Position numbers and translations under genes: made by a program
Part shown: one piece after another, positions 1 through 64,000 of the stretch
Position numbering within the stretch: the stretch's first letter is position 1
Layout of the letters: each line of letters begins with the position of its first letter
The notes under the pieces: generated by a model
The model's input: only the letters and a program-made list of their open reading frames with translations
Told to the model about the DNA's origin: nothing
The model's database searches: none
Source of the DNA: Marinobacter persicus
Lineage (GTDB): Bacteria; Pseudomonadota; Gammaproteobacteria; Pseudomonadales; Oleiphilaceae
Direction of reading: 5' to 3'
NCBI RefSeq assembly: GCF_002934325.1
Contig: NZ_PTIV01000006.1
Span: forward strand, 62,001 to 126,000
Length of the DNA: 64,000 bases

Positions 1-1516
1 TGGCGGGCAACTCTTTCATGCAATCGACAAACACCACCAGTGCGGCAGTCACCAAAGTGCCCCTAAGCATCGGCAGGTGCACTTTCAGCAGGGTGTTACC
101 CGGGGTGTGGCCAAGGGAGCGCGAGGCCATGTCCATGCTGGGAGTGACTTTCTGTAAGGCGCTTTCAACGCTGCCGGCCGATACCGCCAGAAAGCGGACG
201 GTATAGGCAAAGACCAGTGCGAAGGCACTGCCACTGAGCAACAGGCCGGTGCTGAACCCGAAGTAGTCCCGCATCAGGCTGTCGAGCCAGTTATCGAAAC
301 CGGCCAAGGGTACAATCACACCCACCGCAAGCACGGCGCCTGGCATTGCATAACCAAGGCTGGATAGGCGCATGAGAATCTGCATGCCACGGGTGTCATG
401 CAGGCGGCGGCTGTAGGCCAGGGTGACGCCAATCAGCAGGGTGGTGAGCGCGGCTGCGCTGGAGAGGAAAAGGCTGTTGAAGGTGTTTTCGATGAAATCC
501 GGTGTCCAGCTTTCATCAAAATAGTCCCAGGCGTAGTAGCCCAGGGTTGTTGCGGGAATCAGGAAACCAAAAATCAAAGGCACGGCGCAGGTCGCCACAC
601 AGATCAGTTGGCGTGGAAACGACATGGTAAAGCGGTGGATTGGGTCGCGGTTGTCTCGGGCGGCGTATTGTTGCTGCCGGCGCCGCGAGTAACGCTCCAG
701 GGTTACCAGGATGACAACGAAGATGAGCATGGTGGTGGCGATCTGGGCGGCGCCGCCCAGGTTGCCCAGGTTCATCCAGGTGTCGAACAGGCCGCGTGTG
801 AGCGTCTGGACCGCGAAGAAATCCACCGTTCCGAAATCATTCAGGGTTTCCATGAGCACCAGTGACAGGCCTACGGCAATGGCCGGCCGGGCGATGGGCA
901 GCACCACCCGGAAAAAAGTACTCAGAGGTGAGTGCCCCAGGCTGCGACTAACCGAGAAGAGGGAAGGGGACTGTTCCATGAAAGCAGCACGGGCCAGCAG
1001 GTAAACGTATGGATACAGCACCAGGCTGATCATCAGTATTGCACCTTCGAGGGTGCGAATTTCCGGGAACCAGTATTCAGTGGCATTGGCCCAGCCAAAC
1101 CAGTCCCTTAACGCGCTCTGCACCGGCCCGGCATAGTCCAGCAGGCTGGTGTATACATAGGCGATGACATAAGCCGGGATGGCGAAGGGCAGTAACAGGG
1201 CCCACTCGAAAAATTTGCGGCCGGGGAACTCGCACATGGTCACCGCCCACGCGGTTGCCAGCCCAAGGACCAGCGTCAACACGCCAACACCGAGCATCAG
1301 TTGGAGGGTGGTGGTGAGATAACGGGGCAAGGTGGTGTTGATCAGGTGGGGCCAGATGTTCTCTTCCGGGAACAGCGCAATAAACAGGACCGACAGCACG
1401 GGAAGGGCGACAATCGCTGTGGTAAGCAGGGCGCTGATCATCCAGCGCTTGGAGGTGCGTTTGGCCAGCAACGGCTGGGTAAGCCCGGGATTAGCGCTGG
1501 TAGCGACCTCGGTCAT
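1..1516 (-). CDS. fbpB: Ferric iron ABC transporter permease (FbpB-like), 3' end missing
   Basis: Inner-membrane permease that would move Fe3+ delivered by the periplasmic binding protein encoded just upstream. The frame is open from an ATG at 1514-1516 to the window edge, giving 505 codons; FbpB proteins are usually somewhat longer, so only the C-terminal end is cut off. It is very hydrophobic and has two halves, each with the EAA-type cytoplasmic loop that docks the ATPase: one reads SLGHSPLSTFFRVVLP (about residues 200-215), the second SLGHTPGNTLLKVHLP near the cut end. This fused two-half layout is typical of the FbpB/AfuB/SfuB group. The gene follows fbpA by 137 bp on the same strand. 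No ATPase gene is visible in the window. The family is secure; iron is inferred from the neighbour and the Fur-like site. Confidence 0.9.
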   Translation of the reverse strand, partial: MTEVATSANPGLTQPLLAKRTSKRWMISALLTTAIVALPVLSVLFIALFPEENIWPHLINTTLPRYLTTTLQLMLGVGVLTLVLGLATAWAVTMCEFPGRKFFEWALLLPFAIPAYVIAYVYTSLLDYAGPVQSALRDWFGWANATEYWFPEIRTLEGAILMISLVLYPYVYLLARAAFMEQSPSLFSVSRSLGHSPLSTFFRVVLPIARPAIAVGLSLVLMETLNDFGTVDFFAVQTLTRGLFDTWMNLGNLGGAAQIATTMLIFVVILVTLERYSRRRQQQYAARDNRDPIHRFTMSFPRQLICVATCAVPLIFGFLIPATTLGYYAWDYFDESWTPDFIENTFNSLFLSSAAALTTLLIGVTLAYSRRLHDTRGMQILMRLSSLGYAMPGAVLAVGVIVPLAGFDNWLDSLMRDYFGFSTGLLLSGSAFALVFAYTVRFLAVSAGSVESALQKVTPSMDMASRSLGHTPGNTLLKVHLPMLRGTLVTAALVVFVDCMKELPA

Positions 1517-1617
1517 GGTGGTCCTGTTGCGTTAGTGGAGATGAGAAAGGTTGCGATTCTAGATCGTGGTTGAGTTTCCTGCAATGATGCGTGTCAGTTT
1601 CAGGCGCCTAAAAGCAG

Positions 1618-1646
1618 AGCGGGGTACCCGAAAGTACCCCGCTTTG
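1618..1646 (-). terminator. Hairpin between fbpA and fbpB
   Basis: A perfect 10-bp stem (1618-1627 with 1634-1643, arms AGCGGGGTAC and GTACCCCGCT) with a six-base loop lies just after the fbpA stop codon. Read on the minus strand it is followed by only a short T stretch (CTGCTTTTA), so it may be a partial terminator or a 3' stabiliser allowing more binding protein than permease to be made, as in many binding-protein operons. Confidence 0.6.
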
Positions 1647-1653
1647 TTTGGTT

Positions 1654-2670
1654 TTACTCGCCGTCGTAGTCGACGCGGTCAACCAGTTTCACTGCGGCGT
1701 TGCGGTGTTCTGCAATCTCCTGCAGAGAGAGGTCGTCCGGATGAATTTCGCCCCATTCAGCGACAATGCCGGAAGGCTTGATGTCCGGGTTTGCCGGGTA
1801 TTCGAAGTTGGCTTCAGCGTAGATGCGCTGAGCTTCCGCTGATGACAGGAACTCCATCAGCTTGATGGCATTTTCCTTGTTCGGCGCGCTCTTGGTCAGG
1901 GCGATGCCTGAGATGTTCACATGGGTGCCACGGCCTTCGTCATTCGGGAACACCAGGAAAACCTGCTCAGCGATTGGTCGCTGATTCTCATCCTGCAGCA
2001 TCTTGCCATAGTAGTAGCTGTTGCCGATGGATAGGTCACACACACCTTCGGCGATCGCTTTGATCTGGTCGCGGTCGCCACCCTGGGGCTTGCGGGCCAG
2101 ATTGTCTTTCACGCCTTCCAGCCACTGTTCGGTTTTCTCTTCACCGTGGTGAGCGATCATGGAGGAGAACAGGGCAATGTTGTACGGGTGCTTACCGCTA
2201 CGGGTGCAGATGCGGTCTTCCCACTTGTCGTCAGCCAGCTCTTCGTAAGTGGTGATTTCACCTTTTTCAACGCGCTCCTTGGAGGCGAAAATCAGACGGC
2301 CACGGGTGGTCAGTGCGTACCACTTACCTTCCGGGTGACGCAGGTTTTCCGGAATGTTTTCTTTCAGGGTGTCGGTTTCAACACCAGCAACAAGGTCACG
2401 CTCAACCAGCTCGTTCAGGCGGGAAATGTCAACGGTCATGACCACGTCCGCCGGGCTGTTGCGGCCTTCGCGCTCCAGGCGCTCCGCCAGGCCTTTCTTG
2501 GCGAAGACAACGTTGGACTCGATACCGGTTTCCTTCTCGAAGGCGTCCAGCAGGGGTTCCAGCAGGAACGCCTGACGGTAGGAATAAATGTTGACTTCGC
2601 CATCAGCGGAGGCGCTGAGCGGCAGGGTGGCCAGGGCCATTGCAGCGGTTGCGGCGAGCTTCATACGCAT
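1654..2670 (-). CDS. fbpA: Periplasmic ferric iron-binding protein (FbpA-like)
   Basis: Class of periplasmic Fe3+-binding proteins (FbpA/FutA/HitA) that capture iron and hand it to the FbpB permease. 338 residues. Residues 1-22 form a signal peptide ending ASA before DGEVNIYSYRQ. The C-terminal half has the tyrosine cluster NSYYYGK (about 217-223), the family's iron-coordinating tyrosines; the N-terminal lobe shows the usual NIYSYRQ...LLDAFEKETGI pattern. An AAGGAG ribosome binding site sits seven bases before the ATG. A Fur-like box lies about 60 bases upstream, predicting repression under iron sufficiency. Iron is more likely than thiamine or phosphonate because of the tyrosine triplet, though the ligand is inferred. 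Confidence 0.92.
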   Translation of the reverse strand: MRMKLAATAAMALATLPLSASADGEVNIYSYRQAFLLEPLLDAFEKETGIESNVVFAKKGLAERLEREGRNSPADVVMTVDISRLNELVERDLVAGVETDTLKENIPENLRHPEGKWYALTTRGRLIFASKERVEKGEITTYEELADDKWEDRICTRSGKHPYNIALFSSMIAHHGEEKTEQWLEGVKDNLARKPQGGDRDQIKAIAEGVCDLSIGNSYYYGKMLQDENQRPIAEQVFLVFPNDEGRGTHVNISGIALTKSAPNKENAIKLMEFLSSAEAQRIYAEANFEYPANPDIKPSGIVAEWGEIHPDDLSLQEIAEHRNAAVKLVDRVDYDGE

Positions 2671-2729
2671 GGTGTTGCTCCTTGTAGTGGTAGAAACGGC
2701 AGTGGACAGGACTGCGCTTTATTAAAAAC

Positions 2730-2748
2730 GGTAACTATTCTCATTGGC
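2730..2748 (-). promoter_or_regulatory. Fur box upstream of fbpA
   Basis: Read on the minus strand, the 19 bases GCCAATGAGAATAGTTACC match the classical 19-bp Fur consensus at 13 of 19 positions by hand alignment. It lies between the divergent fbpA and PilZ genes, about 60 bp before the fbpA start. The match is imperfect but the position and target gene fit. Confidence 0.55.
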
Positions 2749-2852
2749 AATCAGATTGTAGTCAAGGCATTCCGGCATGTTCTCTCTAAAATTCCTGTTA
2801 TGCTTGCCGTCAATCAATATTGGGAATAAAAAATAAACAGGAATTTCGGGTT

Positions 2853-3125
2853 ATGGCGGAAGAGGATCGCAGGCAGCATGTTCGAACGGCGATGAACGCG
2901 CGGGTAAAAATCGTTCACCAGAGTTTTGGTGAGTTCTTTTTCAACACCAGTGACATTTCTGATGGCGGGCTGTTTATCGTTATGGAGGACGACACCTTCC
3001 GCCCGGAACTGGGTGATCGGGTGACCGTTCAGGTACAGGGTTTGCCGGTACCCGCACCCGTATTGGAGATGTGTGTGGTGCGCCGTACCAACGATGGCCT
3101 GGGGCTTCAGTTCGAGAACTGTTGA
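2853..3125 (+). CDS. Single-domain PilZ protein, c-di-GMP receptor
   Basis: 90-residue stand-alone PilZ domain. It carries both c-di-GMP-binding signatures: the RxxxR motif near the N terminus (RQHVR, about residues 6-10) and the D-x-S-x-x-G motif (DISDGG, about residues 32-37). Such proteins usually transmit c-di-GMP levels to motility, pili or polysaccharide machinery. An in-frame ATG at 2820 would add 11 residues but has no ribosome binding site; the ATG at 2853 has CAGGA about ten bases upstream. The gene after it is an HD-GYP-family protein on the same strand, so both relate to c-di-GMP. The specific target process cannot be told. Confidence 0.85.
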   Translation: MAEEDRRQHVRTAMNARVKIVHQSFGEFFFNTSDISDGGLFIVMEDDTFRPELGDRVTVQVQGLPVPAPVLEMCVVRRTNDGLGLQFENC

Positions 3126-3131
3126 TTGATT

Positions 3132-3149
3132 CACAGGCTGCCTGTGAGG
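3132..3149 (+). other. Small hairpin after the PilZ gene
   Basis: TCACAGG and CCTGTGA can pair around a three-base loop just downstream of the PilZ stop. There is no T run, so this is not a convincing intrinsic terminator; a 3' processing hairpin is possible. Confidence 0.3.
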
Positions 3150-3240
3150 GTATTCACAGTGCGGCATATTGTCTTAAGTAGCCGGGCGATTATTGCGCTA
3201 TATTGCTAAAAGGAGTTTAGCGATATTGAAGAGGTGCGTG

Positions 3241-4539
3241 GTGGGTGTCCAACAGCAGCGAATAGCGGTGCATGATCTTGAGATTGGCATGTTTGTGTCA
3301 GATCTTGATCGACCATGGCATCAAACACCATTTCCCATTCAGGGCTTCCATATCCGTTCCCAGAGCGATATCCAGGCCCTCATTTCCCACTGTCGTTGGG
3401 TCATGATTGATGTGGAAGAGGGGCGAAGCTCCACAGCAGTCAAGAGCGCTGGGTTTGGCAAGCAGTCTGCGCTGCGGGGGAAAGGGCGGGAGCAGCTCAA
3501 GTTACCCCCACTGAATATCCGCCAGCCCGTCAAATACGGCACCGAAACCACGTTGGATAAGGAACTGAAAGCGTCCAAGCGACTGCTTGCCGATGCCGAA
3601 CAGGCCTTACAGAAAACCTGGGAGACGCTCCAGGCTGGGGAGACGGCGGACCTTCGCCCCGCTGCCGAAGTGACCCGCAAGATGGTGGACAGTGTGATTC
3701 GCCAACCGGACGCCCTGTTGTGGCTGAGCCGGACCCGTCAGTTTGACGACTTTATCTATCGGCACGCCCTCAACACCGCCGTTTGGGCATTGGTGTGTGG
3801 TCGGCAACTGGGCCTCAAAGAGGAACTGCTTAATCATCTCGGGCTTGGTTGTCTGCTATCTCAAGTGGGTAAGACCACGCTGCCCCGGGAATTGTTGCGA
3901 CACGAGCGTCAGCTGTCCCAGGATGATTACACCCGTTATCGCAGCTATGTTACCAGTGGTGTGGAGATGCTGGAGGAGGCAGGTCTGCCCAGGGCGGTAA
4001 TGGCTGTTGTCGAATACCACCGGGAGCGGCACAACGGTTCCGGTTTTCCCAAGGGTATTCGTGGTGACCGTATTCCGGTGCTGGCAAAAGTGGCCGGTAT
4101 CGCAGAGTTTTTTGAGTCGTTGATCGCTCCACGGGAGGATCACGCCCCGCTGACGCCAGCCAAGGCCGTCGCGCTTCTTTATGAAATGCGCAACATCGAA
4201 TTTCAGGAAGATCTGGTCGAAAACTTCATTCAGGGTATTGGCGTGTATCCGACCGGCTCACTGGTCGAGTTGTCTGACGGCCAGCGGGGCATTGTGGTCT
4301 CACACTCGCCAGAGCGCCGCCTCTGGCCTCGGGTGATGGTAATGCAGGATGCCGACCACAACCCTCTGAAATCCTCACGGGTTATCGACCTCGCTCGTTT
4401 TAACGAGTCCCGTCCTCCCTCTGAGACATTGACCGTGCGTGCATGCCTACCCGATGGCACCGGGGGGTTGGATCCCACCAAATACGAAGTAGCCGGCACC
4501 GAGCCACGCTGGTCTCTGGGGCGCCTGATTGGTCGATAA
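3241..4539 (+). CDS. DUF3391 plus degenerate HD-GYP domain protein
   Basis: About 432 residues. The N terminus (QQQRIAVHDLEIGMFVSDLD) is a DUF3391 domain, which commonly precedes HD-GYP c-di-GMP phosphodiesterases. The second half aligns with HD-GYP but key positions differ. The family's HDIGK reads SQVGK, so the metal-binding His-Asp pair is gone. HHExxDGSGYP reads HRERHNGSGFP, losing the second His and the Asp, and with Phe for Tyr. The VADVYDA segment reads IAEFFES. Phosphodiesterase activity is therefore unlikely and a sensory or scaffold role is more plausible. Start is uncertain: GTG 3241 has AAGAGG six bases before it, but TTG 3226 with AAAAGGAG is also possible. A good terminator follows. 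Confidence 0.85.
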   Translation: MGVQQQRIAVHDLEIGMFVSDLDRPWHQTPFPIQGFHIRSQSDIQALISHCRWVMIDVEEGRSSTAVKSAGFGKQSALRGKGREQLKLPPLNIRQPVKYGTETTLDKELKASKRLLADAEQALQKTWETLQAGETADLRPAAEVTRKMVDSVIRQPDALLWLSRTRQFDDFIYRHALNTAVWALVCGRQLGLKEELLNHLGLGCLLSQVGKTTLPRELLRHERQLSQDDYTRYRSYVTSGVEMLEEAGLPRAVMAVVEYHRERHNGSGFPKGIRGDRIPVLAKVAGIAEFFESLIAPREDHAPLTPAKAVALLYEMRNIEFQEDLVENFIQGIGVYPTGSLVELSDGQRGIVVSHSPERRLWPRVMVMQDADHNPLKSSRVIDLARFNESRPPSETLTVRACLPDGTGGLDPTKYEVAGTEPRWSLGRLIGR

Positions 4540-4608
4540 CTGGCATTTTCGCCGGTGGCCCTTGAATTTACGCCTGACGCCTCAACTAAATAGCACTCTA
4601 TTCTTATG

Positions 4609-4630
4609 GCCCGCCTGTGCGGGCTGTTTT
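4609..4630 (+). terminator. Rho-independent terminator after the HD-GYP gene
   Basis: GCCCGC and GCGGGC pair (4609-4614 with 4619-4624) around the tetraloop CTGT, followed by TGTTTT. It separates the c-di-GMP genes from the ABC exporter operon. Confidence 0.75.
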
Positions 4631-4650
4631 CGTTGATAACGGTAGGATTT

Positions 4651-5601
4651 ATGACCTGTGCACTCGAAATAGAGGGTCTGCATAAAAGCTACGGTGATGG
4701 CTTTCAGGCGCTCAAGGGCATTGATCTGCAAGTAAAGGAAGGTGACTTTTTTGCCCTCCTGGGTCCGAACGGGGCCGGCAAATCCACCACGCTGGGTATT
4801 GTCTCATCATTGGTGAACAAAACCCGAGGCACGGTGCGTGTGTTTGGCCATGATATCGACACCGACCTGGCTGGTGCCAAGCTGAATCTGGGCGTGGTGC
4901 CCCAGGAGTTCAACTTTAACCAGTTCGAGAAAGTGTTTGATATTGTCACCACTCAGGCTGGTTACTATGGCATTCCGCTTAAGCAGGCCAGTGTCTCGGC
5001 GGAAAAATACCTGAAAAAGTTGGGGCTATGGGATAAGCGCAACACCCCCGCGCGCATGTTATCCGGCGGAATGAAGCGCAGGCTGATGATTGCCCGGGCG
5101 CTGGTCCATGAGCCGCGGTTGTTGATTCTGGATGAGCCCACCGCTGGTGTGGATATCGAGTTGCGCCGCTCCATGTGGCAGTTCCTGGAAGAGATGAACC
5201 GTCAGGGCACCACCATCATTCTGACGACCCACTATCTGGAAGAGGCCGAAGCGCTGTGCCGGAATATTGCCATCATTGATCACGGCGAGATTATCCGCCA
5301 CACCAGCAAGCGGGAACTGCTGCAGCAATTGAGCGTGGAAACTTTCCTGCTGGACACCGCTGAGCCTCTGGATGCTGCCCCGGATCTGGCGGATTACCGG
5401 TGTATCCTGAATGATGAAGGAAGCCTGGAAGTTGAGGTGACCAAAGGGCAGGGGCTCAATCCGCTGTTCACGGAATTGGAAAAGAACGGAATCAGGGTGC
5501 TGAGTATGCGTACCAAGGCCAATCGCCTGGAAGAGCTGTTTGTGCGAATGGTGGAGGATAACGCTCGCGAAAATCGGCCGGCCGGGGAGGTGCGGGCATG
5601 A
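4651..5601 (+). CDS. yadG: ABC-2 type exporter ATP-binding protein (YadG-like)
   Basis: 316-residue ATPase of an ABC-2 type exporter. Walker A is GPNGAGKST (about residues 36-44), the signature LSGGMKRR (about 138-145) and Walker B LLILDEPTAGVD (about 158-169), followed by the switch histidine in TTHYLEEAE. Closely resembles E. coli YadG along its whole length, including the C-terminal LSMRxKANRLEELFV segment. The ATG at 4651 is preferred because an upstream in-frame ATG at 4606 lies inside the preceding terminator hairpin. The stop codon overlaps the permease start by four bases (ATGA), so the two are translationally coupled. Substrate unknown. Confidence 0.93.
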   Translation: MTCALEIEGLHKSYGDGFQALKGIDLQVKEGDFFALLGPNGAGKSTTLGIVSSLVNKTRGTVRVFGHDIDTDLAGAKLNLGVVPQEFNFNQFEKVFDIVTTQAGYYGIPLKQASVSAEKYLKKLGLWDKRNTPARMLSGGMKRRLMIARALVHEPRLLILDEPTAGVDIELRRSMWQFLEEMNRQGTTIILTTHYLEEAEALCRNIAIIDHGEIIRHTSKRELLQQLSVETFLLDTAEPLDAAPDLADYRCILNDEGSLEVEVTKGQGLNPLFTELEKNGIRVLSMRTKANRLEELFVRMVEDNARENRPAGEVRA

Positions 5602-6371
5602 CTTGGCAAGCACTCTGGGTGGCCTTTGTCACGATCGTTGTCCGGGAAGTTCGCCGCTTTACCCGTATCTGGGCACAGACACTGCTGCCGCCAGCGGTCA
5701 CCATGACCCTCTATTTCATTATTTTCGGCAACCTGATCGGTTCCCGGATTGGTGACATGGGTGGGTATGACTACATGCAGTTTATTGTGCCGGGGCTGAT
5801 CATGATGGCGGTGATCACCAACTCCTACGGCAATGTGGTGTCTTCTTTCTTCTCCATGAAATTCCAGCGCAGCATTGAAGAGTTGCTGGTGTCGCCGGTG
5901 CCCAACTGGACCATTCTGGCCGGGTACGTGGCCGGCGGTATGGCCCGCGGTTTGAGTATCGGGCTGATTGTGACTCTGTTGTCACTGGGTTTCACCCATC
6001 TGTCGATTCATAACCTGCCGATGGTGGTTATCACGGTGTTCCTGACCTCGGCGCTGTTCTCGTTGGGTGGGTTTATCAATGCCATGCTGGCCACCAAGTT
6101 TGACGATATCTCGATTGTGCCAACGTTCATCCTGACGCCCCTGACCTACCTGGGGGGTGTCTTCTACAGCATCGAGCTTCTGCCGGATTTCTGGCGCGGC
6201 GTATCGATGGTCAACCCCATCCTGTATATGGTGAACGGCTTCCGGTACGGCATACTGGGTGTTTCGGACGTTAATCCGTTCGTTTCTCTTGGTATGATTC
6301 TCGTCTTTATTGTGCTGCTTGCCACTGTTGCGCTTCGTATGCTGGCAAAGGGCAAGGGCATTCGTCACTGA
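5598..6371 (+). CDS. yadH: ABC-2 type exporter permease (YadH-like)
   Basis: 257-residue membrane protein of the ABC-2 permease family and partner of the upstream ATPase. About six hydrophobic segments are visible; the conserved family region FSMKFQRSIEELLVSPVP lies near residues 85-102, and the C-terminal part has the YLGGVFYSIELLPDFW...NPILYMVNGFRYG block typical of YadH. Overlaps yadG by four bases. The transported substrate of YadGH-type systems is not established, and nothing here settles it. Confidence 0.92.
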   Translation: MTWQALWVAFVTIVVREVRRFTRIWAQTLLPPAVTMTLYFIIFGNLIGSRIGDMGGYDYMQFIVPGLIMMAVITNSYGNVVSSFFSMKFQRSIEELLVSPVPNWTILAGYVAGGMARGLSIGLIVTLLSLGFTHLSIHNLPMVVITVFLTSALFSLGGFINAMLATKFDDISIVPTFILTPLTYLGGVFYSIELLPDFWRGVSMVNPILYMVNGFRYGILGVSDVNPFVSLGMILVFIVLLATVALRMLAKGKGIRH

Positions 6372-6390
6372 CACGTTGGATACCTCATTC

Positions 6391-7209
6391 ATGGCTTTGG
6401 ACAAGGCGCCGCTGGGCAAAACCAGCGACTACCCGGATCGCTACGATCCCACACTGCTGTTTCCGGTTCCCCGGGAAGAAAATCGTCGCCGCATCGGCCT
6501 TCACGATGGTCGTTGGCCGTGGTTTGGGGAAGATCTCTGGCAGGCCTGGGAAATTTCCTGGCTGCGCCCTGGTGGTGTGCCCGCGGTGGCCTGGGCGGAA
6601 ATCCGTTTTCCGGCCGCCTCGCCAGCCATTATTGAGAGTAAATCACTGAAGCTATACCTGAACTCCTTCAATCAGGCGGTGTTTTCCTCGATTGAGCAGG
6701 TCCAGCACACCATGGAAATGGACCTCTCCAGTGCCTGTGGTGCCGCTGTCCACGTGTTGGTGCACAGTGTGGATGAAGGGGCGCCTGCTGTTGGTCGACC
6801 GGAAGGCTACGACCTGATTGACGACCTGCCGGTGGAAAACGTGGTTTACGAGTATGCCCCTGAATCCCTCTCAGCGGATGGCGATACGGTGACAGAACAG
6901 CTGTGTTCCCACCTGTTGAAAAGTAATTGTCCGGTGACTGGCCAACCGGATTGGGCAACGGTGCTGATTCGCTATACCGGGCCGAAAATCGATGCGGCCG
7001 GCCTGCTGCGTTACATTGTTGGGTTTCGCCAGAAGCAGGATTTCCATGAGCATTGCGTGGAAACTCTCTTTACCGACCTGATGGAACACTGCCGGCCATC
7101 GGAGCTGATGGTGTGCGCGCGTTACACTCGTCGGGGAGGACTGGATATTAACCCCTGGCGCAGTACCAGCCCGGCGGACGGACCCGGGCCCCGGCTGGTT
7201 CGCCAATAA
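6391..7209 (+). CDS. queF: NADPH-dependent 7-cyano-7-deazaguanine reductase QueF
   Basis: Reduces the nitrile preQ0 to the amine preQ1 for queuosine-modified tRNA. 272 residues, the long two-domain type found in E. coli (about 280). The QueF motif ESKSLKLYLNSFNQ is at about residues 77-90, and the catalytic cysteine lies in KSNCPVTGQPDW in the C-terminal half. The chosen ATG at 6391 matches the family's start (xxxxPLGKTSDYPDRYDPTLLFPV); an in-frame upstream extension would run into yadH. It follows yadH by 19 bp and may be cotranscribed. queA and tgt, the other late steps of the pathway, are 12 kb further along. Confidence 0.95.
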   Translation: MALDKAPLGKTSDYPDRYDPTLLFPVPREENRRRIGLHDGRWPWFGEDLWQAWEISWLRPGGVPAVAWAEIRFPAASPAIIESKSLKLYLNSFNQAVFSSIEQVQHTMEMDLSSACGAAVHVLVHSVDEGAPAVGRPEGYDLIDDLPVENVVYEYAPESLSADGDTVTEQLCSHLLKSNCPVTGQPDWATVLIRYTGPKIDAAGLLRYIVGFRQKQDFHEHCVETLFTDLMEHCRPSELMVCARYTRRGGLDINPWRSTSPADGPGPRLVRQ

Positions 7210-7240
7210 GTTGGACCGCTGAGGCGGGACGGGAGAGCAT

Positions 7241-7804
7241 ATGAGTACGGTTACCCGGTTTTTGCTGAATCGCACCTCCGAACCCCGATTGCAGGCACCT
7301 GCTCCGGGAAAGGAGGTGTTGGAGCAGGCTTTCCAGTGTGCGGGCAGGGCACCGGACCATGCCCTGCTGAGGCCATGGCGCTACCTGGTTCTGGAGGGCG
7401 AGGCGCTCACCCAGCTGGGTGAGGCTTTTGCCGGTGCCTGTGCGAACAATGCCACGGAGCAGGAGCTGAAAAAAGCACGAAATGCCCCCCTGCGGGCACC
7501 GATGATTATCGTTGGCATCGCATCCCCAAAGCAGCATCCGAAGGTCCCCGAGGTCGAACAGATCCTGGCCGCCGGTAGCGGCATGACCCTGCTATCCCTG
7601 GCTTTAAACGATGCCGGGTTTGGCACCATGTGGCGTACCGGCCCGGTCGCTTATGCCCAGAGTGTCCACTCGGCGCTTGGTCTGGATGAGGCTGAGTCCA
7701 TCGTCGGGTTTCTTTATACCGGCTCGGTGATTGCGGAAAAGCCTCGTGTGCCACGGCCGGAGAACAGTGAATTTGTTGAGTATCGTCAGAGCCTTGACCG
7801 GTAG
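7241..7804 (+). CDS. ydjA: Nitroreductase family protein (YdjA-like)
   Basis: 187-residue FMN-dependent NAD(P)H nitroreductase-like protein of the small YdjA group. The N-terminal LLNRTSEPRLQAPAP...APDHALLRPWRYLVLEG block contains the FMN-phosphate-contacting arginine region; GFGTMWRTGPVAYAQSV and IVGFLYTGS follow the YdjA pattern. Physiological substrate is unknown for the family. It lies 31 bp after queF with a GGGAGAG site before the ATG, and ends at a rho-independent terminator, so it is likely the last gene of the yadG-yadH-queF-ydjA run. Confidence 0.88.
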   Translation: MSTVTRFLLNRTSEPRLQAPAPGKEVLEQAFQCAGRAPDHALLRPWRYLVLEGEALTQLGEAFAGACANNATEQELKKARNAPLRAPMIIVGIASPKQHPKVPEVEQILAAGSGMTLLSLALNDAGFGTMWRTGPVAYAQSVHSALGLDEAESIVGFLYTGSVIAEKPRVPRPENSEFVEYRQSLDR

Positions 7805-7874
7805 GAAAGGCTTTGCCGTATTGTTTCGCCCCCGTCGGTTTTATGCCGCCTGAAATTTGATCACCTCCCCGCCA

Positions 7875-7898
7875 GCCCGCACCGTTGCGGGCTTTTCT
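7875..7898 (+). terminator. Rho-independent terminator after the nitroreductase gene
   Basis: Perfect seven-base stem GCCCGCA/TGCGGGC (7875-7881 with 7886-7892), loop CCGT, then TTTTCT. It insulates the flagellar operon, whose sigma-54 promoter starts six bases further on. Confidence 0.85.
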
Positions 7899-7903
7899 AA
7901 TTC

Positions 7904-7919
7904 TGGCATCACCCTTGCA
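7904..7919 (+). promoter_or_regulatory. Sigma-54 promoter of flgB operon
   Basis: TGGCA at 7904-7908 and TTGCA at 7915-7919, with the invariant GG and GC exactly ten bases apart, match the RpoN -24/-12 consensus. It lies about 75 bases before the flgB ATG. In pseudomonads this class of flagellar genes is driven by RpoN with the activator FleR, so the same control is likely here. Confidence 0.85.
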
Positions 7920-7993
7920 TTTCCTCTGGCAGAACGCAAAAGCGGCAAACCGGCAACGATTCCGGAGGCCGTTGCAGATTTCCGGAGGCAAAG

Positions 7994-8392
7994 ATGGCAA
8001 TCAGTTTCGACAACGCGCTGGGTATCCACGAGCACGCACTGCAGGCCCGTGTGAAGCGTGCCGAGGTATTGGCAAACAACCTCGCCAACGCAGATACCCC
8101 GGGCTACAAGGCTCGCGACATTGATTTTCAGGCGATGATGCAGAAAGCCCAGAACTCCATGTCGGGTTTCAATATGAGCACGACCAACAGTGGTCACATG
8201 GATACCTCCAGCCCTGGCGCCGATGGCGATCTGCTTTACCGTACGCCGAATCAGCCGTCCATCGATGGCAATACCGTAGAGGCGCAGAGCGAACAAACCC
8301 GTTTCATGCGCAATGCCATGGATTACCAGGCGAGTTTTGAATTTCTCAGTAGCAAGTTTGCCGGCCTGAAAAAGGCCCTGAAGGGCGAATAA
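7994..8392 (+). CDS. flgB: Flagellar basal-body proximal rod protein FlgB
   Basis: 132 residues, standard length. One of the rod proteins linking the MS ring to the hook, exported through the flagellar type III apparatus. The N-terminal heptad-like block HALQARVKRAEVLANNLANADTPGYKARDIDF holds the ANNLANxxTPGY rod/hook signature (about residues 28-38). The C terminus QTRFMRNAMDYQASFEFLSSKFAGLKKALKGE is the matching helical partner. A strong CCGGAGG site precedes the ATG. First gene of the flgBCDE transcription unit; flgA, flgM and flgN are not next to it. Confidence 0.97.
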   Translation: MAISFDNALGIHEHALQARVKRAEVLANNLANADTPGYKARDIDFQAMMQKAQNSMSGFNMSTTNSGHMDTSSPGADGDLLYRTPNQPSIDGNTVEAQSEQTRFMRNAMDYQASFEFLSSKFAGLKKALKGE

Positions 8393-8425
8393 GCCTCGAT
8401 TAACTGATTTCTGAAGGAGACAGTC

Positions 8426-8875
8426 ATGTCACTGGGCAACATTTTTGATATCGCAGGTTCCGGCATGACCGCGCAGTCGCTGCGCCTGAATACCACGGCC
8501 TCGAACATTGCCAATGCGGAAACGGCCAGTTCCAGCACTGAAACCACCTACCGGGCTCGAAAGCCGGTGTTTGCCGCCATTCAGCAGTCCATGCTGAACC
8601 CGGGACAGCAAGCCTTTGGTTCCAGCGGCGATCAGGGGCCGGGGGCTGGCGTGAAGGTGGAAGGCATTGTTGAAAGCGATGCCGAGCTGCAAATGCGCTA
8701 CGAGCCAAATCATCCGGCCGCCAATGAAGACGGTTACGTGTATTACCCGAATGTGAATGTGGTGGAAGAGATGGCGGACATGATGTCCTCGTCCCGAAGC
8801 TTCCAAATGAACGTGGATGTGATGAACGCCACCAAATCCATGATGCAGCGTGTTCTGACACTGGGTCAGCAGTAA
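8426..8875 (+). CDS. flgC: Flagellar basal-body proximal rod protein FlgC
   Basis: 149 residues, about the usual length. Proximal rod component. MSLGNIFDIAGSGMTAQSLRLNTTASNIANAET carries the N-terminal rod-family helix, and NVVEEMADMMSSSRSFQMNVDVMNATKSMMQRVLTLGQQ the C-terminal helix used for assembly. AAGGAGA lies eight bases before the ATG. It is 33 bp after flgB and 17 bp before flgD. Confidence 0.97.
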   Translation: MSLGNIFDIAGSGMTAQSLRLNTTASNIANAETASSSTETTYRARKPVFAAIQQSMLNPGQQAFGSSGDQGPGAGVKVEGIVESDAELQMRYEPNHPAANEDGYVYYPNVNVVEEMADMMSSSRSFQMNVDVMNATKSMMQRVLTLGQQ

Positions 8876-8892
8876 TTAGGTAGGAGATAATC

Positions 8893-9570
8893 ATGAGCGC
8901 AGTGAATTCCGCAGCAGCCTCAGACGTACTGAGCCAGTTTCAGATCCAGCAGGACAAGCAGGCCAAGGGCGGCAGCGAGCTTGGCAAAGACGCTTTCATG
9001 GAGTTGATGCTGGCCCAGATGAAGAACCAGGACCCGCTCAAGCCCCAGGAAAATGGCGACTTTGTGGCCCAGCTGGCCCAGTTCAGCTCCCTGGAGGAAA
9101 TGCAGAATCTTTCCGGCACTGTCGACGATGTGGCTGGCCAGTTCCGCTCCAGCCAGGCATTGCAGGCCTCGGCGATGGTGGGCAAGAGCGTCCTCGCGCC
9201 CTCAAACGTTGGCATTCTGGGTAACGATGGTTCTATGACCGGGACCATTGATGTGCCTGCGTCTACCGGTGGCCTTCGGCTATCAGTCATGAACAAGTCC
9301 GGCGAGCTGGTCCGCCAGATTGATATGGGCAGCAGTGAACCGGGTGTGGTGTCTTTCGATTGGGACGGCAAAGATGGCAACGGCAATTCCTTGCCGCCCG
9401 GCCCCTATGTGATCAAGGCAGAGGGTTCCTATCCATCTGGTACGGAACAGCTGGGCACCATGGTAAGTGCCAACGTGGACAGTGTCTCCCTTGGCCAGGG
9501 TGGCAGCATCACCCTGAATCTGGCCGGCATGGGCTCCCTGCCGCTGTCCGAAGTCAAACAAATTAACTGA
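8893..9570 (+). CDS. flgD: Flagellar hook cap / assembly protein FlgD
   Basis: 225 residues. Scaffold protein that caps the growing hook and is absent from the finished flagellum. The N-terminal motif GKDAFMELMLAQMKNQDPLKPQENGDFVAQLAQFSSLEEMQNL (about residues 29-72) is the FlgD signature. The C-terminal half has the FlgD Tudor/Ig-like region, with SFDWDGKDGNGNSLPPGPYVIKAEG near residues 155-179. Ribosome binding site TAGGAGA lies before the ATG. Placed between rod and hook genes as expected. Confidence 0.96.
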   Translation: MSAVNSAAASDVLSQFQIQQDKQAKGGSELGKDAFMELMLAQMKNQDPLKPQENGDFVAQLAQFSSLEEMQNLSGTVDDVAGQFRSSQALQASAMVGKSVLAPSNVGILGNDGSMTGTIDVPASTGGLRLSVMNKSGELVRQIDMGSSEPGVVSFDWDGKDGNGNSLPPGPYVIKAEGSYPSGTEQLGTMVSANVDSVSLGQGGSITLNLAGMGSLPLSEVKQIN

Positions 9571-9599
9571 TACTGGCGTCCGACCAGGAGGTATGAGTC

Positions 9600-11477
9600 A
9601 TGGCATTTAACACAGGATTGAGCGGCCTTCGCGCCGCACAGGTGGATCTGGACGTCACCGGTAATAACATTGCCAACGCCAGCACCGTCGGTTTCAAAAG
9701 CAGCCGGGCCCAGTTTGGCGATCTCTACGCCAACGGTTTCCTGAGCTCCGGCAGCAACCCGGTGGGCGACGGCGTCACGGTTCAGGATATCCAGCAGCAG
9801 TTCGGTCAGGGCAACATCAGCTTTACCGATAATGGCCTGGATATGGCGATTGATGGTGATGGTTTCTTTGTGCTCAGCGATGGTGGCGAGACCCGTTATT
9901 CCCGGACAGGCCAGTTCGGCATTGATAAAGAAGGCTATGTCGTTAACAACCAGAACATGAAGGTGCAGGGGTTTACGGCGGACGATGATGGCAACATCTC
10001 GGGTGTTCGTGGCGACCTGCAGATCGCGACCGATAACCTCTCGCCCCGTCGCACTACTAACCTGCAAACGGATCTCAACCTGGATAGCCGCGAATCTGTG
10101 CTGGAACGTCGGGTTAAGAATTTCAGTTATCCAACCAGCGCATTCACTGATGGCGAGCAGTTTACCTTCAGTTATGCGGACGGCTCTGCCAATTCCGTTG
10201 TCACAATGCCAAATCCGATCACTTCCGCTAACTCAGTGGCAGAGGCTTTGCGTGCCGCACCGGGTGTGAATGCGTCCGGTACGACCACAGCAACTATTGC
10301 CAGTGCTGATACCGCTGGTACCAACACGCTTCAGGATCTGATTGATAACAATACTCTTGAAATCAGTGTCAATGGCGTGACAGTTGATACCAGTAGCGTA
10401 ACGACGTTGGACGAACTGGCCACCGAAATTTCGAATCTCGGTAACTCTTCAATCTCTGCCAGCGTTAATGGCAGTGACCTTGATATTCGCGATAGTTCAG
10501 GCGAGTCACTTTCCGTTGTATGGGGGGATGCCTCTAATACTGCGACAGTAGCCACCCAGAATCAGGTCGAGATTACCACGGACCGTAATGTAGACGGTGT
10601 TACCTCCACAGATGGCTCTCCACTGGTTGCTGACTTTCCAACGACTGATCCAGAGGTAATTAATCCATTTAACCCACTTGATCAGCGCACTTACAATCAT
10701 GCTACGTCCACAACCGTGTATGACAGCCTGGGTAATTCCCATGAACTGACTCAGTTCTATGTCAAACAACCGTCGCCAGGTAACGGTGTGGGGCAGAGCG
10801 AGTGGTCGGTTTACCTTCAGATTGACGGTGAGTTGGTCGGTGGTACGGACAGTGACCCGTACACTGCACTTTTTGACCAGGACGGTAATCTGGATTCCAT
10901 CAATGGCGATCCCAATGGTGAGATCATTGTTACCGACTGGGTGCCCAAGGATCCCAATGGCGATCCGAACGGTGCCGATGGTCCCCCGGCCGATCCGAAT
11001 GCGGTGGTTAGCCCGATTCCTGAGCCACCAACAAGCTCCGCCTTTGTGATTGACCTGGGCGACACCACCCAGTACGGCGCCGCGTTTGGTGTAAACGACC
11101 AGCAGCAGAACGGTTATACCACTGGCCGTCTGTCCGGCCTGGATGTGTCGGATGAAGGGGTAATCTTCGCCCGCTACACCAACGGTCAGTCCAACGAGCT
11201 GGGGCAGGTCGCGTTGGCGACCTTCAGCAACACCGACGGCTTGTCGCCAGTGGGTGATACCGCCTGGGTTGAAACGTTCGAGTCGGGCCAGCCTGTCGTT
11301 GGTAAGCCAAACACAGGCACCCTTGGCGCCATTGCCTCCAGCTCGGTCGAGGAATCCAACGTGGATCTCTCCGAGGAGCTGGTTAACCTGATCATTGCGC
11401 AGCGTAACTATCAGGCCAACGCCAAGACCATTGAAACCTCCGATGCGGTCACCCAGACCATCATCAACCTCCGCTAA
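9600..11477 (+). CDS. flgE: Flagellar hook protein FlgE, long form
   Basis: 625 residues, much longer than the roughly 400 of enteric FlgE. Forms the universal-joint hook. The N terminus (LSGLRAAQVDLDVTGNNIANASTVGFKSSRAQFGDLYA) and C terminus (SSVEESNVDLSEELVNLIIAQRNYQANAKTIETSDAVTQTIINLR) are canonical core helices. The extra length is in the surface-exposed middle, about residues 180-490. Part of this (10130-10720) looks more AT-rich than its surroundings, and residues 437-470 carry repeated Asp-Pro-Asn-Gly units. Surface domains of hook proteins vary widely between species, so this is likely lineage-specific elaboration. AGGAGGT precedes the ATG. Last gene before a second sigma-54 promoter. 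Confidence 0.96.
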   Translation: MAFNTGLSGLRAAQVDLDVTGNNIANASTVGFKSSRAQFGDLYANGFLSSGSNPVGDGVTVQDIQQQFGQGNISFTDNGLDMAIDGDGFFVLSDGGETRYSRTGQFGIDKEGYVVNNQNMKVQGFTADDDGNISGVRGDLQIATDNLSPRRTTNLQTDLNLDSRESVLERRVKNFSYPTSAFTDGEQFTFSYADGSANSVVTMPNPITSANSVAEALRAAPGVNASGTTTATIASADTAGTNTLQDLIDNNTLEISVNGVTVDTSSVTTLDELATEISNLGNSSISASVNGSDLDIRDSSGESLSVVWGDASNTATVATQNQVEITTDRNVDGVTSTDGSPLVADFPTTDPEVINPFNPLDQRTYNHATSTTVYDSLGNSHELTQFYVKQPSPGNGVGQSEWSVYLQIDGELVGGTDSDPYTALFDQDGNLDSINGDPNGEIIVTDWVPKDPNGDPNGADGPPADPNAVVSPIPEPPTSSAFVIDLGDTTQYGAAFGVNDQQQNGYTTGRLSGLDVSDEGVIFARYTNGQSNELGQVALATFSNTDGLSPVGDTAWVETFESGQPVVGKPNTGTLGAIASSSVEESNVDLSEELVNLIIAQRNYQANAKTIETSDAVTQTIINLR

Positions 11478-11496
11478 TAGTCCCTCCATGTAAACA

Positions 11497-11512
11497 TGGC
11501 ACGACTCCTGCA
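11497..11512 (+). promoter_or_regulatory. Sigma-54 promoter upstream of flgF
   Basis: TGGCACG (11497-11503) and CTGCA (11508-11512) with ten bases between the invariant GG and GC fit the RpoN -24/-12 consensus. It lies in the 76-bp flgE-flgF gap, about 40 bases before the flgF ATG. An internal RpoN promoter before flgF is also known in Pseudomonas. Confidence 0.8.
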
Positions 11513-11553
11513 GGAATACTGGAAACAGTCAAATTTCCGGCAGGAGTTTGCCC

Positions 11554-12309
11554 ATGGACAAAGCCCTCTATATTGGAATGTCTGGCGCCAAGCAGAACAT
11601 GATGGCCCAGCGTGCCCACGCCAATAACCTGGCTAACGTTAATACCACCGGTTTCAAGAAGGATTTTGCCCAGGCCCGCAGCATGCCGGTATTTGGTGGC
11701 GACGGACAGCCCACCCGCGCCTATGCCATGACCGAGCGCCCGGGTACCGACCTTTCTTCCGGCGCCCTACAGGAAACCGGTCGCAAACTGGACGTCGCCT
11801 TGGAAGGTGACGGTTGGCTGGCGGTCCAGAACGGCCAGGGCGAAGAAGTCTTCACCCGAAGTGGCAGCCTCCAGGTGGATGTGAACGGCCTGATGCGTCT
11901 CTCCAGCGGTGAGATGGTCATGGGTAATGGCGGGCCGGTGGCCTTGCCTCCCTACGACAATATCCAGATCGGTAACGACGGCACTATTTCGATTGTTCCG
12001 GCTGGTGGGCCGCCAGACCAGATGGTGGAAATCGATCGCCTGAAGCTGGTCAACCCCCCGGCGGATGCCCTGGAAAAAGGTGAGGACGGTTTTATTCGCA
12101 GAAAACCGGATCAGGCGCTGGATGGTGAAGAACCTGCGGATGCTTCCATGCGCGTGGCGACCGGTTTTCTGGAGAGTTCCAACGTGAATGCCGTGGAAGA
12201 AATGATTTCCAACCTGCAGTTGTCCCGACAATACGAAATGCAGGTGAAGGTGATGTCGACCGCCAAAGAGAATTCCGAGGCCTCGGCACGGCTTTTGCAG
12301 AATCTCTGA
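11554..12309 (+). CDS. flgF: Flagellar basal-body rod protein FlgF
   Basis: 251 residues, the normal size. Proximal rod protein. Starts MDKALYIGMSGAKQNMMAQRAHANNLANVNTTGFKKDF with the ANNLANVNTTGF rod signature; ends VNAVEEMISNLQLSRQYEMQVKVMSTAKENSEASARLLQNL, the usual C-terminal helix. A TTG two codons upstream is in frame, but CAGGAG is placed seven bases before the ATG at 11554. First gene of the second flagellar unit (flgFGHIJKL). Confidence 0.97.
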   Translation: MDKALYIGMSGAKQNMMAQRAHANNLANVNTTGFKKDFAQARSMPVFGGDGQPTRAYAMTERPGTDLSSGALQETGRKLDVALEGDGWLAVQNGQGEEVFTRSGSLQVDVNGLMRLSSGEMVMGNGGPVALPPYDNIQIGNDGTISIVPAGGPPDQMVEIDRLKLVNPPADALEKGEDGFIRRKPDQALDGEEPADASMRVATGFLESSNVNAVEEMISNLQLSRQYEMQVKVMSTAKENSEASARLLQNL

Positions 12310-12390
12310 TAACACTGAATTAATCGCACCGGCTGCCAAAAAATCGGCAAAGAATTGTCGGCCAAGTGGCAGAAGGTAAGGAGTAAAACC

Positions 12391-13179
12391 ATGCATCCAG
12401 CACTTTGGGTCAGTAAAACCGGGTTGAGCGCACAGGACACCAACATGTCCACGATCTCCAACAACCTGGCGAACGTTAATACCACCGGCTTCAAGCGTGA
12501 CCGGGCGGTGTTCCAGGATCTGCTGTACCAGGTGAACCGACAGCCGGGTGGACAGAATACAGAAAACACCCAGCTGCCATCCGGCCTCCAACTGGGTACC
12601 GGTGTGCGGGTTGTTGGCACGGCCAAGCAGTTTACCCAGGGTAACCTGCAGGTGACCGAGCAGCCTCTGGACATGGCAGTAAACGGTCGTGGTTTCTTCC
12701 AGATTGAAATGCCGGACGGCCAGATTGCCTACACCCGCGATGGCCAGTTCCAACTGAACTCGGATGGCGACGTGGTCACTCCTGATGGTTTCCCACTGCA
12801 ACCGAACATCAATGTGCCGGAGAACGCCACCAACATCACCATTGGCAAGGACGGCACTGTGACCGCGGTGACGGACGACCAGGCCGCACCGATCAACCTG
12901 GGCCAGGTCACTTTGGTGGATTTCATTAACCCGCAGGGCCTGCAGGCCATTGGTAACAACCTGTTCAAGGCCACCAATGCCAGCGGCGATCCCGGGGAAG
13001 GGGAGCCGGGTCTTGCAGGCCTGGGCAGCATTGAGCAAGGCACTATTGAATCGTCAAACGTGGAAGTGGTGGAAGAGCTGGTGAATATGATCACCACCCA
13101 GCGCGCCTACGAGATGAACTCCAAGGTAGTGTCCAGCACTGACCAGATGCTTCAGTTCATTACCAACAATATTGGTTAA
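12391..13179 (+). CDS. flgG: Flagellar distal rod protein FlgG
   Basis: 262 residues, the typical length. Forms the distal rod that crosses the P and L rings. MHPALWVSKTGLSAQDTNMSTISNNLANVNTTGFKRDRAVFQDLLYQ is the standard FlgG start, and VEELVNMITTQRAYEMNSKVVSSTDQMLQFITNNIG the standard end. TAAGGAG lies seven bases before the ATG at 12391; the frame is open further upstream, but without family similarity. Three bases separate it from flgH. Confidence 0.97.
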   Translation: MHPALWVSKTGLSAQDTNMSTISNNLANVNTTGFKRDRAVFQDLLYQVNRQPGGQNTENTQLPSGLQLGTGVRVVGTAKQFTQGNLQVTEQPLDMAVNGRGFFQIEMPDGQIAYTRDGQFQLNSDGDVVTPDGFPLQPNINVPENATNITIGKDGTVTAVTDDQAAPINLGQVTLVDFINPQGLQAIGNNLFKATNASGDPGEGEPGLAGLGSIEQGTIESSNVEVVEELVNMITTQRAYEMNSKVVSSTDQMLQFITNNIG

Positions 13180-13182
13180 GTT

Positions 13183-13884
13183 ATGAAAAGCCTTCGTCGA
13201 ATCATCAACACCGAACGCCCCGCCACCCTGGCATTGGTTGGCGCTCTGGTATTGCTCCAGGGTTGTACGGCCATGACCCGCCCGCGGGCAGAGCCGAACG
13301 ATCCTCAGTATGCACCGGTTCGGGCTCACTCGATGATGCAGCGTAACCCGGACTCTGGCGCTATTTTCCAGGCGTCCCGGAATTACAACCTGTACGGCGA
13401 TACCAAGGCTCTGAATGTGGGTGATGTCCTGACCGTTGTGCTCCGGGAATCCACCACTGCCAGTAAGAACGCGGAAACCACCATTACCAAGGACCAGCAA
13501 CTGGGTCTGGCGGAACCGAACATTTTTGGCTACGGCAATATTGGGTTGGGCGCTTCCGCTGACATGGAACGTGATTTTGGAGGTAAGGCTGAGGCCGATC
13601 AGAGCAACAGCCTGGCAGGCAGCATCAGTGTCACTGTGGTGGAAGTGCTGCCCAATGGCGTGCTTCGGGTACGGGGCGAGAAGTGGCTGTCGCTGACCAA
13701 CGGCGATGAATACATCCGTATGACCGGTCTGGTGCGTCCCCAGGATATTCAGCCCGACAACACCGTTACTTCCAACCGTGTTGCCGATGCCCGCTTCGCC
13801 TACGGCGGTACCGGTGATTTCGACCAGGCTAATCAGATGGGCTGGCTGGCCCGTTTCTTCAACAGCGAGTGGTGGCCACTATGA
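13183..13884 (+). CDS. flgH: Flagellar L-ring protein FlgH (lipoprotein)
   Basis: 233 residues. Outer-membrane L-ring subunit and lipoprotein: after a basic N terminus and a hydrophobic stretch comes the lipobox LLQGC with Cys28 as the acylation site. [28 protein letters not shown] and [24 protein letters not shown] are the conserved family blocks. The stop codon TGA overlaps the flgI ATG (ATGA), so L-ring and P-ring translation is coupled. Confidence 0.97.
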
Positions 13885-14975
13885 TCCGCAAGTTGGTAGC
13901 TGTCTTCGTCCTGGTTTGCGTATCTGCCTCCCCGGTGATGGCGGATCGCCTCAAAGACATGGCGAAGGTCAAGGGTGTGCGTAATAACCAGCTGATTGGC
14001 TATGGCCTGGTGGTGGGTCTGGATGGCACTGGCGATTCCGGTCCCTACACCAACCAGACCATCCGCAACATGATGAACCAGTTTGGCGTCAACCTGCCGG
14101 ATGGGGTCAACCCCGGTTCGGATAACGTTGCTGCGGTCACCGTGAGTGCTTCCTTGCCTCCTTTCGCCAAGGCGGGGCAGGAAATGGACATTACCGTGTC
14201 TTCAATCGGTAACGCAGACAGCCTGCGCGGCGGCACCCTTCTGATGACGCCGCTCAAGGGCGCCGATGGCCAGGTTTACGCCATGGCACAAGGCAGCCTG
14301 GTGGTTGGCGGTTTTGGCGCCCAGGGACAGGATGGCTCAAAGATTACGGTGAACGTGCCGAGTGTGGGCCGCATCCCCAACGGCGCAACCATTGAACGCG
14401 AAGTGGACTCGCCCTTTACCCGTGGCGATACCATCACCTTCAACCTGCTGCGCTCGGACTTCACAACCGCTCGGCGGGTGGTCGAGGCCATCAATGATCG
14501 CCTGGGTCCGGATATGGCCTACGCCCACGACGCCACCTCGGTTTCTGTACGGGCTCCCCGCGATCCGTCCCAGCGCGTCAGCTTTCTGTCGATCCTGGAG
14601 AACATTGAGGTGGATCCGGCCGAAGCCTCTGCCCGGGTGGTGATTAACAGCCGGACCGGCACCATCGTGGTGGGCCAGAACGTGCGAGTCAGCCCGGCGG
14701 CGATTACCCACGGCAACCTGACGGTCACCATCCAGGAAAACCCGCAGGTTGAGCAGCCCAATCCGTTTGCCGAGGGCCAGACTGCGGTGGAGCAGGATAC
14801 CCAGATTGCGGTTACCGAAGAGCCGGCGCGTATGTTCAAGTTCGGACCGGCAACCACTTTGAATGAGATTGTCCAGGCCGTGAACCAGGTGGGTGCTGCC
14901 CCCGGGGATGTCATGGCGGTTCTTGAGGCACTGAAACAGGCCGGCTCTCTGCGTGCCGAGCTGATTGTGATCTAG
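13881..14975 (+). CDS. flgI: Flagellar P-ring protein FlgI
   Basis: 364 residues, the usual length. Periplasmic P-ring subunit. The signal peptide [21 protein letters not shown] precedes [32 protein letters not shown], the family's opening block. It ends [18 protein letters not shown] as in other FlgI proteins. The ATG at 13881 overlaps the flgH stop; two in-frame GTG codons just upstream are less likely because they would move the signal peptide. Confidence 0.97.
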
Positions 14976-14983
14976 GTGTGACC

Positions 14984-15997
14984 ATGCAGGACTATCGCGT
15001 ACAACAAGCCCAGGTATATACCGACTTTCAAGGCCTAAACGCCATGAAAGCCCAGGCCCGCACGGACAAGAAAGCGGCCCTGGAACAGGTGGCCAAACAG
15101 TTTGAGGGCCTGTTCCTTCAGGAAATGCTCAAGTCCATGCGCAAGGCGGGTGAAGCCTTTGCTGAAGGTAACTACCTCAACAGCAACGAGGCCAATACCT
15201 ATCGCGATATGTTCGACAGCCAGGTGAGCCTGAGCATGGCAGGCGGCACCGGGACCGGCTTGGCCGAGGCGCTGGTGCGCCAGCTGAGCCAGCAGATTCC
15301 TGGCATGGACAGCGAAGGCGGAAAGCTCGCTGGCCATAAAAGCACACTTGCTGATTACGATCGCAGTCTGCCGGCGATTTCCCGGGAGTTGCCGAAACAG
15401 TTGTCGGAAGTGGATGAGATTTCCCGTGCCGTGGCGGCGGACAAGAAAGTCGCTGCCAGCGGCAAAGCTTTGCCGGCGGACGCCCGAGAATTGCCAGCGA
15501 CATTTGAGTCCGCGGAACATTTCGTGACTGAGTTGATGCCAGTGGCTGAAAAAGTCGCTAAGGAAAGCGGTATCGATCCCAAACTGATGGTGGCCCAGGC
15601 GGCCCTGGAAACCGGATGGGGTCGACACATGATTGAAGGCGATGGTAATGAACCCAGCTTCAACCTGTTCGGCATCAAGGCCGACAGCCGCTGGAGCGGC
15701 AACGCCGTCACCATTACCACCACTGAGTTCCGGGGTGGTGTGCCCATGAAAGAGCGGGCGGATTTCCGGGCTTATGACGATTACGAAGCCAGCTTCCGGG
15801 ATTACGTGGATTTCCTGCAAAGCAACCCGCGCTACAAGGATGTGTTGTCTTCGGCAGATCAGCCAGAGGCCTTCGCGGACAAGCTTCAGGAAGCTGGATA
15901 TGCGACGGATCCAGAGTACGGCTCCAAGATTCGCAGCATTATGAGCCGCAGCGCAGCGATGACGCTGTCCATGCGCGGCACAGGTACAGAGGAGTAA
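14984..15997 (+). CDS. flgJ: Bifunctional rod-capping and muramidase protein FlgJ
   Basis: 337 residues with both halves of the gammaproteobacterial FlgJ. The N-terminal rod-binding domain (KKAALEQVAKQFEGLFLQEMLKSMRKA) caps the growing rod. From about residue 180 a glucosaminidase-type peptidoglycan hydrolase domain follows (IDPKLMVAQAALETGWGRHMI, with the catalytic Glu in ALETGWG, then NLFGIKA and FRAYDDYEASFRDYVDFL). It cuts the murein so the rod can pass. The ATG at 14984 has AGG seven bases upstream; the GTG at 14978 is too close to the flgI stop to be served well. Confidence 0.96.
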   Translation: MQDYRVQQAQVYTDFQGLNAMKAQARTDKKAALEQVAKQFEGLFLQEMLKSMRKAGEAFAEGNYLNSNEANTYRDMFDSQVSLSMAGGTGTGLAEALVRQLSQQIPGMDSEGGKLAGHKSTLADYDRSLPAISRELPKQLSEVDEISRAVAADKKVAASGKALPADARELPATFESAEHFVTELMPVAEKVAKESGIDPKLMVAQAALETGWGRHMIEGDGNEPSFNLFGIKADSRWSGNAVTITTTEFRGGVPMKERADFRAYDDYEASFRDYVDFLQSNPRYKDVLSSADQPEAFADKLQEAGYATDPEYGSKIRSIMSRSAAMTLSMRGTGTEE

Positions 15998-16003
15998 CGG
16001 GTC

Positions 16004-18067
16004 ATGGCAGGATTGATCGGAATTGGTTTGACCGGTGTGCTGGGTCATCAGGCTGCTCTGAATACCACCGCCAACAACATTACTAACGCCAATACCCAGG
16101 GTTACAGCCGCCAGGAAGTGCAGTTTGAAACCCAGGAGGGTCAGCGTACCGGTGCCGGCACCATCGGCAGTGGTGTGTTCGTGTCCAATATTCGGCGCCT
16201 GGCGGACGAATACATTACGCAGCAGTTGCGTGAAGACACCATGCTCAACAGTGAGCAGCAGACATTGAATGCTGAGCTGAGCCGGCTTGATAACCTTTTG
16301 GGTGGCGAAAATACGGGTCTTAATGACGCATTGAACAACTTCTTCGCTGCTATGCAGAACGCAGCCGAAGATCCCACCTCCTTGCCACAGCGTCAGCTGG
16401 TATTGAGTGAAGGTCAGCAGGTGGTCAATCGTTTCCAAGGGTTGAGTGAGGAGCTGATCCAGCAGCGCGAATCCATCAAGACCCAGATGCAGCAAGGCGT
16501 GAAAGATGCCAATTCGCTGATTCGAAGCATTGCGGAGCTGAATCTGGCTATTTCCGAGTCCCCCGGGGTTGCCCAGGGTAAGATGCCGCTCGAACTGATG
16601 GATCAGCGTGATGAAAAGCTGCGTCAGCTGTCGGAATTGGTCAGCATCAAGGTTGCCGAAACTGAGGGTAGCCAGATCAACGTCTCCCTGGCTAATGGCC
16701 TGTCGCTGGTTACTGGCAACAACTCTGCGCAGTTCTCAACACGCACCAGCGCTGAAGACCCCAGCCGACTCGAATTCACCCTTGAGACCGGCGGTCGTAC
16801 CTTGCTGGTCGACGACCAGATCAAGGGTGGCAAGCTCGGTGGGCTGCGGCGTTTTGATCAGGAGGCCCTGAAGCCGGCCTTTGATGAACTGGGCCGCCTC
16901 GCGATTGCATTGTCAGCATCCATCAACCATCAGCACGAGATCGGGATGGACCTGGAAGGTGATCTGGGTGGGAATTTCTTTACCGATATCAACACCGAAG
17001 CTGCCGAGCGCAGCCGGGTTGTGGCCAACGCCAATAATGCTGAACCGAAGAATGCCCAACTGGCGGTGGAAATTACAGACAGCACTGAACTGCCGGCGGG
17101 GACCTGGTCACTGCAATTTACCGGGGATGGCCGAAATTTCGAACTGATTAACACCGAAAGCGGTGAGACGGTTCGTCAGGGCCGGCTGCCGAACCCGGTA
17201 CAGTCTGAAATCTCCATGCCAGGCTTCAATATTCGCGTGGAAGGTGGTGACTTCAATGCCGGCGACAAGTACCTGATCCAGCCGAGCAGAAATGCGGCTG
17301 AAAACATCGGCATGAACATCCGCCGGGAAGAGGATCTGGCGTTTGCCAGCCCGATCCGGGCGCGGGAAGGTGGCTATAACCCTGCTACCACCGAGACTCG
17401 GGAAAACAACCTGGGTACTGGTGAGATTAATCAGGGCACCATGCTCAATGTCCGTAACCCCAATAACAATGCTCTGCTTGACGGGTTCCGGAACAGTGGC
17501 GAATTGGCCAATGGCCCACTGAGAATTACCTTTGGCGACAAGACGGCCAGCGGCACCCTTGAATACGAGATTTATGAGGATGGTAATCCTACACCGATCA
17601 TTTCCGGTAATGATTACGATCCCCAGAAGATCAATACCTTTTTCAGTGATTCAACGCTGGACCCCGAATATCAGGGCTTTCAGTTTGAGATGACCGGCGA
17701 GCCGGCCAATGGCGATGTTTTCACCATTGAATACAACGACAACGGCATTTCAGATAACCGCAATGCCGAATTGCTGGCATCTCTGGGTACCCGCAACACC
17801 ATGAATGGCGGCACCCAGAACTTTACCGAGGGCTATGCCGGTCTGGTGGAAGACATTGGCGTGAAAACCCGCCAGAGCCAGCTGGATAAAGAAGCAAGCT
17901 CCACTTTGCTGGAACAGTCCAACAACCAGCGCGAATCGGTCTCCGGCGTGAATCTGGACGAAGAAGCCGGCAAGCTGATCCAGTACCAGGCCGCCTACAA
18001 TGCCTCCTCCAAGGTGATGTCGGTGGCGCAGGACCTGTTCACCACGTTGCTGCAAAGCTTCCGCTAA
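16004..18067 (+). CDS. flgK: Flagellar hook-filament junction protein FlgK (HAP1)
   Basis: 687 residues, longer than the 547 of E. coli because of an enlarged middle domain. First hook-filament junction protein. The N terminus LIGIGLTGVLGHQAALNTTANNITNANTQGYSRQEVQF and C terminus SGVNLDEEAGKLIQYQAAYNASSKVMSVAQDLFTTLLQSFR are the conserved polymerisation helices. GAGGAG lies before the ATG, six bases after flgJ. No flgN chaperone gene is seen nearby. Confidence 0.96.
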   Translation: MAGLIGIGLTGVLGHQAALNTTANNITNANTQGYSRQEVQFETQEGQRTGAGTIGSGVFVSNIRRLADEYITQQLREDTMLNSEQQTLNAELSRLDNLLGGENTGLNDALNNFFAAMQNAAEDPTSLPQRQLVLSEGQQVVNRFQGLSEELIQQRESIKTQMQQGVKDANSLIRSIAELNLAISESPGVAQGKMPLELMDQRDEKLRQLSELVSIKVAETEGSQINVSLANGLSLVTGNNSAQFSTRTSAEDPSRLEFTLETGGRTLLVDDQIKGGKLGGLRRFDQEALKPAFDELGRLAIALSASINHQHEIGMDLEGDLGGNFFTDINTEAAERSRVVANANNAEPKNAQLAVEITDSTELPAGTWSLQFTGDGRNFELINTESGETVRQGRLPNPVQSEISMPGFNIRVEGGDFNAGDKYLIQPSRNAAENIGMNIRREEDLAFASPIRAREGGYNPATTETRENNLGTGEINQGTMLNVRNPNNNALLDGFRNSGELANGPLRITFGDKTASGTLEYEIYEDGNPTPIISGNDYDPQKINTFFSDSTLDPEYQGFQFEMTGEPANGDVFTIEYNDNGISDNRNAELLASLGTRNTMNGGTQNFTEGYAGLVEDIGVKTRQSQLDKEASSTLLEQSNNQRESVSGVNLDEEAGKLIQYQAAYNASSKVMSVAQDLFTTLLQSFR

Positions 18068-18085
18068 GGGCAGAGGTAACTGACG

Positions 18086-19324
18086 ATGATCCGTATTTCA
18101 TCACAACAGATCTTTAACGGCGGGATTAACCGGTTGCAGGGTATTAACAGCAACCTGGTGGACACCCAGCAACAGATTTCCACTGGCAAGAAGGTCAACA
18201 AGCCTTCGGATGATCCGGTGGCGGCGGCGCGTATCCTGAAGCTCGATCAGGAGCTCAAGCGCGTGGACACCTACGAGCGGAACGCTAATCTGGCCGATAA
18301 CCGCCTCAAGCAGGAAGAAAGTGCGCTGGCCAGCTCTGTGGATATTATTCAGAGGGTGCGTGAACTGACCGTACAGGCGGGCAGCGGTTCGTTGTCCACC
18401 AATGATCGGGAATCGATTTCAGCCGAACTTAAAGAGCGCCTGAGTCAGTTGGCTAACATCACTAATAGCCGCGATGCGTCCGGTGAATACATTTTCAGTG
18501 GCTTCCAGGGCCAGACTCCCGCTTTTGCCAAGGATGGCGCCGGTGACTGGCAGTATCAGGGCGATGAAGGCCAGCGGGTTCTGGAAATTGACGATGGCGT
18601 TACCGTGCCGATCAGTGATCATGGCAAGGGTATTTTCGTGGATGTAGCCAAGGCGGTGTCAGTGACGGATACTTCCGATGGCGGTACTGGCGATGCTGCC
18701 GGTTACGTGTCTGGTCTTGAGGTCGTTGCACCCAAGGACCTTCGGGATGCCTTTTCTGGCCGAGCGCCGGATGATTTGGTGGTGAGTGTCACCGACAACG
18801 CGGGTGTGCTGGAAGTCACCGTTACCGATCCGAGAAACGGGGCCACTATTCCGACCGAACCAGTGAACGCAGTGGCTGGCGAGGAGTTTGAAGTGGCGGG
18901 CATGAAAATGACGGTTAATGATGCCCAGGATGGCGATACCTATACGTTGGGTATCAGTGACCGACAGTCTGTCTTCGGCACAATAGAAAACCTCATAGAC
19001 GGTCTTGAGGGCATCGCCAAGGGCGATGATCGTGGCAACGCCGAATACGATGCTTTGATCGCTGAGTCTCTGACCAACCTGGACAACGCCCAGGAAAAGA
19101 TCATCCTCAAACAGACCGAGCTGGGTGGCCGTCTGAATGCAGTGGAATCCACCACCGCGTTTCTGGAGGATTCGGGCCTCTACACCAAGGAAATCCGCTC
19201 CCAGTTGCAGGACGTGGATTACGCCGAGGCCATCAGTAACCTGAGCTTCCAGAGCTTCGTGCTGCAGGCGGCCCAACAATCCTTCGCTCAGGTCTCCCGC
19301 ATGTCGCTCTTTGATCGCCTCTAA
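18086..19324 (+). CDS. flgL: Flagellar hook-filament junction protein FlgL (HAP3)
   Basis: 412 residues. Second junction protein and flagellin-like: the N-terminal part MIRISSQQIFNGGINRLQGINSNLVDTQQQISTGKKVNKPSDDPVAAARIL is the flagellin N-domain, and the end YAEAISNLSFQSFVLQAAQQSFAQVSRMSLFDRL is the C-terminal helix. The middle (about residues 170-300) is expanded relative to E. coli FlgL. Eighteen bases after flgK. It closes the cluster and is followed by a hairpin. No flagellin gene follows within the window. Confidence 0.95.
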   Translation: MIRISSQQIFNGGINRLQGINSNLVDTQQQISTGKKVNKPSDDPVAAARILKLDQELKRVDTYERNANLADNRLKQEESALASSVDIIQRVRELTVQAGSGSLSTNDRESISAELKERLSQLANITNSRDASGEYIFSGFQGQTPAFAKDGAGDWQYQGDEGQRVLEIDDGVTVPISDHGKGIFVDVAKAVSVTDTSDGGTGDAAGYVSGLEVVAPKDLRDAFSGRAPDDLVVSVTDNAGVLEVTVTDPRNGATIPTEPVNAVAGEEFEVAGMKMTVNDAQDGDTYTLGISDRQSVFGTIENLIDGLEGIAKGDDRGNAEYDALIAESLTNLDNAQEKIILKQTELGGRLNAVESTTAFLEDSGLYTKEIRSQLQDVDYAEAISNLSFQSFVLQAAQQSFAQVSRMSLFDRL

Positions 19325-19332
19325 CAGCATGA

Positions 19333-19357
19333 GGCCACGGTAAATTTCGCCGTGGCC
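19333..19357 (+). terminator. Hairpin downstream of flgL
   Basis: Eight-base perfect stem GGCCACGG/CCGTGGCC (19333-19340 with 19350-19357), nine-base loop, then CGGTTGCTTT. The T tract is weak but the position directly after the last flagellar gene supports a terminator role. Confidence 0.55.
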
Positions 19358-19360
19358 CGG

Positions 19361-19388
19361 TTGCTTTCAGGTTCAGGGTCAGTATAAT
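19361..19388 (+). promoter_or_regulatory. Sigma-70 promoter for tRNA-Leu
   Basis: TTGCTT at 19361-19366 and a perfect TATAAT at 19383-19388 with a 16-base spacer, ending 16 bases before the tRNA. Confidence 0.6.
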
Positions 19389-19404
19389 TCACCCACTCTC
19401 CAAT

Positions 19405-19491
19405 GGCGGCGTGGTGAAATTGGTAGACACGACGGATTCAAAATCCGTTGGGGTAAAACCCGTGGCGGTTCGAGTCCGCCCGCCGCTACCA
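19405..19491 (+). tRNA. tRNA-Leu (anticodon CAA)
   Basis: 87-base class II tRNA. Acceptor arms GGCGGCG and CGCCGCT pair with a terminal G-U, as in E. coli leucine tRNAs; the D-loop region reads TGGTGAAATTGGTAGACAC, the anticodon loop ATTCAAAAT, a long variable arm follows, the T loop is GGTTCGAGTCC and CCA is encoded. CAA reads the UUG leucine codon. Lies 43 bp before queA. Confidence 0.95.
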
Positions 19492-19533
19492 TTTATCCGG
19501 CCGCGCCCTGCGGCGTTCTGAATAACCCGACCC

Positions 19534-21746
<2,213 letters not shown>

Positions 21747-21794
21747 TTCTGCTCACGTTTTAATCGAAGACCAGTTAACTAACGGAGAACCTGA

Positions 21795-22160
21795 ATGAAA
21801 ACAATGAAACTGCTCATCGCCGGCCTGTTGACCGTGATGCCCGCTCTTGCCCTGGCGCAGGAAGGTGCCCCCGCAGGTGGTATGGGCGTGATCGGCCAAG
21901 TTATCTTCTTTGCCGGCTTTATTGCCATTTTCTACTTCCTGATCTGGCGTCCGCAGTCCAAGCGTGCCAAGGAGCATAAAGCCCTGATGTCTGGCCTGAA
22001 CAAAGGCGACGAAGTGGTAACCTCCGGCGGTGTTGCCGGTCGCATCACCAAGGTGGCTGATGACTTCATCGTGCTGGAAGTGGCCGATAACGTTGAAATC
22101 AAGGTCCAGAAAGTGGCTGTCGCGACAGCTCTGCCAAAAGGCACACTGAAGGATATCTGA
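21795..22160 (+). CDS. yajC: Preprotein translocase subunit YajC
   Basis: 121 residues. Small inner-membrane partner of SecDF. Unlike E. coli YajC it starts with a cleavable-looking signal sequence (MKTMKLLIAGLLTVMPALALA) before the real transmembrane helix GVIGQVIFFAGFIAIFYFLIW. This is followed by RPQSKRAKEHKALMSGLNKGDEVVTSGGVAGRI, the family hallmark. GGAG sits eight bases before the ATG. A strong terminator follows, so secD is partly uncoupled from yajC. Confidence 0.95.
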   Translation: MKTMKLLIAGLLTVMPALALAQEGAPAGGMGVIGQVIFFAGFIAIFYFLIWRPQSKRAKEHKALMSGLNKGDEVVTSGGVAGRITKVADDFIVLEVADNVEIKVQKVAVATALPKGTLKDI

Positions 22161-22171
22161 GCTGGTTCATT

Positions 22172-22203
22172 ACGGGCGCATCAGGCGCCCGTTGCTTTTT
22201 TTA
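22172..22203 (+). terminator. Rho-independent terminator between yajC and secD
   Basis: Perfect eight-base stem ACGGGCGC/GCGCCCGT (22172-22179 with 22185-22192), five-base loop, then TGC and a run of eight T. Being inside the yajC-secD-secF series it is likely a partial terminator setting a higher yajC level. Confidence 0.85.
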
Positions 22204-22250
22204 CTGGCTGAAAATGACGGCCGGATCTCTCGCCGGCTTAAAGGAATCCC

Positions 22251-24128
22251 ATGTTGAACAAGTTTCCTCTCTGGAAAAACCTGGTCATTGTGGCTGCGCT
22301 CGTGATCGGGTTTATTTACGCATTACCCAACTTCTTTCCTGATGATTACGCCATCCAGATTACCGGTGCCCGTGGTGGTACTGAAGTGGATCAGCGAGTG
22401 TTGGACCGGGCGCTGGATGCACTGGACGCACAAAACATCGAAGTTAAGTCCAGCACCCTGGAAGACCGGGACGCGTTGATCCGCCTGACCAGCTCTGAGG
22501 CTCAGTTGCGGGCTCGTCCGATTGTTCAGGAGGCCATCGGTGACCGCTACCTGGCGGCGCTTAATATGGCCCCTTCCACGCCGGGCTGGTTGCAGAGCCT
22601 GGGCGCCGGTCCCATGAAGTTGGGTCTGGATTTGCGTGGCGGCGTGCACTTCCTGCTGGAAGTCGATATGGAAACCGCCTTGCAGCAGCGTCTGGAAGCC
22701 CTGGCTGGCCAGATCAAGCGTGACATGCGTGAAGAGAGGATTCGTTACCGCGGTGGCGATATTGAAAATAATCGGGCGCTGATGTTCAGTTTCCGGGATG
22801 AAGAGTCCCGAACTGAAGCGTTCGACTTGGTTCGTGATCAGTATAACGAGTTCCTGCTGGATGAAAGCCGGACAGAAGATGGCGAATACCTGCTGACGCT
22901 CAGCCTGTCCGAAACGGAAGTGAAAGCCATTCAGGAATACGCTCTGGAGCAGAACCTGACCACCATCCGTAACCGGGTTAACGAACTTGGTGTGGCCGAG
23001 CCACTGGTTCAGCGTCAAGGGGCTGACCGCATTATCGTTGAGCTGCCCGGCGTACAGGACACTGCCCAGGCCAAGCGTGTGCTTGGTTCTACCGCGAACC
23101 TGGAGTTCCGTCTGGAAGCACGCCAGGATGCGCCGTCAGCTGAAACGGAAGAGTATTCTTTCCGGGACCAGCCGAACCGAACCGCTCGTCTTGAGAAGGA
23201 CGTGATCGCCACCGGTAACAACGTGGCGAACGCCCAGCAGGCCTTTGACCAGAATGGCCAGCCCCAGGTCAATATCACCATGGACTCCGTGGGCGGCGAC
23301 CTGATGAATCGCGCCACTCGCAATAACGTTGGTCGCCGTATGGCGGTGCTGTTCATTGAGTACGGCACCGAAACCCAGATGCGGGAAGTGAACGGCCAGA
23401 TGCAGGAAGTTGAGAAGCGGGTGGTCGACAAGGGCATCATCAGCCTCGCAACCATCCAGTCTGCACTTGGCAGCAGCTTCCGCATCACCGGCCTGGACTC
23501 CATCCCGGAAGCCGCGGAGCTGGCTCTGTTACTTCGAGCGGGCGCACTGGCTGCTCCGATGTACTTTGTCCAGGAGCGCACCATTGGTCCGAGCCTTGGT
23601 CAACAGAACATCGAAGCTGGCTTCATGTCAGTGGTCTTTGGTTTCAGTCTGGTACTGGTTTACATGCTGGTGTTCTACCGTGGCTTTGGCCTGATTGCCA
23701 ATGTGGCGTTGGTGCTGAACCTGATGTTGTTGGTAGCGTGCATGTCGATTCTATCGGCAACACTGACCCTGCCAGGCATCGCCGGTATTGTTTTGACGGT
23801 GGGTATGGCCGTTGATGCCAACGTCTTGATCTTTGAGCGAATAAAAGAAGAGCTCAAGGCAGGGGCGCCGCCTCAGTTGGCTATTAATTCCGGCTATGGT
23901 CGGGCATTCGTTTCAATCTTTGATGCCAATATAACTACGTTGCTGGTGGCAGTGATTCTCTTTGCCATGGGCTCTGGGCCGGTGAAGGGTTTCGCGGTGA
24001 CACTTTGCATCGGTATCCTGACGTCCATGTTCTCTGGCTTGCTGGTCAGTCGCGGCATCGTGAATTTGGTATATGGCGGCCGCCGGGTCGAGAAGCTGTC
24101 AATCGGGGGGAAGCTTGCTAATGGCTGA
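22251..24128 (+). CDS. secD: Protein translocase subunit SecD
   Basis: 625 residues, similar to E. coli SecD (615). RND-like membrane protein that uses proton motive force to pull exported proteins through SecYEG. One N-terminal transmembrane segment (LVIVAALVIGFIYALPNFFPDDYAIQI) is followed by a large periplasmic region with LGLDLRGGVHFLLEVD, then, from about residue 450, five membrane segments with GPSLGQQNIEAGF and the conserved VGMAVDANVLIFERIKEEL motif. Overlaps secF by eight bases. Confidence 0.97.
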   Translation: MLNKFPLWKNLVIVAALVIGFIYALPNFFPDDYAIQITGARGGTEVDQRVLDRALDALDAQNIEVKSSTLEDRDALIRLTSSEAQLRARPIVQEAIGDRYLAALNMAPSTPGWLQSLGAGPMKLGLDLRGGVHFLLEVDMETALQQRLEALAGQIKRDMREERIRYRGGDIENNRALMFSFRDEESRTEAFDLVRDQYNEFLLDESRTEDGEYLLTLSLSETEVKAIQEYALEQNLTTIRNRVNELGVAEPLVQRQGADRIIVELPGVQDTAQAKRVLGSTANLEFRLEARQDAPSAETEEYSFRDQPNRTARLEKDVIATGNNVANAQQAFDQNGQPQVNITMDSVGGDLMNRATRNNVGRRMAVLFIEYGTETQMREVNGQMQEVEKRVVDKGIISLATIQSALGSSFRITGLDSIPEAAELALLLRAGALAAPMYFVQERTIGPSLGQQNIEAGFMSVVFGFSLVLVYMLVFYRGFGLIANVALVLNLMLLVACMSILSATLTLPGIAGIVLTVGMAVDANVLIFERIKEELKAGAPPQLAINSGYGRAFVSIFDANITTLLVAVILFAMGSGPVKGFAVTLCIGILTSMFSGLLVSRGIVNLVYGGRRVEKLSIGGKLANG

Positions 24129-25074
24129 TATGGAGAAGAAACCGTTTGACTTCATGGGTCTGCGCAAAGCCGCGTCCATGCTTTCGTTTGCCCTGGTGGT
24201 GGCTTCCATCGCCTTGCTGGCGGTTCGTGGTCTGAACCTTGGTATGGATTTTACCGGGGGCACTTCGGTCGAGCTCGAGTATGTGGAGGCCCCAAACCTG
24301 GATGCCATCCGTGGTGCAATGGACGGTGCGGGTTACGAGCAGTTCTCGGTCCAGAATTTTGGCGCAGACACGACGGTATTGATCCGAATGGCCGAGGCCG
24401 GAGACGATCAATTGGCGCGTGAAGTCACGTCGTTGCTGCGTGAGGACGGCGTGGAACTGGAGTTGATCAGTTCTGAGTTCGTTGGCTCGCAGGTGGGCGA
24501 GGAATTGAAAGAAGACAGTGGCCTGGGTTTGCTTTTGGCCTTGGCTGTCGTGTTGATATACGTCGGCATGCGCTTTCAGTTCAAATTTGGTATCGCTGCG
24601 GTGGTTCCGCTTGTTCACGACGTGATCATTGTGCTCGGTGTTTTTTCGCTGTTCCAGTGGACCTTTGATTTGACCGTGCTGGCAGCGCTATTAGCGGTTA
24701 TTGGTTACTCACTGAACGATACGATCGTGGTAGCAGACCGCATCCGTGAGAATTTCCGCAAGATGCGGGTGGGTGAATCCTGGGATATTATCAATGCCTC
24801 GATTCATGAAACCATTACCCGGACCATTAACACCTCGGGTACCACGCTTGTGGTGCTGCTGGCTCTGTATCTGTTTGGCGGCGAAGCGATCAACAACTTC
24901 GCCCTGGCGCTTATTATTGGTGTCGTTGTGGGTACCTACTCCTCCATCTATGTGTCTGCGAACATGCTGATGGTGATGGGTGTAAGCCGAGAGGACCTGC
25001 TTGTTCCTGCTAAAGAGGGAACTGGTGAAGAGCCTGAGAGTGAGGAGCCGCCAGAGTGGTTGAACCGGATGTAG
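24121..25074 (+). CDS. secF: Protein translocase subunit SecF
   Basis: 317 residues. Partner of SecD. MADMEKKPFDFMGLRKAASMLSFALVVASIALLAVRGLNLGMDFTGGTSVEL contains TM1 and the GMDFTGGT signature; GYSLNDTIVVADRIRENFRKMR is the SecF counterpart of the SecD family motif. The ATG at 24121 lies within the secD end, with GGGGGGAAG upstream. The TAG stop codon is in the loop of the terminator hairpin that ends the operon. Confidence 0.97.
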   Translation: MADMEKKPFDFMGLRKAASMLSFALVVASIALLAVRGLNLGMDFTGGTSVELEYVEAPNLDAIRGAMDGAGYEQFSVQNFGADTTVLIRMAEAGDDQLAREVTSLLREDGVELELISSEFVGSQVGEELKEDSGLGLLLALAVVLIYVGMRFQFKFGIAAVVPLVHDVIIVLGVFSLFQWTFDLTVLAALLAVIGYSLNDTIVVADRIRENFRKMRVGESWDIINASIHETITRTINTSGTTLVVLLALYLFGGEAINNFALALIIGVVVGTYSSIYVSANMLMVMGVSREDLLVPAKEGTGEEPESEEPPEWLNRM

Positions 25075-25086
25075 CATCCGGTTTTT
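25064..25086 (+). terminator. Terminator overlapping the secF stop codon
   Basis: Stem ACCGGATG/CATCCGGT (25064-25071 with 25075-25082) with loop TAG, which is the secF stop codon, followed by four T. The last three sense codons of secF form the left arm. Confidence 0.8.
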
Positions 25087-25090
25087 CTTC

Positions 25091-25140
25091 AGGCACAAAA
25101 AAACCGCCATCCTTTTGGATCTGGCGGTTTTTTTGTGCCT
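25091..25140. terminator. Bidirectional terminator between secF and suhB
   Basis: A perfect 19-base inverted repeat (25091-25109 with 25122-25140) with GC core CCGCCA/TGGCGG flanked by seven A on one side and seven T on the other, so it works in both directions. It separates the converging secF and suhB genes and is the second terminator after secF. Confidence 0.9.
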
Positions 25141-25170
25141 GCCTGATATGGGGCGGATGGTCGTTCCTTT

Positions 25171-25983
25171 CTACCTCGGCATGCGACCGCGGAATGGGTG
25201 CAGTGTTTTCAGTAGTTCGCGGAACAGCTTGGGGTTGGCGACCACTAACTGGCGGGCTGCTCCGGTCGACGGATTGCCGGAGAAATCACCGGTGAGTGCG
25301 CCGGATTCCATGGCCAGAGTAACGCCAAGATCCAGATCTTCAGGCTCCGGGCGGAAAATGATGGCTGCATCCAGAAGGCCGGCAGAGACTCTTGCGATGT
25401 CGAGTGCTACACAGCCGGAAGTACGGAACATGCCGCTTTCCCGGGCAACTGTGGCGGCCATTTCGCCCCAGAGAAGAGGGTCGTCCCCTTGGCGGGCCTG
25501 ATCAAGCAGGTTACTGGCAATGGCTGCCTTGGCCGGCAGTTTGACCTCGGATGTCCTGACTCGACGACTGTTCAGTGCCGCGCCGTGGCCACGACTTGCT
25601 GCGTATTCTTCGCCGGTGACGGGGTTAACCAGCAGCAAATTTTCGGTGCGGTTATTTTTCTTTTGGGAGAGGGCTAGAGCAAACTCGGGAATGCCCCGCA
25701 GGAAGTTCTCCCGACCCAATACCGGGAAAATGTGCCAGCTTTTTTCGCTGCCATTGGCATCGGCTTCGCCCATTGGTGCAATGGTGTGGTCCTTGTAGGC
25801 CTTTTCCAGTTGCTCGACGAAGTTGTCGTAAATGGACTGTTCTACCCGCTCCAGCTGACGGCTGCGGTCGGCTTCTTCTTTGCCGTTGGCTTCCTGTCGC
25901 TCGAAATGGGCTTTGAGATAGTCTGAACCCTGGCGTGCAATGCGCAGGGCCATCTTGATTGCTGGTTGCATCTGAGTGTTCAT
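25171..25983 (-). CDS. suhB: SuhB/inositol monophosphatase family protein lacking catalytic residues
   Basis: 270 residues, the length of SuhB, and at the place of suhB in Pseudomonas (between secF and trmJ). Active members have GEE, then WxIDPLDGT, as metal and substrate ligands. Here residues 72-74 read GEA and 83-94 read WHIFPVLGRENF, so both metal-binding Asp and the Thr are replaced (Phe86, Leu89, Arg91). The downstream GCVALDIARVSAGLLDAAI region is retained, but the usual PWD aspartate motif is altered (RPEPEDLDLG). The fold is probably intact and phosphatase activity lost. E. coli SuhB works in rRNA antitermination with the Nus factors, a job that does not need catalysis; that this protein does the same is inferred from position only. 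Confidence 0.82.
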   Translation of the reverse strand: MNTQMQPAIKMALRIARQGSDYLKAHFERQEANGKEEADRSRQLERVEQSIYDNFVEQLEKAYKDHTIAPMGEADANGSEKSWHIFPVLGRENFLRGIPEFALALSQKKNNRTENLLLVNPVTGEEYAASRGHGAALNSRRVRTSEVKLPAKAAIASNLLDQARQGDDPLLWGEMAATVARESGMFRTSGCVALDIARVSAGLLDAAIIFRPEPEDLDLGVTLAMESGALTGDFSGNPSTGAARQLVVANPKLFRELLKTLHPFRGRMPR

Positions 25984-26156
25984 TATCCGGGTGTGTTAAG
26001 GGGCGTAATCATATCAAAAGTTGGCACCGCTTGTATGGTTTTCGCCGAGCAGGATCTGATATTCAGCCGTTGTGGGTTCTTCGGAGAGCGGACCGCCCGA
26101 TGTTTCTGCTATCATTTGCGCTTATTTCAATATCCTAAGCACAGGCACCCGTATTC

Positions 26157-27029
26157 ATGCATAAGCACGCGTTGCCCCAGGCTGGCACCGACACCTTTAA
26201 TGATCAGATACGGATCGTACTGGTGGAAACCTCCCACTCCGGCAACATCGGCGCAGTGGCTCGCGCCATGAAGAACATGGGGCTGGCCAATCTCTGGCTT
26301 GTTAACCCGGTCTCTTTCCCGGATGAAGCCTCCTATGCGCGTGCGTCGGGTGCTGCGGACGTGCTGGACCGGGCCCAGGTAGTAGGCTCACTGGAAGAGG
26401 CGCTGGCTGACTGCGCTCTGGTTATGGGCACCAGTGCTCGAGGCCGGAAAGTGCCTTGGCCGGTTATGGCGCCGCCGCAGGCAGCGGCCACGGCGGCACA
26501 GTACAGCACAGAGGGACAGGTGGCGCTTGTGTTCGGTCGGGAAAATAATGGCTTGTCCAACGACGAATTGCAGCGTTGTCATTACCACATCCATATTCCG
26601 TCCAATCCGGATTACAGCTCGCTGAACCTGTCGATGGCGGTGCAGGTGCTGTGCTACGAATTGCGGATGCATTATCTGCGAAGCCTTGAAGAGAGCGAAT
26701 CCAGCCCTTACCTTGAAGCCATGGTAAGCCCCGGCGATAGTGGTTGGGATGTACCTCCGGCAAATGTGCGCGAGGTGGAGGGCTTCTTTGGCCATCTGGA
26801 GCAGGTTTTGCGGCAGGTCGAGTTCCATCGTCGTGACAATCCGCGCCAGTTGATGACCCGGCTGAGGCGCCTGTTTCAAAGGGCTCACCTGGATCAGATG
26901 GAAATCAATATCCTGCGGGGTATTCTGACCTCGGTACAGAAAGCCGTCGGTGGGCCGCAGGCTGACACCCAAGACAAATCCACTGTGGCCCAGTCCACAG
27001 ATGAAGGCCAGGAAAAAGACAATGCTTGA
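26157..27029 (+). CDS. trmJ: tRNA (cytidine/uridine-32-2'-O)-methyltransferase TrmJ
   Basis: 290 residues. SPOUT-family enzyme that 2'-O-methylates position 32 of t[37 protein letters not shown] is the typical N-terminal block; [48 protein letters not shown] is the SAM-binding trefoil knot. The C-terminal helical part ([21 protein letters not shown]...[22 protein letters not shown]) is conserved in TrmJ. Overlaps cysE by eight bases. The ribosome binding site is weak. Confidence 0.95.
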
Positions 27030-27828
27030 GCGTTTACGGGAAGACATTAACAGCGTTTTTCATCGGGACCCGGCAGCCCGTAATACCTTTGAGGTGCTGA
27101 CCAACTATCCGGGCTTGCACGCCCTGTTGTTTCACCGGTTCGCTCACTGGTTATGGAATCTGGGGCTGAAGTGGCTGGCCAGAACCATTTCCACGCTGGC
27201 GCGCTGGCTGACCGGCATTGAGATTCATCCGGGTGCGACCATTGGTCGTCGTTTCTTTATCGACCACGGTATGGGCGTGGTGATTGGTGAAACCACGGTC
27301 ATTGGCGATGATGTCACGCTCTACCAGGGCGTTACTCTGGGGGGCACCAGCTGGAACAAAGGTAAGCGTCATCCAACCATTGGTAATGGCGTTGTTGTAG
27401 GCGCTGGTGCCAAAATCCTTGGGCCATTTGAAGTAGGTGAGGGCGCCAAGGTGGGGTCCAACTCTGTGGTTACCAAAGCGGTGCCAGCGGGTGCCACCGT
27501 GGTGGGTATTCCCGGCCGTGCCATTGTCAAGAAACGTCCGTCAGAGGATGAGGCTCGGCGCAAGGAAATGGAAAAGCGCATGGGCTTCGATGCCTATGGT
27601 GTTACCGAGGAAATGCCAGACCCGGTGGCGCGTTCCATGCGGGCATTGCTGGATCATATGCACGCCGTGGACGATCGCATTGAGAACATGTGCCAGGCGC
27701 TGCGCAAGGTGAACAGCGAGTATCAGAACGGTGATTTGCCGCCGCTGCAGGACGAGGCATTCGATTGCGTTCGCGATGAAAGCGGTAGCGATGACAGTGA
27801 GCCGTCCAAGGAACAGCCCAAGGGCTGA
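27022..27828 (+). CDS. cysE: Serine O-acetyltransferase CysE
   Basis: 268 residues. Makes O-acetylserine, the precursor of cysteine. [45 protein letters not shown] leads into left-handed beta-helix hexapeptide repeats ([44 protein letters not shown]). His in IDHGMG and Asp in FHRDPAA are the expected catalytic residues. It has the short N-terminal form plus a charged C-terminal tail of about 90 residues. The neighbouring iscRS genes use cysteine as sulfur source. The start at 27022 lies within the trmJ end. Confidence 0.95.
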
Positions 27829-27829
27829 A

Positions 27830-27861
27830 TACTTGACTGTTTTGGTAGGTCAATTCATACT
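27830..27861 (+). promoter_or_regulatory. iscR promoter with IscR-type operator
   Basis: TTGACT (27833-27838) and CATACT (27856-27861) with a 17-base spacer form a sigma-70 promoter. ATACTTGACTG starting at 27830 fits the left half of the type 1 IscR site (ATASYYGACTR) exactly, and GTCAA further right gives partial symmetry. Autorepression by [2Fe-2S]-IscR would be expected. Confidence 0.6.
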
Positions 27862-27905
27862 CGATCAGAATTTCTGGATAGGTTCCTATTGCCGGGGCTG
27901 AGCTT

Positions 27906-28394
27906 ATGAAGCTGACCACAAAAGGCCGTTATGCGGTGACCGCGATGCTTGACCTGGCCCTTCATGGTGCTGAAGGGCCGGTGAGTCTCGCAGATATTTC
28001 ATCGCGCCAGGAAATTTCCCTTTCCTATCTTGAGCAACTTTTTTCCCGTTTGCGCCGCCAACACCTGGTTGTCAGTGTCCGTGGGCCCGGTGGGGGCTAT
28101 CGGCTTAGCCGCTCAGCCGACGAAGTATTCATCGCGGAAGTGGTGGATGCCGTCAGCGAATCGCTGGATACCACGCGCTGTGGTAATAAGGGGGATTGCC
28201 AGAATGGTGAGAAGTGTTTGACTCATCATCTCTGGTCGGATCTCAGTGATCGTATTCACAACTTTCTGAGCGAAATCAGCCTTGGTGATTTGATGCGCAA
28301 GCGTGAAATCCAGCATGTGGCTGAGCGGCAGAATCACAAGCAGTCGGAGGCGATCAACACCCGCCGGCTGACCGACCAGGCGTCAGCCTTGTAA
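27906..28394 (+). CDS. iscR: Fe-S cluster-responsive regulator IscR
   Basis: 162 residues, the standard length. Rrf2-family winged-helix repressor sensing [2Fe-2S] supply. [21 protein letters not shown] opens the HTH (about residues 1-65; recognition region [14 protein letters not shown]). The cluster ligands are in [20 protein letters not shown]: three cysteines with the IscR spacing plus the following His. Thirty bases before iscS. An IscR-like half-site lies in its own promoter. Confidence 0.96.
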
Positions 28395-28423
28395 CCTAAC
28401 CTATATCTCTACTGACAGACATC

Positions 28424-29572
28424 ATGAAGAAGCCCGTCTATCTGGATTACGCGGCCACCACGCCCGTTGACCCTCTCGTTGCCGACGAAATGATGAAGTA
28501 TCTGACTCTGGACGGAGTGTTCGGCAACCCCGCTTCAAGAACTCACGGCTATGGCTGGCAGGCGGAGGCGGCGGTCGAGTCCGCCCGTCGTCAGGTGGCT
28601 GACCTGATACACGCTGATCCCCGGGAAATTGTCTGGACCTCCGGTGCCACCGAGTCGGACAACCTTGCGATCAAAGGCGTGGCCTTGAGGACTCCTGGTT
28701 CGCACATTGTTACCTCCACCATCGAGCACAAGGCAGTGGTGGATACCTGTCACTGGTTGGAAGAAAAAGGGGTGGAGGTTACCTGGCTGGAGCCGGAGCC
28801 TGATGGTCGAGTACGGCCGTCGGCGGTTTTTGAGGCGTTGCGAGACAACACGGTGCTGGTCAGCCTTATGCTGGTCAATAACGAGCTGGGTTGCGTGACG
28901 GATATTGCAGCGATCGGTGAAATGCTGCGGGAGCGCGGCGTACTGTTGCATGTGGATGCAGCTCAGGCGGTGGGTAAGATGCCGGTTGATGTGAATACCC
29001 TCAAGGTAGATCTGCTGTCCCTTTCCGCTCACAAGCTATATGGACCCAAAGGCGTGGGGGCACTGTATGTGCGGCGTGCACCGGAAGTCCGTCTGGAGGC
29101 CCAGATTCACGGGGGCGGCCATGAGAGGGGGATGCGGTCTGGAACACTGCCTACGCACCAGGTCGCTGGCATGGGGAAGGCGTTTCAGTTAGCCGGTGAC
29201 CAGCTTGAAGAAGAAATGGGGCGTTTGCGCCAGTTGCGGGAGCGGTTCCTGAAAGGTCTGCAGTCCCTGGAAGGGGTGCACTTCAACGGTAGTCGGGAAC
29301 ATTGCGTGCCCGGCATTGTCAATTTGTCTTTTGAGGGTGTCGAAGCTGAGTCCCTCATGCTTGGTCTCCGGCATCTGGCCGTATCGTCCGGGTCAGCCTG
29401 TGCGTCGGCAGCGACCGAACCTTCTTATGTCCTGCGTGGCATTGGCCTCAGCGATGAGCTGGCGCATCGTGCGCTTCGCTTCTCCCTGGGTCGTTTTACC
29501 ACTGCTGAAGAGGTGGATTTTGCGTGTGAGCAGGTCATCAGCGTAGTACAGAGGCTTCGCTCGCTACGGTAG
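28424..29572 (+). CDS. iscS: Cysteine desulfurase IscS, C-terminal tail missing
   Basis: 382 residues; PLP enzyme that takes sulfur from cysteine for Fe-S clusters and tRNA thiolation. Closely follows E. coli IscS from [15 protein letters not shown], with PLP lysine 204 in [10 protein letters not shown] and active-site Cys326 in SSGSACASA. It stops at VVQRLRSLR, where E. coli IscS continues about 20 residues with the tail that contacts IscU. No iscU, iscA, hscB, hscA, fdx or iscX follows: ndk begins 68 bp later. Activity is predicted intact, but the scaffold partner must be different or encoded elsewhere. Confidence 0.93.
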
Positions 29573-29640
29573 GCAGTTGTAACCTTACCGCGTATAATCC
29601 CCCTTCGGATTTTCTAACACCCATTAATTGGAGCAATACC

Positions 29641-30069
29641 ATGGCAAACGAGCGCACGCTCTCCATTATCAAACCCGATGCTGTCGCCAAAAACGTAATT
29701 GGCGAAATCCTGAGCCGTTTTGAAAAAGCCGACCTGAACATCGTCGCTGCCAAAATGATGCACCTGACTCAGGAGCAGGCTGAAGGTTTTTACGCCGAGC
29801 ACAAGGAACGCCCGTTCTTTAACGACCTGGTAGCGTTCATGACCTCCGGCCCAGTTGTGGTTCAGGTTCTGGAAGGTGAAGGTGCCATCCTGAAAAACCG
29901 TGACCTGATGGGTGCCACCAACCCGAAAGAAGCCGAAGCTGGCACCATCCGTGCTGACTTTGCTTCCACCATCGACGCGAACGCCGTTCACGGTTCTGAT
30001 TCCGCCGAATCTGCCGAGCGCGAAATCGCTTATTTCTTCAACGACAGCGAAATCTGCCCGCGCGGCTAA
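29641..30069 (+). CDS. ndk: Nucleoside diphosphate kinase
   Basis: 142 residues, the standard length. Balances NTP and dNTP pools. [21 protein letters not shown] is the N-terminal signature and [20 protein letters not shown] contains the catalytic His in the NxxHGSDS motif (about residue 117). GGAG lies ten bases before the ATG. A TATAAT at 29593-29598 suggests a separate promoter, although no -35 element stands out. Confidence 0.97.
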
Positions 30070-30080
30070 TGCTGTTGTTT

Positions 30081-30105
30081 CGGAGGTGGCGTTCTGCCAC
30101 CTCCG
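30081..30105 (+). terminator. Strong hairpin between ndk and rlmN
   Basis: Perfect ten-base stem CGGAGGTGGC/GCCACCTCCG with a five-base loop, but followed by TATTGG rather than a T run. It could be a weak terminator or a stability hairpin. Confidence 0.5.
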
Positions 30106-30132
30106 TATTGGTTATCTGATCGAGGTTATGTC

Positions 30133-31245
30133 ATGACTGCCCCTGCCGAAAAAACCAACTTCCTGGGGATGCCCAAAGCCAAGCTTGAGGCGTTTTTCGA
30201 GGAAATCGGCGAGAAGCGCTTTCGCGCCCAGCAGATCCTTCAGTGGATCCACCAGCGAGGCGTCGATGACTTCGATCAAATGACCAATATGAGCAAGGCC
30301 CTGCGGGAAAAGCTCAAGCAGGTCGCTGAAATCCGCGGCCCGGAGGTGATCTACGATGAAACCTCCAAAGACGGGACCCGCAAATGGGTCATGCGCATGG
30401 ACAATGGCAACAGCGTTGAAACCGTGCTGATTCCCGATGGCGAGCGGGGTACGCTATGCGTGTCCTCCCAGATCGGCTGTACCCTGGATTGCACCTTTTG
30501 CTCAACTGGCAAGCGTGGATTTAATCGCAACCTGACGGCGGCCGAAATCATTGGCCAGGTATGGGTGGCCCGCAAGGCGTTCATGCCGTTCGAGCCAGGC
30601 CCGGACCGGCCCATCACCAACGTGGTGATGATGGGCATGGGCGAGCCGCTGATGAACTTCGATAACGTGGTGGATGCCATGAACCTGATGATGGAGGACC
30701 TGGCTTACGGTATCTCCAAGCGTCGGGTGACGGTCAGTACCTCGGGGGTTGTGCCGGCGCTGGATCGCCTGAGTGATGTTACCGATGTGTCACTGGCCAT
30801 CTCTCTCCATGCGCCCAATGATGAGCTCCGTAACCAATTGGTACCGCTGAATAAAAAGTACCCGATTGCGGAGTTGTTGGCAGCCACCAAGCGGTATATG
30901 TCCCGCTTGCCGGATAAGCGCAAGGCGACCATTGAATACACCGTCATTGAAGGTGTGAATGACCAGCCGGAACACGCGCGGGAGCTTGCGGTGCTGCTTA
31001 GGGACCTGCCCTGCAAAATCAACCTGATTCCCTTCAACCCGTTCCCGGAAAGCAATTTCAAGCGCCCGAGCATGAATGCCACCCGCCGCTTCCAGAAGGT
31101 AATGAATGAGGCTGGCTACGTGACCACCATCCGGACTACCCGGGGCGACGATATTGATGCAGCTTGTGGCCAGCTTGTGGGGCGCGTTGAGGACCGCACG
31201 CGAAGAAGTCAGCGACATATTTCTGTGCAACAGGTTGCGCCTTGA
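30133..31245 (+). CDS. rlmN: 23S rRNA A2503/tRNA A37 methyltransferase RlmN
   Basis: 370 residues. Radical-SAM enzyme that methylates C2 of adenine in 23S rRNA and some tRNAs. The [4Fe-4S] motif [11 protein letters not shown] (CxxxCxxC) is at about residues 116-126; [15 protein letters not shown] is the conserved SAM-contact block. The catalytic cysteine near the C terminus is in [10 protein letters not shown], the other in the [14 protein letters not shown] region. Needs an Fe-S cluster, as does IspG nearby. Thirty residues after its catalytic cysteine it ends, 55 bp before pilW. Confidence 0.96.
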
Positions 31246-31300
31246 GTTCAGGGCAGTGCTAAGCTGGACAAGATTCTCTTTAATGGCAAAGGAAGGTTCC

Positions 31301-32083
31301 ATGAAACTGGTCGGCGTTTTACTTGTGGTGGGGATGATGTTGTCTGCCTGTGTGACGACGACCGACAGCCCATTTGCGCGTGAAGCCGACAGAGACAAAG
31401 CGCTGGCGAATTATGTCAAGCTGGCCACGGCCTATATCGGTCAGGGTAATCTGGAGCGGGCCGAGCATCATCTTGACCGGGCCTTTGAAATCGATGATGA
31501 CTACGCGCCTGCACTGGCAGCCCAAGGGCTGGTCTATAGCAGCCGGGGCGAGGCAGACCTCGCTGAAAACAGTTTTCGTCAGGCGCTGAGAGCTGATGAC
31601 GACTACACCCGTGGTCGCACATACTACGGTGCCTACCTGTATTCGCAGCGACGCTTCCAGGCGGCCAGGGATCAATTCAGTGTGGCGTCCAGGGATGTGG
31701 AATACGAAGATCGTGGTAGTATCTTCTTTAACCTCGGCATGACAGAAGAGCGATTGGGCAACACCGAAGCGGCTGTAAAAGCGTACCGACGTTCGGTTGA
31801 GCTGACCCGGGGTGAACCCCGATCATTGCTGGCGTTGTCCCGGGTGCTCGTGGAAGAGGGCGACTATTCAGCTGCCTCCCGATTCTATGGTCGGCTCCTG
31901 CGTGTGATGCGTGGCAGCACCCGGCATTCGCATTCGCCGGAAAGTCTACTGACGGGTATAAAAATCGCTCGGCATTATAATGACGAGGATCAGGAAGCCA
32001 GTATGGCCCTGATGTTGAAAAACGAATATCCCGACTCTCTCGAATATCAACAATACAAGGTTCTGATTGCCAATGAGCAGTGA
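31301..32083 (+). CDS. pilW: Type IV pilus biogenesis/stability protein PilW (PilF)
   Basis: 260-residue TPR lipoprotein acting as pilotin for the PilQ secretin in pseudomonads. The signal peptide MKLVGVLLVVGMMLSAC ends at the lipobox LSAC, Cys17. TPR repeats follow from about residue 35 (LATAYIGQGNLERAEHHLDRAFEIDDDYAPALAAQGLVYSSRGEADLAENSFRQAL). The ATG at 31301 has AAAGGAAGG upstream; extending the frame further would enter rlmN. Overlaps rodZ by 11 bases. No other pilus gene is present here, as in Pseudomonas. Confidence 0.92.
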   Translation: MKLVGVLLVVGMMLSACVTTTDSPFAREADRDKALANYVKLATAYIGQGNLERAEHHLDRAFEIDDDYAPALAAQGLVYSSRGEADLAENSFRQALRADDDYTRGRTYYGAYLYSQRRFQAARDQFSVASRDVEYEDRGSIFFNLGMTEERLGNTEAAVKAYRRSVELTRGEPRSLLALSRVLVEEGDYSAASRFYGRLLRVMRGSTRHSHSPESLLTGIKIARHYNDEDQEASMALMLKNEYPDSLEYQQYKVLIANEQ

Positions 32084-33134
32084 GGAACAACCCAAAAGAT
32101 CAGCCGAACCTGTCGGATATCAACTTCGGCGTGCCCGGGAAAAACTGGGGCTGGATGTTTCGGCAATCGCCGACCAACAGCACCTTCGAACGTCTGTGAT
32201 CCAGGCCATCGAGGATGGTGATTACAGTAAAGTCGACACGGAACTATTCCTCAAAGGTTACGTACGGGCTTACGCGAAGCAGGTTGAACTGGACGCCGAC
32301 GCTATCATCCGTGACCTGGATGCTGAGCTGGAGCCGCTGAGGAAAGAACGTGAACGCCAGCACGAAGCCGACCCCCTGGTTGATATTCAGCGGAAAAAAA
32401 GCCGGAAACGACGGATAGCCCGTGCCGTGGTTGTTCTTGTCGTGCTGGTTGGTATCGGGTTTGGTATTACAACCTGGATGGCCGATGGCGGTCGCCGGTT
32501 GCCGGGTTTTTCGCCCAGCACGGTATCTGAAAGTACTGAGGGCGATAGTCTTGCTGCGCAGGAAGAACCGGTGGATCAGAGTCTTGAACAAACCAGTGAG
32601 TCTTCCAGTGCACAGTCGGAGTCCGACGCGACGCCTGAAGTTGATGAGGCTGTTGATGTGCAGGGCGTCGACGACGGTGCAACCGATGTGATTCACGATC
32701 CGGTGGAACAGGCTACCGAAGAGGCGGCTCAGGCTCCGACTGAAAGCGCTGCAGAAGCGAGCGTGGAGACAGCCTCAGTCGAAAACGTTACTGATGTTTC
32801 GGCGCAGCCTGAAGCGATCGAAACAACTGAGTCAGCCCAGGTTACTGAGCAAGAACCCCAAGAACTCGGTGAGCCCGCAGTGACAGATGAAGCCACATTG
32901 CGGATGAGCTTCAGCGATGCCTGCTGGGTCCAGGTCACCGATGCGGATGGCAACCGATTGACCAGCTCGCTGTATTCACAAGGTGATGTTCTCGACGTGG
33001 CAGGTTCCGCCCCTCTAGATGTTATCGTAGGAGCCATGAGTGCGGTGGCCTCCCTGGAATTTCAGGGGGAAGCGGTGGACCTTGGCAGCTTCCGTGTCGT
33101 AAACAACAGGGCCCAGTTCACGCTTGAGCCCTGA
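32073..33134 (+). CDS. rodZ: Cell shape protein RodZ (HTH plus DUF4115)
   Basis: 353 residues. Membrane protein linking MreB to the cell-wall machinery. An N-terminal Cro/C1-type HTH ([39 protein letters not shown]) is cytoplasmic. After a basic stretch [10 protein letters not shown] comes one transmembrane helix ([19 protein letters not shown], about residues 116-134). A Ser/Glu/Thr-rich linker of about 130 residues follows, then the periplasmic C-terminal domain from [23 protein letters not shown] 32073 overlaps the end of pilW; a TTG two codons upstream is less likely. Confidence 0.93.
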
Positions 33135-33169
33135 TTCAGAATGCCCGAACAGATTGTTGGTTGCTTCTC

Positions 33170-34288
33170 ATGAAACATGAATCTCCGATAAAGAGACGTG
33201 AATCCCGCCAGATCATGGTGGGTGATGTGCCCATTGGTGGCGGTGCGCCGATTGCCGTTCAGAGCATGACCAACACCAATACCTGCGATGTCGATGCCAC
33301 GGTTGCCCAGATCCGTGCTATTCAGGAGGCCGGGGCGGACATTGTTCGTGTTTCCGTGCCCTCCATGGATGCCGCCGAAGCCTTTGGCAGGATTCGCGAA
33401 CAGGTATCCCTGCCCCTGGTTGCAGACATCCATTTTGACTACAAGATTGCCCTTCGGGTGGCAGAGCTGGGCGTTGATTGCCTGCGCATCAATCCTGGCA
33501 ATATTGGTCGCGACGATCGCGTCAGTGCCGTCATTAGCGCCGCCCGGGACCGGGGCATTCCCATCCGCATCGGAGTCAATGCAGGCTCCCTCGAGAAAAG
33601 CCTGCAGCGCAAATACGGCGAGCCTACCGCAGAGGCGCTGGTGGAATCAGCCATGCGTCATATCGACATTCTCGACCAGCATGACTTCCAGGATTTCAAG
33701 GTCAGCCTGAAAGCCTCGGATGTGTTCATGACGGTTGATGCCTACCGACAGATTGCCTCGCAAATCGAGCAACCGCTGCATCTGGGCATCACCGAGGCCG
33801 GCGGTTTCCGCTCTGGTACCGTGAAGTCCTCAATTGGCCTGGGAATGCTGCTGATGGACGGCATTGGCGACACCATTCGTGTATCCCTGGCGGCCGACCC
33901 GGTACAGGAAATCAAGGTGGGCTTCGATATCCTCAAGAGCCTGCGGTTACGTAGCCGGGGCATCAACTTTATTGCCTGCCCGAGCTGCTCGCGCCAGAAC
34001 TTCGATGTGATCCAGACCATGAACGATCTGGAAGAGCGGCTCGAAGACGTTAACACCTCCATGGATGTGGCGATCATTGGCTGCATCGTGAACGGACCCG
34101 GGGAAGCAAAAGTGGCGGACCTGGGGCTGACCGGTGGTAGCCCAAGGAACCTGCTCTACCTGGATGGTAAGCCCAACCAGAAGCTGGAAAACGCCACTCT
34201 GACCGATGACCTCGAACGCTTGATCCGTGAACAGGTTGCCAAGCGCAAAGAGCAGGAAGAGGCGGTCATCGCACGTTCCACAGATTAA
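33170..34288 (+). CDS. ispG: 4-hydroxy-3-methylbut-2-en-1-yl diphosphate synthase IspG
   Basis: 372 residues, as in E. coli. Penultimate step of the MEP isoprenoid pathway; [4Fe-4S] enzyme. [30 protein letters not shown] begins the TIM barrel. Cluster cysteines lie in [13 protein letters not shown] and the downstream [11 protein letters not shown]. The ATG at 33170 matches the family start; a TTG three codons before it is unnecessary. 35 bp after rodZ and 42 bp before hisS, in the conserved order. Confidence 0.97.
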
Positions 34289-34330
34289 CGTCCCCACACT
34301 TTGAACCACTCAGTAAATCAGGGTTTTAAC

Positions 34331-35605
34331 TTGGCAAAAATCAAGGCGATCCGGGGGATGAACGACATTCTCCCGGACCAGACACCGGTCTGGCAGTATG
34401 TTGAGTCGACAGTAAGACAGGTTCTGGGCCAATACGGGTATCAGGAAATCCGTATGCCCGTTGTTGAGCAAACAGAGCTGTTCAAACGCTCCATCGGCGA
34501 GGTTACCGACATCGTCGAGAAGGAGATGTATACCTTTGAGGATCGCAACGGTGACAGTCTCACCCTGCGCCCGGAAGGTACCGCTGGCTGCGTGCGTGCA
34601 GCGGAGGAGCATGGCCTTTTGTTCAACCAGACGCGTCGTCTCTGGTACACCGGCCCGATGTTTCGCCATGAACGCCCCCAAAAAGGCCGTTATCGCCAGT
34701 TCCACCAGATTGGTGTGGAATGCTTTGGCATGGCCGGGCCTGATGTTGATGCCGAGTTGCTGATCCTGACCGCGCGCCTGTGGTCCGCCCTGGGCCTGCA
34801 GGGACATGCCCGCCTGGAAATCAACTCCATCGGTACCAGTGAATCACGGAAAGTGTATCGCCAGGCTCTGGTGGCCTACCTTGAGCAATTCAAGGACCGC
34901 CTGGACGCGGACAGCCAGCGGCGACTGGAGACCAACCCGCTGCGCATCCTCGACAGCAAAGACCCGGGTACTCGAGAGGTCCTGACCGATGCTCCCGTGC
35001 TGGACGACTACCTCGACGATGAATCCCGCGCCCACTTTGCCCAGTTAAAGGCACTGCTGGATGCGGCCGGTGTGCCCTATACCGTGAATCCGGCATTGGT
35101 CCGGGGCCTTGATTACTATGGCAAGACGGTATTCGAGTGGATTACCGACAGTCTGGGTGCCCAGGGCACAATCTGCGCTGGCGGCCGGTACGATGGCCTG
35201 GTTCAGCAGTTGGGTGGCAAGCCAACCGACGCGGTCGGCTTTGCCATGGGCGTTGAGCGCCTGATACTGCTGCTGGAAACCCTGGAGCTTGTGCCCGAGC
35301 ACGTCAATAACCAGGCCGACGTTTACATCACCGCCATGGGGGAGTCTGCTGTTGCGCCCGCGCTGTCCGTGGCCGAGCAACTTCGTGACCAGTTGCCGGG
35401 CAGGGTGATCGTCAGTCATTGCGGGGGCGGCAGCTTCAAGAGTCAGATGAAAAAGGCGGACCGCAGTGGCGCGCGCTATGCGGTTATCCTTGGTGAGAAT
35501 GAAATCAACAACGGGACTGCTGGTCTGAAACCCCTGCGTGATGACCAGCCCCAGCGGGAAGTGCCTCAGGCAGAGCTGGCCAGTGAGTTGGCGAAGCTGG
35601 TGTAA
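34331..35605 (+). CDS. hisS: Histidyl-tRNA synthetase
   Basis: 424 residues, the same as E. coli. Class II synthetase. Motif 2 is in [20 protein letters not shown]; the HisA motif [14 protein letters not shown] and CAGGRYDGL follow, then the anticodon-binding domain from about residue 325. The start is taken as the TTG at 34331, giving [15 protein letters not shown], which matches E. coli MAKNIQAIRGMND; AGGG lies eight bases before. A TTG at 34301 would add ten residues. No ATG fits, so a TTG start is likely real. Confidence 0.96.
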
Positions 35606-35652
35606 CGCCGTGTTGGCGACCCTCAATATTCTAAAAATCGACAGGAGTGTAC

Positions 35653-36297
35653 ATGGCTGAGTTGCGCACCGAAGAAGAACAGCTTCAGGCAATCAAGGAC
35701 TGGTGGAAAAAGAATGGCGGCTCCCTGCTGATTGGTATTGGCGCCGCCCTTGCCATCGTCTTCGGCTGGCAGGCCTGGCAGAACCATCAGGCCTCACAGC
35801 GTGCCGAGGCCGCTAACCAGTTTGCCGCCTTGCAGAGTGCCTTTTCTGCAGGTGATGACCAGGAAACCGTTGAATTTGTAGCGGAAACCCTGCGCAACGA
35901 ATACAGCAGCAGTGCCTACGCCATTTATGGAAATCTGGTATTGGCTCGTCAGCAGATGATGGCGCAAAACGATCCTCAAGCTGCGGCTGAATCCCTTAAC
36001 TGGGCTCTCGAGAAAGCCGCCGATTACCCGGCATTGAGCCTGGTAATCCGGAACCGACTGGCCCGGGCCCAGTTTGCCGCGGGCAATCATCAGGCTGCCT
36101 TGTCCACTCTGGATCAAGCCGGTACGGCGGAAGGGTTCGATGCGATATTCTCCGAACTTCGGGGTGATATCCGCCTGGCCATGGGCGACCGCGATGCTGC
36201 CCGTGAGGCCTATCTTGCCGCCCGTGAGCAGGGTGTGCAAAACAACAGTGTCCTTGAGCTTAAACTGTCCGACCTGGGTGTCGGGGGTGATGCATGA
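35653..36297 (+). CDS. yfgM: YfgM family TPR membrane protein
   Basis: 214 residues. Inner-membrane protein with a short cytoplasmic N terminus (MAELRTEEEQLQAIKDWWKKNG), one transmembrane helix (SLLIGIGAALAIVFGWQAW, about residues 23-41) and a periplasmic TPR-like domain. In E. coli YfgM associates with SecYEG and periplasmic chaperones. AGGAG lies six bases before the ATG at 35653. Overlaps bamB by four bases and sits in the universal hisS-yfgM-bamB-der order. Confidence 0.93.
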   Translation: MAELRTEEEQLQAIKDWWKKNGGSLLIGIGAALAIVFGWQAWQNHQASQRAEAANQFAALQSAFSAGDDQETVEFVAETLRNEYSSSAYAIYGNLVLARQQMMAQNDPQAAAESLNWALEKAADYPALSLVIRNRLARAQFAAGNHQAALSTLDQAGTAEGFDAIFSELRGDIRLAMGDRDAAREAYLAAREQGVQNNSVLELKLSDLGVGGDA

Positions 36298-37466
36298 TCC
36301 GGTTTAAGGCGTCGTTCCGGGTTACCTGCCTGTCGTTATTGTCTGGCATAACCCTGCTGACAGCCGGCTGTAGTTCCACGGAGATCGTTGAACAACCCGC
36401 TCCGTTGCCGGATGTGACCGAAACGGTTGAGTTTGATGAGCTGTGGAGCGTCTCTGTTGGCGACGGCCACGATGACGAACTCCTGCAATTGGCTCCTCTC
36501 TATGCCGGTGACACCATCTATGCGGCTTCCGCTGATGGCGTGGTTATGTCGGTGGCCACTGAAAACGGAGATGTTCAGTGGGAAAGGGAGCTGGACGATC
36601 GCATTTTTGCCGGCCCGGGTGCCGATACCCGCCAACTTTATGTCGTTAGCAGCAATGCCGAATTGATTGCTCTGTCCCGTGAGGATGGTAGCGAGCAATG
36701 GCGTACCGAGCTGCCCACTGAAGTGCTGGCTGCGCCCCAGTCCAACGGCTCTCTGGTGGCGGTTCAGACCATTGATGGTCGGCTGATCAGCTTTAACGCC
36801 AGTAGCGGTGAACAGCTCTGGCAGTACCAGGCCCAGGTTCCGGCCCTGACTCTGCGCACGGGCGCAGCGCCACTGGTGGGCGGCGACATTGTCATTGGTT
36901 CCTTTTCTAACGGCCGGGTGATTGCCCTGAGCGCCGATGCCGGCCAGCCGGTCTGGCAGTATCAGGTTGGTCAGCCCCAGGGCCGCACTGAGCTGGAGCG
37001 CCTGGTGGATATCGGTGGCCAGCCGCTGGTTCTCGATTCAGCGCTGATGGTGGTGGGGTACCAGGGCAAGCTCGCCCTGATTGAGACCCGCTCCGGTCAG
37101 GAAATCTGGAGCCGGCCGGCATCCAGCTATTATTCGCCAGCCATTGGTGGTGGCAATATTTACCTGGCCTCGGCCAATGGTGATGTCATCGCCTTGCAGG
37201 GCAGTGATCGTCGGGAACTCTGGATTCAGGATCAACTGTCCTGGCGCCAGGTAACCCGGCCAGCAGTCTCCGGCGACTACCTGGTTGTTGGCGACTACGA
37301 AGGCTATCTGCACGTGCTTTCAGCTGAAAACGGGCAACTGGTCGGGCAGGACAAGTTCGATGGTGACGGTATCCGCGTACCAGTCCAGGTGCTGCGGGAT
37401 GGTAAGCTGCTCGTTTACGGAAACAGCGGAGACATGGCTGTTCTCCAGCTGGAACAGGACAACTAA
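36294..37466 (+). CDS. bamB: Outer membrane assembly lipoprotein BamB
   Basis: 390 residues. Beta-propeller lipoprotein of the BAM complex that inserts outer-membrane proteins. The signal peptide ends with the lipobox LTAGC, Cys26. PQQ-like propeller blades recur from about residue 55 with the spacing seen in [43 protein letters not shown] and [15 protein letters not shown]. The ATGA overlap with yfgM suggests translational coupling. Six bases before der. Confidence 0.95.
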
Positions 37467-37471
37467 CCATT

Positions 37472-38893
37472 ATGACACCAGTAATTGCCCTGGTTGGACG
37501 CCCCAATGTAGGAAAGTCCACCCTGTTTAACCAGATGACCCGCTCGCGTGATGCGCTGGTTGCTGACTTTCCCGGCCTGACCCGTGATCGCAAATACGGT
37601 GAGGGCAACTACGAAGGCCAGAAGTTTATTGTCATCGATACCGGTGGCCTGACAGGTGATGAGGCCGGTATCGATGCAGAGATGGCGCGCCAGTCGCTGC
37701 AGGCCGTGGAAGAAGCCGATATCGTGCTGTTCCTCGTGGATGGCCGCGCCGGTCTGACCGCTGGTGATGAGATGATCGCCGATCACCTGCGTCGTTCCGG
37801 CAAGCGTGCCCATCTGGTAGTGAACAAGACCGACGGCCAGGACCCGGATATGGCCGCAGCGGAGTTTTACAGCCTCGGCTTTGAGTCCAACTTCCTGATT
37901 GCGGCAGCCCACAACCGTGGCATTCGTTCGCTGCTTGAGGAATTGTTGCCGGAGCCGGTCGATCCGGAAGAAGAGGACCGGGCAGATCGCTATCCGGGTA
38001 TCCGTATTGGTGTTGTGGGTCGACCCAATGTGGGCAAGTCCACCCTTGTTAACCGCATGCTGGGTGAAGAGCGGGTTGTCGTCTATGACATGCCCGGGAC
38101 CACCCGTGACAGTGTCTACATCCCGTACGAGCGTCATGGTGAGCAATACACGCTGATTGACACAGCCGGTGTGCGCCGCCGAAAGAACGTTAATGAGGCG
38201 GTGGAAAAGTTCTCCATCATCAAGACGCTGAAAGCGATTGAAGACGTCCATGTAGTGATTCTGGTGATTGATGCTCGCCAGGGATTGGTGGAGCAGGACC
38301 TGCATCTTATCGGCTTTGTGCTGGATGCCGGTCGTTCGCTGGTTATCGCCGTTAACAAATGGGATGGCATGGACCCGGATGACCGGGCCCGGGTCAAAGA
38401 GCAGGTTGCGCGTCGTCTGGATTTCCTGGACTACGCCGACAAGTATTACATCTCTGCGCTGCATGGCACTGGGGTGGGTACGATGTACGATTCGGTACAC
38501 GCCTGCTATGAATCGGCCATGTCAAAGTGGCCGACCAACCGGCTCACAGCCCTGCTGCAGGATGCCGTAGCACAACATCAACCACCGATGGTTCGCGGCC
38601 GGCGTATTAAATTGCGTTATGCGCACCAGGGCGGCTCCAATCCGCCGGTGATTGTGGTTCATGGTAATCAGGTCGATGCCCTGCCAGGCGCCTATAAACG
38701 TTATCTGGAAAACACGTTCCGGAAGGTCTTGAAGGTGGTGGGTTCTCCGATCCGGTTCGAGTTCCGCGCCAGCGAGAACCCGTTCGCCGAGAAGGTGGAT
38801 CGGCGAACGCCACGTCAGAAAGTGAAACAGGACAACGATCTGAAAAAAGGTCGGCGAAGTAAGCGGGTTCGCCAGAAAAGCGTCAAACGTTAA
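37472..38893 (+). CDS. der: Ribosome-associated double GTPase Der (EngA)
   Basis: 473 residues. Essential GTPase for 50S subunit maturation with two G domains in tandem: P-loops [12 protein letters not shown] (about 8-19) and [12 protein letters not shown] (about 186-197), NKTDG and NKWDG as G4 motifs, then the C-terminal KH-like domain (about 355-440) and a basic tail ending [13 protein letters not shown]. Its stop codon overlaps the end of the opposing GGDEF-EAL gene by 11 bases, so the two transcripts converge without a gap. Confidence 0.97.
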
Positions 38894-41303
38894 AGCGGTC
38901 CTTATTGGCCCGGCCATTGGTTTGTAGCCAGTGGCTGAAGGCCTGCGATGACATCGGGCGGCCATAGAAGAAGCCCTGGGAGCAGTCGCAGCCCTCGGTC
39001 TGTAGAAAATGACTCTGGGCCTCTTCCTCGACACCCTCAGCGATCACTCTCAGGCCAAGGCTGTGTGCCATGTTAATAATGGCACGAACCAGCGAAGCAT
39101 CCTCGGCTTCTTTCAGCACATCGTGCACAAACGATTTATCAATCTTCAGGGTATTGAAAGGATAGCTTTTCAGGTAACTGAGTGCGGAATAGCCGGTTCC
39201 GAAATCATCCACTGACAGACGAATGCCGCGCTGGTCCAGCTGCTTCAGAATGTCCGCAGTCTCAATTGAGTTGTCGAGAATCAGGCGCTCTGTTACTTCC
39301 AGCTCAAGCGTGTCGGCCGGCATGTTGGCAGCTTCCAGTGCCCGTGAGATCCTGTCGAGGAACCCGGCGTCCCTGAACTGGCGGGGCGATACGTTGACGG
39401 CAACCTGCAGCTCAAGCCCGATCTCCCTCCGCCAGTGGGCGGCTTCCAGCAGAGCTTCGTTAATCACCCATTCACCAATGGTCAGGATCAAGCCGGTCTC
39501 CTCGGCCAGAGGAATGAACCGGTCGGGCATCACCAGCCCCAGTACCGGGTTATTCCAGCGCAGCAGGGCTTCGGCTGCCATCACCCGCCCGGAGGTGGTA
39601 TCAACAATGGGCTGGAAAAAAAGCTCGAATTCACCCTGCTCAAGCGCTTTACGCATCAATGACTCCATCTGAAGGCGCTCGTGGGAGACTTCCGTCATAT
39701 CCGGGGTGAAACGTGCGTAGGCGCTCTTACCGGCGTGTTTGGCCTGATACATCGCCGCATCAGCATGGCGCAGCAGGGTGCCACTGTCACCCGAGTCGGT
39801 CGGGAAGGTGGCAATGCCGATGCTGGTGGTCACAAAGACTTCCTGGTCAGCCAATGAAAAAGGCGTGGCGAAGGTATGCAGGATACGTTCGGCCACCTGG
39901 CAGGGGGCGTTCGGGTCAGAAACGCCGGGCAGGATAACCAGGAACTCATCCCCTCCCAGTCGGGCTACGGTGCTGGCGCCCCGCAGACAGCTGGAAACAC
40001 GCCGCGACGCTTCGACCAACAGGGTGTCTCCGGCATCGTGGCCAAGTGTGTCATTGATATGCTTGAAGTTGTCCAGGTCCAGGAACATGACGCCAACTTC
40101 GCTCTTGTCCCGGCGTGCCTGTGCCAGGGCGAGCTTGAGTCGATCCATGGCGAGCATCCGGTTTGGCAAGCCGGTGAGGATGTCGTAGTTGGCCTGACGC
40201 AAGAGTTGCTGCTCATAGCGTTTTCGTATGCTGATGTCCTCGCCAAGGATCAGGTAACCGTTGATTTGACCGTTGGCGTCCTTGATTGCCGTGATGACCA
40301 GTTGCTCCCAGTAGCGTTCCCCATTGCGCCGTACACTGTTGATCTCGCCTTGCCAGACACCCACGCGTTGCACCTGTAGCTGGATGGTTTGCCAGAATTG
40401 GCGGGCCTGGTGGCTGTTCATGTCATGGTTGATCAGGGTTGACGGATGCCGGCCCAGTATTTCACTGGGTTTATGCCCGGTGAGCTGGCCGAACTTCCGG
40501 TTGGCGTACTCGATTTGCCAGTGTTTGTCACAGATCAGCACTGAGGAGGGGCTCTGTTCGATGGCCTTGGACAGTTTCAGGATTTCGGTGGCATCCCGCT
40601 CCCGCCGGGCAACGTCGTCGTTGAGCCGCTCGCGCATTTCATTGATGGCTTCGGTGACCAGGCCCAATTCATCGCGTCGGTTGGGGCGGTCGAGAGTTAG
40701 GGGCTGGGACAGGTTTTGTAATGACAGATCCCGGGTATAGTCCGCCATGGCGGTGAGGTGCCGGGTTACAAGATGGCGGAAGATCCAGAGACTGATGATC
40801 GCGACAATGAAGACGGTGAGGAACTGGGTGCCAATGATAAAACCGACACGCCGGCGTAGCTCCGTGTAAACCCGGTTCACATTTGCGGTTATTGTCAGTT
40901 CGCCGAGCGTGAGATCCTTGTTGCTTTCATGAACCAGCGGAAAACTGTAGGTGAGAGTGTCTCCGTTCCGGGGCAGTTCGCCCATGACAAGCTCGGAATC
41001 CGGGGCGATTTTCAGTCTAAGGTGGTCGATGTCAGGTAACCCTAGAATCCCCTTCAGCTGGATTTCGATGGATTGCTCATCCAAGGCCCACAGGCTGCGC
41101 GCCAGGCTGGAGGCCGATCCCGCTTCTATTCTTTCAAGCCGCTGCTGAATCTCTTCCAGGTCATTCTGGTAGTCGGCGTGAATCTGTAGGCCAGAAGCCA
41201 GCAACGTAAAGGCGGAGCTGGATAACAGCACCCAGGCCAGAAGTCGGAAAGAAAGAGGGGAGGTCGTCCGGGTACGCCTCTGAGGCATTGAAAATTTTGC
41301 CAT
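38883..41303 (-). CDS. Membrane HAMP-PAS-GGDEF-EAL c-di-GMP signalling protein
   Basis: 806 residues from the ATG at 41303 (an in-frame TTG at 41327 would add eight). TM1 is [21 protein letters not shown] (about residues 20-40) and TM2 [21 protein letters not shown] (about 154-174), with a periplasmic sensor between. A HAMP region, then PAS (from about 240, [25 protein letters not shown]), then GGDEF ([16 protein letters not shown]...[14 protein letters not shown]) and EAL ([51 protein letters not shown]). Both enzymatic signatures are intact, so it could be a cyclase, a phosphodiesterase or switch between them. No dedicated neighbour; input signal unknown. Confidence 0.9.
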
Positions 41304-41455
41304 GTCTCTGGATTGCCGCCGCGCCAAGCAAAAGGGTAAAACAGACGTTTAATATTGGGAGACTATAGCAGCTGTTTATGTCGCTTGCGTTATTTGTAAC
41401 GACGCAACGGTTATAAACCGTGAATAATGGCAATTATTGCAAGCGTGAAATGAGG

Positions 41456-41497
41456 TTGATGCAGATCAATACCGGAAAAATGACAGCGGCGTAACCT
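41456..41497 (+). promoter_or_regulatory. ANR/FNR-dependent promoter of the CcoM-like gene
   Basis: TTGATGCAGATCAA at 41456-41469 is a perfect FNR/ANR box (TTGAT-N4-ATCAA). A -10-like TAACCT at 41492-41497 would put the start near 41504, with the box centred 41.5 bases upstream. That is the spacing of class II FNR-activated promoters, so induction under low oxygen is predicted. Confidence 0.8.
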
Positions 41498-41535
41498 GAG
41501 ATTAATCAAGGTTAGTAAGAGCAGGAGAAACTGTT

Positions 41536-41664
41536 ATGTATACAGACGTCGTAGTGATCGCCGGTATTGGAACCGTTGTATTGATGCTGGGCTTTTTTGT
41601 GGGAGTTGGCATCTTTGTCATGAAAGATCAAAAACACCAGCATGGGAAAGCACCCAAGAAGTGA
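41536..41664 (+). CDS. ccoM: CcoM-like small membrane protein (cbb3 oxidase subunit)
   Basis: 42-residue protein with one transmembrane helix: MYTDVVVIAGIGTVVLMLG then FFVGVGIFVMKDQKHQ and a basic tail. Length, the acidic residue at position 4, the VVIAG start of the helix and the K-D after it closely resemble, from memory, the small CcoM subunit that stabilises cbb3-type cytochrome c oxidase in Pseudomonas stutzeri. GCAGGAG lies eight bases before the ATG. The perfect ANR box upstream fits genes of this high-affinity oxidase. The ccoNOPQ genes are not in the window, so it stands alone. Confidence 0.72.
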   Translation: MYTDVVVIAGIGTVVLMLGFFVGVGIFVMKDQKHQHGKAPKK

Positions 41665-41716
41665 TCGACGTGGAGGGCAGCGACACTGGGTGTGCTTGCT
41701 GCCTTGCTTTGAAAAT

Positions 41717-41792
41717 TGGCGTCCCCTAGGGGGTTCGAACCCCTGTTGCCGCCGTGAAAGGGCGGAGTCCTAGGCCACTAGACGAAGGGGAC
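41717..41792 (-). tRNA. tRNA-Glu (anticodon TTC)
   Basis: 76 bases, nearly identical to E. coli tRNA-Glu: starts GTCCCCTTCGTCTAG, anticodon stem-loop CCGCCCTTTCACGGCGG with TTC, T arm AGGGGTTCGAACCCC, and encoded CCA. The acceptor stem GTCCCCT/AGGGGAC is perfect. Confidence 0.97.
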
Positions 41793-41831
41793 GCAACGTT
41801 TTCAAAAGCTTGCCTCGTCGAGGTGGCGCGT

Positions 41832-41860
41832 ATATTAAGTAAGAGCCCCTTGGGTGTCAA
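41832..41860 (-). promoter_or_regulatory. Strong sigma-70 promoter for tRNA-Glu
   Basis: On the minus strand TTGACA (41855-41860) and TAATAT (41832-41837) are separated by exactly 17 bases. A T7-A7 tract lies immediately upstream (about 41864-41877) and may act as an UP element for RNA polymerase alpha. Confidence 0.8.
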
Positions 41861-41878
41861 CGGTTTTTTTAAAAAAAT

Positions 41879-42784
41879 TTACCGACCCACACTCTCCTCG
41901 AGTGCCGGTTTCAAATCCGGGTACTCGAACTCAAAGCCTTCCTCTTTCAACCGTTCAGGTATCGCCTGCTGACCGGTGAGTAACAAACTGGCCATTTCCC
42001 CCAGTGCGAGCTTCAGTGCGGGGGCTGGCGCAGGGAAGACAGCAGGGCGATGAAGCACATCAGCAAGGGTCTCTGTAAAAGCTCGGTTCGTTGCAGGGTT
42101 CGGGCTCACCATATTATAGGCCCCGCGAGCCGTTTCTGTTTCCAGCATCCAGGTCAGGCCCCGCACCACATCGGCCCTGTGCACCCAGGGCATGAATTGG
42201 TCCCCGGACCCAAGCCGACCTCCCAGCCCAAGCTTAAAGGGTGGGAGCATGCGCTGCAGAAAGCCGCCGCCCCGACCAACAACAAGTCCGGTTCGGGACA
42301 GGCACACCCGGACGCCTTCCGGTTCTATATTGAGGGCTGCCTGTTCCCAGTCACGGCACAGTTCGTGGGTGAACTCATCTTTCGGGGGCGTCTTTTCGGT
42401 TACCAGTTCGCTGCCCTGATCGCCGTAAAAGCCCACCGCAGAACCGGAAACCAGAACCGATGGCTGTTTCTCCCAGCTCAGCGCGATCTCTACCAGCTCT
42501 CTGGTGAGGTCAATACGACTACTTCTCAAAGCTTTTTTTCGTGTCTCAGTCCAGCGTTTTTCCGCAATGCCTTCGCCGGCCAGGTTAATGACGCCATCAA
42601 AGCCGCTGTGCCCGTCCAGCTCGTCCAGCTGATTGACGACATCGACTCGCCCGCACAGGGAACGAACGGTATCCGGGGGTTGACGGCTCAAGACTGTCAA
42701 CTGGTACCCCTTGTCATTAAGTGTGCGGCACACTTCCTTGCCGATGAAGCCGGTGCCGCCGGTGATCAGAATTCGATGCTCCAT
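41879..42784 (-). CDS. yfcH: TIGR01777-type NAD(P)-dependent epimerase (YfcH-like)
   Basis: 301 residues, similar in size to E. coli YfcH (297). Extended SDR fold: ILITGGTGFIGKEVCRTL is the nucleotide-binding start, VINLAGEGIAEKRWTETRKKALRSSRIDLTRELV and LVSGSAVGFYGDQGSELVTE are family blocks, and RTGLVVGRGGGFLQRMLPPFKLGLGGRLGSGDQFMPWVHRADVV is highly typical. The biochemical role is not established. AGGAG precedes the ATG. It is 29 bp behind cbiX on the same strand, so probably the same transcript. Confidence 0.92.
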   Translation of the reverse strand: MEHRILITGGTGFIGKEVCRTLNDKGYQLTVLSRQPPDTVRSLCGRVDVVNQLDELDGHSGFDGVINLAGEGIAEKRWTETRKKALRSSRIDLTRELVEIALSWEKQPSVLVSGSAVGFYGDQGSELVTEKTPPKDEFTHELCRDWEQAALNIEPEGVRVCLSRTGLVVGRGGGFLQRMLPPFKLGLGGRLGSGDQFMPWVHRADVVRGLTWMLETETARGAYNMVSPNPATNRAFTETLADVLHRPAVFPAPAPALKLALGEMASLLLTGQQAIPERLKEEGFEFEYPDLKPALEESVGR

Positions 42785-42813
42785 GGTTCGCTCCTGATTG
42801 ACGTTGGTGGGGC

Positions 42814-43191
42814 TCAGTCCAGGGTTGATTCAAGCTCTTCCTGAACAACGTCTTTAATGGCGTCACCCAGTTTGGGGTTCATGCCAATTGGGTCGGCCAA
42901 CCGAATGCTCACCTGGTGCTGGTCTTCGAGCTCTGCAATCATGGCTGGAACATCTTTGCGCAGATGCCTGCCAGCCGCCAGAAACAGCGGCACCACCGTG
43001 AAATTCTTCATGCCTGCCTGTTTTCCGCTGGCGATCACGTCGTGGAGAGACGGGGTTGCCAGCTCCATATAAGCAATAGCAGAGTTTTCCACGGATTTCA
43101 GGGTGGGTTCTGCCAGGCGCTGAAAGGTCTCGCACCAGCGTTGATCGCTGCTTCCGTGAGCGAGCAGAATGACTTGATGTACTTCGGGCAT
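42814..43191 (-). CDS. cbiX: Small CbiX-type sirohydrochlorin chelatase family protein
   Basis: 125 residues, the short single-domain CbiX form. MPEVHQVILLAHGSSDQRWCETFQRLAEP contains the metal-chelating His in LLAHGS; FTVVPLFLAAGRHLRKDVPAMIAELE is the second family block, with His in AGRH. Such proteins insert Co2+ or Fe2+ into sirohydrochlorin for cobalamin or siroheme; which metal is used cannot be said. The ATG at 43191 with AAAGGA upstream is chosen over a longer open frame that has no family similarity. Divergent from the DUF924 gene. Confidence 0.85.
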   Translation of the reverse strand: MPEVHQVILLAHGSSDQRWCETFQRLAEPTLKSVENSAIAYMELATPSLHDVIASGKQAGMKNFTVVPLFLAAGRHLRKDVPAMIAELEDQHQVSIRLADPIGMNPKLGDAIKDVVQEELESTLD

Positions 43192-43286
43192 GGTGTCGTC
43201 CTTTATCGTGCAGGGTGATTGGATTCGTGGTGTTTGCTTTGTGTTTGTACGATGATGAATCCTGAAATGTATCAAGGAGTCGTCTA

Positions 43287-43889
43287 ATGTTCGATTGGCA
43301 GGAACTTCTGGATTTCTGGTTTGGCCCTTTGGATGAGAGTGGGCTGCCCGACGCCGAGCACCGTAACCGTTGGTTTCGCTCTGATCGTCGTTTTGACCAG
43401 GAAATACGTCGGAGGTTTCTTTCACTGGTGCTGTTCGCCTCGGAGCAGGGTCTGGCGCACTGGCGTGAGCAACCTGGGGGAGCCCTGGCGGAAATCCTGC
43501 TGCTGGATCAGTTCTCCCGTAACATCTATCGCGGTGTCGCTTTGGCATTCGAGAACGATGCATTGGCCTGCAAGCTGTGTAAAAGGGCCATGGAGCGAGG
43601 GCAGGATCAGGCGTTACCGGCGGTTCAAAGAGCATTTCTGTATATGCCCTTACAACATTCCGAGAAATCGAAGGATCAGGATCTCTCAGTTGAGTGTTAC
43701 GAGCAACTGGCGGCCTCCCACAGCGGCATACTCGGCGACTTCCTGAATAGCTTTTTGGCCTCGGCCCGTGATCACCATCGTATCATTACGCGTTTTGGTC
43801 GTTTTCCCCACCGCAATCGCGCTCTGGAGCGGCGGTCCACGCCGGAAGAGGAAGAGTACCTCAAAGGTGCGTCTTCGTATGGCCAATAG
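43287..43889 (+). CDS. DUF924 family protein
   Basis: 200 residues. Matches the DUF924 family: LLDFWFGPLDESGLPDAEHRNRWFRSDRRFDQEIRRRF at the start, then GALAEILLLDQFSRNIYRGVALAFENDALA, the family's best conserved block, then RAFLYMPLQHSEKSKDQDLSVECYEQL and FGRFPHRNRALERRSTPEEEEYL. The family is alpha-helical and TPR-like; no function is established. AAGGAG lies before the ATG. It stands alone between cbiX (divergent) and tRNA-Gly. Confidence 0.9.
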   Translation: MFDWQELLDFWFGPLDESGLPDAEHRNRWFRSDRRFDQEIRRRFLSLVLFASEQGLAHWREQPGGALAEILLLDQFSRNIYRGVALAFENDALACKLCKRAMERGQDQALPAVQRAFLYMPLQHSEKSKDQDLSVECYEQLAASHSGILGDFLNSFLASARDHHRIITRFGRFPHRNRALERRSTPEEEEYLKGASSYGQ

Positions 43890-43940
43890 TCGTTAATGGA
43901 TGCCTGAAAGGACTGCGGCAATATTTTTTTAAAAAACCGG

Positions 43941-43968
43941 TTGACGGGCGGTCTGTTATCCGTACAAT
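43941..43968 (+). promoter_or_regulatory. Sigma-70 promoter for tRNA-Gly
   Basis: TTGACG (43941-43946) and TACAAT (43963-43968) with a 16-base spacer. Directly upstream is a T7-A6 tract followed by CCGG, nearly the same as before the tRNA-Glu promoter. Confidence 0.75.
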
Positions 43969-44004
43969 ACGCACCCGTTGAGAGGCAACGCCCTCACACA
44001 AAAA

Positions 44005-44080
44005 GCGGGAATAGCTCAGTTGGTAGAGCACAACCTTGCCAAGGTTGGGGTCGCGAGTTCGAATCTCGTTTCCCGCTCCA
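44005..44080 (+). tRNA. tRNA-Gly (anticodon GCC)
   Basis: 76 bases. Acceptor stem GCGGGAA/TTCCCGC, D arm GCTCAGTTGGTAGAGC, anticodon stem-loop CAACCTTGCCAAGGTTG with GCC, T arm GAGTTCGAATCTC, and encoded CCA. Confidence 0.97.
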
Positions 44081-44085
44081 GATTT

Positions 44086-44117
44086 AAAAAACCCGACCTT
44101 GTGTCGGGTTTTTTTGT
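44086..44117 (+). terminator. Rho-independent terminator after tRNA-Gly
   Basis: AAAAAACCCGAC (44086-44097) pairs with GTCGGGTTTTTT (44103-44114) around loop CTTGT, and the T run continues. Confidence 0.9.
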
Positions 44118-44248
44118 TTATACTCCCGTCTGTTTTTTATCGAAGAATCACCCTTGGTGCTATTCGCTGTCAGTACGCCGCCCCAATAAGCCGGGCACAT
44201 GCCGGTGGGTGATTTGATTGTCACTTCCGAGCAGGAGTCCTGATTACA

Positions 44249-46189
44249 GTGCCTTTGCTATCTCTGGATAAAGTCTCGCTTGCCTTTGGCATGCACCCTC
44301 TGTTGAACGAAGCCTCCCTGGTGATTGAGCCCGGTGAGCGTGTCTGCCTGTTGGGCCGCAACGGCGAAGGCAAATCCACCTTGCTGAAAATTGTCAGTGG
44401 CGACGTAACTCCCGATGGCGGTACCGTCCGGCTGGACGAGGGGGCAACACTGTCGGTATTGCCTCAAACCTTACCCTCGGATGACACCCGAACCGCGTAC
44501 GAGGTGGTTTCCTCAGCCTTTCCCGAAACAGGCCAGCTGTTAACCGAGTTCCATCATCTGTCTCAACAAGCCGATGAAGCCAGCCTGGATCGAATGATGA
44601 AGGTGCAGGAGCGCCTGGAGGCATTGGACGGTTGGCGACTGGATCAGAAAGTCACCACGATACTGGCGCAGTACGGTGTTGATCCGGACCAGACCCTGGA
44701 CCGGCTTTCCGGCGGCTGGCAGCGGCGCGTGCTATTGGCAAAGGCCCTGGTGGTCGATCCGGATATTCTCATGCTTGATGAGCCCACCAACCATCTTGAT
44801 GTGCCGGCGATTGCCTGGCTGGAGGAGGCCCTCGGCCAGTTCCGGGGTGCCATGCTGTTTGTCAGTCACGACCGGGCGTTTATCCGAAGAATGGCGACTC
44901 GTGTGGTTGAGCTTGATCGAGGTCAGTTGGTCAGTTTCGCGGCGAGTTATGATAAGTACCTTGAGTTGAAGGAAAAAGCGCTGGAGGAAGAGGAGCGCCA
45001 GAACGCCCTTTTCGACAAAAAGCTGAAGCAGGAAGAGGCTTGGATTCGCCAGGGCATCAAGGCGCGTCGAACCCGTAATATGGGGCGTGTCAGAGCCTTG
45101 AAGGCCATGCGGGAAGAGCACCGTCAGCGCCGGGTGCGGGGTGGAACGGCCAATTTTGCCGTGGAGGAAGCGGCGAAATCCGGAAAGCTGGTGGCTGAAG
45201 CCCAGGGAGCCGGGTTTGCCTATCCCGATGGATACCGGGTTATCAAAGGCATGGATCTCACCGTCCTGCGCGGTGACAAAATTGGTCTGGTAGGCGAAAA
45301 CGGCACCGGGAAAACCACGCTGGTTCGTCTGTTGCTCGGTGAGCTGCAACCCACGGACGGAAAAATCCGCCTCGGTACCAACTTGCAGGTAGCCTATTTT
45401 GATCAGCTGCGTGGTGAGCTGGACCTTGAGCGCAATGCTCTGGATAACCTGGCCGAAGGCAGGGAATTTATCGAGATTAACGGCCAGAGCAAGCACGTGC
45501 TTGGCTATCTCCAGGAGTTTCTGTTCACGCCGGAGCGCGCGCGTTCTCCAGTCAGCGTTTTTTCGGGTGGTGAAAGGGCACGGCTGCTGTTGGCGAAGCT
45601 GTTCAGCAAACCGGCCAACATCCTGGTGCTGGACGAACCGACCAACGACCTGGACGTTGAAACGCTGGAATTGCTGGAAGAGCAGCTGGCCGAATTCAAG
45701 GGCACAGTGATCATTATCAGTCACGACCGGGAATTCCTGGATAACGTGGTAACCGATGTGATCTTCCTGGATGGCACCGGCTCGGTGCGGGAGTACGTTG
45801 GTGGCTACAGCGACTGGCGCCGCCAGGGCGGGCGCTTTCCGTCAGAATTGTCCGGGCTGAAAGTTGATCGGCAGGATAAGGGCTCGAAAATAAAAGAAAA
45901 ACCGTCCGCCGAGTCGGATAAAAGCGAGGACGGCGGTAAAAAATCGGCTGGCAAGAAGCCGGCCAAGCTGAGTTACAAACTGAAGCGCGAACTGGAAGAG
46001 TTGCCAGCCCGGATTGAATCCCTGGAGCAGGAAGTGGCCGATCTTCATGAAACGATCGCCAATCCGGATTTTTATGCCGGGCAGCCGGATGAGGTGTCGG
46101 CCACGCTTGAAAAGCTGGCAGAGGCCGAGGCAAACCTTGAGCAGGTGATGGAGCGCTGGATGGAGCTGGAGGAACAGGCAAATCAATGA
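44249..46189 (+). CDS. uup: ABC-F family ATPase Uup
   Basis: 646 residues; soluble ABC-F protein with two ATPase domains and no membrane segment. Walker A motifs are GRNGEGKST and GENGTGKTT, signatures LSGGWQRR and FSGGERAR, Walker B segments ILMLDEPTNHLD and ILVLDEPTNDLD. The linker is charged with WIRQGIKARRTRNMGRVRALKAMR, and there is a C-terminal coiled coil (LSYKLKRELEELPARIESLEQEVADLHETIA), the DNA- or branch-binding tail of Uup. Linked to ribosome function and transposon excision in E. coli. GTG start at 44249, with AGGAG somewhat far upstream. Overlaps the next gene by four bases. Confidence 0.94.
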   Translation: MPLLSLDKVSLAFGMHPLLNEASLVIEPGERVCLLGRNGEGKSTLLKIVSGDVTPDGGTVRLDEGATLSVLPQTLPSDDTRTAYEVVSSAFPETGQLLTEFHHLSQQADEASLDRMMKVQERLEALDGWRLDQKVTTILAQYGVDPDQTLDRLSGGWQRRVLLAKALVVDPDILMLDEPTNHLDVPAIAWLEEALGQFRGAMLFVSHDRAFIRRMATRVVELDRGQLVSFAASYDKYLELKEKALEEEERQNALFDKKLKQEEAWIRQGIKARRTRNMGRVRALKAMREEHRQRRVRGGTANFAVEEAAKSGKLVAEAQGAGFAYPDGYRVIKGMDLTVLRGDKIGLVGENGTGKTTLVRLLLGELQPTDGKIRLGTNLQVAYFDQLRGELDLERNALDNLAEGREFIEINGQSKHVLGYLQEFLFTPERARSPVSVFSGGERARLLLAKLFSKPANILVLDEPTNDLDVETLELLEEQLAEFKGTVIIISHDREFLDNVVTDVIFLDGTGSVREYVGGYSDWRRQGGRFPSELSGLKVDRQDKGSKIKEKPSAESDKSEDGGKKSAGKKPAKLSYKLKRELEELPARIESLEQEVADLHETIANPDFYAGQPDEVSATLEKLAEAEANLEQVMERWMELEEQANQ

Positions 46190-46860
46190 ATATTAAATAT
46201 CAGTTCAGGTTTCAGGATGGCCGGGATACCGAGTTCAGGGTGACCTCGGAGCCCGCGCAGTTACCTGCAGGCCTGACGCCGCCGGCGTGGGTCAAGCTGG
46301 ATTATTGCCAATGCAGCACCTGCCCGCTGAAGGCAAACCCGGAGGCTACCTGTCCGGCGGCCGTCGCGATGTTGCCTGTGGTTCGTGAGTTTCAGGCCGA
46401 GGACGCCTATCAGAAGGTGGAGGTGACGGTGACAGACGAGCGCCGCTCCTACTTCAAGAGCACGACCCTCGAGGAAGCTCTGCGGTCACTTTTGGGCCTC
46501 AAGATGGCCACGAGCGGTTGTCCGGTGTTGGCCGAATTGAAGCCGATGGCGCTGCATCACCTGCCGTTTGCCAACAGCGATGAGTTTGTTATGCGCAGTG
46601 TGGGTGACTACCTGCTGGAGCAATTATTTGCGAAGCGGAATGCTGGCGAACCGGACTGGGATCTGACCGGTCTGGTGGAGCGAAATAAACGATTGCAACT
46701 GGTGAACCAGGCGCTGTGGCAGCGCATCCATGCTGAGTGTCGGGGAGACAGCAACCTGAAGGTGCTGTTGAGCTTCTTTTCCATGGCCTCCAGTGTCAGC
46801 GTGTCACTGGAAAGCCAGCTTCGAAAACTGCAGGCAAGAATGAAAGGGGAGGTGGCCTGA
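46186..46860 (+). CDS. Conserved hypothetical protein with N-terminal cysteine cluster
   Basis: 224 residues, function not recognised; possibly the DUF6901 group, from memory. The N terminus is a short beta-rich stretch (MNIKYQFRFQDGRDTEFRV). Residues about 38-60 hold DYCQCSTCPLKANPEATCPAA, with four cysteines in CxCxxC plus a later one, suggesting metal or cluster binding, and another cysteine is in ATSGCPVLAELKPMALHHLPFA. The C-terminal 100 residues are helical and charged. There is no signal peptide or membrane helix. The ATG overlaps the uup stop codon (ATGA), so its translation is coupled to Uup, which is the best clue to its role. Confidence 0.75.
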   Translation: MNIKYQFRFQDGRDTEFRVTSEPAQLPAGLTPPAWVKLDYCQCSTCPLKANPEATCPAAVAMLPVVREFQAEDAYQKVEVTVTDERRSYFKSTTLEEALRSLLGLKMATSGCPVLAELKPMALHHLPFANSDEFVMRSVGDYLLEQLFAKRNAGEPDWDLTGLVERNKRLQLVNQALWQRIHAECRGDSNLKVLLSFFSMASSVSVSLESQLRKLQARMKGEVA

Positions 46861-46879
46861 CCACCTCCTTCACGCCATT

Positions 46880-46899
46880 GGCCGCCGACCTTGGCGGCC
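46880..46899. terminator. Convergent hairpin after the hypothetical gene
   Basis: GGCCGCC and GGCGGCC (46880-46886 with 46893-46899) pair perfectly around six bases in the 45-bp gap between the converging hypothetical and universal stress genes. No long T run on either side. Confidence 0.45.
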
Positions 46900-46905
46900 T
46901 CGTTC

Positions 46906-47337
46906 TCAGTGAATGCGAACGGCCAGTACGTCGCATTCCGTGCCGTGCAGCACTCCATTGGCGGTGGAGCCCAGCAGAAGCTGGAAGCCTTTACGGCCAT
47001 GACTGCCAACCACGACCAGATCAACGTCATGTTCTTTGACCAGGCTGTGCACCTCGGACTCCGGTCGGCCCACGGTGACAATCTGGTTTACCTTCTCAAT
47101 GCCATACTCTTCACCGTACTTGCCAAGCTGTTCGCGGGCAGCTTTATCCAGCTGGTCCTGCAGTTCGCTCAGGTCCATGGGAATGTCCCCGCCATAGGCG
47201 TAGCCCACCGGTTCCACAACGTGCACCAGCATCAATTCGGCGTCCTGTGAGTCGGCCAGGGTCCGTGCTTTGGCCAGAACCTGGGGGGCTTCCTCGGTCA
47301 GGTCGATGGCGACCAGCATCTTTTTATAGGTGGACAT
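46906..47337 (-). CDS. Universal stress protein (UspA superfamily)
   Basis: 143 residues, one Usp domain. MSTYKKMLVAIDLTEEAPQVLAKARTLADSQDAELMLVHVVEP is the Rossmann-like start; VDLVVVGSHGRKGFQLLLGSTANGVLHGTECDVLAVRIH holds the phosphate-binding GSHG...GSTA loop of ATP-binding Usp proteins, with one residue fewer than the usual spacing. AAAGGAG lies before the ATG. A half-perfect FNR-like site lies about 80 bases upstream. Function: stress survival, exact role unknown. Confidence 0.9.
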   Translation of the reverse strand: MSTYKKMLVAIDLTEEAPQVLAKARTLADSQDAELMLVHVVEPVGYAYGGDIPMDLSELQDQLDKAAREQLGKYGEEYGIEKVNQIVTVGRPESEVHSLVKEHDVDLVVVGSHGRKGFQLLLGSTANGVLHGTECDVLAVRIH

Positions 47338-47711
47338 TGTGTAACTCCTTTGTGTGTTGGAATAATCCTAGGATAGTACCCGCAAGGTACCGGGAAAAGC
47401 CTGTTTGCATTCTGACGGTGATCAAGCGCAATGAAAAGCCTGGCAAGAGGCTTTGACTGGCCCCGTTGCGCCACTATGCTTCAAGAGCCGCTTGAAGAAA
47501 TTGTCTGTCGCATCACTTTGATCAGTACATTTCTTGCAGAAACAAATTGACAAGCGCTCGTTTTTTTCTCATCGTGTGAATCACGATTCAAACAGTTGTA
47601 TGAATTTTGGATCGAATGATCGGACAGTGACCGAAGTCTCGCTGCCCAGCCGTTGCCCGGAGTCTCCGCAGGCAAGGCCGGCAGTTCCAAACACAACCTG
47701 GAGATCAGTTG
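47338..47711. other. 374-bp divergent regulatory region, usp-fadB
   Basis: No gene is supported here. Toward the usp gene (minus strand) there is TTGATCACCGTCAG (47412-47425), an FNR/ANR box with one good half. Toward fadB there is TTGACA at 47547-47552, without a good -10, and a 20-bp palindrome at 47586-47605. The fadB leader is about 100 bases. Confidence 0.6.
47586..47605 (+). promoter_or_regulatory. 20-bp palindrome, candidate fatty-acid regulator operator
   Basis: ATTCA-N10-TGAAT with inner ACA/TGT symmetry gives 16 of 20 symmetric positions. It lies 107 bp before fadB, downstream of a TTGACA element. It contains CAAAC, part of the site of PsrA, a TetR-type fatty-acid sensor of pseudomonads; identity of the regulator is a guess. 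Confidence 0.45.
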
Positions 47712-49859
47712 ATGATTTACGAAGGTAAAGCCATCACGGTTAAAGAGATGGAAGGCGGGATTGCCCAGTTGAACTTCGACTTGCAAGGCGAGTCAGTCAA
47801 CAAGCTTAACCGACTTGCTCTCGAAGAGTTGCACGCGGCAACCGATGCCGTTAAAGCCCGGAATGATCTGAAGGGCATGGTGGTAACCAGCTCAAAGGAC
47901 AGTTTCATCGTCGGTGCTGATATCACCGAATTTACCGGTCTGTTTGCAGGTCCGGAAGAGGACATCATTGCCAAGACCAAGCAGGCCAATGATATTTTCA
48001 GTGCCATTGAGGATCTGCCGTTTCCCACTGTCACGGCCATCAATGGCATCGCCCTGGGTGGCGGTCTTGAGCTGGCGCTTTCAACCGATTACCGCGTTAT
48101 GGCCCCCAAGGCCAAGATTGGCTTGCCGGAAGTGAAGCTCGGCATCTTCCCGGGCTTTGGCGGTACCGTGCGTCTGTCCCGCCTGGTGGGTGTGGATAAT
48201 GCCATTGAGTGGATTGCCGGCGGCACCGAAAACCGCGCCGATGCGGCCCTGAAAGTAGGTGCCGTGGATTCGGTGGTGGAAGTTGAAAAGCTGGTGGAAT
48301 CAGCCGTTGCCATCATCAACCAGTGCAACGAAGGCAAGCTGGACTACCAGGCGCGTCGCGAAGAGAAGAAAGGCAAGATCAAGCTCAACGCCATGGAAAG
48401 CATGATGGCGTTTGAAACCGCCAAAGGGTTCGTGGCAGGGAAGGCCGGCAAGAACTATCCGGCCCCGGTCGAAGCCATCAAGGCCATGCAGAAGCATGCC
48501 GGTATGACCCGCGACAAAGCCATTGAAGTCGAGGCCAAGGGCTTCGCCAAGATGGCCAAGACCAACGTCGCAGCGTGCCTGGTCGGGCTGTTCCTGAATG
48601 ACCAGGCCCTGAAGAAAAAGGCCGGTGCCTGGTCGAAAGAAGCCTCTGAGGTAAACCTGGCAGCGGTGCTGGGTGCCGGTATCATGGGCGGTGGCGTGGC
48701 TTATCAGTCCGCGCTGAAAGGCACACCGATCCTGATGAAAGACATCAATCAGGACGGTATTGCCCTCGGCCTGAAGGAAGCCAAGAAGCTGCTGAGCAAG
48801 CGGGTCGAGAAGGGCAAGATGGACGCCGGCAAGATGGCCGACGTGCTGAACAGCATTACGCCGACGCTGAATTACGGTGATTTCAAGAACGTAGACTTGG
48901 TTGTTGAAGCGGTTGTTGAAAATCCGAAGGTGAAAGACGCGGTGCTTCGTGAGACCGAAGAGGCGGTTCGGGAAGACACCATCCTGACCTCCAACACCTC
49001 CACCATCTCCATCGACAAACTGGCGGCTAACCTCAAGCGTCCGGAGAATTTCTGCGGCATGCACTTCTTTAACCCGGTGCACATGATGCCCCTGGTTGAG
49101 GTGATCCGTGGCGAGAAGACCTCCGACCGGGCCATTGCCACTACCGTGGCCTATGCCAAGGCCATGGGCAAAACCCCGATCGTGGTTAATGATTGCCCTG
49201 GCTTCCTGGTGAACCGTGTGCTGTTCCCGTACTTCGGCGGCTTCATCGGCCTGGTTCGTGACGGTGCCGACTTCCAGAAGGTCGACAAGGTCATGGAAAA
49301 GTTTGGCTGGCCCATGGGCCCTGCCTACCTGCTGGATGTGGTGGGCATGGATACCGGCAAGCACGCCGGCGAAGTGATGGCCGAAGGCTTCCCGGACCGG
49401 ATGAAGCATGAGGGCACCACGGCCATTGACGTGATGTTCGACAACAATCGTTATGGCCAGAAAAACGACGTTGGTTTCTACAAGTACGAGCTGGATAAAA
49501 AAGGCAAACAGCAGAAGGTGGTCGATGAAGAGACCTACAAACTGCTGGAGCCGATTGTTCAGGGTAGTAAGGAGTTCGACGAAGACGACATCATCGCCCG
49601 CATGATGATTCCGCTGTGCCTTGAGACGGTCCGCTGCCTGGAAGATGGCATTGTCGAGGACCCGGCGGATGCGGACATGGGCCTGATCTACGGCATCGGT
49701 TTCCCGCCGTTCCGTGGTGGCGCCCTGCGCTATATCGATGATATGGGCGTGGACAAGTTCGTTGAACTGGCAGACAAGTACGCAGATCTCGGGGCGCTTT
49801 ACCACCCGACCGACAAGCTGCGTGAAATGGCCAAGAATGGCGAAACATTCTTTGGTTAA
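47712..49859 (+). CDS. fadB: Fatty acid oxidation complex subunit alpha FadB
   Basis: 715 residues, the length of Pseudomonas FadB. Bifunctional enoyl-CoA hydratase and 3-hydroxyacyl-CoA dehydrogenase of aerobic beta-oxidation. The crotonase half has [32 protein letters not shown] and [19 protein letters not shown] (catalytic glutamates in the last two). The dehydrogenase half starts [16 protein letters not shown] (NAD site) and includes SNTSTISI and [17 protein letters not shown]. The ATG at 47712 is preferred to the TTG just before. 33 bp before fadA. Confidence 0.97.
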
Positions 49860-49865
49860 CCCTGA

Positions 49866-51068
<1,203 letters not shown>

Positions 51069-51100
51069 TAACCGTTCTTCATTCCTGGCATTCCTGTGAA

Positions 51101-51129
51101 AAGCCCGGCAAACTCGCCGGGCTTTTTTT
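51101..51129 (+). terminator. Rho-independent terminator after fadA
   Basis: Stem AAGCCCGGC/GCCGGGCTT (51101-51109 with 51116-51124), six-base loop, then a T run. Confidence 0.9.
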
Positions 51130-51130
51130 G

Positions 51131-51166
51131 TTTACAGGGTTGTCTTGCAAATCCTGACCCTGTAAA
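51131..51166. repeat. 10-bp perfect inverted repeat upstream of topA
   Basis: TTTACAGGGT (51131-51140) and ACCCTGTAAA (51157-51166) are exact inverted copies with a 16-base spacer, directly after the fadA terminator and about 120 bp before topA. Could be an operator or a second 3' hairpin. Confidence 0.6.
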
Positions 51167-51283
51167 ACAGTGAAGCAACAAACAATGGCAGCCGTCTGTG
51201 TTTTCCAGTTGCCTGATTTTTATGCGAGTTTACGGTTTGTCCAATCGTTAACCGATTGATCGCCAAGGATACAGATTTCCGTT

Positions 51284-53926
51284 ATGGGTAAAAGTCTCGT
51301 TATTGTCGAGTCGCCAGCGAAAGCGAAGACCATCAACAAATACCTCGGTTCGGACTACATCGTGAAGTCCAGTGTGGGGCATATTCGTGACCTTCCGGTC
51401 AGCGGCAGTGGTTCCAAGTCGGACCCCAAAGAACGCGCCCGGCAGGCCGCCATCACCCGTAAGATGAACCCGGAGGAGAAGGCCGAGCATAAGAAGCGCA
51501 AGGCCCGAGAACAGCTGGTGGCCCGCATGGGTGTGGACCCGGATCACGATTGGAACGCCCAATATGAGATTCTGCCCGGCAAGGAAAAGGTGGTCAGTGA
51601 GCTCAAACGGCTGGCCAAGAACGCCGACCATATCTATCTGGCGACGGATTTGGACCGCGAAGGGGAGGCCATTGCCTGGCACCTGCAGGAAACCATTGGC
51701 GGCGAGTCCGACAAATACCGCCGTGTGGTGTTCAACGAGATCACCAAACGGGCGATTCAGGACGCTTTTAAAGACCCGGGCAACCTGGACGGCAATCGCG
51801 TTAATGCCCAGCAGGCTCGCCGGTTCCTGGACCGCGTGGTTGGTTACATGGTGTCGCCCCTGCTGTGGTCAAAGATCGCCCGGGGGCTCTCGGCCGGCCG
51901 TGTACAGTCAGTCGCTGTTCGGCTCATTGTCGAGCGCGAGCGGGAAATCCGTGCCTTTGTGCCGGAAGAGTTCTGGCAACTGCATGCGGACCTCAACGCC
52001 GAAGTGGCGAAGGATCCGGTGCGCTTTGAAGTCACCCGCTACAACGACAAACCTTACCGCCCGAACAACGAATCCCAGAGTAACGAGCATGTTGCCCGCC
52101 TGAAAGAGGGCGCGTTCAAAGTCGCGAAGCGGGAAGACAAGCCAACCCGTTCGCGTCCGTCGGCACCGTTTATTACCTCCACGCTGCAGCAGGCGGCGAG
52201 CAATCGCATGGGGTTCAGCGTCAAGAAAACCATGATGCTGGCCCAGCGGTTGTACGAGGCTGGTTTCATCACTTACATGCGTACCGACTCCACCAACCTG
52301 AGTCAGGACGCCATCATTAGCTGCCGCGAGTTTGTGCAGAAGCAGTTTGGTGAGCGGTATCTGCCGGAGAGCCCCCGGGTTTATGGCAGCCGTGAAGGAG
52401 CCCAGGAAGCTCACGAAGCTATTCGCCCCACCGACGTCACCCGTCGCCCCAGCGATATCAATGGCCTTGAGAAAGATGCAGAGAAGCTGTACGACCTGAT
52501 CTGGCGTCAGTTCATTGCCTGTCAGATGGCCGATGCCGAATTCCTGAGCACGTCCATTGTGGTTGCCAATGGCGATTATGAGCTGCGCACCCGTGGCCGT
52601 ATCATCAAGTTTGAGGGTTTTCTGAAAGCTGCGCCCCAGTCCTCCAAGAAAGACGAGGACCTGGCGCTGCCGGATATCAAGGTGGGCGATGCCCTGGACC
52701 TCAAAAAACTCGACCCGACTCAGCACTTCACCAAGCCGGCACCGCGCTATACCGAAGCCAGCCTGGTCAAGGAGCTGGAAAAGCAGGGCATTGGCCGCCC
52801 TTCCACTTACGCCTCCATCATCTCCACTATCCAGGATCGGGGCTATGTGAAGCTGCAGAACCGCCGCTTCTACGCCGAGAAGATGGGCGAAATTGTCACC
52901 GAGCGGCTGGCCGAGTCCTTCCCGAACCTGATGGACTATGACTTCACGGCTCGCCTGGAAGACGAGCTCGATGAAATCGCCGAAGGGGACATCGACTGGA
53001 AGAAGGTATTGAACGACTTTTACGCCCGTTTCCGTAACCAGCTGGAAGAAGCCGAGAAGTCAGATGGTGGCATGCGCGCCAACAGTCCCACCGAAACCGA
53101 CATCCCGTGTCCCTCTTGTGGCCGGCACATGCAGATTCGTGTCGCCAGCACCGGGGTATTCCTGGGCTGCTCGGGCTATTCATTGCCGCCCAACGAGCGC
53201 TGCAAGACCACCATCAACCTCGTTCCGGGTGATGAGGTTGTCAGTGCTGACGAAGATGTGGAAGGCGAGGGCGAAACCCGCCTTCTGCGCAAGAAGCGTC
53301 GCTGTCCCAAGTGCGGTACCGCGATGGACAGCTATCTGATCGATGAAAAGCGCAAGCTGCACGTTTGTGGTAACCACCCGGATTGTTCCGGTTACGAGGT
53401 GGAAGAGGGTACTTTCCGTATCAAGGGCTATGATGGCCCCACACTGGAATGCGACAAGTGTGGCTCGGAAATGCAACTGAAGACCGGTCGTTTCGGCAAG
53501 TACTTCGGTTGCACCAATGCGGAGTGCAAGAACACCCGCAAGCTGTTGAAAAACGGTGAGCCCGCGCCGCCCAAGATGGACCCGGTGCCCATGCCGGAGC
53601 TGCAATGCCAGAAAGTGGACGATACCTACGTGTTGCGGGATGGTGCGTCCGGTCTGTTCCTGGCAGCCAGTAAGTTCCCGAAAAACCGGGAAACCCGGCC
53701 ACCGCTGGTGATGGAGATCAAGCCGCATCGCAAGGAAATCGACCCCAAGTACGATTACCTGATGGATGCCCCGGAGAAAGACCCCGAGGGTAACCCGACG
53801 GTGATTCGCTACAGCCGGAAGTTCAAGCAGCAGTACGTGATGTCGGAAAAGGACGGCAAGGCGACCGGCTGGTCGGCCTGGTATGAAAACGGGCGCTGGG
53901 TGCCAAAAGACAAGAAGAAAAAGTGA
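51284..53926 (+). CDS. topA: DNA topoisomerase I
   Basis: 880 residues. Type IA enzyme relaxing negative supercoils. Toprim domain: [20 protein letters not shown] and [15 protein letters not shown] (acidic metal triad). The N-terminal part carries the insert around [29 protein letters not shown]. The active-site Tyr lies in [14 protein letters not shown] (about residue 330). Three C-terminal zinc-finger modules start [22 protein letters not shown] and [11 protein letters not shown]; the second cysteine pair of the first is [13 protein letters not shown]. An AAGGA is about 14 bases before the ATG. Confidence 0.97.
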
Positions 53927-53932
53927 TTTTTG

Positions 53933-54132
53933 GCCACGGAATCCACGGAAGAACACGGAAATAAAAGACGAACAGATTTTTTAGCCACTAAACCCACGAA
54001 AGAACACGAAAGTAAAAGACAGGAAATCCTTTCTTTTATGCGGTTAATCTTTGTTCGTGTTCTTTAGTGGGTTTCGTGGCAAATCGTCTTTGTCTTTATC
54101 TTTTTTCCGTGTCCTTCCGTGGATTCCGTGGC
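53933..54132. repeat. 200-bp nested inverted repeat built from four related modules
   Basis: Four copies of one roughly 28-base unit. Outer pair: 53933-53961 and, inverted, 54104-54132, with one mismatch in 29. Inner pair: 53984-54011 and, inverted, 54054-54080, with two mismatches. Outer and inner units share the pattern GCCAC..AA.CCAC..AAG.ACACG. Both left copies are followed by TAAAAGAC, so the left arm is a diverged tandem repeat. It fills the gap between the converging topA and dehydrogenase genes, and could fold into one long hairpin. Confidence 0.85.
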
Positions 54133-54137
54133 GAATA

Positions 54138-55007
54138 TCAGTCTTTCCGTAGCCTTTGGATGAGGGCGGAGGTATCCCACCGGTTGCCGCCCATATCCTG
54201 CACATCCCCGTAGAACTGATCCACCAGTGCCGTCACCGGCAGCTTGGCGCCGTTACGACGCGCCTCGTCCAGGCAAATGCCCAGATCCTTGCGCATCCAA
54301 TCGACCGCGAAACCGTGATCAAATTCACCGGCAATCATGGTGCCGGAACGGTTTTCCATCTGCCAGGACTGCGCCGCGCCCTTGGAAATCACATCCACCA
54401 CTTTCTGTACATCGAGGCCCGCCTGTTCGGCAAAATGCAGTGCTTCGGATAATCCCTGAACCAGTCCGGCGACGGCAATCTGATTCACCATCTTGGCTTT
54501 CTGACCGCTGCCCACGGGGCCCATCCGGTTGAGTGCCCGGGCGTAGCACTCCAGTACCGGGCGTGACTTCTCAAATACGGCTTCTTCGCCGCCACACATG
54601 ATGGTCAGTTGGCCGTTTTCGGCGCCTTGTTGTCCTCCCGAGACGGGAGCATCCAAAAAGTTCTGTCCGCGCTCTGAGGCGGCTTGTGAGAGCTGTTCGG
54701 CAACCCCGGATGATGCCGTGGTATGGTCGACAAGGATCGCGCCCAGAGGGGCATTGGCGATGATGCCGTCAGGGCCAAGGTAAACCTCGCAGAGGTCCTT
54801 GTCGGCACCTACGCAGGTCAGAACCCAGTCGGCACTGCGAACGGCTTCTGCAACCGTGTCACACACCGCGCCGGGATGCTCGTCGAGCCACTGGCGGGCC
54901 TTGCTGGCTGTCCGGTTCCAGACGGTCACTTGGTGACCGGCAGTCGCCAGGTGGCCGGCCATGGGGTACCCCATGACGCCCAGACCGATAAATGCAATGT
55001 TGGCCAT
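54138..55007 (-). CDS. Beta-hydroxyacid dehydrogenase family oxidoreductase
   Basis: 289 residues; 3-hydroxyisobutyrate dehydrogenase / tartronate semialdehyde reductase family. IAFIGLGVMGYPMAGHL holds the NAD(P)-binding GxGxxG, NFLDAPVSGGQQGAENGQLTIMCGG is the substrate-binding signature, and GSGQKAKMVNQI contains the catalytic Lys (about residue 170). MRKDLGICLDEA is also conserved. The substrate cannot be assigned. AAGGAGC precedes the ATG. It stands alone between the nested repeat and gltA. Confidence 0.9.
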   Translation of the reverse strand: MANIAFIGLGVMGYPMAGHLATAGHQVTVWNRTASKARQWLDEHPGAVCDTVAEAVRSADWVLTCVGADKDLCEVYLGPDGIIANAPLGAILVDHTTASSGVAEQLSQAASERGQNFLDAPVSGGQQGAENGQLTIMCGGEEAVFEKSRPVLECYARALNRMGPVGSGQKAKMVNQIAVAGLVQGLSEALHFAEQAGLDVQKVVDVISKGAAQSWQMENRSGTMIAGEFDHGFAVDWMRKDLGICLDEARRNGAKLPVTALVDQFYGDVQDMGGNRWDTSALIQRLRKD

Positions 55008-55074
55008 GAGTCAGCTCCTTGTGGGAAGTCCGTTAATTGGTGATTGGGTACAGGATAGGATAGTCCAGATACGA

Positions 55075-55102
55075 AAAAAGCCGCTGAAAACAGCGGCTTT
55101 TT
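55075..55102. terminator. Bidirectional terminator, gltA end
   Basis: AAAAAGCCGCTG (55075-55086) and CAGCGGCTTTTT (55091-55102) pair perfectly around AAAA. It follows gltA on the minus strand and is symmetric enough to work both ways. Confidence 0.9.
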
Positions 55103-55125
55103 ATCACGCGATTGAAAAAGTAATT

Positions 55126-56400
55126 TTACTTTTTCGGGTAGTCGCGCTGGGTGTGACCGGTGTACAGCTGACGCGGACGACCGATACGGTTGGCACCGGA
55201 ATTCATTTCGTTCCAGTGAGAGAACCAACCGATGGTGCGCGACAGGGCAAAGATCACGGTAAACATGGAGGTCGGGATGCCGATGGCCTTCAGGATGATG
55301 CCTGAGTAGAAGTCGACGTTCGGGTACAGCTTGCGCTCTACGAAGTAGTCGTCTTCCAGGGCGATCTGCTCCAGGCGCTGGGCGATCTTCAGCTGAGGAT
55401 CGTCTTCCATGCCCAGTTCCTTCAGAACTTCGTGTGCAGTTTCGCGCATAACTTTGGCGCGCGGGTCGAAGTTCTTGTAAACGCGGTGGCCGAAGCCCAT
55501 CAGACGGAACGGATCGTTCTTGTCCTTGGCCTTCTCGATGAATTCCTCGATCTTGGACTCATCGCCGATTTCAGCCAGCATGTCCAGAACCGCTTCGTTG
55601 GCACCGCCGTGAGCCGGGCCCCACAGTGCCGCGATGCCGGAGGCAATACAGGCGTACGGGTTGGCGCCGGTAGAACCTGCCAGACGAACGGTTGAAGTGG
55701 ACGCGTTCTGCTCGTGGTCAGCGTGCAGGATGAAGATCTTGTCCATGGCCTTGGCCAGAACCGGGTTCGGGGTGTAGTCCTCACACGGTACGCCAAACAT
55801 CATGTACAGGAAGTTTTCGGCGTAAGACAGGTCGTTACGCGGGTACATGAACGGCTGGCCGATGGAGTACTTGTAACACCAGGCTGCGATGGTCGGCATC
55901 TTGGCGATCAGGCGATGGCCAGTGATTTCACGCTGCTTGGGGTTAGTGATGTCCATCTGGTCGTGGTAGAACGCAGACAGTGCGCCTACAACGCCACACA
56001 TGATGGCCATCGGGTGCGCGTCACGGCGGAAGCCGTTAAAGAAGTTGCGCATCTGATCGTGCAGCATGCTGTGGTTCTTGATGGTGCTCTTGTACTGCTC
56101 CAGCTGCTCATCAGTTGGCAGCTCGCCGTTCAGCAGCAGGTAGCAGACTTCCAGGAAATCGGAGTTTTCTGCCAGCTGGTTGATCGGATAACCGCGGTGC
56201 AGCAGGACGCCTTCGTTGCCGTCGATGTAGGTGATGGCAGACTCGCACGCTGCTGTGGAAACGAACCCAGGGTCGTAAGTGAAAACGCCTTCCTGAACCA
56301 AGCCGCGAACGTCGATAACGTCAGGGCCGATGGTGCCAGAATAAACCGGTAGCTCAATGGACTTATCTCCCACCGAGAGCGTGGCTTTCCTGTCGGTCAT
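55126..56400 (-). CDS. gltA: Citrate synthase (type I)
   Basis: 424 residues, the hexameric NADH-sensitive type of Gram-negatives. Condenses acetyl-CoA with oxaloacetate. [34 protein letters not shown] opens; catalytic His in [19 protein letters not shown] and [13 protein letters not shown], and Asp in [28 protein letters not shown] lies before the ATG at 56400; an upstream frame extension to 56502 lacks similarity. Divergent from sdhC, with the TCA genes following. Confidence 0.97.
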
Positions 56401-56873
56401 GGTGCTCTCCTGTTGATTAGCTGAAGCAGCTTTTCTGCATGTATCAATGCGCCAGAAAGCGCGTAGTTTTCGCAAATCCGGACGCAAAATATAGGGCTTC
56501 ATCTTTTTTTGTCAATGGAAGCGCCAGAAAATCTGCAAATTTTACTAGATACGTAAATCAGGGATATCCCCAATTATAGGGGTTTAACCCCGGTTACGGT
56601 TTGTCAATACTCCGAAAAGAGGGTTTGGATCAGTCTCAATCCAAGCCGCGCACTAGTTTACGCGTTTGTAATCGTAAGGGGTACTCCTTATAATCCTCAG
56701 CCCGGAATCGGGGATGAATCTGTGCGCAGGGCTGCGATCAGCCGTTTGCAGCAAATCATCCGCCCTCCTGAACCGATCGGCTGTCGGTACCGTATCGACA
56801 GTTCGAGACAAACATATCAACCATCCGCTGCCTTCATTGGCCCCGCGGTACCAAAAGAGAGTGTGAGAGCGCT
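56401..56873. other. 473-bp divergent regulatory region, gltA-sdhC
   Basis: No gene is supported. It contains a TTGTAA-N17-TATAAT promoter toward sdhC and, near gltA, a 13-bp perfect palindrome GGGGTTTAACCCC (56579-56591) lying between TTGACA and TATAAT elements that are 23 bases apart on the minus strand. The sdhC leader is about 170 bases and includes CTGTCG/CGACAG, able to form a small hairpin. Confidence 0.65.
56666..56694 (+). promoter_or_regulatory. Sigma-70 promoter of sdhCDAB
   Basis: TTGTAA (56666-56671) and a perfect TATAAT (56689-56694) separated by 17 bases; transcription would start near 56701. Confidence 0.75.
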
Positions 56874-57248
56874 GTGAATAGCAAACGACCAGTAAATCTC
56901 GATCTCGGCAAGTTCCATTTCCCGTTGCCAGCCATTACGTCGATCCTGCATCGCATCAGCGGCATCATCATCTTTGTTGGTGTTGCCTTCCTGTTGTACG
57001 GCCTGGATCTCTCCCTGTCCGGAGAAGATGGCTTCAATCGGGTGAGTGGATTGCTGGACAGCTTCCTTGCCAAGCTGATCATCTGGGGCATTTTGTCTGC
57101 TCTGCTTTACCACCTGGTTGCAGGTATCAAGCACCTGCTTATGGACATGGGTATCGGTGAAGAGCTAGAGAGTGGCCGTCTTGCCGCCAAAGCCACCATC
57201 GTGGTTTCCGTTATTCTCATCATTCTGGCAGGAGTCTGGGTATGGTAA
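56874..57248 (+). CDS. sdhC: Succinate dehydrogenase cytochrome b556 subunit SdhC
   Basis: 124 residues. Membrane anchor carrying haem b and the quinone site with SdhD. NSKRPVNLDLGKFHFPLPAITSILHRISGIIIFVGVAFLL is the family's start (Ser and Arg near the quinone in SILHRISG); the haem-ligating His is in LLYHLVAGIKHLLMDMG. Three membrane helices. GTG start at 56874 with only a weak ribosome binding site. Overlaps sdhD by seven bases. Confidence 0.95.
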   Translation: MNSKRPVNLDLGKFHFPLPAITSILHRISGIIIFVGVAFLLYGLDLSLSGEDGFNRVSGLLDSFLAKLIIWGILSALLYHLVAGIKHLLMDMGIGEELESGRLAAKATIVVSVILIILAGVWVW

Positions 57249-57586
57249 ACAGCGTAACTAACCTCGGGCGCAGTGGCGTTTACGATTGGTTGATCCAGCG
57301 AGTGACCGCCTACGCGCTGGCCCTGTACACAGTGTTCATGCTGGGCTTCATGGTCTTCAACGACATTAACTATGAAACCTGGACTGCATTGTTCGGTCAG
57401 ACCTGGTTCAAGATCTTCAGCCTGTTGGCACTGTTCTCTCTTGGAGCGCACGCGTGGGTAGGTCTGTGGACAGTCACCACCGACTACATCAAGGCCACGC
57501 TTCCGCGTTTTCTCGTTCAGGCTGGTTGTGGTCTGGTGATGTTCGTGTACCTGGTCTGGGGCATTCAGATTCTTTGGGGGCTTTAA
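57242..57586 (+). CDS. sdhD: Succinate dehydrogenase membrane anchor subunit SdhD
   Basis: 114 residues, three membrane helices. VTNLGRSGVYDWLIQRVTAYALALYTVFMLGFM matches the SdhD start, and LGAHAWVGLWTVTTDYIKAT holds the haem His and the conserved Tyr-Asp pair. Starts within the end of sdhC and lies three bases before sdhA. Confidence 0.95.
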   Translation: MVNSVTNLGRSGVYDWLIQRVTAYALALYTVFMLGFMVFNDINYETWTALFGQTWFKIFSLLALFSLGAHAWVGLWTVTTDYIKATLPRFLVQAGCGLVMFVYLVWGIQILWGL

Positions 57587-57589
57587 TCG

Positions 57590-59362
57590 ATGGCTAACAT
57601 CAAAACCATGTCATACGACGCCATTGTTATCGGTGGTGGCGGTGCCGGTATGCGCGCCGCTCTGCAGTTGACCGAAACTGGCGTTAACACCGCGTGTATC
57701 ACAAAAGTATTTCCGACCCGTTCGCACACCGTATCCGCCCAGGGCGGCATTACCTGTGCGATCGCAAGTGCCGATCCCAATGATGACTGGCGCTGGCACA
57801 TGTACGACACCGTCAAGGGCTCCGACTACATCGGTGACCAGGACGCGATCGAGTATATGTGTTCCGTAGGTCCCCAGGCTGTGTTTGAGCTTGAGCACAT
57901 GGGTCTGCCGTTCTCCCGTACCGAGCAGGGCCGTATTTACCAGCGCCCGTTCGGTGGCCAGTCCAAGGGTCCGGACAACCCCACCCAGGCAGCCCGTACC
58001 TGTGCAGCCGCTGACCGTACTGGTCACGCACTGCTGCACACCCTGTATCAGGCCAACCTGAAAGGTGGTACCTCGTTCCTGAACGAGTGGTACGCCGTAG
58101 ACTTGGTCAAGAACGGCAAAGGCGAAGTAGTTGGTGTTGTTGCCATCGAGATTGAGACTGGCGACGTTTGCTACATCAAGTCCAAGGCGACCGTGCTGGC
58201 GACTGGCGGTGCTGGCCGTATCTACTCGTCCACCACCAACGCCCTGATCAACACCGGTGATGGCATCGGTATGGCCCTGCGTGCCGGCTTCCCGGTTCAG
58301 GACATGGAAATGTGGCAGTTCCACCCAACCGGTATTCACGGTGCGGGTACACTGGTAACCGAAGGTTGTCGGGGTGAGGGCGGTTACCTGATCAACTCCG
58401 AAGGCGAGCGCTTCATGGAGCGTTACGCGCCGAACGCCAAAGACCTCGCTGGCCGTGACGTTGTTGCCCGTTCCATGGTTATCGAAATCCTGGAAGGCCG
58501 CGGCTGTGGCCCCGACAAGGATCACGTTCTGCTGAAGCTGGACCACCTGGGTGAAGAAACCCTGAACCTGCGTCTGCCGGGCATCTGTGAGCTGTCCCGT
58601 ACGTTCGCACACGTGGATCCGGTAAAAGAGCCGATTCCGGTTGTTCCGACCTGTCACTACATGATGGGCGGTATTCCGACCAACGTTGGCGGTCAGGCCC
58701 TGACTCAGGATGAAAACGGCAACGACCAGCCGATCCCGGGTCTGTTCGCTTGCGGTGAGGCCGCTTGTGTATCTGTACACGGTGCTAACCGTCTGGGCGG
58801 TAACTCCCTGCTGGACCTGGTGGTCTTCGGTCGTGCGGCTGGCCTGCACATTGAAGAGCAGCTGCGTGGCGGCTTCGAGGTGGATGAAGCTTCTGAAGAG
58901 GATATCAAGAACGCCATGGCCCGTCTGGATCGCCTGAACGGCACTGCCGAAGGCGAAAGCGTTGCCGAGGTTCGTAAGGACCTGCAGGCGTGCATGCAGC
59001 TTTACTTCGGTGTATTCCGTGACGGCAAGAGCATGGAAGAAGGCTTGAAGAAGCTGGAAGCCATTGGTGAGCGTGTTCGCAACACCAAGCTGGCAGACAC
59101 CAGCAGCGCCTTCAACACTGCCCGTATCGAGGCTCTGGAGCTTGATAACCTTTACGAAGTGGCCATGGCAACTGCCATCTCCGCTGCTGAGCGTAAAGAA
59201 AGCCGTGGTGCTCACGCCCGTAACGACTTCACCGAGCGTGATGACGAGAACTGGCTGAAGCACTCCATGTACTTCCCGCTCGACAAGCGTGTTGGCAAGC
59301 GTGATGTAAACTTCGCGCCGAAAACCGTGCCGACGTTCGAGCCGAAAGTCCGGACTTATTAA
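57590..59362 (+). CDS. sdhA: Succinate dehydrogenase flavoprotein subunit SdhA
   Basis: 590 residues. Oxidises succinate to fumarate. The FAD site starts [19 protein letters not shown]; the covalent flavin His is in [13 protein letters not shown]; the substrate region [25 protein letters not shown] and the [10 protein letters not shown] block hold the active-site His and Arg. The C-terminal domain ends [17 protein letters not shown]. Fifteen bases before sdhB. Confidence 0.98.
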
Positions 59363-59376
59363 GGGGGATATAGAAC

Positions 59377-60081
59377 ATGTTGGTAAGTCTGTATCGCTAT
59401 AACCCGGAAACTGATAACGCCCCTTACATGCAGGACGTAGAGGTAGATATTCCGGAAGGCAAGGATTTGATGGTTCTTGATGTGCTGAACCTCATCAAGG
59501 AGAAGGATCCTTCAATGGCCTATCGTCGTTCCTGCCGTGAGGGTGTTTGCGGCTCTGACGGTATGAACATGAATGGCAAAAACGGCCTGGCGTGCATTAC
59601 GCCGGTTTCCGAAGTGGCCAAGAACAACAAGATTGTTCTGCGTCCGCTGCCTGGCCTGCCGGTCATTCGTGACCTGGTGGTAGACATGAATCTGTTCTAC
59701 CAGCAGTACGAGAAGGTGACGCCGTACCTGATCAACAACACACCGGATCCCGCGATCGAACGACTGCAGTCTCCGGAAGATCGGGAAAAGCTGGACGGTC
59801 TGTACGAGTGTATTCTCTGTGCCTGCTGTTCCACTTCCTGTCCGTCCTTCTGGTGGAATCCGGACAAGTTCATTGGTCCGGCCGGCCTGCTTCAGGCCTA
59901 CCGCTTCCTGGCGGATAGCCGTGACACCGCTCAGGCGGAGCGTCTGGCAGATCTTGACGATCCGTTCAGCGTGTTCCGTTGCCGTGGTATCATGAACTGC
60001 GTGAGCGTTTGTCCGAAAGGGCTTAACCCGACACGCGCCATCGGTCATATCCGTAACCTGCTGTTGCAGCGCGCAACCTGA
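59377..60081 (+). CDS. sdhB: Succinate dehydrogenase iron-sulfur subunit SdhB
   Basis: 234 residues. Carries electrons from the flavin to quinone through three clusters. [2Fe-2S]: SCREGVCGSDGMNMNGKNGLACIT. [4Fe-4S] and [3Fe-4S]: CILCACCSTSCPSFWW and CRGIMNCVSVCPKGLNP. AAGGGGG lies before the ATG. Length is that of the E. coli protein (238). Confidence 0.98.
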   Translation: MLVSLYRYNPETDNAPYMQDVEVDIPEGKDLMVLDVLNLIKEKDPSMAYRRSCREGVCGSDGMNMNGKNGLACITPVSEVAKNNKIVLRPLPGLPVIRDLVVDMNLFYQQYEKVTPYLINNTPDPAIERLQSPEDREKLDGLYECILCACCSTSCPSFWWNPDKFIGPAGLLQAYRFLADSRDTAQAERLADLDDPFSVFRCRGIMNCVSVCPKGLNPTRAIGHIRNLLLQRAT

Positions 60082-60379
60082 CCGATACCCTCGCTGGTGG
60101 ATAGTGCCAGCAGGACCCCCTTTGAAGGCCTCGCTTTATGCGGGGCCTTCAACCAATGGCTTATAGGCAAAGGTATGATGGGGGTGCAGAATCCAATTTG
60201 CTGCCCGTAGGTCGACCAGACCCCGGGCGGTGTCGCTGATAAAAAAAATCATGGGGACGGAACACTTCCTTGTCAGGAACGGTGGTTCAAGTCATGCCGT
60301 AATAACCCGTATTGACTCTTATTCGCCACCGGCCGAACATGCCGACTCCCCCGCACCAGCCCAAGGTGAGCTATTCAAA
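60082..60379 (+). other. Intergenic region sdhB-sucA
   Basis: 298 bases. It holds a hairpin at 60122-60152 and a lone TATGAT at 60174-60179 without a -35 partner. An open frame continues upstream from sucA to 60230, but the extra residues have no similarity to the family. Confidence 0.55.
60122..60152 (+). terminator. Hairpin after sdhB
   Basis: TTGAAGGCC and GGCCTTCAA pair exactly, extended inside by CGC/GCG. It lacks a T run, so it may be a processing or stability hairpin rather than a full terminator, and readthrough into sucA is possible. Confidence 0.5.
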
Positions 60380-63214
60380 ATGCACGAAAGCATCATGGAG
60401 CAGTTATGGCAGACCTCCCATTTGCAGGGTGGGAATCTGACCTACGTTGAACAGCTTTTTGAAACCTACCTGACAGACCCGAACGCAATTCCTGAAGAGT
60501 GGCGCAGCTACTTTGACCAGCTTCCCAGTGTAGAGGGTGGAGCCGGTCGTGACGTCGACCATTCTGTTATTCGGGAACAGTTCGAGCACATTGCCCGCAA
60601 TCAACGCTTCCTGAGCGGTGGTGTACCGGCTAACGCCACGTCGTCTGCGGACAAAAAGCAGATTCGTGTCCTTCAGTTGATCAACGCCTTCCGTTTCCGG
60701 GGCCACCAGGAGTCCAAGCTGGATCCCCTGGGCGTCTGGCAGCGCAAGCCGGTTGAAGACCTGGATCCACGTTTCCACGAGCTCGGCGACTCCGACATGG
60801 ATCTGGAGTTCCAGACCGGTTCCCTGAACTTCGGTTCCGAAAGCATGAAGCTCGGCGACATCGTTAAAGGTCTGCGTAAGACCTATTGCGAAAGTATTGG
60901 CGCCGAGTATATGCACGTGGTGGATACCCGCATCAAGCGCTGGTTCCAGCAGCGTATGGAGCCGGTTCGGTCACGTCCGGAATACGAAGTCGAAACCCGC
61001 AAGCATATTCTGGAGCGGCTGGTTGCGGCCGAAGGGCTCGAGAAGTATCTCGGTTCCCGCTACCCGGGCGTTAAGCGCTTTGGTCTCGAGGGCGGTGAGA
61101 GTCTGATTCCGTGCCTGGATGAGCTGATTCAGCGTGCCGGTTCCTATGGCGCGAAAGAAATCGTTCTGGGTATGGCCCACCGTGGTCGCCTGAACGTGTT
61201 GGTAAACACCCTCGGCAAGAACCCGAGAGAGTTGTTTGACGAATTCGAAGGCAAGAAGCTGGCCGATTTCGGCTCCGGTGATGTGAAATACCATCAGGGC
61301 TTCTCGTCCAACGTTATGACACCGGGTGGTGAAGTGCACCTGGCCATGGCGTTTAACCCGTCCCACCTTGAGATCGTGTCTCCGGTGGTTGAGGGCTCTG
61401 TGCGTGCCCGCCAGGATCGTCGTGGCGATACCGTTGGCGATCAGGTTGTGCCTATTGTGATGCACGGTGATGCGGCGTTTGCTGGCCAGGGCGTGGTCAT
61501 GGAAACCTTCCAAGGCTCCGAGACCCGTGGTTTTGGCATCGGTGGCACCATTCACATCGTCATCAACAACCAGGTTGGCTTCACCACGCACAAGAAAGAA
61601 GATGCGCGTTCCACCGAATACTGCACCGACGTTGCCAAGATGGTGCAGGCGCCGATTCTGCACGTGAATGCCGACGATCCCGAAGCGGTCATGTTCGTTA
61701 CCCGCATGGCAATGGACTACCGCAAGGAATTCCATCGTGACATCGTGATTGATCTGGTTTGTTACCGTCGTCGTGGCCACAACGAAGCCGACGAGCCGGC
61801 AGCAACCCAGCCGCTGATGTACGACAAGATTCGTAAGCTCAAGAGTACCCGTGTCCAGTATGCGGACCGACTCGTTGCCGAAGGTGTGATCACCGAGGAA
61901 GAGTCCAAGCAGATGGAGAACGAGTACCGGGATGCGCTGGATAACGGCGAACATGTTGCCAAGTCCCTGGTCAAAGAGCCCAACACCGATCTCTACGTAG
62001 ACTGGACTCCGTACCTGGGCCATGAGTGGACCGCCAAGTGCGAAACCAGTGTGCCGCTTAAAACCATCCAAGAACTGGGCAAGAAAATTACCCAGTTGCC
62101 CGAAGGGTTCAGCATTCAGCGTCAGGTTTCCAAGATCATCAAGGATCGGGAAAAAATGACCGCAGGTGCCCTGGCCCTTAACTGGGGTTACGGCGAGATG
62201 ATGGCCTATGCCACCCTGCTGAACGAAGGGCACCCGGTGCGCATCACTGGCCAGGACGTTGGCCGTGGCACCTTCTCCCATCGTCATGCCGTGTTGCATA
62301 ACCAGAAAGATGGTTCCACTCACATTACGCTGAAAGAACTGGCTGAAGACCAGCCCCGCTTCGACATTTACGACTCTTACCTGTCGGAAGAGGCGGTGAT
62401 GGCGTTTGAGTACGGCTATGCCAGTACCTCGCCCAATAGCCTGGTGGTCTGGGAAGCGCAGTTCGGTGATTTTGCCAACGGTGCCCAGGTTGTGATTGAC
62501 CAGTTCCTGACCAGCGGCGAGCATAAGTGGGGTCGCCTGTGTGGCCTGACTCTGCTGCTGCCCCACGGTTACGAAGGGCAGGGCCCGGAACACAGTTCCG
62601 CGCGTCTGGAGCGTTACCTGCAGCTGTGTGCCCAGCACAACATCCAGGTATGCGTGCCTTCAACTCCGTCGCAGGTATTCCACATGCTGCGTCGTCAGGC
62701 CAAGCGTCCGCTGCGTAAGCCGTTGATCGCCATTACGCCGAAGAGCCTGCTGCGTCATAAGGAAGCAGTGTCGGATCTGGACGATCTGACCACCGGCACT
62801 TTCAAAACCGTACTGCCGGAGAAAGAACCGTCTGATCCGAGCAAGGTAACCCGACTGATCCTGTGTGCCGGCAAGGTATACTTTGATCTGTTGGAGAAGA
62901 AGAAGGCCGACGAGCGTGATGATGTTGCCATTGTCCGTATCGAGCAGCTGTATCCGTTCCCGGAAGACGATCTGGATGAGCTGATGAGCCAGTACACCAA
63001 CCTCGAGAACGTGGTTTGGTGTCAGGAAGAGCCGATGAACCAGGGCGCCTGGTACTGCAGCCAGCACCATATGCACCATTCGCTGCATCGCCATGATCCC
63101 AAGCTGAAACTTCAGTACGCCGGTCGTGCTCCCTCGGCTGCCCCGGCCTGTGGTCACATGTCTGTTCACATTGAAGAGCAGAAGCAGCTGATTAACGACG
63201 CGTTTGAAATCTGA
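60380..63214 (+). CDS. sucA: 2-oxoglutarate dehydrogenase E1 component SucA
   Basis: 944 residues. Thiamine-diphosphate-dependent E1. MHESIMEQLWQTSHLQGGNLTYVEQLFETYLTDPNAIPEEWRSYF matches the start of E. coli SucA, which supports the ATG at 60380; AAGGTGAG lies about nine bases upstream. KVLQLINAFRFRGH-type segment (here RVLQLINAFRFRGHQESKLDPLG), EIVLGMAHRGRLNVLVN, HGDAAFAGQGVVMETFQ (ThDP site), and WEAQFGDFANGAQVVIDQFL and WCQEEPMNQGAWYCSQHH near the end are all characteristic. 25 bases before sucB. Confidence 0.97.
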   Translation: MHESIMEQLWQTSHLQGGNLTYVEQLFETYLTDPNAIPEEWRSYFDQLPSVEGGAGRDVDHSVIREQFEHIARNQRFLSGGVPANATSSADKKQIRVLQLINAFRFRGHQESKLDPLGVWQRKPVEDLDPRFHELGDSDMDLEFQTGSLNFGSESMKLGDIVKGLRKTYCESIGAEYMHVVDTRIKRWFQQRMEPVRSRPEYEVETRKHILERLVAAEGLEKYLGSRYPGVKRFGLEGGESLIPCLDELIQRAGSYGAKEIVLGMAHRGRLNVLVNTLGKNPRELFDEFEGKKLADFGSGDVKYHQGFSSNVMTPGGEVHLAMAFNPSHLEIVSPVVEGSVRARQDRRGDTVGDQVVPIVMHGDAAFAGQGVVMETFQGSETRGFGIGGTIHIVINNQVGFTTHKKEDARSTEYCTDVAKMVQAPILHVNADDPEAVMFVTRMAMDYRKEFHRDIVIDLVCYRRRGHNEADEPAATQPLMYDKIRKLKSTRVQYADRLVAEGVITEEESKQMENEYRDALDNGEHVAKSLVKEPNTDLYVDWTPYLGHEWTAKCETSVPLKTIQELGKKITQLPEGFSIQRQVSKIIKDREKMTAGALALNWGYGEMMAYATLLNEGHPVRITGQDVGRGTFSHRHAVLHNQKDGSTHITLKELAEDQPRFDIYDSYLSEEAVMAFEYGYASTSPNSLVVWEAQFGDFANGAQVVIDQFLTSGEHKWGRLCGLTLLLPHGYEGQGPEHSSARLERYLQLCAQHNIQVCVPSTPSQVFHMLRRQAKRPLRKPLIAITPKSLLRHKEAVSDLDDLTTGTFKTVLPEKEPSDPSKVTRLILCAGKVYFDLLEKKKADERDDVAIVRIEQLYPFPEDDLDELMSQYTNLENVVWCQEEPMNQGAWYCSQHHMHHSLHRHDPKLKLQYAGRAPSAAPACGHMSVHIEEQKQLINDAFEI

Positions 63215-63239
63215 CGAGCTACCGAATTAAGGATTTGTA

Positions 63240-64000
63240 ATGTCAATCGAGATTAAAGCCCCCGTTTTCCCTGAGTCGGTTGCCGAAGGCACCGTCGCGA
63301 CCTGGCACAAGCAGCCGGGCGAGGCCTGTTCACGTGATGAGCTGATCGTGGACATTGAAACTGACAAGGTTGTCCTGGAAGTTGTCGCGCCGGCCGACGG
63401 CGTGATCGAAGAGATCATCAAGAACGAAGACGACGTCGTTGAAAGCGGCGAGGTGATCGGCAAGTTCAAGGAAGGCGCAGCAGGCGAGTCCAAGCCAGCC
63501 GAGGGCAAAGCTGAAGAGAAGTCTGAGGAGAAGGCCGAAGCGCCGAAGGAAGAGGCTTCACAGGCTGCTTCCGGCGATGCCATCCTGAGCCCGGCGGCTC
63601 GCAAGCTGGCTGAAGAGAACGACGTAGATCCGAGCGCCGTGAAAGGCAGCGGCAAAGACGGTCGTGTCACCAAGGAAGACGTACAGAACTACGTTGACAA
63701 CAAGCCTGCCGCTGGTAGTGCCCCGGCCGCCAAGCCGGCTGCGGACATGCCGGAAGTCAACGTTGCCCAGGGCGAGCGTCCTGAGAAGCGTGTTCCGATG
63801 ACCCGTCTGCGTGCCAGCATTGCCAAGCGTCTGGTGGATGCTCAGCAAACCGCCGCCATGCTGACCACGTTCAACGAAGTCAACATGAAGCCGGTCATGG
63901 AGCTGCGCAAGGAGTACAAGGAAGCCTTTGAGAAGCGCCACGGCGTTAAGCTTGGCTTCATGTCGTTCTTCGCCAAAGCCGCGACCGAAGCGCTCAAGCG
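63240..64000 (+). CDS. sucB: 2-oxoglutarate dehydrogenase E2 component SucB, 3' end outside window
   Basis: The first 253 codons of dihydrolipoyl succinyltransferase. The lipoyl domain (residues 1-80) has the lipoylated Lys in IETDKVVLEVVAPADG. A Glu/Ala/Lys-rich linker follows, then the E3-binding peripheral domain LSPAARKLAEENDVDPSAVKGSGKDGRVTKEDV (about 117-150), and after a second linker the start of the catalytic core (KRVPMTRLRASIAKRLVDAQQTAAMLTTFNEVNM). The frame is open to the last base of the window. AAGGA is seven bases before the ATG. Confidence 0.97.
   Translation, partial: MSIEIKAPVFPESVAEGTVATWHKQPGEACSRDELIVDIETDKVVLEVVAPADGVIEEIIKNEDDVVESGEVIGKFKEGAAGESKPAEGKAEEKSEEKAEAPKEEASQAASGDAILSPAARKLAEENDVDPSAVKGSGKDGRVTKEDVQNYVDNKPAAGSAPAAKPAADMPEVNVAQGERPEKRVPMTRLRASIAKRLVDAQQTAAMLTTFNEVNMKPVMELRKEYKEAFEKRHGVKLGFMSFFAKAATEALK

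Follow-up and report, generated by a model that had tools for sequence, protein, structure and literature searches.

A tail-less IscS beside iscR in Marinobacter, and the loss of the IscS C-terminal tail along with IscU

The iscR-iscS locus and its cysteine desulfurase

The window, that is, the whole stretch of 64,000 nucleotides of Marinobacter persicus DNA that was analysed, carries iscR and iscS followed directly by ndk (Table 1). An earlier note on this DNA had described an isc locus reduced to iscR-iscS, with ndk 68 bp further on, and the open reading frames and profile matches bear this out. No gene, and hence no HscB, Fdx or IscX, is present among the window's open reading frames in the iscS-ndk gap, and the junction is contiguous. 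With regard to further profiles, iscR matches NF008110 at 224 bits, below the cut-off of 275, and iscS matches TIGR02006 at 574.8 bits, below the cut-off of 643.2, the latter profile being matched only to position 381 of 402. The nearest named loci, those of seven Marinobacter with 72% to 78% identity, are all of the iscR-iscS-ndk type and share the same junction (7/7), the gap measuring 68 bp in all but one, where it is 110 bp. The trmJ flank recurs beside the isc slot in many relatives compared for gene order, and the rlmN-like gene on the right is followed by pilW-, rodZ- and ispG-like genes. Elsewhere in the window, a match to the PhrS sRNA family (RF01673, 63.7 bits, cut-off 37) lies at 41500-41701 (+) and adjoins a tRNA at 41720-41792 (-).

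Table 1. Features of the iscR-iscS locus and its flanks, in window coordinates
Feature	Position	Strand	Observation
trmJ	26157..27029	+	syntenic left flank of the isc slot; NF011694, 302.3 bits (cut-off 280)
cysE	26992..27828	+	syntenic left flank; TIGR01172, 258.2 bits (cut-off 210.65)
weak type-1-like IscR box	27829..27853	+	20/25 positions; before iscR, inside a promoter-like TTGACT-17-CATACT
iscR	27906..28394	+	TIGR02010, 209.6 bits (cut-off 207.55)
tail-less iscS	28424..29572	+	NF010611, 589.5 bits (cut-off 548)
iscS-ndk gap	29573..29640		68 bp; in relatives the site of iscUA-hscBA-fdx-iscX, in some of a suf operon
ndk	29641..30069	+	syntenic right flank; NF001908, 225 bits (cut-off 155)
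rlmN-like gene	30133..31245	+	next right flank; open reading frame used as synteny reference

The window IscS has 382 residues, of which 1-381 align to 1-383 of the 404 residues of 1p3w, which we take to be E. coli IscS. The alignment agrees with the earlier note in that the protein ends at QRLRSLR, some 20 residues earlier than E. coli IscS. It has features of an IscS-type enzyme, namely, a match to NF010611 over the cut-off (that to TIGR02006 being below it), the PLP lysine and the catalytic Cys; in E. coli numbering, H104, K206 and C328 are retained. The C-terminal IscU-docking helix is absent from the window protein and from all seven named Marinobacter, six of which have an IscS of 382 residues and one, M. 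bryozoorum, an IscS of 390 residues with an unrelated end. E. coli IscS without residues 376-404 was reported to lose IscU binding (PMC2854127 / PMC3750173), and Table 3 of PMC2854127 gives the deletion as 374-404 and the IscU binding as 'low'. In our alignment, the chains of mitochondrial cysteine desulfurases carry the same tail as tailed IscS, which makes loss the likely direction and suggests that the tail is ancestral.

ISC core, SUF operon and IscR in Marinobacter

The genome (99.97% complete, in 94 contigs) yielded no IscU-family protein and no HscA over the cut-off (best match 629.7 bits against 708.55), as the earlier note had expected. The genus was sampled with 37 Marinobacter genomes, 36 of which are at least 84% complete and one 62%, five of them being single-contig. 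HscA over the cut-off was found in 0/37, as was frataxin (CyaY), which is also missing from the nine IscU-less genomes of the order described below and present in 5 of the 12 IscU-bearing ones. The IscU family (PF01592) was matched in one genus genome only, G015. This match was rejected as a remnant of ISC, the protein being a 324-aa NifU adjoining nifS, nifV and nifN in a nif cluster. Relatives of the same genus with the full operon would have spoken against the reading of the earlier note, and no genus member with IscU was found among the 37. To conclude that ISC is present on the strength of iscR or iscS would be an error across Marinobacter.

The earlier note had predicted recourse to SUF or to another scaffold, and SUF is indeed represented by a sufB-C-D-S-A-T-E operon located elsewhere in the genome (G000:C1:31375-37810), apart from iscS. 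Its SufB, SufC, SufD, SufS and SufT exceed a profile cut-off, and SufA and SufE have their best matches to those families, under the equivalog cut-offs. SufB exceeds the cut-off in 35 of the 37 genus genomes, the two others being 87% and 62% complete, and TusA was found in all 58 genomes searched. The genus members G004 and G026 each give a pair of matches for SufB and another for SufD, corresponding to two suf-type loci.

The window IscR retains C92, C98, C104, H107 and E43; by analogy with E. coli IscR, we assume the first four to be the cluster ligands and E43 to have the same meaning as there. Boxes were scored against the type-1 IscR consensus of E. coli. Scored in this way, the E. coli iscR promoter reaches 24/25 and the window iscR promoter 20/25, and no strict type-1 box (at most three mismatches) occurs in the 64-kb window. 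The promoter-like element before iscR has TTGAC and CATACT in 8/8 aligned Marinobacter, the sixth base being T in 7/8. A 25-bp IscR-type box with two mismatches to the consensus lies 80 bp 5' of the sufB start (0.00 expected by shuffling; 0/200 shuffles reach its score in L094). A putative box before sufB is present in all 21 Marinobacter examined of the 37, with 22 to 24 of 25 positions, as compared with at most 20/25 in 200 random pieces of the window used as controls. No regulator gene was seen beside the suf operon among the open reading frames of that region. Since the box at sufB is conserved, the iscR of the window plausibly controls suf from a distance.

Tail and partner surfaces in relation to IscU

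For Pseudomonadales, 21 further families were represented by a single genome each, and IscU was found in 12 of these genomes and not in nine. SufB exceeds the cut-off in 9/9 IscU-less genomes and, among the 12 with IscU, only in G040. The IscS alignment extends to residue 404 of the Pseudomonas query in 12/12 genomes with IscU and ends at 380 to 394 in 9/9 without. The Pseudomonas-type relatives (L186-L188, from G040, G055 and G037) have trmJ-cysE-iscR-iscS, then iscU-iscA-hscB-hscA-fdx-iscX, then ndk-rlmN, that is, the core genes in the same slot as the earlier note had given for Pseudomonas. Nothing occupies the iscS-ndk slot in Marinobacter, G039, G044 and G057, the iscR of G039 adjoining sufB and being absent from the isc slot. 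The slot is occupied by sufBCDSATE in G053 (iscR-iscS-suf-ndk) and G045 (iscS-iscR-suf-ndk); iscR-iscS leads directly into suf in G041, G042 and G056, and the order in Marinomonas is suf, then iscS-ndk. Judging from these gene orders, in Pseudomonadales either the isc core was swapped in place for suf or suf came as a cassette. As sufBCDSATE fills the slot in several relatives, the Marinobacter core may likewise have been swapped for suf, which would have relocated later, instead of being plainly deleted. The block loss proposed in the earlier note is supported, with IscU and (at the cut-off) HscA missing; the absence extends over the genus and other families of the order and is not a local deletion, and a swap for suf is possible. 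In L184 (G036, contamination 6), the end of iscS and ndk appear frameshifted and sufB is in pieces, perhaps through sequencing errors.

The class sample consisted of 140 genomes, each of a different family, of which 93 have an IscS match at E 1e-90 or better, the 47 without such a match being left out of the tables. With IscU counted as present at E 1e-39 or better, IscS is full length in 62/62 genomes with strong IscU and in 1/31 without, many of the genomes scored IscU-less holding a divergent IscU/SufU-like protein. The lone exception, G159, has no IscU and a 23-residue tail unlike the usual one. G192 was scored IscU-less despite the threshold, its only strong match being a 303-aa frame of NifU size, G101 was scored IscU-present with an IscU interrupted by an insert, and G227 (match at 9.3e-7) was scored without; the IscS of G207 lies in two pieces on two contigs.

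In the order of Rouxiella, 136 of 148 genomes have IscS at 1e-150, and the 12 without a match were excluded. IscS is full length in 124 of the 125 with IscU (including G265, a broken gene), the exception being a 0.3-Mb genome (G234) with IscU and a damaged tail. Among the 11 without strong IscU, nine have a short IscS, and those of G286 and G300 nearly reach the end but are damaged. In the IscU-less loci, iscR-iscS is followed by pepB in G307, G304, G286, Rouxiella badensis and a Sodalis, and by ndk in G300 and G227. The tail is almost whole without IscU in G300 (W401 replaced) and in Sodalis (L057; L386 and the end changed), cut short in G286 and G304, and gone in G307 and Rouxiella. Rouxiella gave no IscU-family match, and the single match in Sodalis lies in a NifU-sized frame of 288 aa. 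After removal of 13 repeat loci, the complete set of eight tail landmarks is present in 130 of the 136 IscS accompanied by IscU and in none of the 70 lacking it; among L021-L093, 70/73 loci were labelled for IscU by an iscU gene next to iscS. The counts in the class, in the order of Rouxiella and in Pseudomonadales thus uphold the proposal of the earlier note that the IscU-docking tail was lost along with IscU.

These large genome counts are not independent events, since only five independent pairs could be drawn from the trees, all of which are unrooted. A tree built with care from the IscS core of 60 chosen rows, with the tail columns omitted, requires the IscU state to change five or more times on supported branches and gives five independent pairs, with tail damage the same way in all (sign test, p = 0.0625, the best value that five pairs can give). 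A larger, quick tree of 126 rows, from which rows more than 93% identical, repeat loci and the long-branched L149-L161 had been dropped, gives four pairs, on average 3.9 of them the same way, and a first tree of 89 chosen rows gives three. As read from these trees and alignments, tail loss is paired with IscU loss in independent lineages of the order of Rouxiella, with differing stages of decay. In the same sample, L212, L214 and L215 (G241, G316 and G331) have the order iscR-iscS-sufBCDSATE-ndk, and their IscS fall near the Pseudomonadales IscU-less set on weakly supported branches; a cassette transfer is possible for this arrangement.

Beyond the tail, we compared the partner footprints of IscS given in Shi et al. 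2010 (PMC2854127) and Yan et al. 2013 (PMC3750173). In 16 Marinobacter IscS, the catalytic residues are invariant, and of the TusA patch W45, R55, D65, R220 and R237 are kept in 16/16; D52 is Glu in 16/16, as in 12/12 tailed relatives of the order, and E49 is Ala in 15/16. The E49 Ala mutant of E. coli IscS is listed as failing to bind TusA (PMC2854127, Table 3). W45 is kept in only 5/23 of the deeper, class-wide tail-less set, where the TusA residues are poorly retained, so that retention of the patch holds for Pseudomonadales only. The Marinobacter proteins are changed at F89 and R223 (16/16), R112 (15/16), and R116 and L333 (14/16), positions retained in 94, 93, 93, 90 and 94, respectively, of 94 tailed IscS. 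Likewise, 136, 136 and 135 of the 136 IscS with IscU retain L333, F89 and R112, respectively, against 19, 23 and 15 of 70 without, C328 and K206 being invariant in both sets. R112, which is contacted in the ferredoxin model (PMC2854127 / PMC3750173), is altered in five of eight IscU-less IscS of the order of Rouxiella (L065, L209, L211, L057 and L216). Enrichment of changes in the IscU patch is weak in Marinobacter (3/10 changed against 12/134, p = 0.07). Of 16 footprint tests, with p uncorrected, only those of the CyaY/IscX/Fdx patch fall below 0.05, with 2/3 positions in other Pseudomonadales (p = 0.008) and 1/3 in the recent cases of the order of Rouxiella (p = 0.02).

Origin and role of the tail-less IscS

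Taken as a whole, the explanation that we consider probable is that an old isc operon lost its core and that the locus is the surviving front part. Clusters would be made by SUF, with SufS-SufE feeding SufBCD; cluster-loaded IscR from the iscRS locus would repress suf in trans and iscRS in cis; and, with IscU gone, there would be no selection on the clasping C-terminal helix, so that the tail decayed. The arginines used by ferredoxin and frataxin would have drifted too after IscU loss. With its active site kept, IscS would give persulfide sulfur to acceptors outside ISC, the likeliest being TusA for 2-thiouridine in tRNA. The tail-less enzyme would thus serve other sulfur uses, probably tRNA thiolation, as the earlier note had proposed; the Ala at E49 in 15/16 Marinobacter speaks against this.

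An ISC core that exists unseen, through an assembly gap or an overlooked divergent IscU, could be invoked for a genome in 94 contigs, but was rejected as extremely improbable given the completeness of the genome, the contiguous iscS-ndk junction and the genus-wide absence, 37 genomes, five of them single-contig, having yielded only a NifU with a control IscU search that matched 12 of 14 known genomes. It is also possible, if rather doubtful, that tail-less IscS is an old separate lineage, perhaps spread as an iscR-iscS-suf cassette replacing isc, which Marinobacter inherited tail-less, with no decay in its own line. The Pseudomonadales IscU-less set does fall outside the tailed clade in the 126-row and 60-row trees, and the IscS of G241, G316 and G331 group with it, and not with their own sampled order, albeit on weak branches. 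However, in the 89-row tree the set is mostly nested in its order (at 96*; G045 and G050 outside), the trmJ-cysE and ndk-rlmN flanks match those of isc-bearing relatives, G349, G304 and G286 have lost the tail locally beside tailed close relatives, and G307 with Rouxiella, as well as G300, have likewise lost or damaged it locally, within a tailed set.

Alternatively, IscS might still feed Fe-S assembly by giving sulfur directly to SufBCD/SufE or another scaffold, as a second SUF desulfurase. This we consider unlikely: several relatives do carry iscS linked to sufBCDSATE, a single isc-suf operon of Rhodobacter encodes both IscS and SufS (PMC6956336), and M. tuberculosis IscS was tied to cluster building in vitro (PMC10848736), but the suf operon of the genome has its own SufS and SufE-type protein, and iscS is not adjacent to it.

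A broader reading, which we favour only slightly, concerns IscS at large. After IscU loss, the tail would be shed predictably and repeatedly and the ferredoxin and frataxin contacts would drift, while catalysis and, in Pseudomonadales, most of the TusA patch stay; the tail would thus record whether, and how recently, a lineage gave up ISC, the natural replicates would map which IscS surfaces serve which partner, and in some lineages suf would have replaced the isc core under the old iscR. IscS acts as a hub whose many partners share one surface, and lineages that lose some partners and keep others show, without mutagenesis, the residues that each partner pays for. They also point to a route for changing Fe-S machinery, in which the sensor IscR and the sulfur source IscS are kept and the scaffold is exchanged.

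As compared with known systems, IscS of the full isc operons of E. coli and Pseudomonas is about 62% identical to that of Marinobacter, with the same catalytic residues and, for the Pseudomonas type, the same slot, whereas Marinobacter lacks the IscU helix and has L333, F89 and the ferredoxin/frataxin arginines changed. The alignment of chain 4isy, which we take to be M. tuberculosis IscS, with tailed Pseudomonas IscS ends at residue 381, and M. tuberculosis IscS is a far relative (247 bits). Like Marinobacter, M. tuberculosis has its ISC operon truncated to iscS and a complete SUF, but the accessible part of that report describes no iscR-iscS pair (PMC10848736). The isc-suf operon of Alphaproteobacteria (Rhodobacter, PMC6956336; Caulobacter, PMC11475020) likewise has iscR and iscS, no isc core, SUF and regulation by IscR, while in Marinobacter iscR-iscS is separate from suf and is bounded by the genes that flank the isc slot of Gammaproteobacteria. 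Leftover IscS in SUF bacteria is therefore already known. SUF also replaces ISC in the SUF-only pseudomonads Halopseudomonas and P. phragmitis, described in a 2024 survey of Pseudomonadales that placed Marinobacter mixed with its outgroup (PMC11559095); the available passages of the survey contain no discussion of the leftover iscR-iscS or of the IscS tail. The repeated tail decay may be new to the literature: loss of the IscS tail tracking IscU loss appears in none of the titles and abstracts searched, among which were few subscription papers.

Tail-less does not mean without any IscU-like partner, as a divergent IscU-like gene (25% to 42% identity to E. coli IscU) lies directly 3' of a tail-less iscS in L132, L133, L134, L136, L138, L139, L147, L148, L149, L154 and L155; such pairs may dock differently from E. 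coli IscS-IscU. In L133, L135, L149, L151, L152 and L161, two IscS-family genes are neighbours. The first has only 36% to 41% identity to its best IscS reference, and the pair precedes either a single A-type carrier gene or an IscU-like gene together with a carrier. Finally, the IscU gene of G101 (L267:1619-3040, +) bears a large in-frame insert, from the Cys after FKTYG to HN just before CGSAIASS, which matches the Hint domain weakly (PF07591, E 5e-5, under the cut-off). The insert looks like an intein, after which the next residue would be what we presume to be the sulfur-accepting Cys63 of IscU, and the adjoining IscS has a full tail.
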